The notes under the pieces were generated by a model that ran no database searches, was not told the origin of the DNA, and was given only the letters and a program-made list of their open reading frames with translations. The translations under genes were made by a program, and so were the position numbers. 39,447 bases of DNA from a virus, in the IMG/VR virus record IMGVR_UViG_3300031825_000043, positions 1 through 39,447 of that record; one strand, written 5' to 3'. Shown here piece after piece: positions 1 to 39,447 of the stretch; positions within the stretch are counted from its first letter, which is position 1, and every line of letters starts with the position of its first letter.

Positions 1-127
1 TGTGCGCCGCCCTCGGTGAGCCCTACGTGCCGCCCGCCATGTACGCCGCCGCGGACGCTGAGCAGCCCGCGCTGGATGGCCTGTGCCAGTCCCCATCAGG
101 TGTGACTGGCCCGGTTCACCGCCCGGT
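1..127 (+). repeat. Terminal direct repeat, left copy (assembly overlap)
   Basis: Bases 1-127 are identical to 39321-39447. A repeat of exactly 127 bp matches the largest common k-mer size of de Bruijn assemblers and falls inside an uninterrupted gene. The likeliest reading is a circular or circularly permuted genome opened arbitrarily, not a biological terminal repeat. Confidence 0.9.
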
Positions 128-215
128 GACGCACCCGGCCGCGACCGTGACGGGCGCGGACAACTACTACATCCATCCCACGAGCCAGTGCCACAAGACG
201 CTGGCCAGCAACTGA
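1..215 (+). CDS. C-terminal end of DNA cytosine-C5 methyltransferase (joins 38231-39447)
   Basis: This is the 3' end of the methyltransferase that begins at 38231 and is split by the contig ends. The frame enters at base 3 and ends at TGA 213-215. Bases 1-127 repeat 39321-39447 in the same frame, so on the circular molecule the gene is 38231-39447 followed by 128-215, giving 434 codons. The part seen here follows conserved motif X (GNAVPP, residues 352-357) and forms a C-terminal tail rich in Ala and Pro ending in HKTLASN. The SSB gene follows after 15 bases. See the 38231 entry for the catalytic domain. Confidence 0.9.
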   Translation, partial: CAALGEPYVPPAMYAAADAEQPALDGLCQSPSGVTGPVHRPVTHPAATVTGADNYYIHPTSQCHKTLASN

Positions 216-230
216 GCAGGAGACCGAGAC

Positions 231-758
231 ATGGCAGGCGAAACTCTCATCACCGTGGTGGGCAACCTCACTGCGGACCCGGAGCTGCGGTTCACCCCTG
301 GTGGTGCCGCGGTGGCCAACTTCACGGTGGCCAGCACTCCGCGGACGTTCGACAAGCAAGCGAACGAGTGGCGCGACGGTGACACCCTGTTCCTGGGTTG
401 CAGTGTGTGGCGTGAGGCTGCGGAGAACGTGGCCGAGTCCCTGACCAAGGGCATGCGCGTCGTGGTGCAAGGCAACCTCAAGGCCCGGTCCTACGAGACC
501 CGCGAGGGCGAGAAGCGCACCGTGACCGAGCTGGACGTGGTGGAGGTGGGCCCGTCCCTCAAGTACGCCACAGCGAAGGTGACCCGGGCGCAGCGTTCCG
601 GCGGCCAGGGCCAGCAGGCACCGACCGCGCAGAACGACCCGTGGGCGGGCGCCAACGCTGGACAGGCTGCCGACCCGTGGGCCACTCCGACGCGCGCGGA
701 AGTGGACGAGTACGCGCCGACCGCGGCCAAGATCGCTGACCCGTGGGCGCAGGGCTGA
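231..758 (+). CDS. ssb: Single-stranded DNA-binding protein
   Basis: 175 residues with a typical SSB OB-fold over about residues 1-110: the start [19 protein letters not shown], then [16 protein letters not shown], then [21 protein letters not shown] and [23 protein letters not shown] coats single strands during phage replication and recombination, which fits its place after the helicase and methylase genes. The C-terminal part is a flexible Gly/Gln/Ala linker with three DPWA repeats and ends in DPWAQG; the acidic DDDIPF-like tail of host SSB is absent, so partner binding may differ. The start has a strong ribosome-binding site (aggagaccgagac), the commonest leader motif of this phage. Confidence 0.95.
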
Positions 759-759
759 C

Positions 760-858
760 ATGGACCCGTACACGTGGTTCGTGATCCTCGGTGCCGTGGT
801 GATGGGCCTCATGGTCCTGGCCGCGGTGGCCGAGGGCATCCGGGACGGGTGGCACTGA
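760..858 (+). CDS. 32-residue single-pass membrane protein
   Basis: ATG follows the SSB stop by one base. The peptide starts MDPYTWFVILGAVVMGLM and has one hydrophobic helix over about residues 5-24, then a short charged tail (EGIRDGWH). The stop TGA (856-858) shares its last base with the ATG of the next gene, so it sits in translational coupling with both neighbours. It is too short for family assignment and its function is unknown. Confidence 0.55.
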   Translation: MDPYTWFVILGAVVMGLMVLAAVAEGIRDGWH

Positions 859-1286
859 TGGCCAAGCTGACGCTGAGCTGCCCGCACTGCGGCGGTGACA
901 TCGAACTGCCGGCCACGGTGGTGACCTCGAATGGTCAGACCGCGCAGGTGCTGGTGAAGGTGGACCAGTCGGTGGGTGAGGCTCACCTGGCCGCGTGCCG
1001 GGCCAAGGCCAAGCCCGAGGCCATCGCCGCTGCTGGGCCGTCCACCGCTGAGCTGGCCGGCCGGATTCACCGGATGCTGGACATGCGGGCGTACGTCAGC
1101 ACGGGCGGCTCAAGGGCCTGCAAGTTGTGCGGGGTGACGGCCAAGGACTGCCAGGTGCAGCTCGAGGCGGCCGGCAAGGGTGTGCCGTGCTGCGCTGGTT
1201 GCGGGAACGGTGACACACACCCGGTGCCGAAGGGTGACCTGTCGTGCGCGGAGTGGGCTGCAGAGTTCCATGGCGCGCAGGACTGA
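858..1286 (+). CDS. Zinc-ribbon protein of unknown function
   Basis: 142 residues starting MAKLTLSCPHCGGDIELP. An N-terminal CPHCGG knuckle (residues 8-13) and a C-terminal cysteine cluster (CKLCG, later CCAGCGNGDTHP) could each bind zinc. The middle is an Ala/Glu-rich helical stretch. The start overlaps the previous stop by one base (TGATG). A longer upstream extension to 774 is open but would overlap the 760-858 gene in another frame, so it is not used. It is probably a DNA- or RNA-associated accessory protein; no family is recognised. Confidence 0.75.
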   Translation: MAKLTLSCPHCGGDIELPATVVTSNGQTAQVLVKVDQSVGEAHLAACRAKAKPEAIAAAGPSTAELAGRIHRMLDMRAYVSTGGSRACKLCGVTAKDCQVQLEAAGKGVPCCAGCGNGDTHPVPKGDLSCAEWAAEFHGAQD

Positions 1287-1713
1287 CCCGCCGGCCGCCA
1301 CGGTGCGGCTGGTGCGGGAACGGGACGACCACCGGTGCGCCCGCTGTGGCCGTTCGGCGTCGTTCGGGTACCTGCCGCTGACGACGCAGCACCGGGTGGC
1401 CCGGGGCATGGGTGGCACCAAGGACCCGGCGGTGAACCTGCCGTCCAACCTGCTGACGTTGTGCGGTGACGGCACCCGCGGCTGCCATGGCTGGGTGGAG
1501 GCCAACCCTGCCGAGGCCAAGGACCATGGATGGAGCGTGCGCCGAGGGCAACCGCCGGCCGAGGTTCCGGTCTGGACGTGGCGCGGCTGGGTGCTGTTGG
1601 ACAACTCTGGCGGGCTGGCCGCCACCAGGGTGTCTGGCGCACCGCTGTGTGCGTGCGGCTGTCAGGCGCCGGAACCGATACCAGGGCTGTGGGATCAGCC
1701 CGTGAGCATCTAG
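1270..1713 (+). CDS. HNH endonuclease
   Basis: 147 residues starting MARRTDPPAATVRLV. The HNH fold is visible: a CARCG knuckle (Cys23, Cys26), His41 in TTQHRVARGMGG, Asn60 in PSNLLTLCG and a closing CHGW with Cys72 and His73. HNH enzymes nick or cut DNA with one metal ion. In many phages such an enzyme sits beside the terminase and assists packaging; here it lies in the early operon, far from terminase at 8.4 kb, so it could instead be a homing or replication nuclease. The ATG overlaps the preceding gene by 17 bases. Confidence 0.88.
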   Translation: MARRTDPPAATVRLVRERDDHRCARCGRSASFGYLPLTTQHRVARGMGGTKDPAVNLPSNLLTLCGDGTRGCHGWVEANPAEAKDHGWSVRRGQPPAEVPVWTWRGWVLLDNSGGLAATRVSGAPLCACGCQAPEPIPGLWDQPVSI

Positions 1714-1728
1714 GGAGACCAAGGAACC

Positions 1729-2070
1729 ATGATGACCTGTGCGGGCTGGTGTGGTCGCCAGCTGTTGACGAAACACCAGTGGGCCCTGGTGCGCGGAACC
1801 CCTGATGCCGATGGGTTGGCCCGGCACAGTCGCCGCGGCCTGTGTTACGCGTGCGCCCGGACCGCAACGGCCCGCGGGGTGATTGAAGATTACCCAACTC
1901 GGGTGGTGCTTGGGTCCGAGGTGGCCGACGAGTGGCGTCGAATGGCGGACCCGGAGCGGTCTATCAACTGGAACGTCCGCAACCTGGCGCCACGCATGGG
2001 CATGACGGTGGGCGCGTTGGGCAAGGCGGTGCAGAGGATGCGCGCTGCTGAACGTCGGGTAGCCGCGTGA
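1729..2070 (+). CDS. Cys-rich protein with C-terminal helix-turn-helix-like segment
   Basis: 113 residues starting MMTCAGWCGRQLL; the second ATG at 1732 is an alternative. The N-terminal half has cysteine pairs (CAGWC, CYAC) that could hold zinc. The C-terminal part (NWNVRNLAPRMGMTVGALG, about residues 79-97) reads like a helix-turn-helix. An upstream agggagacc sequence supplies the ribosome-binding site. Probably DNA-binding; no specific family is recognised. Confidence 0.7.
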   Translation: MMTCAGWCGRQLLTKHQWALVRGTPDADGLARHSRRGLCYACARTATARGVIEDYPTRVVLGSEVADEWRRMADPERSINWNVRNLAPRMGMTVGALGKAVQRMRAAERRVAA

Positions 2071-2672
2071 TCGGGCTGCGGCAGCTGCTGGTGAAGGTTC
2101 CTGGCGTGTATGCGGAGCTTGGGCGTGCGATGTTGCCGGGTCGCCCGGGCGGTGAGGGTCCGACTTCGAGCCCGGACCCGCGGCATCGGCCGGCGCCGGG
2201 GAATCTGGATGCTGCGGAGCATCGGCACAAGCTGTTGCGTGGTCTGCGCTGGTGGGTGGACGCCGTTGGATGGGATGGTGCTCTGACCGTTGGAGACAGC
2301 CCGGCCCGCATGTGCGCAGTGCTGGCTGGCGTGCTGGACGTGATGGCGCCCGAGGACCAAGAGACCTTGCGAGAGAACCTTCGGGATTGGGTGTCGGATG
2401 CGTGGCCGCTGGTCGGTGACGTACCGGCTCCGTCTGCCCCGGTGCTCCCTGCTGCTGCGTTAGATCGGGTGGTGCCGCAGTCGGTGGCTGCGCAGGCGTT
2501 GGGGTTGCCGTCGTCCACGGTGTGGTCTCGGGCGGGTAAGACGGGTGGGCCGGTGCGGATCCGTGATGTTGCGGGCCGGTTGTGTGTGATGTCTGATCTT
2601 CCGCCGGCGTGGTGCGAACACTGCCGAACGGTTGCGCGTGGTGTGCGTAGTGCAACGCCGGTACTTGCGTAG
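2067..2672 (+). CDS. Putative DNA-binding protein with C-terminal HTH
   Basis: 201 residues from GTG, with a GTGA overlap to the previous stop. The middle region (LLRGLRWWVDAVGWDG) is a helical domain found in uncharacterised actinophage proteins. Near the C-terminus, VPQSVAAQALGLPSSTVWSRA looks like a helix-turn-helix of the kind that reads an operator, followed by a CEHC pair. It is the last gene of the early operon, and its 3' end (2644-2672) contains the first copies of the promoter repeat. It could be a regulator; function unproven. Confidence 0.7.
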   Translation: MIGLRQLLVKVPGVYAELGRAMLPGRPGGEGPTSSPDPRHRPAPGNLDAAEHRHKLLRGLRWWVDAVGWDGALTVGDSPARMCAVLAGVLDVMAPEDQETLRENLRDWVSDAWPLVGDVPAPSAPVLPAAALDRVVPQSVAAQALGLPSSTVWSRAGKTGGPVRIRDVAGRLCVMSDLPPAWCEHCRTVARGVRSATPVLA

Positions 2673-2694
2673 TTGGTGCGTAGTGCGGTAGCGT
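2665..2694 (+). promoter_or_regulatory. Promoter with phased TGCGTAGTG repeats
   Basis: -35 TTGCGT (2665-2670), 18 bp spacer, -10 TAGCGT (2689-2694), expected start near A2702. TGCGTAGTG-type units begin at 2644, 2666 and 2677, i.e. 22 and 11 bp apart on one face of the helix. The same architecture recurs at seven other promoters. No start codon lies at the predicted start site; a structured leader or small RNA follows. Confidence 0.75.
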
Positions 2695-2701
2695 GTGTGT
2701 C

Positions 2702-3052
2702 ACGGTCGCACCAGTGCGCACCGCCAGGAACCATTGCCAGTCTGGCCGGGCTGGTCCCCGAGGTGGATAGAGGCAGGGATGCCGAAGCACCCGAGGAAAT
2801 ATCGGGCATTCAAACCCGGCAACCGAGACCAGCGCGTCGGCCGATCCAACCGGCGCGCTGGTCTCACCACAATCTGGCCGCTTGTGCTGTCCGGTGGACC
2901 CCTCACGACGAGAACGCCACGACAGACCAGGCACAGCGGCCTACTACCTCACCCCTGCCGGGTGTGCGCGCGGACGTGTTGGTGTTCGGTCTCCCCACCC
3001 ACTCATGCGTCCCCCGTCCGGCAGGGGTGGGATCCATCGTTGACGGGAGACC
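2702..3052 (+). ncRNA. Candidate structured RNA or long leader (no convincing gene)
   Basis: This roughly 350 bp stretch follows a strong promoter and precedes the gene at 3056. It holds two perfect 12-bp inverted repeats: 2825-2836 with 2854-2865 (17-nt loop) and 2950-2961 with 3018-3029 (56-nt loop, extendable by a G-T and a C-G pair), plus a smaller cgggc/cccg hairpin near 2803. An open frame from ATG 2779 to 3075 exists but has far more A/T in third positions (about one third) than the phage's real genes, so a protein is doubtful. It could be a regulatory RNA or a 5' leader of the 3056-4637 operon. Confidence 0.45.
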
Positions 3053-3055
3053 AGC

Positions 3056-3271
3056 GTGCCGAGGATAAGCCCTGAGAAGTGTTGGCAGGGCCCCAACCAT
3101 GGGCCGACGCCGGGCGGTGTGCGGTTGCCGTACGACGACTTCCCGCCGATTCCTCCACCTGATCAGGCGAGGTACGGGCCGCCGGGGACGAAGGACACAC
3201 CACGGTTCCGTGTGGATGGGTGCACGCCGTGGCCGAGGGAGACCGAGAGCAAGGGAGACAAGAGACGATGA
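3056..3271 (+). CDS. Small proline-rich hypothetical protein
   Basis: 71 residues from GTG, preceded by gggagaccagc as ribosome-binding site. Starts MPRISPEKCWQGPNHGP and contains YDDFPPIPPPDQARYGPPG; there is no membrane segment. The stop overlaps the next ATG (ATGA), which supports both being translated. The family is not recognised. Confidence 0.65.
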   Translation: MPRISPEKCWQGPNHGPTPGGVRLPYDDFPPIPPPDQARYGPPGTKDTPRFRVDGCTPWPRETESKGDKRR

Positions 3272-3825
3272 GCACTGACGCCCCGCTGAACCTGACCGAC
3301 CGTTGGGACGACACTCTCGAGGTGGATGCCGGCGACGCGAAGGTGTGGATCACTGGCGGTGTGGTGGAGCTGACGCGCGACCAGGTGGCCGACCTGCGGG
3401 ACTACCTGACCGAGTGGCTGGGTGACCTGCCGTCCGACGTGCAGGAGAACCTTGACCCGGCCGAGAGTGTGGCCGACTACATCGTGCGCTCCGCGCGGCC
3501 GACCTGCTGCGGCGGTGAGGACAACAGTCCGTGCTGCCCGACCGTGCCGCCGGCGACGATCCTCGAGGACGCACAGGCTGCGGTGTACGGGGACCGTCAG
3601 GAGGATTACGCGCACCCGCGTGAGAACTTCACCCGGACCGCGATCATCTGGACGGGCCTGTTGCAGCACAAGCTGGCGGACGGTGCGTTCATCGACGCGG
3701 AGGACATCCCCAGGTGCATGATCGGTCTGAAGCTGGCCCGGGACGTGCACTCTCCGAAGCGGGATAACCGTGTGGATGGTGCGGGGTACTTCCTGACGTT
3801 GGACCGGTTGGAGACGGGTCGGTGA
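3268..3825 (+). CDS. DUF6378-like phage protein
   Basis: 185 residues starting MSTDAPLNLTDRWDD. The C-terminal half (about 95-185) matches the pattern known in DUF6378 phage proteins: ILEDAQAAVYGDRQEDY, then HPRENFTRTAIIWTGLLQ, then KLARDVHSPKRDNRVDGAG. The molecular function of that family is not established; in actinophages it often neighbours MazG-like genes, as here. A CCGG..CC cysteine patch near residue 77 is an unusual insertion. The start at 3268 is chosen for its ATGA overlap with the previous gene and its agggagacaagag leader. Confidence 0.8.
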   Translation: MSTDAPLNLTDRWDDTLEVDAGDAKVWITGGVVELTRDQVADLRDYLTEWLGDLPSDVQENLDPAESVADYIVRSARPTCCGGEDNSPCCPTVPPATILEDAQAAVYGDRQEDYAHPRENFTRTAIIWTGLLQHKLADGAFIDAEDIPRCMIGLKLARDVHSPKRDNRVDGAGYFLTLDRLETGR

Positions 3826-4166
3826 GCGTGAAGCCGGCGCGTGCCACCCGTCGTGCCATGTCCCGCGTGCTCGAGGCTGTCCGCGCTGAGCGGTACCGCC
3901 AGGTGGAGAAGTGGGGCGACGACTCCACCAAGGACCACCCGGACGGCACCGGCCAGCCGCAGGACCGACTGCTCGAGGCGTTCGCCAAGGCTGAGACCGA
4001 CGCCGCCGCGCAGGACGGCACGCTCACCTGGCGCAACATTCTGCACGAGGAAGTGCGAGAGGCGTACAGCGCCACCGATCCTGTGGAGCTTCGCGCCGAG
4101 CTGGTGCAGGTCGCTGCTGTGGCTGTCAAGTGGATAGAGGCCATCGATCGGCGGCCCGTCCCGTGA
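3822..4166 (+). CDS. MazG-like nucleotide pyrophosphohydrolase
   Basis: 114 residues from GTG (GTGA overlap). The MazG/NTP-PPase-like pattern is visible: ERYRQVEKWGDD, a TWRNILHEEVREAYSATDP helix with the acidic EExxEA metal-binding signature, then LRAELVQVAAVAVKWIEAI. These enzymes hydrolyse NTPs to NMP and pyrophosphate and in phages may adjust the nucleotide pool or alarmones. The single all-alpha domain is of normal length for the phage subfamily. Confidence 0.78.
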   Translation: MSVKPARATRRAMSRVLEAVRAERYRQVEKWGDDSTKDHPDGTGQPQDRLLEAFAKAETDAAAQDGTLTWRNILHEEVREAYSATDPVELRAELVQVAAVAVKWIEAIDRRPVP

Positions 4167-4234
4167 ACCGACTGCGTGCTGTCGTCGCTGCGCTGTTGCG
4201 TCTCGTGGACGACAACCTCTGGTGTGAGGACTGA
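4163..4234 (+). CDS. Possible 23-residue peptide
   Basis: A GTG overlapping the MazG-like stop (GTGA) opens a 23-codon frame, NRLRAVVAALLRLVDDNLW. It fills the gap exactly and ends 3 bases before the next GTG. It has an amphipathic helix. It may be real or serve only to couple translation. Confidence 0.35.
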   Translation: MNRLRAVVAALLRLVDDNLWCED

Positions 4235-4237
4235 CCG

Positions 4238-4432
4238 GTGCATCCGCTGACCCTGTTGGTGGCTGCCCTGTGGTGGAACTACGTACGTCATAGGCGTGGT
4301 GGTTCCACCATGTGCTCGGCCACGCGTAGGCGCGTCAAGCCTGTGGTGTTCGTCCTGGGCTGGTGTGTCCTCACCGTGTGGCTGCTGCCGCACTACGTCC
4401 GACCCTTCCGAAAGGTCAACCATGAGGATTAA
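4238..4432 (+). CDS. Small two-helix membrane protein
   Basis: 64 residues from GTG with gagg upstream. Hydrophobic helices at about 1-16 (LTLLVAALWW) and 35-51 (VVFVLGWCVLTVWLLP), separated by a basic loop (RHRRGG...TRRRVK). The end overlaps the next gene by 11 bases. Probably an inner-membrane protein; role unknown. Confidence 0.6.
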   Translation: MHPLTLLVAALWWNYVRHRRGGSTMCSATRRRVKPVVFVLGWCVLTVWLLPHYVRPFRKVNHED

Positions 4433-4637
4433 CAACCAGATGGTTGAGCACGTTCGGCCTGTTGCCTCGCGCGTGCGTGGGTCCCTGCCTGGTCCTCATT
4501 CTGATGAGGCTCACCGTGTGATCGCCGCTGAGCTGGTGGCGTGCACGCTGGGTCAGCGCCGGCGCCCTGAACTTCGGGTGATGCGCACCGCGGATGGCGG
4601 CGTGGTCACGCGGATAGTGCGGCTGCCAGTTCGGTGA
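4422..4637 (+). CDS. Small hypothetical protein
   Basis: 71 residues starting MRINNQMVEHVRPVASRV, with gaaagg 7-10 bases upstream of the ATG. Basic, mixed alpha/beta, ending VMRTADGGVVTRIVRLPVR. It is the last gene of the 3056-4637 operon. Its 3' end overlaps the 3' end of the reverse-strand gene at 4606-4911 by 32 bases (tail to tail). No family is recognised. Confidence 0.6.
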   Translation: MRINNQMVEHVRPVASRVRGSLPGPHSDEAHRVIAAELVACTLGQRRRPELRVMRTADGGVVTRIVRLPVR

Positions 4638-4911
4638 AGTCGTCTGCTTGCTTCCTGCGGAAGTGAAGGACGTACCTGTCGCCGCCTGTGGTGTGCAGGG
4701 CCAGGTGTCCGTTGGTCAGCATGCTGGCCGGCTTCACGTCCACCTGGGTGATGTCCTCACGGCGAAGGACCAGGGGACCGTCGTTGCGTTGCTGGCCGCG
4801 GAGGGCGACCTGGCTGGCCTTGGTGGTGCCGGTGGCGGTGAGGGTGTGGCCGTCGTATTCGACTTCGAGCATGTAGCCGCGTGCGTGCATGGGGTGAGTG
4901 TACGTCGTCAT
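4606..4911 (-). CDS. DUF4429/PH-like domain protein (reverse-strand accessory gene)
   Basis: 101 residues, starting MTTYTHPMHARGYMLEVEY. The pattern EYDGHTLTATG, then GPLVLRREDITQVDVKPAS, then NGHLALHTTGG and YVLHFRRKQADDF, resembles the small beta-rich DUF4429/bacterial PH domains common in actinobacteria. Such domains mediate binding in stress or membrane contexts, but the role is not defined. It is a lone gene against the flow of its neighbours, typical of a moron. The start is uncertain: ATG 4911 lacks a strong ribosome-binding site, while a TACACT sequence 7 bases before ATG 4890 would suit a leaderless start there. Confidence 0.6.
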   Translation of the reverse strand: MTTYTHPMHARGYMLEVEYDGHTLTATGTTKASQVALRGQQRNDGPLVLRREDITQVDVKPASMLTNGHLALHTTGGDRYVLHFRRKQADDFTELAAALSA

Positions 4912-4969
4912 TCCGGTTGTGAGGTGTGAGCCGGGGCTGCCGATACCTCACCGATTCAGCCCGTCATCA

Positions 4970-5000
4970 CGTTGCCCAGCAACGTCCAAGCAACTTGCTT
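4970..5000. promoter_or_regulatory. Palindromic operator-like sites upstream of 5018 gene
   Basis: A perfect 6-bp inverted repeat CGTTGC CCA GCAACG (4970-4984) is followed by the palindrome AAGCAACTTGCTT (4988-5000). Both lie just upstream of the ribosome-binding site aaggagg (5004-5010). The core AAGCAACTTG recurs at 26378-26387 and 35924-35933. This suggests binding sites for a regulator or replication protein. Confidence 0.45.
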
Positions 5001-5017
5001 AACAAGGAGGCCTAGAA

Positions 5018-5188
5018 ATGGACGCACGCGCATACAACGGCATCACGGTGGTCTCGCCCGGGCAGTTCACCACCGAACAGCGCCAACGGCTCGAGGCATT
5101 CACCGCCGCGGTCGGCCTGCTCGGAAAGGAAGACCTGCTGGACGCCGCGGACTTCATCGCCAGCGGATCGAGGTCAGCCCGTGACTGA
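5018..5188 (+). CDS. 56-residue hypothetical protein
   Basis: The ATG is preceded by an excellent ribosome-binding site (aaggagg). The product starts MDARAYNGITVVSPGQF and forms mainly acidic and amphipathic helices (LGKEDLLDAADFIA). It overlaps the next GTG by 8 bases. No recognised family. Confidence 0.65.
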   Translation: MDARAYNGITVVSPGQFTTEQRQRLEAFTAAVGLLGKEDLLDAADFIASGSRSARD

Positions 5189-5879
5189 GCGCATCGTCGC
5201 CCACATCGACCCCTACACCAAGGGCGACACCATCGTGGGCATCCTCCTCGCATCCGCCATGGGATACCTTGGCATCGACCTCAACGTCCGCACCTGCCGC
5301 GCCAACAACTGGCACCCATGGGCCCCGTGGCGCCGGACCATCATCCTCATGCACTGGTCACAGTGGTGGCTGCACGGGTACGAACCCCGACCCGGCCACC
5401 GTGTCCCCCGCCGCAAGGTCGAGAACCTGTTCCTCTACCAGGTGCAGCAGCTGCAGACCAAGGACCACAAGGCCCGGGTGCTGACCGCTGAACAGGCACT
5501 GGACACCTGCCAGGCCCGCGACCTCATCCCGTGCTTTGAAATGAAACCTTCGATCTGGCGGAGTGGGCTGCTGGTCAAGCTCGGCGCCCACGCCGTTGAC
5601 CGCGGCTGGCCGGCCGTCCTCATGACCATTCAGTCGTACGGCCGCAACGCCCGCATCCGGGCCCGGTGGGAACGGGCCGCGTACAAGCGCATGGCCATGG
5701 CCCACGGCATCCCTGGCCTGCACACGATGCTGCTGTACCGGCACCACCTGACGCCGGCTGAGCAGCACCTGTGGGCTGATGTGCTGGACGCGGTGAAGGG
5801 CCACGACGGGTGGCTGGACGTGGTGCCTGTTGGGCGCCTGCTGCGCGAGCTGCACAAGGGTGCGCACCAGCCCGCATGA
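5181..5879 (+). CDS. GDPD-like TIM-barrel protein (possibly degenerate phosphodiesterase)
   Basis: 232 residues from GTG. Elements in the order expected for glycerophosphodiester phosphodiesterases: His8 in IVAHIDP, Asp33 in GIDLNVR, His58 in IILMHW, a charged loop with VENLFLYQVQQL, RVLTAEQALDTC, and FEMKPS with Glu120 and Lys122. The Glu of the E-x-D pair is replaced by Gly31 and the usual His-Asp is His-Trp, so metal binding may be impaired. Known GDPDs release glycerol phosphate from lipid headgroups or wall polymers. In a phage this might act on envelope phosphodiesters, or the fold may have another use. The assignment is by pattern only. Confidence 0.5.
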   Translation: MTERIVAHIDPYTKGDTIVGILLASAMGYLGIDLNVRTCRANNWHPWAPWRRTIILMHWSQWWLHGYEPRPGHRVPRRKVENLFLYQVQQLQTKDHKARVLTAEQALDTCQARDLIPCFEMKPSIWRSGLLVKLGAHAVDRGWPAVLMTIQSYGRNARIRARWERAAYKRMAMAHGIPGLHTMLLYRHHLTPAEQHLWADVLDAVKGHDGWLDVVPVGRLLRELHKGAHQPA

Positions 5880-5909
5880 CCCCGTGCCGCGTATGAGGCG
5901 GCACGACAG

Positions 5910-5985
5910 AGCGCGGTGGGGGAGTTCGGCCGTCCCCGCGGGCCTCATAAGCCCGAGATCGTCGGTTCAAATCCGACCCGCGCCA
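5910..5985 (+). tRNA. tRNA-Met (anticodon CAT), initiator-like
   Basis: A full cloverleaf can be drawn: acceptor AGCGCGG/CCGCGCC, D-stem GGGG/CCCC with A14 and GG at 18-19, anticodon stem CGGGC/GCCCG with loop CTCATAA (anticodon CAT), variable AGATC, T-stem GTCGG/CCGAC with loop TTCAAAT, discriminator A. The first acceptor pair is an A-C mismatch. A mismatch at 1:72 is the hallmark of bacterial initiator tRNA (normally C-A), and the anticodon loop is identical to that of known initiator tRNAs. The anticodon stem lacks the full three G-C pairs at 29-31/39-41. CCA is not encoded (CCT follows). Elongator Met or lysidine-Ile cannot be excluded. Confidence 0.85.
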
Positions 5986-6071
5986 CCTCGAAATGCGCAG
6001 CAACAGGCAGGGAGTCGCGCCCTTGCCCGTCTGGCCCACGCACGGGCCACCCCTACGTTGAGAGGCAGACC

Positions 6072-7496
6072 ATGGCGCTGTGCAAGCTGGGCCAACTCGC
6101 GGCCGAGGACAAGACGCTCGGCGGCACTAGGGTCATGGCTGCCGCTGTGGCCTCCCGCGTTCTGCGCGAGGCTGGCCACGACATCGGCCCCACCACGGTG
6201 AAGGATCACCGCGCCAACCGGTGCGCCTGCGCCCGGCCCACCGTGGACGACATCGTGGCCCCACCCGCCGGTGTGCCCGAGGCGTCCCGCCGTGACCCGC
6301 TGCAGCCACCGGCCGGCTGGTCACCCCGGGCGGAGTACGACACCACCGAGGGCGGCTACATCGTCTCCCCGGCGTGGGCGGACGGAGAACCAGAACCAGC
6401 CGAGGATGAACTGCTGGCCGAGCGGGGCATGGACCCGGCCCGGTGGACCGTCACCAGCGTTCGGTACTCCGAGTGGGAGCAGTCCAAGCGGCTAGAGAAC
6501 GGTGACCGGGACGTGATCACCCTGCGGGCCAAGCGGGTGAACATCGCCCCGCGGCTGCCGGGTGGCATGTCGGTGACCGCGGAGGACCTGCTGCCGCTGT
6601 TCGACAGCGCACGGCGCCAGCTTGACCCGCTGCGCCACCCCAAGCGCACCGTGATGGGTGCCCCGGGTGTGTTCGTCCACGCCGGCGGGGACTACCAGCT
6701 CGGCAAGACCGATGGCGACGGTGTGGACGGCACCGTGAACCGGTTCATGGACGCCCTGGACTACGGCCGCGACCGGTTGGCCGCGCTGCGCAGGGACCAC
6801 CCGGTGGACACCATCGCCCTGCCGCACCTCGGTGACTGCATCGAAGGGTACGTTTCACAGGACGGCCGCAACCGCAACCGCACCACCCTCGCCACGTCCG
6901 AACAGGTGGACCTGCTGATCCACCTGCTGTGTGAGCAGGTGGCGCACTACGCCCCGTTGGCTGACCGGCTGGTGGTGCCGATCATCCCCGGCAACCACGA
7001 CGAGGAAGCACGCCAGCCGGACGGCCTCGAGCACCACTCCTGGGCCACGTTCGCCGCGAAGCAACTGCGCCGCACCCTGCGGATGGCCGGCAGTGCGTAC
7101 GACCACGTACGAATCGTCACCCCGGCCGCGGGTGAGCTGACCCTCACCCTGGACCTGGGCGGTGTCCGCACCCTGATGGGTCACGGCCACTACCACGGGC
7201 CCGGCAAGGCCCACGACTGGTGGCAGGGCCAGGGCCACGGCCTGCAGCTGGCTGGTGACGCCACCCTGTACCTCGAGGCGCACCACCACCACCTGTGGTT
7301 GCAGCAGCTCGGTGCCAAGACGGCGCTGGGTATTCCTGCGTTGGAGGGTGAGTCGCGGTGGTGGCGGCACCGGAAGGGCCAGCAGTCGCCGCCGGGCATG
7401 GTGACCATGCTGGTGGGTGAGCACCTGGGTAGGCCGGTGACGTTCCGGGACGGGCACACGGTCCGCACGGGCTGGGATCACCTGGCGGTGGCGTGA
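6072..7496 (+). CDS. HTH-metallophosphoesterase fusion (calcineurin-like)
   Basis: 474 residues from ATG 6072, which has gagaggcag upstream; the frame is open back through the tRNA but that part is not coding. Residues 1-60 look like an HTH domain (VMAAAVASRVLREAGHDIG then TTVKDHRANRC). Residues about 200-400 carry calcineurin-like motifs in order: GDYQLGK (Asp207), HLGDCIEG (Asp255), IPGNHDE (307-310) and GHGHYHG (370-373). Such two-metal enzymes include the Mre11/SbcD nucleases, so nuclease or phosphodiesterase action on DNA is the leading guess. The first motif has D-x-Q in place of D-x-H. Confidence 0.8.
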   Translation: MALCKLGQLAAEDKTLGGTRVMAAAVASRVLREAGHDIGPTTVKDHRANRCACARPTVDDIVAPPAGVPEASRRDPLQPPAGWSPRAEYDTTEGGYIVSPAWADGEPEPAEDELLAERGMDPARWTVTSVRYSEWEQSKRLENGDRDVITLRAKRVNIAPRLPGGMSVTAEDLLPLFDSARRQLDPLRHPKRTVMGAPGVFVHAGGDYQLGKTDGDGVDGTVNRFMDALDYGRDRLAALRRDHPVDTIALPHLGDCIEGYVSQDGRNRNRTTLATSEQVDLLIHLLCEQVAHYAPLADRLVVPIIPGNHDEEARQPDGLEHHSWATFAAKQLRRTLRMAGSAYDHVRIVTPAAGELTLTLDLGGVRTLMGHGHYHGPGKAHDWWQGQGHGLQLAGDATLYLEAHHHHLWLQQLGAKTALGIPALEGESRWWRHRKGQQSPPGMVTMLVGEHLGRPVTFRDGHTVRTGWDHLAVA

Positions 7497-7618
7497 TGTG
7501 CACGCTGTTCGGGCACCGGTGGCGCCACGTGTGGCCGCGCATTGACCCAGTATCGGGTGAGCTTCGGGTGCGCGTGTGGGCGGCGTGCCGGCGCTGTCGA
7601 GCGAGGAAGTGTCACTGA
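7496..7618 (+). CDS. 40-residue Cys-rich protein
   Basis: The ATG overlaps the stop of the phosphoesterase (TGATG), and the stop overlaps the next possible ATG in the same way. The peptide begins MCTLFGHRWRHVW and ends ACRRCRARKCH. A single C..H and CRRC..C set could bind one zinc ion. Small proteins of this look are common between larger actinophage genes. Function unknown. Confidence 0.55.
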   Translation: MCTLFGHRWRHVWPRIDPVSGELRVRVWAACRRCRARKCH

Positions 7619-7635
7619 TGCGAGAGGAAACGACG

Positions 7636-7740
7636 ATGGGTGAGGTGCTTACCTTTGGGCGCCACCGAGGCCCCTACCGCCCTGAGACAGAGGGCACCCC
7701 GCTGGCCGAACAGGAACCAGACGCCCGAGGGAGTGAGTGA
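7636..7740 (+). CDS. 34-residue hypothetical protein
   Basis: The frame opens at ATG 7618, but ATG 7636 has the better ribosome-binding site (gagaggaaac). The product reads MGEVLTFGRHRGPYRPE and is hydrophilic. Low certainty because of its length. It may be followed by an 18-codon Cys-rich frame (7733-7789, MSDPACPLCGDYSCGC) using a GTGA-type overlap. Confidence 0.35.
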   Translation: MGEVLTFGRHRGPYRPETEGTPLAEQEPDARGSE

Positions 7741-7785
7741 CCCGGCGTGTCCGCTGTGTGGTGACTACTCGTGCGGGTGCGCCCT

Positions 7786-8112
7786 CTAGGCGGTGTGGCG
7801 GCGGTGCAGCTGCACCCCGTTGCCCCTGGTGGGCCTGCCCGCGTCGAGTGCCTTCCCGGACGGCGTGATGACGTACGTGTCCGCGCCGGCATGCTGGGCG
7901 AGACCGGAGAACACGAGGAGCCGTAACGCACCGCGCGGGTCGGCGCCACGCGTCCCGGCCACGAGCAGGTCGTCACCCACGGCCCATGTGCCGCCCTGCT
8001 CGGCCAGCACCTCAAGGGCGTAGAGAACCTGCACCGCGTCGGGTCCCCAGAACCGGTGTGCTTCCAACCACTCGTCGTACGTGGCGGGTGTGGTGGCGGA
8101 CAGGTACCTCAT
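7786..8112 (-). CDS. Winged-helix-like hypothetical protein
   Basis: 108 residues, second gene of a reverse two-gene cassette; its ATG overlaps the stop of the upstream gene (ATGA). Sequence pattern TYDEWLEAHRFWGPDAVQV, then LEVLAEQGGTWAVGDDLL, then ALRLLVFSGLAQHAGADTYV suggests a small winged-helix fold (helices followed by a beta-wing), possibly DNA-binding. Driven by the repeat promoter at 8356-8384. It lies just ahead of terminase in the opposite orientation. Confidence 0.6.
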   Translation of the reverse strand: MRYLSATTPATYDEWLEAHRFWGPDAVQVLYALEVLAEQGGTWAVGDDLLVAGTRGADPRGALRLLVFSGLAQHAGADTYVITPSGKALDAGRPTRGNGVQLHRRHTA

Positions 8113-8348
8113 GGCGTGGGCCTGTAGATGCGGGCCTGGGTGAGCGCCATCCGCACATCAGCAATCAGGACCTCGGCGTCGAGGTGGTTGCCGGCGCGGG
8201 CCGCGTTGTCGGCCTGCGTGGTCCACAGTTCGGCGCGGTCCAGCCACGCCTCTCGCATGTCTGCGGCGAAGGCTCGGCGCTGCAGCTCGGTGGCTGCGAA
8301 GTCGGGTGCGGCCGGGAAGGGCCGCACGGTCAGGGTCTCGGTCTCCAT
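8109..8348 (-). CDS. Helical hypothetical protein, leaderless start (METET)
   Basis: 79 residues. The chosen ATG at 8348 lies 7 bases after the predicted -10 (TATCGT), so the transcript would start at or next to the ATG. The upstream extension to 8384 would lie inside the promoter and is rejected. N-terminus METETLTVRPFPAAPDFA, then a long helix (LQRRAFAADMREAWLDRAELW) and a second helix near the end. The opening codons ATGGAGACCGAGACC copy the phage's usual ribosome-binding motif. Function unknown. Confidence 0.65.
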   Translation of the reverse strand: METETLTVRPFPAAPDFAATELQRRAFAADMREAWLDRAELWTTQADNAARAGNHLDAEVLIADVRMALTQARIYRPTP

Positions 8349-8355
8349 GTCTGCA

Positions 8356-8384
8356 ACGATACACACTGCGCAGTGCGTACGCAA
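8356..8384 (-). promoter_or_regulatory. Reverse promoter with three 11-bp phased repeats
   Basis: On the minus strand: -35 TTGCGT (8384-8379), 17 bp spacer, -10 TATCGT (8361-8356). Three adjacent 11-bp units, TGCGTAGTGCT, TGCGTACGCAC and TGCGCAGTGTG, span 8394-8362 without gaps. The 12-bp palindrome CACTGCGCAGTG lies at 8364-8375. Drives the 8348-7786 cassette. Confidence 0.75.
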
Positions 8385-8459
8385 GCACTACGCACCACAT
8401 TTCTCAACACTGCGCGCCAGGTGCGCGCACCCCAAGCGCCAGGAGCGCAGGAGGAAACC

Positions 8460-8972
8460 ATGGCCCCGGCCGCACCGCTCACCACCGACGAACACGCCCG
8501 CATCCGAGCCATGCACGCCGCCGGCCACTCACTCGGCCAGATCGCCGCCGAGCTGGGCCGGTCCAAGTCCACGGTGTCGAAGTTCGCCCGGGAGCAGAAC
8601 CTCACCTGGGGCAACGCCCGCACCGCCGCCGCCACCGAGGCGAAGGTGGCGACCAACCGGGATAAGCGCGCCGCCCTTGAGACCAGGTTCCTGGACGAGG
8701 CGGCGTTGCTGCTGGACGCCCTCCACACCCCGCACACGGCGTTCAACTTCGGCGGCAAGGACAACACGTACGAGGAGCACGAGCTGCCGGAACCGGATGT
8801 GCAGTCGAAGCGGACCCTGATCCAAGCCGCCGGCACCGCGGTGGACAAGGCCGTGAAGCTCGCGGAGGTGGACAAGGCCGGCGCGGGCGCTGAGGCCGGC
8901 AAGTCGATGATCGGCGCCATGTTCGCGGCCCTGCGGGTCACGAACCTTCCCGACACCCCGGAGGATCCGTGA
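8460..8972 (+). CDS. terS: Terminase small subunit
   Basis: 170 residues from ATG 8460 with aggaggaaacc upstream. N-terminal HTH: TTDEHARIRAMHAAGHSLGQ, then IAAELGRSKSTVSKFAREQN (about residues 8-47). A central helical region follows (LETRFLDEAALLLDALHTP) with a C-terminal oligomerisation-like part. The small subunit recognises phage DNA and presents it to the large subunit. The position immediately before terL, with a GTGA overlap, supports the call. Confidence 0.85.
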   Translation: MAPAAPLTTDEHARIRAMHAAGHSLGQIAAELGRSKSTVSKFAREQNLTWGNARTAAATEAKVATNRDKRAALETRFLDEAALLLDALHTPHTAFNFGGKDNTYEEHELPEPDVQSKRTLIQAAGTAVDKAVKLAEVDKAGAGAEAGKSMIGAMFAALRVTNLPDTPEDP

Positions 8973-10267
8973 GTTACAGGCTCACCGGGGTGCTGTCCCC
9001 GAAGCAGCACGCCTCCCTGCTCGCCTCCAACCGACGCAGCAACTGGTGGACCGGCGCGATCCGGTCCGGCAAGACCATCGCCTCCCTGCTCAGGTGGCTG
9101 CAGTACGTCGCCAACGAGGCACCCGCCGGCGGTGAGCTGTTCATGGTCGGGCAGACGCTGCAGACCATTGAGCGGAACCTCATCGGACCGCTGCAGGACC
9201 CGTCGATCTTCGGCGACCTCGCACAGTACGTGATACACACCCCCGGGCAGACGTTCGTGTGGATCATGGGCCGCCGGGTCGCGTTGATCGGCGCCACCGA
9301 CGTGAAGGCGTTCCGCCGCATCCGCGGTGCCACCGGTGCTGGCGCGTACGTCGATGAGGGGTCGCTACTCCCGAAGGGCTTCCTGACCGAGCTGCTGGGC
9401 CGCCTGTCGCTGCCCGGCGCCAAGCTGTTCGGCACCACCAACCCTGACGGCCCGGCGCACTGGCTCAAGGTCGAGTTCCTGGACCGGGCCGAGAAACTGG
9501 ACCTGGCGCACTTCACGTTCACCCTGGACGACAACCCGTCCCTACCTTCCGCGTACGTGTCCGCGATCAAGGCCGAACACCAGGGCCTGTGGTACCGCCG
9601 GCTGATCCTTGGCCAGTGGGTGGCCGCCGAGGGCACCGTGTACGAGGCATGGAACCCGGACGTGCACGTGGTGAAGATGCTGCCCCACATCGACCGGTGG
9701 TTCGCGGTCGGCATCGACTACGGCACCACGAACCCGTTGGACGCCATCCTGCTAGGCAGGGGTACCGAAGCGGACGGCATCACCCGCCTGTACGCCGCCG
9801 CCGAACACCGGCACGACCCGAAGGTGGCAAAGGTCCGCCTCACCGACGCCCAGCACTCCCAGCAGTTGCAGTCCTTCCTTGCTGAAGCGAACCGGTGGGA
9901 CGGCACCGACGACACCGGGGTGCGGCCAGACTTCACCGTGGTGGACCCCTCCGCTGCGTCGTTCATTGAGCAGCTGCTGGCCGACCGGGTGCACGGCATC
10001 ACCCCCGCCGACAACGAGGTGCTGGACGGGATCCGCACCGTGTCGTCGCTGCTGGCCACCGACCGGATGCGGGTCCATGAGTCCTGCAAGCCGCTGATCA
10101 GCGAAATGGCGTCCTACTCGTGGGATGACAAGGCCACCGAGCAGGGGCAGGACAAGCCCTTGAAGGTCGCAGACCACGCCGCCGACGCCCTGCGTTACGG
10201 CATCCACACCACCCAGGCGCTGTGGCGCCCCCACATTGGAAGGCTGATCACCAGTGACGCTGCCTAA
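8969..10267 (+). CDS. terL: Terminase large subunit (ATPase-nuclease)
   Basis: 432 residues from GTG (GTGA overlap). Walker A GAIRSGKT (29-36), Walker B with catalytic acid GAYVDEGS (about 126-133), coupling motif FGTTNPDGPAHWL, and an RNase H-like nuclease half with GIDYGTTNP, FTVVDPSA and DHAADALRY. This motor pumps DNA into proheads and cuts the concatemer. The closest visible type is the PBSX/Terminase_6-like group used by many headful-packaging siphophages, but cos versus pac cannot be decided here. The 3' end overlaps the portal start by 14 bases. Confidence 0.95.
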   Translation: MSYRLTGVLSPKQHASLLASNRRSNWWTGAIRSGKTIASLLRWLQYVANEAPAGGELFMVGQTLQTIERNLIGPLQDPSIFGDLAQYVIHTPGQTFVWIMGRRVALIGATDVKAFRRIRGATGAGAYVDEGSLLPKGFLTELLGRLSLPGAKLFGTTNPDGPAHWLKVEFLDRAEKLDLAHFTFTLDDNPSLPSAYVSAIKAEHQGLWYRRLILGQWVAAEGTVYEAWNPDVHVVKMLPHIDRWFAVGIDYGTTNPLDAILLGRGTEADGITRLYAAAEHRHDPKVAKVRLTDAQHSQQLQSFLAEANRWDGTDDTGVRPDFTVVDPSAASFIEQLLADRVHGITPADNEVLDGIRTVSSLLATDRMRVHESCKPLISEMASYSWDDKATEQGQDKPLKVADHAADALRYGIHTTQALWRPHIGRLITSDAA

Positions 10268-11747
10268 GGACGACACCGCTTGGCCGCCGGCCAGTGCGCA
10301 CAGCCAGAAGCTGGCGGAGTGGTCGGCGTGGTATTCCGGCGACCCGGACCAGCTGGGCGGTTTCTACGGCCCGATCACCGGCCCCAACACCAGGCCGGCA
10401 CAGTTCGCCGGCGGTGTGGTCGGACGGCTGGCCCGCTGGTTCTGGGGTGTGCCCACTGCGGCCGGTGAGCAGCGGTCCAAGCTGCACGTGCCGTTGGCCG
10501 CTGACATCTGCGGCACCTCCGCGGACCTGCTCTACTCCGAGCCGGTGAAGCTCACCTCCACGGACAAGACCACCGCCGGCGTGCTGGCCGACCTGCAGGA
10601 GCAGGGCCTGGACGCCCGCCTCCACGAAGGCGCCGAGGTGTCCGCCGCCCTGGGTGGGGAGTACCTGCGGACCGTGTGGGACAAGGACGTGTCTCCGCTT
10701 CCGTGGACCGAGGTCGCCCACCCGGACGGGGCGCTCCCCAGGTTCCGCAACGGCCGGCTGGTCGAGGTGACCTTGTGGTCCGAGCTGGCACACCAGACCG
10801 ATGGGGTGGTGCATCGTCTGCTCGAGCGGCACGAGGCCGGGGTCATTGAGTACGCCCTGTACGCCGGGACGGGCACCAACCTGGGCAAGCGGGTGCCGTT
10901 GGCCGAGCACCCGGACTCGGAGTTCGCCGCCCTGCTGGTCAACGCAGACGGGTTGCAGCCCACGGGCCTGTCCCGCATCGCGGTGGCGTACGCCCCGAAC
11001 ATGCTGCCCAACCGGCTGCACCGGCACTCCCCGGAGGGCCGTTCCGACCTGCAGGGTGTGGAACCGTTCCTCGACGCCCTGGACGAGGCGTACAGCTCGT
11101 GGTGGCGTGACATCAGGCACGGCAAGGCCCGCATCCACGTGCCGGCGTCCCTGCTGGACACCAACGGCCCCGGCACCCCTGGCGGGATGGACTTGGACCG
11201 TGAGGTGTACGTCCCGATGGAGGGCGTGTTGGCGAAGGTCACGGACGGCAGTCTCCCGATCCACGTGCAGCAGTTCGCCATCCGGGTGGATGCGCACCTG
11301 CAGACCTGCCAGGACTGGACCAAGACGATCATTGAGTCGGCCGGGTACTCCACCGGTTCGCTGTCCGACGACGGCGGCGCCAAGACGGCCACGGAGGTAC
11401 GGTCGGAGGAGCGCCGGTCGTACATGACCCGCGGTAAGAAGGCCCGCTACCAGACGCAGGCGCTTCGGCACCACCTGGCGGTCCAGCTCGAGGTGGCCGC
11501 CCAGCTGGGTCAGCGGGTGAAGCCGGACGATTTCCAGGTGGAGTTTCCGGACGGGGTGCAGGAGTCGGCGCTGTCGATCGCCCAGACGGCGCAGGCGCTT
11601 CGGCTCGCGCAGGCGGCGTCAGTGTCCACGGTCGTGAAGATGGTGCACCCCGAGTGGGAGCAGCCCGCCGTGGACGCCGAGGTCGGGAAGATCCTGGCCG
11701 AGGAGACTGGTGCCCTGGTGCCGGTTCCGAACGATGCTGGTTTCTGA
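10254..11747 (+). CDS. Portal protein (SPP1 gp6-like)
   Basis: 497 residues from GTG. Features of the SPP1-type portal family: LHVPLAADICGTSADLLYSEP, a central stem/crown part with YVPMEGVLAKVTDGSLPIHV and FAIRVDAHLQTCQDWTKTI, then GAKTATEVRSEERRSYMTR. Twelve copies form the ring through which DNA enters and leaves the head and to which connectors bind. Length is normal for the family. Confidence 0.9.
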   Translation: MTLPKDDTAWPPASAHSQKLAEWSAWYSGDPDQLGGFYGPITGPNTRPAQFAGGVVGRLARWFWGVPTAAGEQRSKLHVPLAADICGTSADLLYSEPVKLTSTDKTTAGVLADLQEQGLDARLHEGAEVSAALGGEYLRTVWDKDVSPLPWTEVAHPDGALPRFRNGRLVEVTLWSELAHQTDGVVHRLLERHEAGVIEYALYAGTGTNLGKRVPLAEHPDSEFAALLVNADGLQPTGLSRIAVAYAPNMLPNRLHRHSPEGRSDLQGVEPFLDALDEAYSSWWRDIRHGKARIHVPASLLDTNGPGTPGGMDLDREVYVPMEGVLAKVTDGSLPIHVQQFAIRVDAHLQTCQDWTKTIIESAGYSTGSLSDDGGAKTATEVRSEERRSYMTRGKKARYQTQALRHHLAVQLEVAAQLGQRVKPDDFQVEFPDGVQESALSIAQTAQALRLAQAASVSTVVKMVHPEWEQPAVDAEVGKILAEETGALVPVPNDAGF

Positions 11748-12000
11748 CCCGTACGACGCGTGGGAGCCCAGGTATTCACCGGATGTGATCCTCTCTGGCG
11801 GCCCGTCACCGCAACCCTGCGACGTGGAAACGTTACTGCAGGCCCTCCCAGAGTCTCGGCCGGTAGGATTCACCGCAGACCACAAGGCGTGGAAACGTCG
11901 CTGCGTGCACTGTGACCGGCTGGGGGTCCGCGGCTTCACCCGCACCCCGGACGGGCTGATGTGCACCAACACAAGGGCGTGCGAACGCAGGAGGGGGTAA
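11734..12000 (+). CDS. Small zinc-finger-like protein
   Basis: 88 residues starting MLVSDPYDAWEPRYSPDVI; it overlaps the portal 3' end by 14 bases, and a start at 11710 is possible. The C-terminal part has CVHCDRLGVRGFTR and CTNTRACERRRG, four cysteines fit to hold a zinc ion. Small zinc proteins between portal and MuF genes are seen in other actinophages. The function is unknown and the ribosome-binding site is weak. Confidence 0.6.
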   Translation: MLVSDPYDAWEPRYSPDVILSGGPSPQPCDVETLLQALPESRPVGFTADHKAWKRRCVHCDRLGVRGFTRTPDGLMCTNTRACERRRG

Positions 12001-12003
12001 CCG

Positions 12004-13098
12004 GTGCCGGTCAGCAGACGCGACGCGGAAGGCCTCGCCGCGCAGGTGTCCTCCATGTACGCCGACGCTGAGGTGCGGCTGTTGGCCCTGATCGGCAAGC
12101 ACTTGGCTGCCGGACATGACGCACCCGGGTGGGCTGAGGCGAAGCTTGCGGAGCTGCAGATGCTGCGCCGGCGCGCGGACGCCATCATGGCGCAGACCAC
12201 GACCGCGGCTGTTGCTGCGACTGCGGCGGCGGTGCACACAGCGTATCTGCGTGGTGCTGCCGCCGCTGAGGACGACCTGAGGAAGCTGGGCAAGGACACC
12301 GCCGGTGTGCGCCCGCGGCAGGCCGAGCGGGCCACACTGGCCCTGGCCCGGGCGTTGCAGGACACGTTGCACGGTTTCCCCTTCCCGGTGGTGCGGCAGG
12401 TCGCTGACGCGTACCGGGACGCGGTGGCCAGGGCTGTGTCCGGCACGTTGACGGGTGCGTCCACCAGGTTGCAGGACGCACAGGTGGCGTTGGACGACCT
12501 GGCCCGCCGTGGCCTGTCGGGGTTCACCGACACGGCCGGGCGCCGGTGGTCGCTGCAGTCATACGTGGAGATGGCTACCCGCAGCGCGACCGCACAGGCC
12601 GCGGTGCTGGGTCACCTGGACCGCCTCGAGGACGCCGGAATCAACCTGTTCGTGGTGTCTGACTCGCCGCGGGAGTGTTCTAGGTGTCAGCCATGGGAGG
12701 GGCGCATCCTTTCCCGCGGCCCGGTCGCGGTTCTGCAACGCAACGTGCTGACCGGGGCCATGGAACGCATCGACGTAGACGGCACTGTGGAGCAGGCCAC
12801 TTCGGCGGGACTGTTTCACCCCAACTGCACACACTCTCTGTCTGGATTTTTGCCGGGTGCTACCCCGTTGGGCCGGGGCACAGCTGACCCGCGGGGGTAT
12901 GCGGCGCAGCAGGAGCAGCGCAGGCTCGAGCGTGGTGTGCGGGAGTGGAAGCGACGGGAGGCTGTGGCGTTGACCCCGGAGGCGCAGTTGCTGGCTCGCG
13001 TGAAGGTGCGGCAGTGGCAGGGTCGGGTGCGTGAGCATGTGGCAGCCAATGATCTGCCGCGGAAGCGGAACCGGGAGTCACTGACCGCCGCGCGCTAG
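12004..13098 (+). CDS. MuF-like minor capsid protein
   Basis: 364 residues from GTG. Mostly helical N-terminal region, then the hallmark C-terminal part: NLFVVSDSPRECSRCQPWEG and AGLFHPNCTHSLSGFLPG, the phage minor capsid 2/MuF signature with conserved cysteines and histidine. MuF proteins are injected or internal head components that sit by the portal. It follows portal as usual. Overlaps the reverse gene at 13095 by 4 bases. Confidence 0.85.
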   Translation: MPVSRRDAEGLAAQVSSMYADAEVRLLALIGKHLAAGHDAPGWAEAKLAELQMLRRRADAIMAQTTTAAVAATAAAVHTAYLRGAAAAEDDLRKLGKDTAGVRPRQAERATLALARALQDTLHGFPFPVVRQVADAYRDAVARAVSGTLTGASTRLQDAQVALDDLARRGLSGFTDTAGRRWSLQSYVEMATRSATAQAAVLGHLDRLEDAGINLFVVSDSPRECSRCQPWEGRILSRGPVAVLQRNVLTGAMERIDVDGTVEQATSAGLFHPNCTHSLSGFLPGATPLGRGTADPRGYAAQQEQRRLERGVREWKRREAVALTPEAQLLARVKVRQWQGRVREHVAANDLPRKRNRESLTAAR

Positions 13099-13304
13099 CG
13101 TCCGCCGTAGTTCACGCACACCTCTGCGTGGTACTGGTCGGACCACGTGGCGCAACACCGGCGCCTCCACCGCTGAGGAATTGCCGGACGGGACGCGCTG
13201 CCGCAAGTGCAGCGCACGGTCCCGAGTGGCCCGAGTACATCCATGTTCACCGTTGCGGTCTTGCCGCAGCGCGGGCACTCCCACGGCGAAGTGTTCGACG
13301 TCAT
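13095..13304 (-). CDS. Zinc-ribbon protein, last gene of reverse cassette
   Basis: 69 residues from ATG 13304 (gagagga upstream); the longer frame to 13337 is not preferred. Starts MTSNTSPWECPRCGKTATV, followed by RCTCGSAS and CC...C pairs: a typical CPRCG...CTCG zinc ribbon. Its ATG overlaps the upstream gene's stop (ATGA). Role unknown. Confidence 0.6.
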   Translation of the reverse strand: MTSNTSPWECPRCGKTATVNMDVLGPLGTVRCTCGSASRPAIPQRWRRRCCATWSDQYHAEVCVNYGGR

Positions 13305-13528
13305 GCTGCTGATCCTCTCAAGAGGCGCTGAGCCCACCTGAGCAGAGCGTCAACGATGGTGTGCCCAAGCTCTGCGACCGTGAATCCGAGCAGCAGCCGA
13401 TGCGCCCACAGGCTGCCCCGTAGCGCGTCCATGTAGGCCATGCGCTGGTGGAGCGGCACCCTGTCCTGCACGGCGCACCACGCCAGTTCGGCCATCAGCC
13501 GGTCCTCGGGTGTCGGGCGGTTGCTCAT
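13301..13528 (-). CDS. Small helical protein
   Basis: 75 residues from ATG 13528 with aaggatc upstream. Starts MSNRPTPEDRLMAELAW and has HQRMAYMDALRGSLWAHRLL and a hydrophobic stretch LLLGFTVAELGHTIVDALL that may be a membrane helix or a hydrophobic core. ATGA overlaps on both sides tie it into the four-gene reverse operon. Not recognised. Confidence 0.6.
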   Translation of the reverse strand: MSNRPTPEDRLMAELAWCAVQDRVPLHQRMAYMDALRGSLWAHRLLLGFTVAELGHTIVDALLRWAQRLLRGSAA

Positions 13529-13779
13529 GCTGCTGATCCTTCCATCGTTGCGTACTCCCTGCCCTTCGGCCCATGCCACCCTGGTGCCAGCTGCTGCATG
13601 AAGTCTCCGAGGTTGGGCCGCGGGTGCTGGGCCCGGTATTCGTGGGTTTCGGTGGCGTACCCGATGGCCTCCGCTTCGCAGGCTAGCCACCATGCGTGGT
13701 CTGCTGCCCGCCAGTTGGTGGTGATGTGGTCGCGCCAGTGGTTGCGGCCGATGCGCCGGCCGCGCCGGTCACGCCTCAC
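13525..13779 (-). CDS. Small basic protein
   Basis: 84 residues from GTG 13779 (VRRDRRGRRIGRNHWRDHI), overlapping the upstream gene by 11 bases; the longer frame to 13935 would lie inside that gene. It contains AADHAWWLACEAEAIGYATE and GWHGPKGREYATMEG. The basic N-terminus suggests nucleic-acid contact. The family is unknown and the start is uncertain because no good ribosome-binding site is seen. Confidence 0.5.
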   Translation of the reverse strand: MRRDRRGRRIGRNHWRDHITTNWRAADHAWWLACEAEAIGYATETHEYRAQHPRPNLGDFMQQLAPGWHGPKGREYATMEGSAA

Positions 13780-14050
13780 GGTCCCACAGGCGCCGCGGGT
13801 CCTTGCCAACGACCGGGCGCCATCCAAGGTCAAGCACCTGCCGCACGATCCGCGTAGCGTCCTGCGGGCTGGCGACGTGGCCGAAGTGCGCCCACAGGTC
13901 AGCGGTGGTGACGGCGGGAACCCCGTAGGTCTCACCGTACGCGACTGCCGCGCCGCGTTCGGCGGTGACGATCTGGCAGCGGTGTAGGTGGCTCTCGGTC
14001 ACGTCATGCCCGCCGCACGCCGCGCAGTTGAGTTTCGGTGTGGTCTCCAT
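13769..14050 (-). CDS. First gene of reverse cassette, leaderless start
   Basis: 93 residues starting METTPKLNCAACGGHDVTE, with a CAACG knuckle and HLHRC. The later region reads like a small alpha/beta domain (WAHFGHVASPQDATRIVRQV). The ATG lies 6 bases after the predicted -10 TAGTCT, so the mRNA would be leaderless. The cassette (14050-13095) sits against transcription between MuF and scaffold, as expected for genes expressed in the lysogen. Function not recognised. Confidence 0.6.
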   Translation of the reverse strand: METTPKLNCAACGGHDVTESHLHRCQIVTAERGAAVAYGETYGVPAVTTADLWAHFGHVASPQDATRIVRQVLDLGWRPVVGKDPRRLWDREA

Positions 14051-14056
14051 GCGTAC

Positions 14057-14085
14057 AGACTACGCACTGTCTGCGCAGTGCGCAA
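14057..14085 (-). promoter_or_regulatory. Reverse repeat promoter of 14050-13095 cassette
   Basis: Minus strand: -35 TTGCGC (14085-14080), 17 bp spacer, -10 TAGTCT (14062-14057). Units TGCGCAGACAG and TGCGTAGTCTG are adjacent at 11 bp, with further TGCG copies upstream. The ATG starts 6 bases after the -10. Confidence 0.75.
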
Positions 14086-14147
14086 GCGTTTCGCACCAAC
14101 TTTCTTGGTGTACCATCGCGCGCCCGCGCGCAGTGTAACACCAAGAC

Positions 14148-14177
14148 TTGCGTAGTGGGTGCGTATTCCGGTAGTCT
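14148..14177 (+). promoter_or_regulatory. Repeat promoter of the structural operon (14266 onward)
   Basis: -35 TTGCGT (14148-14153), 18 bp spacer, -10 TAGTCT (14172-14177), expected start near A14185. Units TGCGTAGTG (14149) and TGCGTATTC (14160) are 11 bp apart. It diverges from the reverse promoter about 60 bp away. Its presence before scaffold and capsid suggests extra or separately timed transcription of head and tail genes. Confidence 0.7.
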
Positions 14178-14186
14178 GTGTGACAT

Positions 14187-14245
14187 CGTGGGTTCATCCC
14201 ACCTAAACCCGTTCCGGCCGCACCAGGTGTGCGGCCTTTCGCATG
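14187..14245 (+). terminator. Leader hairpins before scaffold gene
   Basis: The 80-nt leader holds a hairpin GTGGG-TTCAT-CCCAC and, further on, GGCCGCAC-CAGGT-GTGCGGCC followed by TTTC. The second looks like an intrinsic attenuator with a short U tract. Together with the ribosome-binding site aggaggg at 14250-14256 it could tune expression of the structural operon. Confidence 0.45.
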
Positions 14246-14265
14246 CCCCCAGGAGGGACAGCACC

Positions 14266-14967
14266 ATGAGTGACCCCACGCCCGGCACCGACCCCGCCAC
14301 CCCGCCGACTCCCCCGGCTCCGCCCACAGACCCGGCCACCCCGCCTGCCAACCCTGCCCCGGACCCGGTGGACCCGCCCGAGGGCGACGAGACGGACCCC
14401 CGTGTCAAGCGTGCGAACGAGCAGGCAGCTGCTGCCCGCATCGCGCTGCGCGACACCAAGGCCGAGCTGGAGGCCAAGCTGGCTGAGCAGGGCGCGATCC
14501 TGGCCAAGCTCGCTGGCGTGTTCAACCCGCAGGCCGACCCGGCCGCAGACCCGGCACAGGCTGCCGCCGCTGCTGCCGCGGAAGCCGAGAAGGCGCGCGC
14601 CGAGCTGGCTCAGTCCAAGGCTGAGCTGCTGGTGCACACCATCGCCGCCGACAACGGCGGCAACCCCGTGCGACTGCTGGACTCCCGGCGGTTCGCGGAC
14701 AAGCTGCACGCGCTGGACGCGTCAGCCGACGACTACAGCGACCAGGTGGCAGCCGCCATCAAGGACGCCGTGAGCAAGGACGCCAACCTCTCAGCGACCG
14801 GTCAGGCACCGGGACGTGGAGGCGCACCGGGTGCCGGTCAGGGACCGGCCCAGCCCGCTGGCGCAGTCACACAGGAGCAGTTCAACGCCATGGGCGTGAC
14901 CCAGCGCAACGAGCTGTTCCGCAGCAACCCCGACCTGTACCGGCGACTGGCAGCGGACATCCGCTGA
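14266..14967 (+). CDS. Scaffolding protein
   Basis: 233 residues. The N-terminus is a Pro/Asp/Thr low-complexity tail; then a long coiled-coil with KRANEQAAAARIALRDTKAE and RAELAQSKAELLVH, and an acidic-basic C-terminus ending RSNPDLYRRLAADIR. This architecture and its position directly before the capsid gene are typical of siphophage scaffold proteins, which shape the prohead and then leave. ATG 14266 has aggaggg upstream. Confidence 0.82.
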   Translation: MSDPTPGTDPATPPTPPAPPTDPATPPANPAPDPVDPPEGDETDPRVKRANEQAAAARIALRDTKAELEAKLAEQGAILAKLAGVFNPQADPAADPAQAAAAAAAEAEKARAELAQSKAELLVHTIAADNGGNPVRLLDSRRFADKLHALDASADDYSDQVAAAIKDAVSKDANLSATGQAPGRGGAPGAGQGPAQPAGAVTQEQFNAMGVTQRNELFRSNPDLYRRLAADIR

Positions 14968-14998
14968 CCTTCGCCTGACCTAGAAAGGACCACAGACA

Positions 14999-15811
14999 GT
15001 GGCTTTCATCGACCCCGAGGTCTTTGCAGACCTCGCACAGGCATCGTTCTCCGGCAAGGTGAAGGTGCTCGGTTCGTCCGCCGTGAAGTCGGACAACACC
15101 CTCGAGGGTGTGCCCGGTTCCACGATCACGTTCCCCAAGTGGGGCGCGCTCGGTGACCTGGACGACCTGACCAAGGGCGTCGCCATGACGCCGGCGTCCA
15201 TGTCGCAGACCAGCAACACCGCCACGATCAAGGAGGCCGGCAAGGCTGTCGTCATCGACGACGCGGACAAGCTGACCATCCTCGGTGGCCAGGGTGGCGC
15301 TGAGTCCGAGGCGCTTCGCCAGTTCGGTGTCCTCGCGGCCCGCAAGGTGGACGGCGACCTGATCACCGAGGCGGTGGCCAACGCCGGCCACGCCCTCGCC
15401 CCGACTGCTGGCACCGTGCTGTCGTGGTCGGTGCTCGTGGACCACTTCGCGCAGTTCGGTGACGAGTTCGAGCCCGACGAGTTCTCCGGCATCTGGATCA
15501 ACTCGGCGCAGATGGCCACGCTGTTCAAGGACAGCCAGTTCATCGACGCGTCGAAGATCGGTGACAGCTCGGTGGTCCGCACGGGCACGCTGGGCAACAT
15601 CGGCGGCATCCCGGTCAACCTGACCAACCGGGTGGCCGCGGGCACCGTGCTGGCCCTGAAGAACCAGGTTCTGGGCGCGCTGTACAAGCGCCGGCCGCTG
15701 GTCGAGACCGACCGGGACATCCTGAAGCGGCAGGACGTGTACACCACGAACGTCCACTACGCCGTGAAGGCCATCACCCCGACCGGCATCGGCAAGATCA
15801 CCCTCACCTGA
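14999..15811 (+). CDS. Major capsid protein
   Basis: 270 residues from GTG with gaaagg upstream. Pattern MAFIDPEVFADLAQASF, PGSTITFPKWGALGDLDDL, NTATIKEAGKAVVIDDADKL, LAARKVDGDLITEAV and SGIWINSAQMATLFKDSQF matches the HK97-fold capsid type common in actinophages and N4-gp56-like families. It forms the icosahedral shell. No N-terminal delta domain is present, which fits the separate scaffold gene upstream. Confidence 0.88.
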   Translation: MAFIDPEVFADLAQASFSGKVKVLGSSAVKSDNTLEGVPGSTITFPKWGALGDLDDLTKGVAMTPASMSQTSNTATIKEAGKAVVIDDADKLTILGGQGGAESEALRQFGVLAARKVDGDLITEAVANAGHALAPTAGTVLSWSVLVDHFAQFGDEFEPDEFSGIWINSAQMATLFKDSQFIDASKIGDSSVVRTGTLGNIGGIPVNLTNRVAAGTVLALKNQVLGALYKRRPLVETDRDILKRQDVYTTNVHYAVKAITPTGIGKITLT

Positions 15812-15827
15812 TCGGAGGCATGACCGC

Positions 15828-16091
15828 ATGGGAATGCTCATCACGCATCACGAGGGCTATTGGCCCGAGAGCGACGAGCAGCCTGTCAAGCGCGCACCGG
15901 CCCGCGAGCCGGACGCGTACGACGAGCTGACCGACGAGCAGGTGGCCGAGGCGTACGCCACGAACGTGGGCGGCAACGCCACCAGCCGCAAGGGTCAGCT
16001 CAAGGCCCTGCGCGCCCTCGAGGCCGAGGTCACCACACCGGTGGCCGACGAGTCCGAGAGCGACGAGCCCGAGGCCAACGCCGGCGAGTGA
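15828..16091 (+). CDS. Small acidic head-region protein
   Basis: 87 residues starting MGMLITHHEGYWPESDE. Highly acidic C-terminus (VADESESDEPEANAGE). The region LTDEQVAEAYATNVGG...KALRALEAE resembles small helical Rho-N-like/SAP-type folds found after capsid genes. Possibly a decoration or connector accessory. ggagg lies upstream of the ATG. Confidence 0.6.
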   Translation: MGMLITHHEGYWPESDEQPVKRAPAREPDAYDELTDEQVAEAYATNVGGNATSRKGQLKALRALEAEVTTPVADESESDEPEANAGE

Positions 16092-16101
16092 TCGCACCAG
16101 T

Positions 16102-16134
16102 GGCGCACAGGCACCCGCGTGGTGTCTGTGCGCC
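16102..16134 (+). terminator. Strong 14-bp hairpin downstream of capsid genes
   Basis: GGCGCACAG-GCACC (16102-16115) pairs with GGTGT-CTGTGCGCC (16121-16134) around the loop CGCGT; only one pair is a wobble. No U tract follows, so it may be an RNA stabiliser or processing stem that keeps capsid message high, not a strict terminator. Confidence 0.55.
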
Positions 16135-16163
16135 GCTGTGCTTCCACCCGCACAGGAGGACAC

Positions 16164-16367
16164 ATGGCAACCATCACCAACAGGCTGGGCCCGTTCACCG
16201 GCCACGTGGGCCCGGTGCGGTTCACCAAGGGTGTGGCCGAGACCGACGACACCGACATGGTGGCGTACTTCGAGGCCGACCCCGACACGTACGACGTGGA
16301 CGGCGTACCCGAACCGCCAGACCCTTCGGACGCTGACGACCGACCCGAGGACAACCCGGAGGACTGA
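16164..16367 (+). CDS. Small acidic protein, possible head decoration
   Basis: 67 residues starting MATITNRLGPFTGHVGPVR, with aggagg upstream. The body reads FTKGVAETDDTDMVAYFEAD and the C-terminus is very acidic (PPDPSDADDRPEDNPED). It lies between capsid and connector genes. No family is recognised. Confidence 0.6.
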   Translation: MATITNRLGPFTGHVGPVRFTKGVAETDDTDMVAYFEADPDTYDVDGVPEPPDPSDADDRPEDNPED

Positions 16368-16370
16368 CCC

Positions 16371-16778
16371 ATGCGGCAGTACGCAACCGCGGCCGACCTG
16401 GCCGCCTACCCCGGCGGCGACACCATCCCCACCGCCGACGCTGATGCCCGGCTGCGTACCGCCTCCCGTGTCGTGGACGAATGCCTCAAGGGCGTGGTGT
16501 ACGACACCGACCCGACCACCCTGCTGCCCACCGACGCCGACGTGGCGCAGGCCATGAACGACGCAACCTGCGCCATCGCAGTGGAGGCCCAGGCCACCGG
16601 CGCCGGCACCGCAGGTGCCACACAGCAGTGGTCCAGTGTCGGCATCGGCAACGTGTCCCTGGCTGGCGGCAAGACCGCCGAGGGCACGGCGGTGGTCCTC
16701 GGTTACCCGGTCCCCGCTGATGCGGTCGTGGCCCTGCGGTCCATCGGGCCGGTCACGTTGGGCGTGGTGTGGACGTGA
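16371..16778 (+). CDS. Head-tail connector (adaptor)
   Basis: 135 residues. RQYATAADLAAYPGG, ADARLRTASRVVDECLKGVV and ADVAQAMNDATCAIAVEAQ fit the helical gp15/gp6-type adaptor fold in which a short N-terminal segment is followed by a helical bundle. The adaptor docks below the portal ring. Followed by the stopper with a GTGA overlap. Confidence 0.72.
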   Translation: MRQYATAADLAAYPGGDTIPTADADARLRTASRVVDECLKGVVYDTDPTTLLPTDADVAQAMNDATCAIAVEAQATGAGTAGATQQWSSVGIGNVSLAGGKTAEGTAVVLGYPVPADAVVALRSIGPVTLGVVWT

Positions 16779-17092
16779 GGATCCCCGCCCGGTTCCTGGT
16801 GCACACGGTCACAGTGAAGCCGTACACGGGACGCTCGTCCAGCGGCCCCCGGTACGGGACCCCGTTCACGTTGGTGTGCATGGCGCAAGGCGCCCGCCGG
16901 TGGGTGCGCGGAACGGACGGCACACAGCTGCTGTCCACCCTGTCGCTGTACGCCGCACCCGGGCAGGCATCCGTGGTTCCTGCGGGGTCTCAGGTGGTGT
17001 GGAACGGCGCCACCACCACGGTGATTGCTTCCTCGGATCGTGACTCCGGCGGCCTTGGTGCCCCGGACCACACAGAGGTGGTGTGCGAGTAG
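16775..17092 (+). CDS. Head-tail connector (stopper)
   Basis: 105 residues from GTG 16775. Beta-rich: RFLVHTVTVKPYTGRSSSG, YGTPFTLVCMAQGARRWV and AGSQVVWNGATTTVIASSD are typical of stopper or head-closure proteins, which form the second ring of the neck and block DNA exit. Position between adaptor and tail completion genes supports the call. Confidence 0.7.
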   Translation: MRIPARFLVHTVTVKPYTGRSSSGPRYGTPFTLVCMAQGARRWVRGTDGTQLLSTLSLYAAPGQASVVPAGSQVVWNGATTTVIASSDRDSGGLGAPDHTEVVCE

Positions 17093-17439
17093 TGGCCACG
17101 TTCACCCTGAACCTGTCCGGGCTGATGTCTGCCGCGCAGCGTGTGGAGAAGGGCGCCGAGAAAGGCGTCCGCCTCGCCGCTGAGCACGTGCTGACTGAAG
17201 CCAACACCACCGCCCCTCACGACGAGGGAACCCTTGAGCGCAGCGGAAGCGTGGACGCGGAAGGCCTCGAGGCTGCCGTGTCCTATGACACCCCATACGC
17301 GGTGAAGCAGCACGAGTCCCTGGACCTGCACCACCACGGCAAGGGCCAGGCGAAGTGGCTCGAGAACACGATGGCGGCTGAGGCCGACACGGTCGGAGAC
17401 ATCATCGCTACCGCGATCGGTCAGGAGCTTGGCATATGA
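17083..17439 (+). CDS. Tail completion / minor head-tail protein (HK97 gp10-like)
   Basis: 118 residues. Pattern FTLNLSGLMSAAQRVEKGAE, LAAEHVLTEANTTAPHDEGT, TLERSGSVDAEGLEAAVSYD and TPYAVKQHE is characteristic of the HK97 gp10 family, which acts at the head-tail join. The start is either GTG 17083 or GTG 17092 (which shares one base with the previous stop). Ends with an ATGA overlap to the terminator protein. Confidence 0.75.
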   Translation: MRVVATFTLNLSGLMSAAQRVEKGAEKGVRLAAEHVLTEANTTAPHDEGTLERSGSVDAEGLEAAVSYDTPYAVKQHESLDLHHHGKGQAKWLENTMAAEADTVGDIIATAIGQELGI

Positions 17440-17870
17440 CCGCCACCGTGGACGAAATCGGCCACCTGCTAGCCGCCGGCGTCACCGGTTGGGACTACGC
17501 CACAGACCGTGAGCTAGACCCGGCCAAGGTCCCGGTGTGCGTGGCCGGAGCCCCGGAGTCACCTGACTCTGCGGTGGTGGTGAACACCTACCCCGGCGGC
17601 CCCGAGCCCGACACGGGCAACGGGTGGGAGTACCCGCGGCTTCAGGTCCGGGTGCGCGCCCTTGACCCGCTGGAAGCCCTGGCGTTGGACCGGCTGGCGT
17701 ACGACGTGCTGCAGGCCACCCCGGGCAAGTACCCGGACCTGCTGCCGTCCACCACCCGGTGGCTTCAGGACTGCTACGCGCTGCAGTCAGACCCGCAGCC
17801 GCTGGGCCAAGACAGCAACGGGCGGTGGGAGTACGTCCGCAACTACCAGCTGAGCGTCGAGCAGGCCTGA
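17436..17870 (+). CDS. Tail terminator protein
   Basis: 144 residues with an ATGA overlap. VDEIGHLLAAGVTGWDY, VVVNTYPGGPEPDTGNGW, RLQVRVRALDPLEALALDRL and WEYVRNYQLSVEQA match the minor capsid/tail terminator pattern of actinophages: an alpha/beta fold that caps the tail tube and fixes tail length. Located immediately before the tube gene, as expected. Confidence 0.75.
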   Translation: MTATVDEIGHLLAAGVTGWDYATDRELDPAKVPVCVAGAPESPDSAVVVNTYPGGPEPDTGNGWEYPRLQVRVRALDPLEALALDRLAYDVLQATPGKYPDLLPSTTRWLQDCYALQSDPQPLGQDSNGRWEYVRNYQLSVEQA

Positions 17871-17912
17871 CGCACTCCCGCAACCCCCACCTACCAGGAA
17901 GGCAGCACCCCT

Positions 17913-18368
17913 ATGCAGATCAACGCACGAGACTGGAAGTTCGAGGTTTCCGAGGACCCCACCGCCGGCGTGCCGGTGTGGGCGCAGGTCGGCGGCCTCG
18001 AGACGTTCTCCCTGTCGAACAGCGAGAACGAGGAGTCCGCGGACACGACCACGTTCGAGTCGGCCGGACACTCGGAGTCGCAGGCCATGCAGCGCGGTGC
18101 GTCGATCAAGCTCGAGGGCAAGATCAAGCGCGCCGCGACGACCCCGTTCGCGCAGGACGCCGGCCAGGTGGCCGCCGACAACCTGGCCGAGCTGATCGGG
18201 GAGGACTCCCTGGGCGGCATCCGGTTCCGGTACGTCACGGACACCGAGTGGACCGTGTGGACCGCGTGGGTGTCGAAGGGCGACAACGGCGGCGGCAACA
18301 ACGACAAGACGACCTGGTCTGCCACGTTCACCCGTTCGGGTGCGGCGACCACGGCGACGGTGGTCTGA
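17913..18368 (+). CDS. Major tail tube protein
   Basis: 151 residues starting MQINARDWKFEVSEDPTAG. Beta-sandwich features: VPVWAQVGGLETFSLSNSEN, ESADTTTFESAGHSESQAMQ and WSATFTRSGAATTATVV belong to the TP901-1-like tail tube family. It forms the stacked hexameric rings of the flexible tail. caggaaggcag lies upstream of the ATG. Confidence 0.85.
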   Translation: MQINARDWKFEVSEDPTAGVPVWAQVGGLETFSLSNSENEESADTTTFESAGHSESQAMQRGASIKLEGKIKRAATTPFAQDAGQVAADNLAELIGEDSLGGIRFRYVTDTEWTVWTAWVSKGDNGGGNNDKTTWSATFTRSGAATTATVV

Positions 18369-18374
18369 CCCACC

Positions 18375-18490
18375 GGGGAGAGGCGAACCTGAGACACCCT
18401 CCCCGCCTGCAGGGGCGCGACTGCATCACCAACGCGCACACCACCGTTCTGCGGGGCACTCGTCTGACGGGAACGGGTGCCCCGCTTTCC
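18375..18490 (+). terminator. Terminator-like hairpins after tail tube gene
   Basis: First a CGGGGAG/CTCCCCG stem (18374-18380 with 18399-18405), then a stronger perfect 9-bp stem GCGGGGCAC (18451-18459) with GTGCCCCGC (18477-18485), followed by TTTCC. The second is a likely partial intrinsic terminator, which would reduce read-through from the abundant tube protein into the chaperone and tape measure genes. Confidence 0.6.
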
Positions 18491-18512
18491 CGTATCCCGT
18501 CAGGAGACACCC

Positions 18513-18944
18513 ATGGGCAAGTCAGGCAACCCGGCGAAGCGTGCACAGCAGGAGACCGAGTCGGATGCCCCGGTGTACGAGCCGGGAGAGACGGCAGACG
18601 AGTACGGCACTGAGGACTTTGACGCGTTCTGGTCGTCCCGCACCCGCCGTGTCCGCAAGACCCGCGTGATGGGCCAGGACGTGATCCTCCCGCCGGCGCT
18701 GCCGCTGCGGTTCGAGATGGAGGCCCGCCGTGTCGAGCGGTCCAAGTCCGATGAGGATGTCCGCCGCCTGGTGGGGATCTTGTTCGGTGAGGACGCCCTG
18801 GACGGGTGGATCGAGCGCGGCATGGACTCCGAACAGTTCGCCGTACTGCTGGCCTGGGGTCCGCGGAAGATCGCCGGCCACGACATCACGTTGGCCGAGG
18901 TGGCCGACATGCTCGAGCGGGCGCAGACCGAGGACCCTCAGTAA
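18513..18944 (+). CDS. Tail assembly chaperone, short form
   Basis: 143 residues from ATG 18513 with caggagac upstream. DAFWSSRTRRVRKTRVMGQD, ILPPALPLRFEMEARRVERS and ERGMDSEQFAVLLAWGPRK match actinophage tail assembly chaperone N-terminal domains. It guides tube protein onto the tape measure. Ends at TAA 18942-18944; a -1 shift just before the stop would give the long form. Confidence 0.8.
   Translation: MGKSGNPAKRAQQETESDAPVYEPGETADEYGTEDFDAFWSSRTRRVRKTRVMGQDVILPPALPLRFEMEARRVERSKSDEDVRRLVGILFGEDALDGWIERGMDSEQFAVLLAWGPRKIAGHDITLAEVADMLERAQTEDPQ
18933..18944 (+). other. Probable -1 programmed ribosomal frameshift site
   Basis: The zero frame ends GAC CCT CAG TAA. The second chaperone part is open in the -1 frame with no start codon near its beginning. 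Slipping of Pro-tRNA from CCT (18936-18938) to CCC (18935-18937) would read on as TCA GTA ACC, giving ...TEDP-SVTPADAEAADFW. There is no classic XXXYYYZ heptamer, so the exact slip site is inferred. Confidence 0.6.
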
Positions 18945-19195
18945 CCCCTGCAGACGCTGAGGCCGCCGACTTCTGGCTGTTCGTGCAACAGCGTTGGCCG
19001 CTGATCGTGTCGGACTACCGACGCGAGTACGGCATGGACTCCACCGAGCTGTCCGGCCTGTCGCTGGACGAGTTCATGTGGCTGCTGCAGGGGCTTTCTG
19101 ACCGGTCCCGTTTCCAGCGCGAGCTGTCGCGCCGACCCAAGACGTTGCACGACCCGGGCGACCGGGCCGCGCTGATCGCTGCCGCGAGGCGCTAA
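18938..19195 (+). CDS. Tail assembly chaperone, frameshift extension
   Basis: 85 codons in the -1 frame relative to 18513-18944. ADFWLFVQQRWPLIVSDYRR, MDSTELSGLSLDEFMWLLQG and a basic end match the C-terminal T-like part of siphophage chaperones (lambda G/GT arrangement). Expected product: about 142 + 85 residues as a fusion with the upstream gene. The first in-frame ATG (19033) is well inside the domain, so independent initiation is unlikely. Confidence 0.72.
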   Translation, partial: SVTPADAEAADFWLFVQQRWPLIVSDYRREYGMDSTELSGLSLDEFMWLLQGLSDRSRFQRELSRRPKTLHDPGDRAALIAAARR

Positions 19196-19214
19196 CCCCA
19201 GGAGGTACCCGGCC

Positions 19215-21536
19215 ATGGCGCTGTCCATCGGTGAGCTGGTCGGGTACGTCACCCTGAACACGGCGGGCGTGGCCAAGGGTGTCGCGACGACTGAGGCGCA
19301 GATGGTCGGCCTTGGCCGCACCATGGCCACCACCGGCACCAAGGGCGCCGGGTCGCTGGGCGGCATCGGGAAGGCCGCGGGCGCGATTGGCCTGACCATG
19401 GGCGCTCTCGGGATCGCGAAGGGGATCAAGGACTCGATCAGCCTCGAGGCCACGTTCTCCAAGACCATGGCGCAGATCGCCGCGTCCACCGGTGCACCCA
19501 AGGCCGAGATGGCCAAGCTGAACGACCTGGCGATGAAGCTCGGCGCGCAGACATCGTTCTCCGCGTCGGACGCGTCTGGGGCGATGCTCGAGCTGGCCAA
19601 GGCCGGCATCTCCACTTCGGACATCATGGGCGGTGCCCTGAAGGGCACCCTGACCCTGGCCGCGGCGGGGTCCACTGACCTCGGTACGGCGGCCACGATC
19701 GCGTCCAACGCGATGAACACATTCGGGCTTAAGGGCACCGACATGGCGTCCATCGCTGCGGCCCTTGCCGGTGGCGCTAACGCGTCGTCTGCGTCGGTCG
19801 AGTCGCTGGGTCAGGCGCTGCAGCAGGTCGGCCCCGGTGCCACCAACGCGGGCATGTCTCTGCAGGACACCGTGGGTGTGCTGTCGGCGTTCGACGCCGC
19901 TGGGATCAAGGGCTCTGACGCCGGTACGTCACTCAAGACGATGCTGACCAACCTCGAGCCGGCCACGGAGGCGCAGACCAAGGCCATGCAGGCGTACGGG
20001 CTGATGCAGTACGACGCCACCAACGCCATGAAGGGCCTCACTGAGCTGGGGATCAAGCCGCAGTCGAAGTCGTACGACGACGTGCGGGCGGCCATGGGCA
20101 AGTACCTGGTTGACCAGGGTGTGGCGAAGGAAGGCACCGCCGGGCTGGCGAAGGCCATCGACGGGATGATGACTTCCACGGGTGCTATGCATTCGGCGTT
20201 CGTGAATACGGACGGGTCGTTCAAGGACATCACGCAGACTGCCGGGATCCTGCAGAAGAAGCTTGGCGGGCTGTCGGAGTCGCAGCGGTCGGCTGCGCTG
20301 ACGCAGATCTTCGGGACGGATGCTTCCCGTGCGGCCACGGTGCTGATGAAGCAGGGCGCCGATGGGATCGCCGGTTACATTAAGGCCACCAAGGACAAGA
20401 CCGCGGCGGACAAGATGGCCAAGGCCAACATGGCCGGCACCGCGGGTGCGCTCGAGCGGATGCGCGGCGCGATCGAGACAGCGGGCCTGTCGCTGGGCCA
20501 GCTGCTGGCGCCGGCGGTCGTGAAGATCGCCGCCCTGGTGGGCGTGTTCGCCGCCGGCCTCGCAGGGCTGACCGGTGCGATGCACGACCACAAGTCGATT
20601 GCCATGGCTGTTGCTGTGGTTATCGGGTCGCTGACGGCGGTGACGCTGGCACACAACGCTGCTATGGCGGTTTCAGCCGCCGGCGGCATGGCGCAGTGGT
20701 TGACGCAGACAAAGCTGATCAGTGCGGCCAGCAAGGTGTGGACCGCAGTCCAGTGGGCGCTGAACGCGGCCATGTCTGCGAACCCGATCGTACTCGTGGC
20801 GGTCGCCATCGCGGCACTGGTCGCCGGCGTGGTCGTGGCCTACAACAAGGTCGGCTGGTTCCACGACGCCGTGGACGCCGCGTTCAACGGGGTGAAGGCC
20901 GCCGCCGGCGCGGTGGTCGGATTCTTCAAGGCACACTGGCCGCTGCTGCTGGCCATCCTGACCGGCCCGATCGGGTTGGCCGTCCTCGCCATTGCCAAGC
21001 ACTGGTCCAGTATCAAGGCTGGTGCGTCGGACGTGGTGTCCTGGATCGCCGGTATCCCTGGGAAGATCGGCGCCCTGGGTGGCCGGTTCGGTCAGGCCGG
21101 CAAGGACCTGCTGCAAGGGTTCATCGACGGCATGAAGAACGCGGCCGGTGTCATCTCGGGTATCGCCGGGAACATCTGGGATGCGGTCAAGGGCCTACTG
21201 AATGGGGCTATCGAGAAGATTAACCGGGCGCTGGAGTTCAAGATCAGCCTGCCGGGCCACGACCTGGTGATCAACCCGCCGGACATCCCGAAGCTGGCGA
21301 CCGGTGGGCGTGCCACGGCTTCGACTCTCGCCGTGATCGGTGAGGGCCGGGAGCCGGAGTCGGTGCTACCTGACTCGGTGCTGCGTGGCCTGCTCGAGAG
21401 GGCCCACGCTGCTGGTGCTGCGTCGGCGCAGCCTGTCGGGCGGAATGCGCCGCTGATCGGTAACGCGACGTTCACGAAGGCCGACCCGTACGCGGTCGCT
21501 GAGGATCTGTGGTTCCTGACCAGGACGAGAGGCTGA
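19215..21536 (+). CDS. Tail tape measure protein
   Basis: 773 residues from ATG with aggaggtaccc upstream. N-terminal TP901-type tape measure region (AQMVGLGRTMATTGTKG, ASDASGAMLELAKAGISTSD, ATIASNAMNTFGLKGTDMAS, GPGATNAGMSLQDTVGVLSA). A central hydrophobic block (about 430-600) has several membrane-like helices (VAVAIAALVAGVVVAY, LLLAILTGPIGLAVLAI). The C-terminal domain is FATGGR-like (LATGGRATASTLAVIGEGRE). The protein sets tail length; by the usual 1.5 angstrom per residue this predicts a tail near 115 nm. No lysozyme or peptidase motif is seen. Confidence 0.92.
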   Translation: MALSIGELVGYVTLNTAGVAKGVATTEAQMVGLGRTMATTGTKGAGSLGGIGKAAGAIGLTMGALGIAKGIKDSISLEATFSKTMAQIAASTGAPKAEMAKLNDLAMKLGAQTSFSASDASGAMLELAKAGISTSDIMGGALKGTLTLAAAGSTDLGTAATIASNAMNTFGLKGTDMASIAAALAGGANASSASVESLGQALQQVGPGATNAGMSLQDTVGVLSAFDAAGIKGSDAGTSLKTMLTNLEPATEAQTKAMQAYGLMQYDATNAMKGLTELGIKPQSKSYDDVRAAMGKYLVDQGVAKEGTAGLAKAIDGMMTSTGAMHSAFVNTDGSFKDITQTAGILQKKLGGLSESQRSAALTQIFGTDASRAATVLMKQGADGIAGYIKATKDKTAADKMAKANMAGTAGALERMRGAIETAGLSLGQLLAPAVVKIAALVGVFAAGLAGLTGAMHDHKSIAMAVAVVIGSLTAVTLAHNAAMAVSAAGGMAQWLTQTKLISAASKVWTAVQWALNAAMSANPIVLVAVAIAALVAGVVVAYNKVGWFHDAVDAAFNGVKAAAGAVVGFFKAHWPLLLAILTGPIGLAVLAIAKHWSSIKAGASDVVSWIAGIPGKIGALGGRFGQAGKDLLQGFIDGMKNAAGVISGIAGNIWDAVKGLLNGAIEKINRALEFKISLPGHDLVINPPDIPKLATGGRATASTLAVIGEGREPESVLPDSVLRGLLERAHAAGAASAQPVGRNAPLIGNATFTKADPYAVAEDLWFLTRTRG

Positions 21537-21539
21537 GAC

Positions 21540-23012
21540 GTGACACAGCAGGTGTTCACCAACCTTGACCCCAACCCGTCCTGCGAGACCAACGTGTCGG
21601 GGTACGCCGCCGTCTCTGGTGTGGCGGCCCCGACACGGGTCACCACCACCCCGTACGTGGGCACGGCCCGGCTCGCTGCGGTCGGCACTGGCGTGTCCGT
21701 GTTCGGGCGGGTCTCCACCGACATTGCCGGGTTCACCACCGGCGACGTGGTGACGGTTCAGGCTCGCGTCCGATCCGATGGGCAGACGCCCACCAACGGG
21801 CACCTGCAGATCAGGAACGCAGACGGATCCGTGATCCTGGCGTCGGCCGCCCCGGCATGGGCGCCCGATGGGGCCGGATGGATGCTGGTCGCCGCAACGG
21901 CCACCATCCCGGCCGGCGTCACCCAGATCCGTGTCTTCCGCGGGGTGCAGACTTCGGCACCGTTCACCGGCACCCTGGGCCTGGACGCCGCGATGACAGA
22001 GCTGGGCGCCGTGGCGTCCGACTACTTCGACGGCAACACCCCCGACACGAGCGGGTGGACGTACGAGTGGACCGGCACCCCGAACAACTCCACCTCGGTG
22101 AAGCACATCACCTCGCTGCCGGCGCCCTCGTGGGCCAACGGCCTGCCTGTCACCACAGGCGGACCAGACGGCGGGCAGGTCACCGAACCGGGGCAGCTGC
22201 AGTACGGCGACATGCTGATGGGTGCCGGCACGGCGGCGTCGTGGCTCGAGCTGGTTGGGTGGCGGGACCGGCCGGACGTTGACCTGTCCGACTCGCAGCG
22301 TCCGCAGGCGCACGGTTCGTACCCGGGTGACGTGTTCGCCGGGTCGAAGGTCGTGACGTACACCTTCCTGCTGCGTGGCACCCCTGACGCCAAGGCGGCG
22401 GCGGTGGACACCCTCGAGCGGTACCTTCCGCTGGACAGTGTGGAACGGTTCCTGACGGTGGACGACGGCACGGGCCCGTGGTTCGCCATGGCCCGGGTCA
22501 CCGGGTTGCACATCCCGCAGGACAAGCACTACCGGCACAGCCCGCTGCAGTGCTCGGTGCAGTTCACCTGCGCTGATCCTCGCCGGTACGCACTGGCCCT
22601 GAAGTCGGGGACGGTGACCCTTCCGGTCGCGTCCGGGGGGCTGGACTACCCGCTGGTGTACCCGCTGGTGTACGGCACCAGCGCGTCGGGTGCGGTCACC
22701 GTGTCCAACAGTGGTTCCACCGAGACCCCGTTGCGGGGCCAGCTGGTGGGTCCGCTGACGAATCCGGTTCTGACCACCACCGACTGGTCGTTGCTGTTCG
22801 ACATCACCCTGGCCGCGGGGGAAACCCTGGACCTGGACGCGTCGGCTGGAACGGCGCTGCTGAACGGCACCGCGGACCGGCTCTACACCATCGGCAACCT
22901 GTCGGATCCGCTCGAGGCGTGTTTCTTCAAGCCGGGCGACACCAACCTGTCCCTGTCTGCGTTCGCTGGTTCCGGCCAGCTGAACCTGACCTACCGCGAC
23001 GCACGATTGTGA
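21540..23012 (+). CDS. Distal tail protein with N-terminal carbohydrate-binding-like domain
   Basis: 490 residues from GTG. Residues about 1-190 form a jelly-roll-like module (NLDPNPSCETNVSGYAA, VTQIRVFRGVQTSAPFTGTL, YFDGNTPDTSGWTYEWTG), as in carbohydrate-binding modules of phage tail proteins. Residues 190-490 resemble the siphovirus distal tail (Dit) family (WLELVGWRDRPDVDLSDSQR, VERFLTVDDGTGPWFAMARV, SPLQCSVQFTCADPRRYAL). Dit forms the hub between tube and baseplate. The added module would make an evolved Dit that touches cell-wall sugars. Confidence 0.8.
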   Translation: MTQQVFTNLDPNPSCETNVSGYAAVSGVAAPTRVTTTPYVGTARLAAVGTGVSVFGRVSTDIAGFTTGDVVTVQARVRSDGQTPTNGHLQIRNADGSVILASAAPAWAPDGAGWMLVAATATIPAGVTQIRVFRGVQTSAPFTGTLGLDAAMTELGAVASDYFDGNTPDTSGWTYEWTGTPNNSTSVKHITSLPAPSWANGLPVTTGGPDGGQVTEPGQLQYGDMLMGAGTAASWLELVGWRDRPDVDLSDSQRPQAHGSYPGDVFAGSKVVTYTFLLRGTPDAKAAAVDTLERYLPLDSVERFLTVDDGTGPWFAMARVTGLHIPQDKHYRHSPLQCSVQFTCADPRRYALALKSGTVTLPVASGGLDYPLVYPLVYGTSASGAVTVSNSGSTETPLRGQLVGPLTNPVLTTTDWSLLFDITLAAGETLDLDASAGTALLNGTADRLYTIGNLSDPLEACFFKPGDTNLSLSAFAGSGQLNLTYRDARL

Positions 23013-23018
23013 GGACGC

Positions 23019-23960
23019 ATGTCTGAGTACGCCCTGAGGTTGGCCAACAGCCAGGACACCGCGGCGCGCGTGCGTGCCGCCGACGCGCTGGGAATGACCC
23101 CGAACGGCACCGTGCGTGCCCGCGGCGGCCTGCGGCCGGACGGCGGCGGGGTGGTGTCGATCGTCGGCGGCACCATGAACAGCCAGGTGACGGCGTTCTC
23201 GTGCTGGGTGGACGCGTCGCCGGCTGGGCAGGTCGGTTACCCGTTCGTGTGTGATGCTACCAAGACGCTGACCCACGACCCTGGGGACGCGACGCTGGTG
23301 CGGGTGGACACCATCGCGGTGGTGATCAAGGAAAACGCGTTCGACGGATCCGGCGCCACATCGGCAACCCTGCAGATCGTGAAGGGAACCCCGGGCGCAG
23401 GCGCACCAGCGATGCCCACGTCGGCGTGCATCCCGCTGCGTGATGTGAACGTGCCGGCTGGTGCGTCTACAGGTACCGGCGGGATGACCTCGGGCGCCCT
23501 CGGGTCGGATCGGCGCAAGTACACCGCCAGTCTCGGTGGTGTCGTGGAGGTTGCGTCGCAGTCGGATCGGGACGCGTTGACCGGGGTGCGGGTGGTGTAC
23601 CGGTCGGACCTGGATTCGTTCGAGGTGAAGCGGGCCGCGGGGTGGGAGCCGATCAGCTCTACCTCCGCGTGGACAGCGGTCACGTTCGCCGGGACCTGGG
23701 TCAACTTCGGCGGCACCTACCAGGCGGTGCAGTACCGCAAGGTGGGCAACACGGTGAAGGTGCGCGGGTCGGCCAAGAACGGTGCCGCGAACAGTGTCGT
23801 GTTCACCCTGCCGGCCGGCTTCCGGCCTCCCGCTGACCTGCAGTTCAACTGCGTCTCCGCCGGCGTGACGGCACCCGTGGACGTGTCGTCCACGGGAACG
23901 GTGACGATCACGTCATCCAACACGGCGTCCGCACATCTGAACTTCCAGTTCGAGGTCTGA
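23019..23960 (+). CDS. Minor tail / baseplate upper protein with receptor-binding-like C-terminus
   Basis: 313 residues. The N-terminal part (YALRLANSQDTAARVRAADA, FSCWVDASPAGQVGYPFVCD, TLVRVDTIAVVIKENAF) resembles BppU-like baseplate proteins. The C-terminal part (YQAVQYRKVGNTVKVRGSA, VFTLPAGFRPPADLQFNC, GTVTITSSNTASAHLNFQF) is a small beta-domain shared by many tail spike and fibre ends. It may attach or form the host-recognition tip. Confidence 0.72.
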   Translation: MSEYALRLANSQDTAARVRAADALGMTPNGTVRARGGLRPDGGGVVSIVGGTMNSQVTAFSCWVDASPAGQVGYPFVCDATKTLTHDPGDATLVRVDTIAVVIKENAFDGSGATSATLQIVKGTPGAGAPAMPTSACIPLRDVNVPAGASTGTGGMTSGALGSDRRKYTASLGGVVEVASQSDRDALTGVRVVYRSDLDSFEVKRAAGWEPISSTSAWTAVTFAGTWVNFGGTYQAVQYRKVGNTVKVRGSAKNGAANSVVFTLPAGFRPPADLQFNCVSAGVTAPVDVSSTGTVTITSSNTASAHLNFQFEV

Positions 23961-23982
23961 CCCGGATCCGAAAGGACTCAGC

Positions 23983-25089
23983 GTGCCCACGTACCGGTAT
24001 CTGCTGTGTGACCTGCTGACGGACCAGAGGCTGGCGACACTGCCCCTGTCTGGGGTGAAGTTCGACCGCCGGCTGTGCCGCCGTGGTTCGCTTAACGGCG
24101 GATTCGAGGCGACCACCCGGGCGACGGTGTCAGCCGCAAAGCTGCTGAAGGCGTACGCGGGCCGGTCGGCGTTGTGGGTGTACCGCGACAACGTGCTGTG
24201 GTGGGGCGGGATCCCCTGGACGGTGCAGGCCGGCCAGGGTGCCCGCGGTGGCGTCAAGGTGCAGGTGACGGCGGCGACGTTCGACTCCTACGCCCACCGG
24301 CGCCAACTGTACGCGGACAAGTCCTACACCGGCGTGGACCAGGGGGTGATCATCCCGGACCTGTGGCGCACCATCCAAACGGACCCGCGCGGGGACATCG
24401 GGATGGTGGCCGCGGACCAACCGACCGGTGTGCTCAGGGACCGGGTGTACCTGGCGTCTGAGCATGCGTGGGTCGGTGAGCTGGTCGAGAACATGGGCGA
24501 CGTGATCGACGGCCCAGAGCACACGGTGGACGTGTTCACCGACTCTACCGGCGCCCGGGTGAAGTCGCTGCGCGTCGGCCAGCATCTCGGTTCAACCACT
24601 CCGCGGATCGTGTTCCAGCGGGCGGTGCGCGGCGGCGGCCGGGTGGTGGAATGGACAGACACCGCTGACGCTGTGGGCGGCGGTACGACGTTCCAGACCC
24701 GCGGCGACGCGCCGAACGGCAACGTGGGTGAGGACACCCAGCCGTTGACCTCTGACCGGGTGTACCGGCTGGACCTGCTGGGCGACGGATGGCCGCTGCT
24801 GGACCAGTCGGCCGACTACCCGGGTGTGATCGAAAAGACCACCCTGGACGGGTACGCCCAAGGGATGGCCGACCAGTTCGGCGGTTCGATGCCGACCCAG
24901 GGTTACACCGTGGAGGTTGGAAACACCGGGTGGAACCCCAACCGGCTTGGTGAGGCCGTTCGGTTGAAGCTGTCCGACCTGTGGCACGACCAGGTGGCGG
25001 ACACGGCTGTCCGTCCGGTGGGGTGCGAGGTGACGCCGGGTGAGCGTGGGCAGGCTGAACAGGTGAAGCTGCTACTAGGTGAGGACTGA
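23983..25089 (+). CDS. Baseplate hub / tail-associated protein (gp37-like)
   Basis: 368 residues from GTG with gaaagg upstream. YRYLLCDLLTDQRLATLPL, SLNGGFEATTRATVSAAKL and WWGGIPWTVQAGQGARGGV match the hub protein family of actinophages (ReqiPepy6 gp37-like), beta-rich and related in place to Tal/gp27. The C-terminal portion (LGEAVRLKLSDLWH) is a second beta-domain. Usually three copies close the tail tip. Confidence 0.75.
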   Translation: MPTYRYLLCDLLTDQRLATLPLSGVKFDRRLCRRGSLNGGFEATTRATVSAAKLLKAYAGRSALWVYRDNVLWWGGIPWTVQAGQGARGGVKVQVTAATFDSYAHRRQLYADKSYTGVDQGVIIPDLWRTIQTDPRGDIGMVAADQPTGVLRDRVYLASEHAWVGELVENMGDVIDGPEHTVDVFTDSTGARVKSLRVGQHLGSTTPRIVFQRAVRGGGRVVEWTDTADAVGGGTTFQTRGDAPNGNVGEDTQPLTSDRVYRLDLLGDGWPLLDQSADYPGVIEKTTLDGYAQGMADQFGGSMPTQGYTVEVGNTGWNPNRLGEAVRLKLSDLWHDQVADTAVRPVGCEVTPGERGQAEQVKLLLGED

Positions 25090-25094
25090 TCAGG

Positions 25095-25988
25095 ATGGCG
25101 ACACCTAGGGGCGCACAGCCGCGCGACCTTGAGCAGCGGTTCCGCGACTTGGAACAGCGGTGCGGTGACCTTGCGGCCCGAGTGCTGGGGCAGCGCAAGC
25201 TCGAGGTGACAACGGGGGACTTCGCCGTGTCTGGCGGAGGCGGGATTCTCGTGTCTGACGGCGGCGGGGTCACGGTAGCGGCCGGCGGAATCCTGAAGGC
25301 TGAGTACCCAAACGGCGCCGTTGGAATGACGTTCGGCCCGATCACCGCAGATCCACTATACGACCTGGGGTTGGTGATCAACAACGACGCCGGCGGCCGA
25401 GTCTTTGCGGTTGCCAGGCGTAGCTCGGATGGCCTAATCGACCTATTCACCCCCGGGGTGAACATCATTCAGCTGTATGGAACGAGCCTGGACCTTGCGG
25501 CAACGGGCGGTGCCGGCGCGACAGTCAACGGTGGTCCGCAACTCAACCTTACCGGAACTACGGTCCTGTTGAACGCCATCGGCGGAGACGTCCGCATCCC
25601 TGGATACACGACCACGGGCAGTGCGGCCAACACGTTCATGGCCGCCTCTGGTCTGCTGCAGCGGGTCACGTCGTCGCTGCGGTACAAGCAGGACGTCGAG
25701 ACTGCAGACATTGACCCTGATGCCGTGCTGTCTCTGCAGCCTCGCACCTGGCGCGACCGCGCCGAGGTATCCGAGAACCCGGATACTGATCAGCGGTACG
25801 TCGGGTTCATCGCAGAGGAGCTGGACGCCGCCGGCCTAGGGCGGTTCGTGGAGTACGACGACGAAGGCCGACCGAACGCGATTCAGTACGACCGACTGAG
25901 CGCTGCCCTGCTGGTTGTGGCGAAGCGGCAGGATGCGCAGATCGCTGCACTGTCGGCGCGCCTGGACGCGCTCGAGGCGCTTCAGTGA
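25095..25988 (+). CDS. Tail fibre with peptidase S74 intramolecular chaperone
   Basis: 297 residues. N-terminal coiled-coil (LEQRFRDLEQRCGDLAARV), then Gly-rich beta-repeats (GDFAVSGGGGILVSDGGG). The C-terminal S74 domain starts at about 192 with SSLRYKQDV; Ser194 and Lys198 are the expected self-cleavage dyad. It continues RTWRDRAEVSENPDTDQRYV and VGFIAEELDAAGLGRFVEYD, and ends in a coiled-coil (VVAKRQDAQIAALSARLDAL). The chaperone trims itself off after the fibre trimer folds. The stop overlaps the 3' end of the reverse gene. Confidence 0.87.
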   Translation: MATPRGAQPRDLEQRFRDLEQRCGDLAARVLGQRKLEVTTGDFAVSGGGGILVSDGGGVTVAAGGILKAEYPNGAVGMTFGPITADPLYDLGLVINNDAGGRVFAVARRSSDGLIDLFTPGVNIIQLYGTSLDLAATGGAGATVNGGPQLNLTGTTVLLNAIGGDVRIPGYTTTGSAANTFMAASGLLQRVTSSLRYKQDVETADIDPDAVLSLQPRTWRDRAEVSENPDTDQRYVGFIAEELDAAGLGRFVEYDDEGRPNAIQYDRLSAALLVVAKRQDAQIAALSARLDALEALQ

Positions 25989-26302
25989 CGGTGGCGGAAC
26001 GGTGAGCAGTGGCCGTGGCTCTGGTCGTACTCGGTGTCCCAGAACTTCACGCAGACCATGCGGCCGACGCGGATCCGCCAGAACGACTGGCCCGCCTGTC
26101 CGGTCCGTCCGATGACGTCCACGTAGCAGTTCACTGAAGCCCGAGTCTTGCAGGGCTTGAACGTGAACCCGGAGTAGGCGGCGGGGTCCTGTGTGGCCAT
26201 CGCGTCCGAGACCGGATCGTCCGCGAAAGCGGCGGACGGGACGGTCAGTAGAGCCAGCGCCATGGCCACTGCCGAGGCGGCGGTGCTGATGATCTTGATC
26301 AT
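25982..26302 (-). CDS. Secreted four-cysteine protein (reverse-strand moron)
   Basis: 106 residues with a clear Sec signal peptide: MIKIISTAASAVAMALALL and a cleavage site AFA|DD (after residue 27). The mature protein has four cysteines (PCKT, NCYVD, MVCVKF, GHCSP), enough for two disulfides, and a basic His-rich end. It starts with gggagacccag and has its own promoter of the phage-wide repeat type, so it is probably made in the lysogen and exported. Superinfection exclusion, inhibition or host conversion are possible; no family is recognised. Confidence 0.72.
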   Translation of the reverse strand: MIKIISTAASAVAMALALLTVPSAAFADDPVSDAMATQDPAAYSGFTFKPCKTRASVNCYVDVIGRTGQAGQSFWRIRVGRMVCVKFWDTEYDQSHGHCSPFRHRH

Positions 26303-26338
26303 CTGGGTCTCCCTGTGTTGGTGGATCTTCCTAGTGTA

Positions 26339-26367
26339 ACGCTACCGCACTGCGCAGCACTTCGCAA
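26339..26367 (-). promoter_or_regulatory. Reverse repeat promoter of the secreted-protein gene
   Basis: Minus strand: -35 TTGCGA (26367-26362), 17 bp spacer, -10 TAGCGT (26344-26339). Units TGCGAAGTG (26366-26358) and TGCGCAGTG (26356-26348) are 10 bp apart. AAGCAACTTG at 26378-26387 lies just upstream and matches the sites near 4988 and 35924. Confidence 0.72.
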
Positions 26368-26460
26368 GCATTGTGTTAAGCAACTTGTTAGACAGCTGCC
26401 CGGATCGGTCCTGCATAGAGGCATCCGGCCCGGCTCCCGATACATCAGGAGAGACGTGAC

Positions 26461-26775
26461 GTGATCGACCCATCCCAACTCGGTCAGGCAGCAGCCGGAT
26501 TCGGCATCCTGTTCGGCGGCCTGTACGGCGGATGGCACGCCCGCCGGTCAAACCAGAACAGCCAGGACGCCAAGGTCGCTGCCACCCAGGCAGCACAGAA
26601 CGCCTACCCGATCAGCAACGGCTGGGGCACCGCCCTGCGCTCCGACATGGCCGAGTCACGGCGCCTGCTGGGTCAGGTGCACGAGGCGCAGTTGCTGCAG
26701 GACCGCCGGCTAGAGCGGATGGACGCAGCGTTGCAGGCCCACCTGCTGGACCACACGAGGGAGCACACCGCATGA
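26461..26775 (+). CDS. Single-pass membrane protein, holin-like
   Basis: 104 residues from GTG with aggagagacgtgac upstream. One hydrophobic segment at about 7-25 (LGQAAAGFGILFGGLYGGW), then a basic HARRSNQNS and a long amphipathic helix (ESRRLLGQVHEAQLLQDRRL). It precedes the amidase with an ATGA overlap, the usual place for a holin or lysis regulator in actinophages. It could also be a DUF2746-type minor protein. Confidence 0.6.
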   Translation: MIDPSQLGQAAAGFGILFGGLYGGWHARRSNQNSQDAKVAATQAAQNAYPISNGWGTALRSDMAESRRLLGQVHEAQLLQDRRLERMDAALQAHLLDHTREHTA

Positions 26776-27476
26776 CGTACCGATACCTCACCGACCTGGC
26801 CGACGCCGCCAGGAAGTCCGGCCTGCGCGTGGTGGAGCTGGACGGCTGGCGGACCCGCGGCAGGCCGGCCTCAACCGGTGCCTTTGACCCGTCCGGGGTG
26901 CTGTGCCACCACACTGGCGCCACCGCTGACGGTCGCGCGTACGCGCAGTGGCTGGCCTCCGTTGGCCGAAGCGACCTCCCGGCCCCGCTGGTGCAGCTGT
27001 CCCTGGACCGCGAGGGCACCGTGTACGTGTGCGCTGCTGGCCGCGCAAACCACGCCGGCAAGGCCAAGGCTTCCGGGCCGATGCCGGCCGGTGACGGCAA
27101 CGCCATGTTCGTGGGCATCGAAGCGCAGAACACCGGCACCGAGGCCTGGAACCACCGAGGCACCGACACGGCCGGCAACCCGGTCACCCAGCGGGAGGCG
27201 TACCAGCGACTGTGCGCAGCACTGTGCACCCACTACGGGTGGCCCGCTGATCACGTCCGGGCGCACCGCGAGACCAGCATCACCGGCAAGTGGGACCCGG
27301 GTCTCCTCGACATGGGCGCCCTGCGCGCCGCGGTCGCCGCGCTGCTGGCCCCGACACCGAAGCCGCTGACCCCGCTGCAGCGGATCCGCCGGCAACTCAA
27401 GGTGATCCGCCGCAAGGCCGGCCCAAGGCGCCGCGCCCGCATCGACAAGGGACTCAACGACCTACCGGAGAGGTGA
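26772..27476 (+). CDS. Endolysin, N-acetylmuramoyl-L-alanine amidase
   Basis: 234 residues from ATG 26772. Amidase_2 features: VLCHHTGATADGRAYAQWL (zinc-ligand His near 46-47), AAGRANHAGKA, and VRAHRETSITGKWDPGL with the second His and Asp/Lys. It cuts the amide between MurNAc and the peptide stem. The C-terminus after about 200 is strongly basic (RRQLKVIRRKAGPRRRARID) and may bind the negatively charged wall; there is no LysM or other binding domain. Confidence 0.87.
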   Translation: MTYRYLTDLADAARKSGLRVVELDGWRTRGRPASTGAFDPSGVLCHHTGATADGRAYAQWLASVGRSDLPAPLVQLSLDREGTVYVCAAGRANHAGKAKASGPMPAGDGNAMFVGIEAQNTGTEAWNHRGTDTAGNPVTQREAYQRLCAALCTHYGWPADHVRAHRETSITGKWDPGLLDMGALRAAVAALLAPTPKPLTPLQRIRRQLKVIRRKAGPRRRARIDKGLNDLPER

Positions 27477-27481
27477 CCAAC

Positions 27482-27685
27482 ATGTCCACGATCAACGAGA
27501 AACTGACCGAGCTGGAACAGGCCCTGACCCCGGCCCGGCGCCGCAAGGTGTACCGGCTGGCCACCATCGTGGTGGTGGCGCTGTTCGCCAGGGAGGTGAG
27601 CCAGGGCGACGTGCTGCAGGCGCTAGGCATTCTGCTCGGTGTCGCACCGGCCGAGCTGGCCGCCCGCCACACCCCGAAGGACTGA
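27482..27685 (+). CDS. Small membrane protein, second holin candidate
   Basis: 67 residues from ATG 27482 with accggagagg upstream. Starts MSTINEKLTELEQALTPAR, then a basic patch and a hydrophobic region (LATIVVVALFAREVSQG, LQALGILLGVAPAELAA), one or two membrane helices. Small proteins of this form directly after the endolysin are often holins. It is the last gene before the terminator. Confidence 0.65.
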   Translation: MSTINEKLTELEQALTPARRRKVYRLATIVVVALFAREVSQGDVLQALGILLGVAPAELAARHTPKD

Positions 27686-27691
27686 ACGAGA

Positions 27692-27728
27692 CGCCCCGCG
27701 TTGACCACAAGTCAGCGCGGGGCGTTTT
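27692..27728. terminator. Bidirectional intrinsic terminator
   Basis: A stem CGCCCCGCGTTGAC / GTCAGCGCGGGGCG (27692-27705 with 27711-27724, one T-G pair) surrounds loop CACAA and is followed by TTTT. On the reverse strand the flank is less U-rich (tcgt). It lies between convergent operons: lysis from the left and integrase from the right. Confidence 0.92.
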
Positions 27729-27743
27729 CGCGTTCTGCGGGCC

Positions 27744-28664
27744 TCACAGGTTGTCCATGGGCGACAGGCGCCGGTGCGCGTCGCGAGCCCTGTCAGCCCG
27801 CCGTGCGGCCCCGTAGCGGGACAGCATGGCCCGAGACCTCCACCCGGCTATCTCCATCAGGTCCGTTTCCTCGCCGCCGGCCCGCAGCCAGGCGTCGGCG
27901 AAGGTGTGCCGGAACATGTGCGCGTGCAGCCCGGGGAGACCGACGCGGGCACCGCGCCGCTGCAGCATCCGGTGGATGCCGACACCGGTGAGCCGCCCAT
28001 CTGCGCTGGTCATGGACACCCACAACCAACGGGCGTCCGCTGCCCGGGTGCGGCGCCGGGCGCGCATGTACCGGTCGAGGGCGCGGGCGACGTTGGCGCC
28101 GTACGGTACGACGATGGTGCGCCGGCCCTTCACGGTGACGGTGACAACTCGTTCGGACAGGTCGAGGGCGTCGAGGGTGATCCCGGACAGGGTGTTGAGC
28201 CGCATGCCGGTGTCTGCGAACAGCATGAGGATGGCCCGGTCCCGCAGGTCGGTCAGGCTGTTGGTTGAGCAGGTGTCCACGAGGGACCGCACCTGATCGG
28301 GGGTGAGCATTTCGGCGGCCACCTCGGGCACTGTTGGGCGCTTCACGTTGGCCATGGGGTCGGTGTCTAGTTCGCCTTCGGCCAGGCACCAGTTGATGAA
28401 CAGTCGGACGCCGACGTACCGGGCCTTGGCTGTGGACGCCGACCGGGTGGCGGATAGGTGGGCCAGCCAGCTGCGGATCTGCTCGGTGGTGATGGTGAGC
28501 ACGTCGTCGGCGTGGCTGTTGTCTTGGAGCCAGCGGGCGAACATGACGGCGGAGGTTCGGTAGGACTCGAGGGTGTGGCGGGACTTGTTCTCGGCCTCGA
28601 GGGCGAGGGTCCATGAGGTGAGTAGGCCGTGCCAGAGGTGGGTGTCGTCGGGGTGTTGGGTCAT
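27744..28664 (-). CDS. int: Tyrosine site-specific integrase
   Basis: 306 residues from ATG 28664, which has the phage's standard ggagaccgagacc leader; the longer frame to 28859 lies in regulatory DNA. SAM-like core-binding domain at about 10-100 (SRHTLESYRTSAVMFARWL), catalytic domain after 115 with Arg155 (DTGMRLNTL), Lys179 (VKGRRT), His249 and Arg252 (HMFRHTF), Trp275 (GWRSR) and the nucleophile Tyr284 (LSRYG). It lacks the N-terminal arm-binding domain of lambda Int, as in XerC/D-like enzymes. It inserts the phage into an attB that is not identifiable here. Confidence 0.93.
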   Translation of the reverse strand: MTQHPDDTHLWHGLLTSWTLALEAENKSRHTLESYRTSAVMFARWLQDNSHADDVLTITTEQIRSWLAHLSATRSASTAKARYVGVRLFINWCLAEGELDTDPMANVKRPTVPEVAAEMLTPDQVRSLVDTCSTNSLTDLRDRAILMLFADTGMRLNTLSGITLDALDLSERVVTVTVKGRRTIVVPYGANVARALDRYMRARRRTRAADARWLWVSMTSADGRLTGVGIHRMLQRRGARVGLPGLHAHMFRHTFADAWLRAGGEETDLMEIAGWRSRAMLSRYGAARRADRARDAHRRLSPMDNL

Positions 28665-28733
28665 GGTCTCGGTCTCCGTTGGTCGTGGTCTGCAATGTGA
28701 CCTTTGCACGGTGTGCTTTGTTTTGGTGATGGT

Positions 28734-28745
28734 CACTGCGCAGTG
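28734..28745. promoter_or_regulatory. Palindromic CACTGCGCAGTG site
   Basis: Perfect 12-bp palindrome made of two overlapping TGCGCAGTG half-sites, identical to that at 8364-8375. It lies about 70 bp upstream of the integrase ATG in the 229 bp region 28665-28893, which has no gene but carries regulatory repeats. A likely operator. Confidence 0.5.
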
Positions 28746-28821
28746 TTTGTGCAGGTCAGCGTACCAGTGCGCACCCTGTTGCGTAGGGCGAATAACTCTC
28801 GTCAACGTCCATTTACGCGGT

Positions 28822-28865
28822 GTGCTTACGCATTCACTTCGCAGACTATTCGCACGCACTTCGCA
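28822..28865 (-). repeat. Four tandem 11-bp TGCG repeats upstream of integrase
   Basis: Read on the minus strand the segment is four contiguous 11-bp units: TGCGAAGTGCG, TGCGAATAGTC, TGCGAAGTGAA, TGCGTAAGCAC; the next 11 bases, ACCGCGTAAAT, are a weaker fifth. It is the longest phased run in the genome. No clear -35/-10 pair with 17-18 bp spacing overlaps it, so it may be a regulator loading site or integrase/excisionase arm sites. Confidence 0.65.
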
Positions 28866-28893
28866 ATGCAGTGCTAACGATTATCTGACCGCC

Positions 28894-29187
28894 TCACTCC
28901 ACGAGACGGAGGGCCGGACCCTCCGTCACATCCTGCGGATCCGACCCGCCAGCCCTCAGCCCGGCGGCGAAGGCGCGTCCGATCGCCATGTGGCACGACG
29001 CAGCAGCAGCCGACATGGCACCAACCGCGGCGCCGGCCAGCAGCGTCGAGTACACCATCAGTGCAAGCGTCGGCCGCTCGCTCAGCACACCCGTCACCCA
29101 GGCTGCCAGCACAACGACCGCGCCTCCCCCCGAGATGACCAGTACCCGAATCCCCCAGGTGCGGACCTGGCGCGGCGTTGTGTTCAA
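28894..29187 (-). CDS. Two-helix membrane protein of the lysogeny module
   Basis: 97 residues from TTG 29187, supported by agggg 6 bases upstream. Two membrane helices: about 13-34 (RVLVISGGGAVVVLAAWV) and 41-66 (LALMVYSTLLAGAAVGAMSA), with a polar C-terminal tail. It is transcribed between repressor and integrase, so probably in the prophage state. Membrane proteins here often block superinfection, but this is inference. Confidence 0.6.
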   Translation of the reverse strand: MNTTPRQVRTWGIRVLVISGGGAVVVLAAWVTGVLSERPTLALMVYSTLLAGAAVGAMSAAAASCHMAIGRAFAAGLRAGGSDPQDVTEGPALRLVE

Positions 29188-29284
29188 GCGAACCCCTCAC
29201 GAATCGTGCGCGCTCCCCCGGACAGCCCGGCGCGCATCGTGATCTTAGGCACGCACCTGCGACACTTTGCGGCGAACCGGGAAC

Positions 29285-29725
29285 CTACCCGGCAGTACGA
29301 CGCTTTGCCGCCCTCGCTACCTCAGCATCCACGTGGGCGCGCTGCAACTCTGCGAGCACCTGCTCTCGTTCCTCACGCGGAAGCCCGATGAACCACTCGG
29401 CCCGGTCCTCGACGGTGAGCTGGTCGGACCCTGGCTCAAGCAGCCAGGCGTACTGATCCGGGTTGTGGCCAGCCAGCTCGAGACCACGGCGTACGTCGGC
29501 GGCGATGGCCCGGCACATAGCGGCGACTGTTTCGGCGCGCGGGTGTACAGGAACCCTGATGTCTCCGGCCATCTGTTGGTAGCCGGCCTCGACCTGCCGC
29601 CATCGTGATTCGCTGATGTCTGCTCTGCGTGCGGCTTCCCGAATAGCCATCTTCCCTCGCTGTTCACGGAGGTACTCCCCCAGCGGCCAGGTGCTTTGGC
29701 TCGATGACTTTCGGCGTGGCGCCAT
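29285..29725 (-). CDS. HTH transcriptional regulator, candidate immunity repressor
   Basis: 146 residues. XRE-like helix-turn-helix at about 15-50 (LGEYLREQRGKMAIREAARR, then ADISESRWRQVEAGYQQM), then a middle part AETVAAMCRAIAADVRRGLE and a C-terminal helical end. It is divergent from the early operon with about 200 bp of repeat-rich DNA between, the expected place for a CI-like repressor. No RecA-dependent cleavage (S24) domain is visible, so induction would use another route. The start follows aaaggg. Confidence 0.8.
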   Translation of the reverse strand: MAPRRKSSSQSTWPLGEYLREQRGKMAIREAARRADISESRWRQVEAGYQQMAGDIRVPVHPRAETVAAMCRAIAADVRRGLELAGHNPDQYAWLLEPGSDQLTVEDRAEWFIGLPREEREQVLAELQRAHVDAEVARAAKRRTAG

Positions 29726-29883
29726 TTGTTCGACCCTTTCCGGTGATATCCGCGCGCGTTGTCTTGCGCGTTACGCTTACAGTGTGCACCGAATCCGCGT
29801 TTTGATACATCCGCGGCGCCTGTTTCTATAGGTGACGGAAATGCACTGCGCGGCCGCTGCGCACCTAGTCGGGTGAGTTTCTG

Positions 29884-29922
29884 CGCGTAGTGCTTGCGCA
29901 GCGCGTAGTAGATGCGTAGTGT
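29884..29922 (+). promoter_or_regulatory. Early rightward promoter with repeat operators (genetic switch)
   Basis: -35 TTGCGC (29894-29899), 17 bp spacer, -10 TAGTGT (29917-29922), leaderless GTG at 29930. Two 11-bp pairs overlap it: CGCGTAGTG (29884) with TGCGCAGCG (29895), and CGCGTAGTA (29902) with TGCGTAGTG (29913). Further TGCGC copies near 29845-29860 lie toward the repressor. Best candidate for the lysis-lysogeny switch. Confidence 0.72.
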
Positions 29923-29929
29923 GTGTGTC

Positions 29930-30205
29930 GTGGAGAACACTTCGCAGGACCGGCGAACAGTTGAGCACAGCAGCCTGACTGCTGCCGAACGGTCGGCGCG
30001 TGCGCGTCTCGCGGCCTTGGCCCGGCACTCGCGCACCGATGGTGCGTCGGCCACCGCTTCGGCGCGGGCTGCGTTCCTTCGACGGTTCGAGCGTGAGGTG
30101 GACCCGGACGGGCGCCTCGACCCCGGGGAGCGGGCGCGTCGTGCCGAGCTGGCGAAGCGCGCGTACTTCCAACGGCTGGCGTTCAACCGCCGCAGGGCGT
30201 CCTGA
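29930..30205 (+). CDS. Conserved actinobacterial mobile-element protein
   Basis: 91 residues from GTG, leaderless by prediction. Pattern TAAERSARARLAALARHSRT, then FLRRFEREVDPDGRLDPGER, then ARRAELAKRAYFQRLAFNRR is familiar from small helical proteins carried on actinobacterial phages and integrative elements; their function is not known. As first gene of the early operon it could be a Cro/Xis-like or accessory factor, but no HTH is clear. Confidence 0.72.
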   Translation: MENTSQDRRTVEHSSLTAAERSARARLAALARHSRTDGASATASARAAFLRRFEREVDPDGRLDPGERARRAELAKRAYFQRLAFNRRRAS

Positions 30206-30217
30206 AGGAAACGGACC

Positions 30218-30252
30218 GGCCCGGCGGGAGACCGAGAAGTCTGCGCCGGGCC
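30218..30252 (+). promoter_or_regulatory. Early-operon hairpin enclosing a ribosome-binding motif
   Basis: GGCCCGGC (30218-30225) pairs perfectly with GCCGGGCC (30245-30252); an inner AGAC/GTCT adds 4 pairs. The loop holds gggagaccgag, the phage's usual ribosome-binding motif, with no start codon near. No U tract. It may be an attenuator or an antitermination element between the first two early genes. Confidence 0.45.
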
Positions 30253-30273
30253 AGCAGAGAGAAAGGTACACCA

Positions 30274-30633
30274 GTGGAGACCGAGACAAACACCAAGGCC
30301 GCCCGCCGGCCGGTTCGCGTGACCATCGACGGGGAGGCGTACTCCCCTGCTGAGGGTGTGCTGATCGTGGTCCGTCAGGACGGCGGGAAGGTGTGCCTTC
30401 CTGAGGGGCCGGGGGTGACGGTGGAGGACGTAGTGCCGCCGCGGGTGTGGATGGACGGCGACGTGGTGTTCATCGACCCGGCCCACGGTTCGCCGTACGT
30501 AGCGCACCGTGCTGGTGGCGCGTGGCCCACGACCGCCGGCGGCAAGCTCGAGGACGCCCACATTGACCACGTTCTGAGTCATACCGGATTCTCGGTGCAG
30601 GTGCTGCGTTACCAGTCCGGTGGTGCGGTATGA
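30274..30633 (+). CDS. Hypothetical early protein (METET start)
   Basis: 119 residues from GTG with agaaagg upstream. Starts with METET then NTKAARRPVRVT, followed by beta-rich DGEAYSPAEGVLIVVRQDGG and VPPRVWMDGDVVFIDPAHG. The start again reads GTGGAGACCGAGAC. No recognised family. The stop overlaps the next ATG. Confidence 0.6.
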   Translation: METETNTKAARRPVRVTIDGEAYSPAEGVLIVVRQDGGKVCLPEGPGVTVEDVVPPRVWMDGDVVFIDPAHGSPYVAHRAGGAWPTTAGGKLEDAHIDHVLSHTGFSVQVLRYQSGGAV

Positions 30634-30713
30634 GGCTGTATCCGCGGGCCATTCTGCAGTTGCTGTGGCTGGCGGTTGACGCCCACAGCGCGGTACGGCG
30701 GTGGACCCGATGA
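30630..30713 (+). CDS. Possible 27-residue peptide
   Basis: ATG overlaps the previous stop (ATGA) and the stop overlaps the next ATG (ATGA). The peptide MRLYPRAILQLLWLAVDAH is a short amphipathic/hydrophobic helix with a basic end. The double overlap makes translation likely; role unknown. Confidence 0.45.
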   Translation: MRLYPRAILQLLWLAVDAHSAVRRWTR

Positions 30714-31240
30714 GCACCCTGGTTCTGACCATCCTGCTGTCTGCTGGGCTGGTGCCGCTGCTGCAGCGGGACCTGCGTCGGGCTGTTGAGCGCCGCCGAC
30801 TTCGGCAACGGTTCGGCTTCCAGTTCACACACCTTGCTCCCGCGTTCGCTGCAATGAGTGTGGCCCTGTCCGGGCTAGGCACAACCATGGTGAAGGCCGC
30901 CGCCAACTTCGAGACCACCATGGACAAGATGCGATCCGCGATGCTGGCTGCGCGGCCAGCGAGCCCTTTCGCGGCGAACACGCTAGCCGCCACGCTGACT
31001 GGTACCCCGGTGGTGCAGTCGTACCTGGCGGTTCGTGCTCCGACTCCGGTCGAGTGGGCGCGCAGGTTCATCCGTCACGGCATGGCGGACGTGTTGGATT
31101 GGCTCGGCGAGGATGTGGGGCCGGCTCCCGATGATCCGGTGCCTACGTCGTACGTCATGAACGACGGCCGCGGGGTCACGATTCTGGCGCACCCTGCTGT
31201 GGCGGCGCGCATGCGTGCCGGGTCGGCGGTGATCCGGTGA
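30710..31240 (+). CDS. Hypothetical protein with N-terminal membrane helix
   Basis: 176 residues from ATG 30710. Hydrophobic start MSTLVLTILLSAGLVPLLQ, then a basic stretch (RDLRRAVERRRLRQRFGF), a second hydrophobic region (APAFAAMSVALSGLGTTMV) and a soluble C-terminal part (WARRFIRHGMADVLDWLGED). Likely membrane-associated. No family is recognised. Followed by the RuvC-like gene with a GTGA overlap. Confidence 0.6.
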   Translation: MSTLVLTILLSAGLVPLLQRDLRRAVERRRLRQRFGFQFTHLAPAFAAMSVALSGLGTTMVKAAANFETTMDKMRSAMLAARPASPFAANTLAATLTGTPVVQSYLAVRAPTPVEWARRFIRHGMADVLDWLGEDVGPAPDDPVPTSYVMNDGRGVTILAHPAVAARMRAGSAVIR

Positions 31241-31725
31241 GCACGGTCCTGGCCATCGACCCCGGGAACGAGCTGTCCGCGTTTGCGCTGATCGACGCCG
31301 ACACGTGCCGGCCGCTGCAGGTGGACAAGGTGGACAACGTCTACCTGTCCGAGTGCCTGCAGTTGACCGGCCTGTCTGGTCCGCAGCCGGACGTGGTGGC
31401 CATCGAAATGGTGGCGTCGTACGGCATGCCCGTTGGCCGCGAGGTGTTCGAGACCTGCGTGTGGATCGGCCGATTCCTCGAGCTGACCGGCGGGCAAGCG
31501 CAGCTGGTGTACCGCAAGGACGTGAAGCTGCATCACTGCCACTCCACCAAGGCGAAGGACTCCAACATCACCCAGGCGCTGGTGGACCGGTTCGCGCACA
31601 ACATGCCGAACAAGGGCAAGGGCACCAAGGCTGCGCCGGGCTGGTTCTACGGATTCCACCGCGATATCTGGCAGGCGTACGCGCTGGCCGTGCAGGTGGC
31701 GGACACGATGGGAGCGAAGGCATGA
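31237..31725 (+). CDS. RuvC-like Holliday junction resolvase
   Basis: 162 residues from GTG. RNase H-like/RuvC pattern: VLAIDPGNELSAFALIDA with Asp8, VVAIEMVASYGMPVG with Glu57, and a C-terminal GFHRDIWQAYALAVQVAD with His141 and Asp143. It resolves branched DNA made during replication and recombination before packaging. It fits with the ERF annealing protein in the same operon. Confidence 0.85.
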   Translation: MSTVLAIDPGNELSAFALIDADTCRPLQVDKVDNVYLSECLQLTGLSGPQPDVVAIEMVASYGMPVGREVFETCVWIGRFLELTGGQAQLVYRKDVKLHHCHSTKAKDSNITQALVDRFAHNMPNKGKGTKAAPGWFYGFHRDIWQAYALAVQVADTMGAKA

Positions 31726-32069
31726 GCGATGGGTGGCAGGACGAGGCGCTGTGTCTCGGCGTGGACCCGGTGCGGATGCAGCCCGACCGTGCGACCAGGG
31801 CTGAGGTGGACGAAGCCAAGGGGTGGTGTGGGTCGTGCCCGGTGTTCGATCGGTGCCGGTCGGCTGCGGAGGATCAGTTCCCTGCGGCGTATGGGGTGTG
31901 GGCTGGCCGCTGGTGGGGTGAGGAGCCGGCGTGGGAGGTGGAGCGCGTCTGCGCTTTCGATGGTTGCGGGGTGACGTTTCGGACTCTTGAGTCGGGTCGG
32001 AAGTCGGCGTCGTTCTGTTCGTCCCGGTGTCGTGGTGCTTCGCATCGTGCGAACAAAATGCTTGCGTAG
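31722..32069 (+). CDS. WhiB-like iron-sulfur regulator with extra C-terminal zinc-finger-like domain
   Basis: 115 residues from ATG 31722 (ATGA overlap). Residues 1-65 fit WhiB: Cys11 (ALCLGVD), CGSCPVFDRC with Cys36, Cys39 and Cys45, and a GVWAG turn (58-62), the usual 4Fe-4S ligands and signature. A second four-cysteine module (CAFDGCGVTF...FCSSRC, Cys77/82/99/103) follows, in place of the usual short basic tail. WhiB proteins act with sigma factor region 4 in actinobacteria. It is the last gene before the repeat promoter at 32073. Confidence 0.85.
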   Translation: MSDGWQDEALCLGVDPVRMQPDRATRAEVDEAKGWCGSCPVFDRCRSAAEDQFPAAYGVWAGRWWGEEPAWEVERVCAFDGCGVTFRTLESGRKSASFCSSRCRGASHRANKMLA

Positions 32070-32072
32070 TGG

Positions 32073-32127
32073 TTGCGCGTTGGTGCGTAATGGGTGTACG
32101 TTGTGCGTAGTGGATCACCACTACGCA
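32073..32127 (+). promoter_or_regulatory. Repeat promoter plus perfect inverted repeat
   Basis: -35 TTGCGC (32073-32078), 18 bp spacer, -10 TACGTT (32097-32102). TGCG units at 32063, 32074 and 32084. Immediately downstream TGCGTAGTGG (32104-32113) and CCACTACGCA (32118-32127) form a perfect 10-bp inverted repeat with a 4-nt spacer, showing the unit can also be used as a dyad. Confidence 0.72.
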
Positions 32128-32144
32128 TCAGGGAGACCGAGACC

Positions 32145-32393
32145 ATGACCACAACCAGCAACAGGCCGCCGTGGTGGCCGACGACTGACCAGAAGGTGCA
32201 CGCCGATGCCGGGTGCGCCCACCCGGACGTGTGCCACGTGGACGCCCCGGCCGAGGTGGACGCCATGGCACGGCTGCTGTCGAACCTCGCAGGCATTGAG
32301 TCGTGGACGTGCCCGCGGTGCGAGTCCGAGAACTACCACACAGACCCTGCCGAGGGGTGCACGTCGTGCCCGTGGGTGCAGGACGAGAACTAG
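32145..32393 (+). CDS. Small zinc-ribbon protein
   Basis: 82 residues with gggagaccgagacc upstream. Starts MTTTSNRPPWWPTTDQKVH; C-terminal CPRCESENYHTDPAEGCTSC is a zinc ribbon, and CAHPDVCHVD adds a second Cys/His group. Unknown role; first gene after the repeat promoter. Confidence 0.65.
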   Translation: MTTTSNRPPWWPTTDQKVHADAGCAHPDVCHVDAPAEVDAMARLLSNLAGIESWTCPRCESENYHTDPAEGCTSCPWVQDEN

Positions 32394-32406
32394 GGAGACC
32401 GAGAAC

Positions 32407-32691
32407 ATGAACACGATCACCAAGCACCACACCGGGACCGGGCCCCACGATGGCACCGGCCTGCGCACGCTCTGCGGCCACAGCCTCGGTAACAACGACG
32501 GCCACATTGCGGTGTGGTCCCTGAACGGCCGGGACCCCGGGGCGTGCGGTGACTGCCTTGCCGCCCTCATGCCGCCGCGTCACCGCCGCGCGCTGGCTGG
32601 CCTTGAGGACGGCGACGCCATCGCCGCCCTTCGGGCCAGGCTGACCGGTTACGTCGGCGGCAAGCACCGCAGGGCGACGGTGGCAGCATGA
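32407..32691 (+). CDS. Small His/Cys-rich protein
   Basis: 94 residues with tagggagaccgagaac upstream. Starts MNTITKHHTGTGPHDGTGL and has LCGHSLGNNDGHIAV and GACGDCLAAL. This His-Cys arrangement is common in small actinophage early proteins of unknown function. Overlaps the ERF gene by 4 bases (ATGA). Confidence 0.6.
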   Translation: MNTITKHHTGTGPHDGTGLRTLCGHSLGNNDGHIAVWSLNGRDPGACGDCLAALMPPRHRRALAGLEDGDAIAALRARLTGYVGGKHRRATVAA

Positions 32692-33347
32692 GCGCCGAGA
32701 CCAAGCCGACCGTGCAGGAAGCGTGGGCCGCCGTGATGGACGACGTACGCGCCCTGGCCAAGGATCGCCGCACCGACTCCGGCACCCGGTTCAACTTCCG
32801 CGGGGTGGACGACGTGATGAACGCTGTGGGCCCCGCGCTGCGTGAGCGAGGCGTGTCGGTGGTGCCCACCGCCGTGACCCACGTCCCCGAGACGTACGCC
32901 ACCAAGAACGGCACCGCAATGCGCAATGTCACCGTGGTGGTGTCCTACGCCATCCACGGACCGGCGGGCGACACCATGACCGGCGCCGCCGCTGGTGAGG
33001 CGGCCGACGCAGGCGACAAGGCCACACCCAAGGCCATGTCCGTGGCCTATCGCACGTTCCTGCTGCAGGCGCTGTGCCTGCCCACCGGAGACCGCGACCC
33101 TGACATGGACCAGCACGAACGTGCTGCCGGACCGTCAGATGAGGAGTGCGTACAGCAGGAGGCCGCGCAGGTGTACGCCAACGGTCTGGGAACCTGCAGT
33201 GACCCCGCGGTCCTCGAGGGTGTCCGCCAGCGCGCGGAGGCTGAGGGGTTGCTGGCCAAGGTGGTGACGTACCGCGGGGCGCAGGGCATCCTGGCCGCCG
33301 CGTTCGGTGCCCGTCAGCGTGAGCTGGCTCAGGCGGTGGCGTCATGA
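32688..33347 (+). CDS. ERF-family single-strand annealing recombinase
   Basis: 219 residues. The ERF pattern is clear: VQEAWAAVMDDVRALAKDRR, then FNFRGVDDVMNAVGPALRER, VSVVPTAVTHVPETYAT, and GDKATPKAMSVAYRTFLLQA ending LCLPTGDRDPDMD. ERF proteins anneal complementary strands and promote phage recombination and concatemer formation; they work with SSB and a resolvase, both present here. Confidence 0.88.
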   Translation: MSAETKPTVQEAWAAVMDDVRALAKDRRTDSGTRFNFRGVDDVMNAVGPALRERGVSVVPTAVTHVPETYATKNGTAMRNVTVVVSYAIHGPAGDTMTGAAAGEAADAGDKATPKAMSVAYRTFLLQALCLPTGDRDPDMDQHERAAGPSDEECVQQEAAQVYANGLGTCSDPAVLEGVRQRAEAEGLLAKVVTYRGAQGILAAAFGARQRELAQAVAS

Positions 33348-33883
33348 ACCCGATGCACGCCGTGACCGAGGCCGTGGCCACGTTGCAGGCCGACCTTCCT
33401 GGGCTGCTGGACGCGTGCACCAACCCGCAGGCGCTGGACGTGGCCGAGCTGCTGCTGGTGATCCGCGAGGCCCGCGAGACCTTGCAGGGTGTGGAGCGGG
33501 ACGCGGAGGCCGCGCTTGGCAAGGCGATGCTGGGAGACCAGGCCATGTCTCCGACGCTGCGGGTTGAGCGTCGGCGTACCGCCGACCGGACGGCGTGGGA
33601 CCACGAGGGGTGGCAGCGCGACGTGCGGGCCAAGGCCCTGCAGGCCGCGCACCTGAAGGGTGCACAGGGTGTGCTGACCGCGGACGGTGAGGTGCTGCCG
33701 GCGTCGGTGCTGCACGACCTGCTGCGCACGGTGGAGGCGGCGCACGGTGCGGCGGCCCCGAAGGTCACCGCGTTGCGGTCGCTGGGTCTGGACCCGCAGG
33801 ACTACTGCGAGACCAGCCCGGGCGGGATCAAGGTAACGGTGTACCGGATAGCCGAGGAAGGCGGTGAGGACGATGCCGCGTGA
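33344..33883 (+). CDS. Hypothetical early protein
   Basis: 179 residues from ATG (ATGA overlap). Helical N-terminus (VTEAVATLQADLPGLLDAC, VAELLLVIREARETLQGVER), a basic middle (TLRVERRRTADRTAWDHEG) and a C-terminal HDLLRTVEAAHGAAAPKVTAL. Similar proteins are frequent between ERF and replication genes in actinophages; function not known. Confidence 0.62.
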   Translation: MNPMHAVTEAVATLQADLPGLLDACTNPQALDVAELLLVIREARETLQGVERDAEAALGKAMLGDQAMSPTLRVERRRTADRTAWDHEGWQRDVRAKALQAAHLKGAQGVLTADGEVLPASVLHDLLRTVEAAHGAAAPKVTALRSLGLDPQDYCETSPGGIKVTVYRIAEEGGEDDAA

Positions 33884-34094
33884 GGAGTTGGCCGAGCTGG
33901 AACGCACGGGCCCGTACACGGTGGACTACGCCGGCCGGATGCTGTGGACCTCGCTGGACCATGCGATGACGTACGCACAGGTTCGGGCTCTGGTGAACAG
34001 GACCAGGCAGGAGGTGGTGCCAGTGCGCCACCTCGGCGTGACCGTGTGGCACGTCCGCAGGAAGCGTGCACTGAGGGATGAGCCGACATGCTGA
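33864..34094 (+). CDS. Small hypothetical protein
   Basis: 76 residues from GTG 33864 (gagg 6 bases upstream); ATG 33873 is the alternative. Contains ERTGPYTVDYAGRMLWTSLD and YAQVRALVNRTRQEVVPVRH, ending in a basic strand (TVWHVRRKRALRD). Unrecognised. Overlaps both neighbours. Confidence 0.55.
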   Translation: MRTMPREELAELERTGPYTVDYAGRMLWTSLDHAMTYAQVRALVNRTRQEVVPVRHLGVTVWHVRRKRALRDEPTC

Positions 34095-34468
34095 CGCCGG
34101 GCAACGTGCTGGACCGGTTGCACCAGGTGCACCAAGACATGGCGATGAGCCAGCGCATGTTGGCCCGTGCGCGGGACGCCGAGGTTGAGGCGAAAGCCAC
34201 GCTGCGGGTTGCTGTCGCCAAGGCCACCATGTCCACGGACTGCCCGCGCCCGAAGAGGGGCGAGAACGGTGTCACGGTGGCCGACCGGGACGCGTGGGTG
34301 GACGTGCAGGTGCATGACGAGTGGTTGGCGGCCGAGGTGGCGGAGGCGCACCGGAAGGCTGCGGAGGATCACCTGAGGGTAGTTCGGGATCAGGCGTCAA
34401 CGGTGCAGTCAATGTCTGCGCTGATGCGCGCGGAGATGCAGTTGAGCGGGTCGCCCCATGTGGCGTGA
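34088..34468 (+). CDS. Coiled-coil hypothetical protein
   Basis: 126 residues. Mostly helical with heptads: LDRLHQVHQDMAMSQRMLA, RDAEVEAKATLRVAVAKA, then a short loop with CPRPKRGENG and a second long helix (AAEVAEAHRKAAEDHLRVV). Antiparallel coiled-coil shape. Unknown function. Confidence 0.6.
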   Translation: MLTPGNVLDRLHQVHQDMAMSQRMLARARDAEVEAKATLRVAVAKATMSTDCPRPKRGENGVTVADRDAWVDVQVHDEWLAAEVAEAHRKAAEDHLRVVRDQASTVQSMSALMRAEMQLSGSPHVA

Positions 34469-34493
34469 ACAGGAACTATCTAGGGAGACTGAC

Positions 34494-34694
34494 ATGACCG
34501 AGCAGACTGACGCCGCCGAGGTGGAGACGCTGGCCGCCCTGATCGCGAAGGCGCACCCGTTCTGGTCGTCCGAAGTGCGCGGACTGCACGTCTGCATCGC
34601 CAAGGACATCCTCGCCTCCGACTGGCTCGCCGCTGACCGTGCCGCCCAGCGCAGGCTGGGCGCAGCTGCCCAGCAGGTTGGGGGCGAGCGATGA
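34494..34694 (+). CDS. Small hypothetical protein
   Basis: 66 residues with ctagggagactgac upstream. Starts MTEQTDAAEVETLAALIAK, then HPFWSSEVRGLHVCIAKDI and LAADRAAQRRLGAAAQQVG. All helical. Unknown role; first of a run of small genes joined by ATGA overlaps. Confidence 0.6.
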   Translation: MTEQTDAAEVETLAALIAKAHPFWSSEVRGLHVCIAKDILASDWLAADRAAQRRLGAAAQQVGGER

Positions 34695-34870
34695 GCGAGC
34701 ACGGGGTCGTGAGCCTCCCCGACATGGCGATGACGCACCTGCAACTGACTCAGTCGTTGCGCGGACTGAGCATGAACAGCCCAGCGTGGAATGCGACGAC
34801 AGACGCTCTGGTCGCCCTTGCGGAAGCGATTGCCACCCGCGTCACACCGCCCACCGAGGACCGCGCATGA
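34691..34870 (+). CDS. 59-residue hypothetical protein
   Basis: ATG 34691 overlaps the previous stop (ATGA) and its own stop overlaps the next ATG. Sequence MSEHGVVSLPDMAMTHLQL, ending ATRVTPPTEDRA. The C-terminal coding segment and the ATGACCGCCCGGG that follows recur at the end of the next gene (see finding). Unrecognised. Confidence 0.55.
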   Translation: MSEHGVVSLPDMAMTHLQLTQSLRGLSMNSPAWNATTDALVALAEAIATRVTPPTEDRA

Positions 34871-35103
34871 CCGCCCGGGGCGAGCACGGGAGTGAGAAGG
34901 ACGCGGCACTGCCTGACCTCGACAGGGGTGCATTGGTTATGGCCGACCTCGCGTGGATCGAGACCGAGGGCAGCGCATCCGACCGCACCAAGGCGGCAGT
35001 CGAGGCATACCTGTGGGCCGTCCGCGTTGCCGACGAAACCGGCTTCTACCCGTCCCTGAACGACTGGCGAACCCGCGTCACCCCGCCCGGAGCGACCTCA
35101 TGA
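34867..35103 (+). CDS. 78-residue hypothetical protein
   Basis: ATG with ATGA overlap. Starts MTARGEHGSEKDAALPDLD, then ALVMADLAWIETEGSASDRT and a helix with VEAYLWAVRVADETG; ends RTRVTPPGATS, like the end of the preceding protein. Unknown role. Confidence 0.55.
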   Translation: MTARGEHGSEKDAALPDLDRGALVMADLAWIETEGSASDRTKAAVEAYLWAVRVADETGFYPSLNDWRTRVTPPGATS

Positions 35104-35522
35104 CCGCCCGGGACGACATTGAGGCCGTGGCAGCCGAGGTGCTGGCAGGGCACGACTACGCGATCAACGATTTCGGGGCCGCCGCAAAGCGGGACGGAAA
35201 GTACCTGTCCAACGGGGCCGCCGACCCCGGATGGCATGGGTGCCGTTGCGGAGGATGGGCCGGGTACTGGTGCGACTTCCGCGCCCACCAAGCCGCTGTC
35301 CTCGCTGACGCCCTCGCGCCGACGATCGCTGCCCGTGAGGCCGCTGCCGAGGCGCGCGGGGCGAAGGCGGTGCTGGACGCGGTCGAGGCGCTGGCCGACT
35401 CATGGGTCGCTGCGGACGATACGACGCAATGGGGCGACCACACGCGCTCGCGGTGCGGACGCGAACTCCTCGCCGCTGCCCGTGCAGCCGCCCGTGGCGT
35501 GGAAGGTGGCGAAAGCGAATGA
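35100..35522 (+). CDS. 140-residue hypothetical protein
   Basis: ATG with ATGA overlap. Starts MTARDDIEAVAAEVLAGHD, with WHGCRCGGWAGYWCDFRAHQ (three Cys and two His, a possible zinc site) and a long Ala-rich helix (REAAAEARGAKAVLDAVEA). The N-terminal MTAR repeats that of the previous gene. This domain plan occurs widely in actinophage small proteins; function unknown. Confidence 0.6.
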   Translation: MTARDDIEAVAAEVLAGHDYAINDFGAAAKRDGKYLSNGAADPGWHGCRCGGWAGYWCDFRAHQAAVLADALAPTIAAREAAAEARGAKAVLDAVEALADSWVAADDTTQWGDHTRSRCGRELLAAARAAARGVEGGESE

Positions 35523-36385
35523 CTAACCGAAGCACGTTCGTGAAGGTGTTCACCGACCTGGACGACTCGCCCGCGTGGGTGGACCTCGACCCTGAGCACC
35601 TGGGCCTGTGGCTGCTGGCTCTGCTGTACTGCCGCCGCAACCTGACTGATGGGCACTTCCCGGCGCGGCTGGTGCGGCGCTGGGGTGGCACCGATGAGGC
35701 CGCCGGCGCGCTGGTGGATGCCACCCGGTGGCACGCCCCTGGGCACGGCTGCGACCGGTGCCCACAGCCCGAGGATGGGCAGCTGTACCTGCACGATTTC
35801 TTGGAGTATCAGAACAGCAAGGCTGAGGTTGACGAGCTGTCCGCGAAGCGTTCTGAGGCTGGTCGTCGTGGGGGTAGGGCGCGTCAGGCGCAGGCCGTTG
35901 ACCTGCAGGTACAGGAAACCAGAAAGCAACTTGCTAAGCCGACTGGTGGCAAAACTCAAGCCGACGCAAGCAAACCTCAAGCAGAGGGAGAGGGAGAAGG
36001 AGAGAAAGACTCTCCCGCACGAGCGCGGGCCGCGGCTGTCGCCGCTGACTTCGAGTCCTGGTGGGAGATGTACCCCCGGAAGGTCGGCAAGGCTGCTGCA
36101 GCGAAGGCGTACGCCAAGGCCCGCAAGACCACCGACGCGGAGGCCATCGCCCACGGGCTGGCCAACGCCGTGCAGGTGTGGAAGGCCACCGGCACTGAGG
36201 CACAGTTCATCCCGCACGCGTCCACCTGGCTGAACGCCGGACGGTGGGCCGACGAGGTGGAGCTGCCGGGTATGCCTGCGCACAAGCCGGTGACGCTGAT
36301 GCAGTGCAGCCTGCAGGACCCGCACGCCCGGCACGAGACCGAGGACGCTGCCCGCCGGTACGTCTGCATGGGAGTTGAGGCGTGA
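35519..36385 (+). CDS. Replication initiation protein (DnaT/lambda O-like)
   Basis: 288 residues from ATG 35519. N-terminal winged-helix part (STFVKVFTDLDDSPAWVDL, GLWLLALLYCRRNLTDG, ARLVRRWGGTDEAAGALVD, LYLHDFLEYQNSKAEVDEL). A low-complexity basic/acidic linker spans about 120-170. The C-terminal domain is the one seen in phage replisome organisers: FESWWEMYPRKVGKAAAAKA and FIPHASTWLNAGRWADEV. It likely binds the origin and loads the DnaB helicase encoded two genes downstream. Candidate origin repeats lie inside the linker coding region, as in lambda O. Confidence 0.8.
   Translation: MTNRSTFVKVFTDLDDSPAWVDLDPEHLGLWLLALLYCRRNLTDGHFPARLVRRWGGTDEAAGALVDATRWHAPGHGCDRCPQPEDGQLYLHDFLEYQNSKAEVDELSAKRSEAGRRGGRARQAQAVDLQVQETRKQLAKPTGGKTQADASKPQAEGEGEGEKDSPARARAAAVAADFESWWEMYPRKVGKAAAAKAYAKARKTTDAEAIAHGLANAVQVWKATGTEAQFIPHASTWLNAGRWADEVELPGMPAHKPVTLMQCSLQDPHARHETEDAARRYVCMGVEA
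35924..36010. other. Candidate replication origin inside the initiator gene
   Basis: AT-richer than its surroundings. It contains AAGCAACTTGCTAAG (35924-35938), then three similar units at about 10.5 bp spacing, CTCAAGC (35955), CGCAAGC (35965) and CTCAAGC (35976), then an almost pure purine run (about 35982-36009). Iterons plus an easily melted or triplex-prone purine tract in the linker of the initiator gene resemble the lambda ori arrangement. Confidence 0.45.
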
Positions 36386-36714
36386 TGTTCTACACCGAGA
36401 CGTGGCCCACCGCCCGCAAGGCCCACCGCTGCACCCTGTGCACCCGGACCATCCGGCCCGGCGAGAAGTACCGCCGCGGCGTGGCGCTGGGTGACGGCAC
36501 CGCGTGGACGTTCTGCGAGTGCCTGCACTGCCGGGCCGTCATGGACCTGGCGGACCCCACCTGCGGTGAGTACGAATACTTCGCCGACGTGCTGGTCGAT
36601 TGGGACCCGCAGACCATCACCGAGCTGCGATGGAAAGCGCAGTGGCGCCGCGGCTGGACCCGGCGCGACGGAGACCTGTACCCGGTCCCGACCCGCACCG
36701 AGGCTGCCGCGTGA
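36382..36714 (+). CDS. Zinc-finger-like early protein
   Basis: 110 residues from GTG 36382 (or 109 from ATG 36385), overlapping the previous stop. FYTETWPTARKAHRCTLCTR, TIRPGEKYRRGVALGDG and CECLHCRAVMDLA show two Cys pairs that fit a zinc-binding domain often found in actinophages beside replication genes. The C-terminus is basic (KAQWRRGWTRRDGD). Role unproven. Confidence 0.68.
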   Translation: MMFYTETWPTARKAHRCTLCTRTIRPGEKYRRGVALGDGTAWTFCECLHCRAVMDLADPTCGEYEYFADVLVDWDPQTITELRWKAQWRRGWTRRDGDLYPVPTRTEAAA

Positions 36715-38012
36715 ACACTCCCCCACAGGACCCGGCCGCCGAACAGGCTGTCCTCGGTGCCATGCTGCAGTCCCGCAACGTGCTGCACGACGTGCTGGCC
36801 ATGCTCCGCGGGTCCGACTACTACAAGCCCGCCCACGAGGCCGTCCACGACGCCATCGCCGCCCTGGCCGCCCGCCAGCAGCCGGTGGACGCCATCACCG
36901 TGTCCGCCGAGCTGGGCCGCCGCGGTGTCCTCGAGCGCATCGGCGGGGCACCGTACCTGCACACCCTGATGCAGGCGTGCCCGACGCCGCTGTCTGCGAC
37001 GTACTACGCCGAACAGGTGCTGGACAAGGCGCTGCGCCGCCGCATGATCGACGCCTCCCAGCGGGTGGCCCGTAACGCGGAGGTGGCCGACGACGCCACC
37101 CAGGCCGCGGAGGATGCGCAACAGTGGATCGCTGAGGCCGCCTCACAGGCCCGCACCACCGAGGGTGGCGCGTCGGTCGGTGACGCCCTGGATACGGCCA
37201 TCGACTGGCTGGAGGCCCCGCCCATCGGGGCAGACACCCCGTGGGTGGACGTGAACGAGAAAACCAACGGCCTGCTGGCCGGGCAGATGGTGACCGTTGC
37301 CGCCCGCCCGGGTCACGGCAAGTCACTGGCCCTCAAGGACGTGGCCCTGTTCACCGCCATGCAGGGCAAGCCGGCGCACGTCGCCACCCTCGAAATGTCA
37401 CGCAACGAGTACGTGGCCCGGATCATCGCCGGCATGGGACGCATCGACCTGTCCCGGATGCTGCGCCGCCAACTGTCCGAGGGCGATTGGGCCAAGGTCG
37501 CTGACGCATCCGCCCGGTTGCGGGACCTGCCGCTGTATCTGGACGACCGGGCCGACCAGTCCATGGCACAGATCAGGGCCGCCGCGAGACAGACCGCCCG
37601 CCGGTACGGCAAACCGCTGGGCCTCATCGGCATTGACTACGCGCAGTTGGTGCGGCCGGCCGACCGCCGGGACGTGCGCGAGCAGGAGGTGGCGCAGATC
37701 AGCCGGGACACCAAGCTGATGGCGAAGGAACACGAGTGCCCGGTGTTCCTGCTGGCGCAGCTGAACCGGGGCAACACCCAGCGTTCCGACCACACCCCGC
37801 TGGTCTCGGACCTGCGCGAGTCAGGGTCGCTCGAGCAGGACTCTGATCAGGTGTGGTTGCTGCACCGCCCGGACCAGTACGGCGGGGAACCATCGTCGGA
37901 CCGGTTGGGTGAGGTGGACTTGATCGTGGGCAAGAACCGGAACGGCCCGGCGCCGGTGACCATCCCGCTGGCGTTCCAAGGCCACTACGGGCGCATTGTG
38001 TCGCTGGCCTGA
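36711..38012 (+). CDS. dnaB: Replicative DNA helicase (DnaB-like)
   Basis: 433 residues from GTG (GTGA overlap). N-terminal helical domain (AAEQAVLGAMLQSRNVLHDV). RecA-like motor after about 180 with Walker A ARPGHGKS (198-205), TLEMSRNEYVARII, Walker B LIGIDYAQL (Asp309) and LAQLNRGN, plus SDLRESGSLEQDSDQVW and the arginine-finger region. It unwinds the phage fork. The family motif G-M-G-K-S/T has His at the second place, a common phage variant. Confidence 0.92.
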   Translation: MNTPPQDPAAEQAVLGAMLQSRNVLHDVLAMLRGSDYYKPAHEAVHDAIAALAARQQPVDAITVSAELGRRGVLERIGGAPYLHTLMQACPTPLSATYYAEQVLDKALRRRMIDASQRVARNAEVADDATQAAEDAQQWIAEAASQARTTEGGASVGDALDTAIDWLEAPPIGADTPWVDVNEKTNGLLAGQMVTVAARPGHGKSLALKDVALFTAMQGKPAHVATLEMSRNEYVARIIAGMGRIDLSRMLRRQLSEGDWAKVADASARLRDLPLYLDDRADQSMAQIRAAARQTARRYGKPLGLIGIDYAQLVRPADRRDVREQEVAQISRDTKLMAKEHECPVFLLAQLNRGNTQRSDHTPLVSDLRESGSLEQDSDQVWLLHRPDQYGGEPSSDRLGEVDLIVGKNRNGPAPVTIPLAFQGHYGRIVSLA

Positions 38013-38023
38013 TCGCGTACCGC

Positions 38024-38053
38024 TTGCGCAGTGCGTGCGTAGTGCTGTACTGT
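38024..38053 (+). promoter_or_regulatory. Repeat promoter of the methyltransferase pair
   Basis: -35 TTGCGC (38024-38029), 18 bp spacer, -10 TACTGT (38048-38053), leaderless ATG at 38061. Units TGCGCAGTG (38025) and TGCGTAGTG (38036) are 11 bp apart. Gives the methyltransferase transcription independent of the early operon, for example in the lysogen. Confidence 0.75.
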
Positions 38054-38060
38054 TTCGCAC

Positions 38061-38234
38061 ATGGAGACCGAGACCAGCACCATTACCGCCACCGATGGCC
38101 GACAGGCCACCGCCCCCGCCGCGTTCGCTGCGAAGTGGGACCAGAGCATCGTGGACTCACTCGTCATGCAGGCCCACCGCGGTGGTGTGGCCGACAGGGC
38201 AACCTGCGCAGTCGTGGGTGTGGCGGCCCTGTGA
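38061..38234 (+). CDS. 57-residue leaderless protein (METET start)
   Basis: ATG lies 7 bases after the -10, so the mRNA would be leaderless. METETSTITATDGRQATAP, then FAAKWDQSIVDSLVMQAHRG. Its stop overlaps the GTG of the methyltransferase (GTGA), so the two are translationally coupled. It may be a small regulator or partner of the methyltransferase; no family known. Confidence 0.6.
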   Translation: METETSTITATDGRQATAPAAFAAKWDQSIVDSLVMQAHRGGVADRATCAVVGVAAL

Positions 38235-39447
38235 GCCGCCTCATCGCGGACGACCTGTTCGCAGGTGCAGGCGGGTGGGACGTGGCGGCCGACTGGCTGG
38301 ACATTCACGCCCGTGGTGTGGAGAACATGCCCGCGGCCCGCGCCACCCGTGACGCGGCCGGTCTGACCACCGCGCATGACGACGTGTGGACCTACAAGCC
38401 GCGATACACCGGCCGTGACCTGCAGGCGTCGGGCCTGATCGCCTCACCGCCGTGCCAGACGTTCAGCAGTGCAGGCAAGGGGTCGGGCCGCAAGGCGCTG
38501 GACGACGTGCTCACCGTGCTGCCGCAGGTGAAGGGCATGACCCTGGCCGAGCTGCGCACCGCCGGGGAGGTGTTCGGCGACGACCGCACCGCACTGGTGC
38601 TGACCCCGCTGTGGTTCGCGCTGCATCACCCGTACCGGTGGCTGGCGTGGGAGCAGGTGCCCACGGTGCTGCCGGTGTGGGAGGCGTGCGCTGTGGTGCT
38701 GCGGGAAGCTGGTTTCAGCGTGTGGACCGGCTACCTGCACGCCGAACAGTACGGGGTGCCGCAGACCCGCAAGCGGGCGTTCCTGATCGCCTCCCGCGAC
38801 CTCGAGGTGTCCCCGCCGACCCCGACACACTCGCGCTACTACTCGCGTAGCCCGGAGAAGTTGGACCCGGGTGTGGCCAAGTGGGTCTCCATGGCCGAGG
38901 CGCTGGGATGGGCAGAGGACACTCGGGTGGTTTCCAACTACGGCAGTGGCGGCGACCCGGCAAACCGTGGCGTCAGGACGGCCGACCAGCCCGCCGCGAC
39001 CGTGACCAGCAAGGTGGACCGCAACGTGGTGCTGCGCGGCAGCAACAACGCGCACGCCGCCATCCGGCACATGGACCACCCCGCCCCGACCATGCTGTTC
39101 GGTCACTGCTCAAATGACGTGCGTTGGTACCCCGAAGGGACGACGCAGCGCGGGGTGGCTGAGACGGCCGCAGGCCGTGACCCCGAGTCGCGCCGCGTCA
39201 CGGTCACTGAGGCCGGCATCCTGCAGAGCTTCCCGGCTACCCACCCGTGGCAAGGCACGCAGTCCAAGCGATACCTGCAGGCGGGCAACGCGGTGCCGCC
39301 GCTGCTGGCGATGGCCGCACTGTGCGCCGCCCTCGGTGAGCCCTACGTGCCGCCCGCCATGTACGCCGCCGCGGACGCTGAGCAGCCCGCGCTGGATGGC
39401 CTGTGCCAGTCCCCATCAGGTGTGACTGGCCCGGTTCACCGCCCGGT
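38231..39447 (+). CDS. DNA cytosine-C5 methyltransferase, main part (continues at 128-215)
   Basis: Starts at GTG 38231. Conserved C5-methyltransferase motifs in order: I DLFAGAGGW (residues 8-16, SAM binding), IV ASPPCQTFSSAGKG with catalytic Cys75, a motif VI-like WEQVP (Gln where ENV is usual), VIII QTRKRAFLIA (from 178), IX RRVTVTEAGILQSFP (from 321) and X GNAVPP (352). The region between VIII and IX would recognise the target. Total length over the junction is 434 residues. No partner restriction gene is adjacent; an orphan phage enzyme that protects its DNA or alters expression is likely. The specificity cannot be read. Confidence 0.92.
   Translation, partial: MSRLIADDLFAGAGGWDVAADWLDIHARGVENMPAARATRDAAGLTTAHDDVWTYKPRYTGRDLQASGLIASPPCQTFSSAGKGSGRKALDDVLTVLPQVKGMTLAELRTAGEVFGDDRTALVLTPLWFALHHPYRWLAWEQVPTVLPVWEACAVVLREAGFSVWTGYLHAEQYGVPQTRKRAFLIASRDLEVSPPTPTHSRYYSRSPEKLDPGVAKWVSMAEALGWAEDTRVVSNYGSGGDPANRGVRTADQPAATVTSKVDRNVVLRGSNNAHAAIRHMDHPAPTMLFGHCSNDVRWYPEGTTQRGVAETAAGRDPESRRVTVTEAGILQSFPATHPWQGTQSKRYLQAGNAVPPLLAMAALCAALGEPYVPPAMYAAADAEQPALDGLCQSPSGVTGPVHRP
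39321..39447 (+). repeat. Terminal direct repeat, right copy (assembly overlap)
   Basis: Identical to bases 1-127. One of the two copies should be removed to give a 39,320 bp circle; the methyltransferase frame is continuous across the join. Confidence 0.9.

What the first reader, a model, noticed from the sequence alone, without database searches (positions are those of the whole stretch)
2644..2694. Phage-wide regulon of promoters carrying TGCGTAGTG direct repeats phased at 11 bp
Eight intergenic promoters share -35 TTGCGN, a 17-18 bp spacer and -10 TANNNT: forward at 2665, 14148, 29894, 32073 and 38024; reverse at 8384, 14085 and 26367. In most, units of TGCGTAGTG (T/C/A allowed at position 5) start 11 bp apart and cover the -35 and the spacer; the 26367 promoter uses 10 bp. 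Units are adjacent head-to-tail, as for proteins that polymerise along DNA (known for BldC/MerR-like and Xis-like proteins), which is unlike the usual dyad operators of XRE repressors. The promoters serve the early operon, post-WhiB early genes, methylase, accessory cassettes and the structural operon, so one factor could set all of them.
Basis: partly seen in the sequence, partly recalled or inferred. Interest (0 to 1): 0.85.

Follow-up and report, generated by a model that had tools for sequence, protein, structure and literature searches.

The report
Helically phased repeat operators of phage repressor
A phage of soil actinobacteria carries the same short DNA word, repeated head-to-tail about once per turn of the helix, over all eight of its predicted lytic promoters, and comparison with 20 related repressor loci indicates that the phage's own dormancy (immunity) repressor reads it, so one protein probably keeps the whole virus silent.

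Summary
All eight promoters exist at the stated coordinates, and a strict scan (TTGCGN-N17/18-TANNNT) finds those eight and no others in the window (0.35 expected; none expected with two repeat units). TGCGNAGTG-like units lie 11 bp apart 8 times (0.17 expected) and 22 bp apart 7 times (0.28 expected). The same promoters recur at syntenic positions in related phages, including a prophage of Nocardioides sp. YR527.

The factor is most likely not a BldC- or Xis-like protein but the phage's XRE immunity repressor (29285-29725). Twenty other loci, chosen only by repressor similarity, mostly carry the same units, 10-11 bp apart, beside the repressor gene and over its divergent early promoter. In about six distant lineages the units point against the promoter, which favours occlusion over activation. 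The pattern is absent from 215 of 216 Nocardioides genomes. Spread of the operator to all promoters is seen only in the window's clade.

It works like P2 C (direct-repeat operator) combined with L5-type genome-wide sites. Binding, stoichiometry and head-to-tail oligomerisation are inferred, not shown.

The parts
2644..2694 (+). Promoter-operator: units at 2644, 2666, 2677; -35 TTGCGT 2665-2670, -10 TAGCGT 2689-2694; position after the 2067-2672 gene is conserved
8356..8394 (-). Promoter-operator: units 8394, 8383, 8372; -35 TTGCGT from 8384, -10 TATCGT 8361-8356; leaderless ATG 8348; divergent from the gene before terminase
14057..14085 (-). Promoter-operator, irregular array; -35 TTGCGC, -10 TAGTCT; leaderless ATG 14050
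14127..14177 (+). Promoter-operator of the structural operon: units 14127, 14149, 14160; -10 TAGTCT 14172-14177
26339..26367 (-). Promoter-operator of an accessory gene; two units 10 bp apart; -10 TAGCGT
28824..28865 (-). Array of four units 11 bp apart (28865, 28854, 28843, 28832) between integrase and repressor; no promoter recognised; role unknown
   Evidence: array near the prophage end at G008:C19:65339-65350
29285..29725 (-). XRE/HTH_31 immunity repressor, 146 aa, proposed reader of the arrays
29852..29922 (+). Early promoter PR and operator: units 29884, 29895, 29902, 29913 (+) and 29863, 29852 (-); -35 TTGCGC 29894-29899, -10 TAGTGT 29917-29922; leaderless GTG 29930
29930..30205 (+). 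First early gene divergent from the repressor, no HTH family match
32063..32112 (+). Promoter-operator of the ERF operon: units 32063, 32074, 32084, 32104; -35 TTGCGC 32073, -10 TACGTT 32097-32102
38024..38053 (+). Promoter-operator after the DnaB-like helicase gene: units 38025, 38036; -10 TACTGT 38048-38053; leaderless ATG 38061, methylase-like ORF follows

Best explanation
The TGCGNAGTG arrays are operators of the phage's own XRE-type immunity repressor (29285-29725). Each unit is an asymmetric site, probably for one HTH head. Units follow one another head-to-tail every 10-11 bp, so repressors lie on one face of the DNA across the -35 element and the spacer and block RNA polymerase. In this clade the operator, found elsewhere only at the early promoter beside the repressor gene, has spread to every strong lytic promoter (early, recombination, post-helicase/methylase, terminase side, structural, accessory), so lysogeny is held by one protein and its loss would open all promoters together. 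Shown by computation: sites, phasing, synteny, phage specificity, association with this repressor family, orientation switch. Inferred: binding, repression, one protomer per unit, cooperativity, simultaneous derepression.
For: Sites and phasing beyond chance. 25 syntenic promoters in 7 related records, each with at least two units; upstream and spacer units conserved though not used for selection. Pattern in 1 of 216 Nocardioides genomes, only in the prophage, the same genome that has the only strong repressor homologue. Of 21 repressor loci, 16 show [TC]GCG[ACT]AG enrichment upstream at p<=0.05 and 14 at p<=0.0007; spacing peaks at 10 and 11 bp; exceptions carry variant units. Array covers -35/spacer of a divergent promoter; units parallel in the window clade, mainly antiparallel in about six other lineages, favouring occlusion. 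Outside the clade the scan finds such a promoter only beside the repressor. Unrelated repressor (Charlie): none. Repressor modelled as an XRE HTH protein.
Against: No binding data. An array lies outside promoters near the attachment side (28824-28865). phiT46-1 shows no significant enrichment with the strict unit and Squiddly is marginal. Several loci are close relatives, leaving about twelve independent lineages. Only one unrelated-repressor control could be made.
Confidence: 0.83

Rival explanations
1. The arrays are read by a Cox/Apl/Xis- or BldC-like small winged-helix protein (dual excisionase and regulator) that polymerises on direct repeats one helical turn apart, not by the repressor. 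The 2067-2672 product, with an HTH-like C-terminal stretch, would be the candidate.
For: Apl of phage 186 binds 10-11 bp direct repeats both at att and between early promoters (PMC7498355). An array lies on the attachment side in the window and in the YR527 prophage. The 2067 product is conserved in G002/G008 and G003.
Against: No such protein is shared by all motif-bearing phages: the 2067 product has no tblastn match in G004 nor in the phage collection; genes beside the operator differ between lineages while the repressor is constant. Model of the 2067 product is poor.
Confidence: 0.07
2. The arrays recruit an activator (OmpR/PhoB- or SARP-like direct-repeat binder) that turns on these promoters in lytic growth.
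For: 11-bp direct repeats overlapping -35 are typical of OmpR/PhoB- and SARP-type activators (general knowledge; SARP repeats in PMC5930380, seen).
Against: No such gene found among the ORFs scanned; units fill the spacer up to 2-3 bp from the -10; promoter-like -35 and spacing are intact; unit orientation relative to the promoter reverses between lineages; motif absent from host genomes.
Confidence: 0.04
3. A Cro-like early protein rather than, or together with, the repressor reads the same operators.
For: Several relatives have an annotated Cro or HTH gene divergent from the repressor; lambda-type switches share operators (general knowledge).
Against: The window, G003 and the YR527 prophage have at this place a protein without any HTH family match (29930-30205).
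Confidence: 0.04

Closest known systems
P2 C repressor and its direct-repeat operator (PMC4752584)
   Same: HTH immunity repressor binding direct repeats over an early promoter; 22-bp spacing is also enriched here
   Different: P2 has two 8-bp repeats 22 bp apart at one promoter; here arrays of units 10-11 bp apart at eight promoters, other sequence and lineage
L5/TipsytheTRex cluster A repressor with operators and stoperators (PMC9283540, PMC6550527)
   Same: Actinobacteriophage repressor with asymmetric sites throughout the genome
   Different: L5 sites are single 13-mers, mostly not at promoters, in one orientation to transcription, no cooperativity reported; here tandem arrays at promoters
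Apl of phage 186 and other recombination directionality factors (PMC7498355)
   Same: Direct repeats with 10-11 bp spacing at promoters and on the attachment side
   Different: Apl is an RDF; here the constant partner is the immunity repressor
BldC of Streptomyces (PMC5859096)
   Same: Head-to-tail direct repeats of variable number
   Different: 9-bp AT-rich repeats and a MerR-like fold; here 10-11 bp GC-rich repeats and an XRE fold

Membership tests
XRE/HTH_31 phage immunity repressor with cognate operator | XRE-type HTH domain | tested here: met
   HTH_31 E=2.6e-4 though below the Pfam cut-off; PHROG transcriptional repressor 3.1e-7; XRE folds lead the structure search at weak E
XRE/HTH_31 phage immunity repressor with cognate operator | Gene beside integrase and divergent from the early operon; relatives annotated as immunity repressors | tested here: met
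XRE/HTH_31 phage immunity repressor with cognate operator | Confers superinfection immunity and binds the operator | not testable with these tools
   needs bench work
P2 C-like direct-repeat repressor | Sequence homology to P2 C | not tested
   P2 C did not appear among PDB sequence matches or in the listed top 50 fold matches, but no direct comparison was run
P2 C-like direct-repeat repressor | Dimer bridging two repeats 22 bp apart | not testable with these tools
   22-bp spacing is enriched, but oligomeric state is unknown
L5-type stoperator system | Most sites outside promoters, single asymmetric 13-mers in one orientation to transcription | tested here: not met
   Tandem sites at promoters
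L5-type stoperator system | Repressor homologous to cluster A repressors | tested here: inconclusive
   No cluster A repressor structure among PDB sequence matches or the listed fold matches
Cox/Apl/Xis RDF | Small winged-helix protein conserved with the motif | tested here: not met
   No such protein shared by all motif-bearing phages
BldC family | 9-bp AT-rich direct repeats read by a MerR-like wHTH | tested here: not met
   Repeats are 10-11 bp and GC-rich

The most novel reading that the evidence does not exclude
A family of actinobacteriophage XRE immunity repressors binds one protomer per helical turn, head-to-tail along the DNA, on asymmetric direct repeats rather than as symmetric dimers on dyads, and in one phage clade this operator has spread to every lytic promoter, so that lysis is a single all-promoter derepression.
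Probability: 0.5. Interest if true: 0.68.

Novelty: new variant of a known kind. Interest (0 to 1): 0.58.

Why it matters
It gives a predicted operator for a repressor family annotated in Gordonia, Mycobacterium, Streptomyces and Rhodococcus phages; I found no published operator for it in the few paper searches made. It suggests a second route, besides L5 stoperators, to a genome-wide repressor regulon, and offers natural specificity variants (TGCGNAG, TGCGTAC, TACGNAG) for testing how immunity specificity evolves.

Tried and rejected
Host regulator: rejected, pattern in 1 of 216 Nocardioides genomes, only in the prophage. BldC-like binder: rejected on repeat length, composition and lack of a shared protein. 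The 2067-2672 protein as sole regulator: no relatives found in viral contigs or phages by its own search, poor model. Repressor profile in 396 genomes drawn from the phylum: only the YR527 prophage at E<=1e-8. Leaderless ATGGAGACC scan of viral contigs: mostly hits without arrays. Offset autocorrelation in Squiddly and phiT46-1: uninformative because of codon periodicity. Two planned control phages were not in the collection and the Adephagia stretch held no annotated repressor, so only one unrelated-repressor control (Charlie) was made. No tRNA gene was called near the prophage end.

Full report
What was checked. The window is a virus record of 39,447 bases with a phage gene set: SSB, ERF annealing protein, replication/primosomal-type proteins, a DnaB-like helicase (my reading of 36711-38012), terminase, portal, minor capsid, tape measure, tyrosine integrase. 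A relative is integrated in Nocardioides sp. YR527.

TGCGTAGTG with up to one mismatch: 32 against 9.8 expected. Unit pairs at 11 bp: 8 against 0.17; at 22 bp: 7 against 0.28. 18 of 22 perfect units lie in the 10% of DNA that is intergenic, and no canonical TTGACA/TATAAT promoter was found there. Exceptions to strict 11-bp phasing are PR (11, 7, 11), 26367 (10), 32073 (11, 10) and 14085 (irregular).

It is conserved. The same scan over the window, G001, G003, the Nocardioides prophage and L076-L078 gives 25 promoters, all with at least two units; 18 have ATG/GTG 4-9 nt after the -10, so are probably leaderless. Aligned on -35, the unit 11 bp upstream and the unit in the spacer, neither used for selection, still stand out (up to 1.47 bits). 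Positions are syntenic: after the 2067-2672 gene, after the helicase, before the ERF operon, divergent from the gene before terminase, before the scaffold-like gene, and PR, although the proteins are mostly 40-70% identical.

Which protein reads it. The pattern TTGCGNAGTNNNTGCGNANTNNNNTA occurs in 1 of 216 Nocardioides genomes, only in that prophage, so a host factor is unlikely. The same genome holds the only strong homologue of the window repressor in the genus; it lies just outside the IMG/VR prophage boundary. Repressor relatives were then collected by protein similarity alone. Of 21 repressor genes (window included), 16 have the unit [TC]GCG[ACT]AG enriched upstream at p <= 0.05 against random windows of the same locus, 14 at p <= 0.0007; same-strand spacing peaks at 10 and 11 bp. 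Exceptions fit variants: L082/L083 TGCGTAC, prophi102-2 TACG[TA]AG. One unrelated repressor, Charlie, has none.

How it works. In most of the 21 loci a divergent TTGNNN-16/18-TANNNT promoter lies under the array. Units are parallel to it in the window clade but mainly antiparallel in L081, L084, L085, Jace, Holliday/CheeseTouch and GMA1/TinyDot. A site that can be reversed while still covering -35 and spacer fits steric repression better than activation. Scans of whole loci find such promoters at several places only in the window clade; in G004, phiT46-1, L081, L084 and L085 only one is found, beside the repressor, and in Squiddly none under this stricter rule. I infer that the operator was ancestrally local and spread to all promoters in this clade.

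Structure. The AlphaFold model of the repressor (mean pLDDT 83) has an N-terminal helix-turn-helix, a beta-hairpin after the third helix, and C-terminal helices. Fold matches are to XRE DNA-binding domains (2ofy, 5woq, ClgR, DdrO N-terminus), none at E <= 0.001. Oligomeric state cannot be told.

Relation to known systems. Direct-repeat operators are known for P2 C (two repeats 22 bp apart, PMC4752584); genome-wide asymmetric sites for L5-type phages (PMC9283540, PMC6550527); 10-11 bp arrays for Apl (PMC7498355); head-to-tail oligomers for BldC on 9-bp repeats (PMC5859096). The present system combines features of these but meets the defining set of none of them; it is an XRE-type phage repressor with an unusual operator. 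I rate it a new variant of a known kind.

Limits. Everything is computational. Binding, protomer count, cooperativity and simultaneous derepression are inferences. Enrichment p values use random windows that include coding DNA, and several loci are close relatives (G003/L078, Holliday/CheeseTouch, L082/L083, GMA1/TinyDot), so there are about twelve independent lineages. The attachment-side array (28824-28865) is unexplained.

Noticed in passing
window 219, 8346, 28677, 30276, 32132, 38063 and others: A recurrent GGAGACCGAGACC element sits just before start codons or as codons 2-5 of leaderless genes (ATGGAGACCGAGACC), also in G003 and the YR527 prophage; it resembles in placement the start-associated sequences of cluster K mycobacteriophages (PMC3203893), with another sequence.
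   Followed up: partly
window 28824-28865; prophage G008:C19:65339-65350: Repeat arrays on the attachment side of the repressor, without a recognisable promoter; could act on integrase expression or excision.
   Followed up: partly
window 8364-8375 and 28734-28745: Palindrome CACTGCGCAGTG made of two overlapping opposed units.
   Followed up: no
window about 1-125 and the last about 125 bases: The record's ends appear to repeat each other, judging from the shared translated stretch PPAMYAAADAEQPALDGLCQSPSGVTGPVHRP, so it is probably a complete genome.
   Followed up: no
IMGVR_UViG_2684622998_000001 (G002): The prophage boundary in this record cuts off the repressor, which lies about 0.5 kb beyond it in the host contig.
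   Followed up: yes
L088 (Mycobacterium phage prophi102-2), operator next to gp18: Operator units read TACG[TA]AG instead of TGCGNAG: a possible natural specificity change within the same repressor family.
   Followed up: partly
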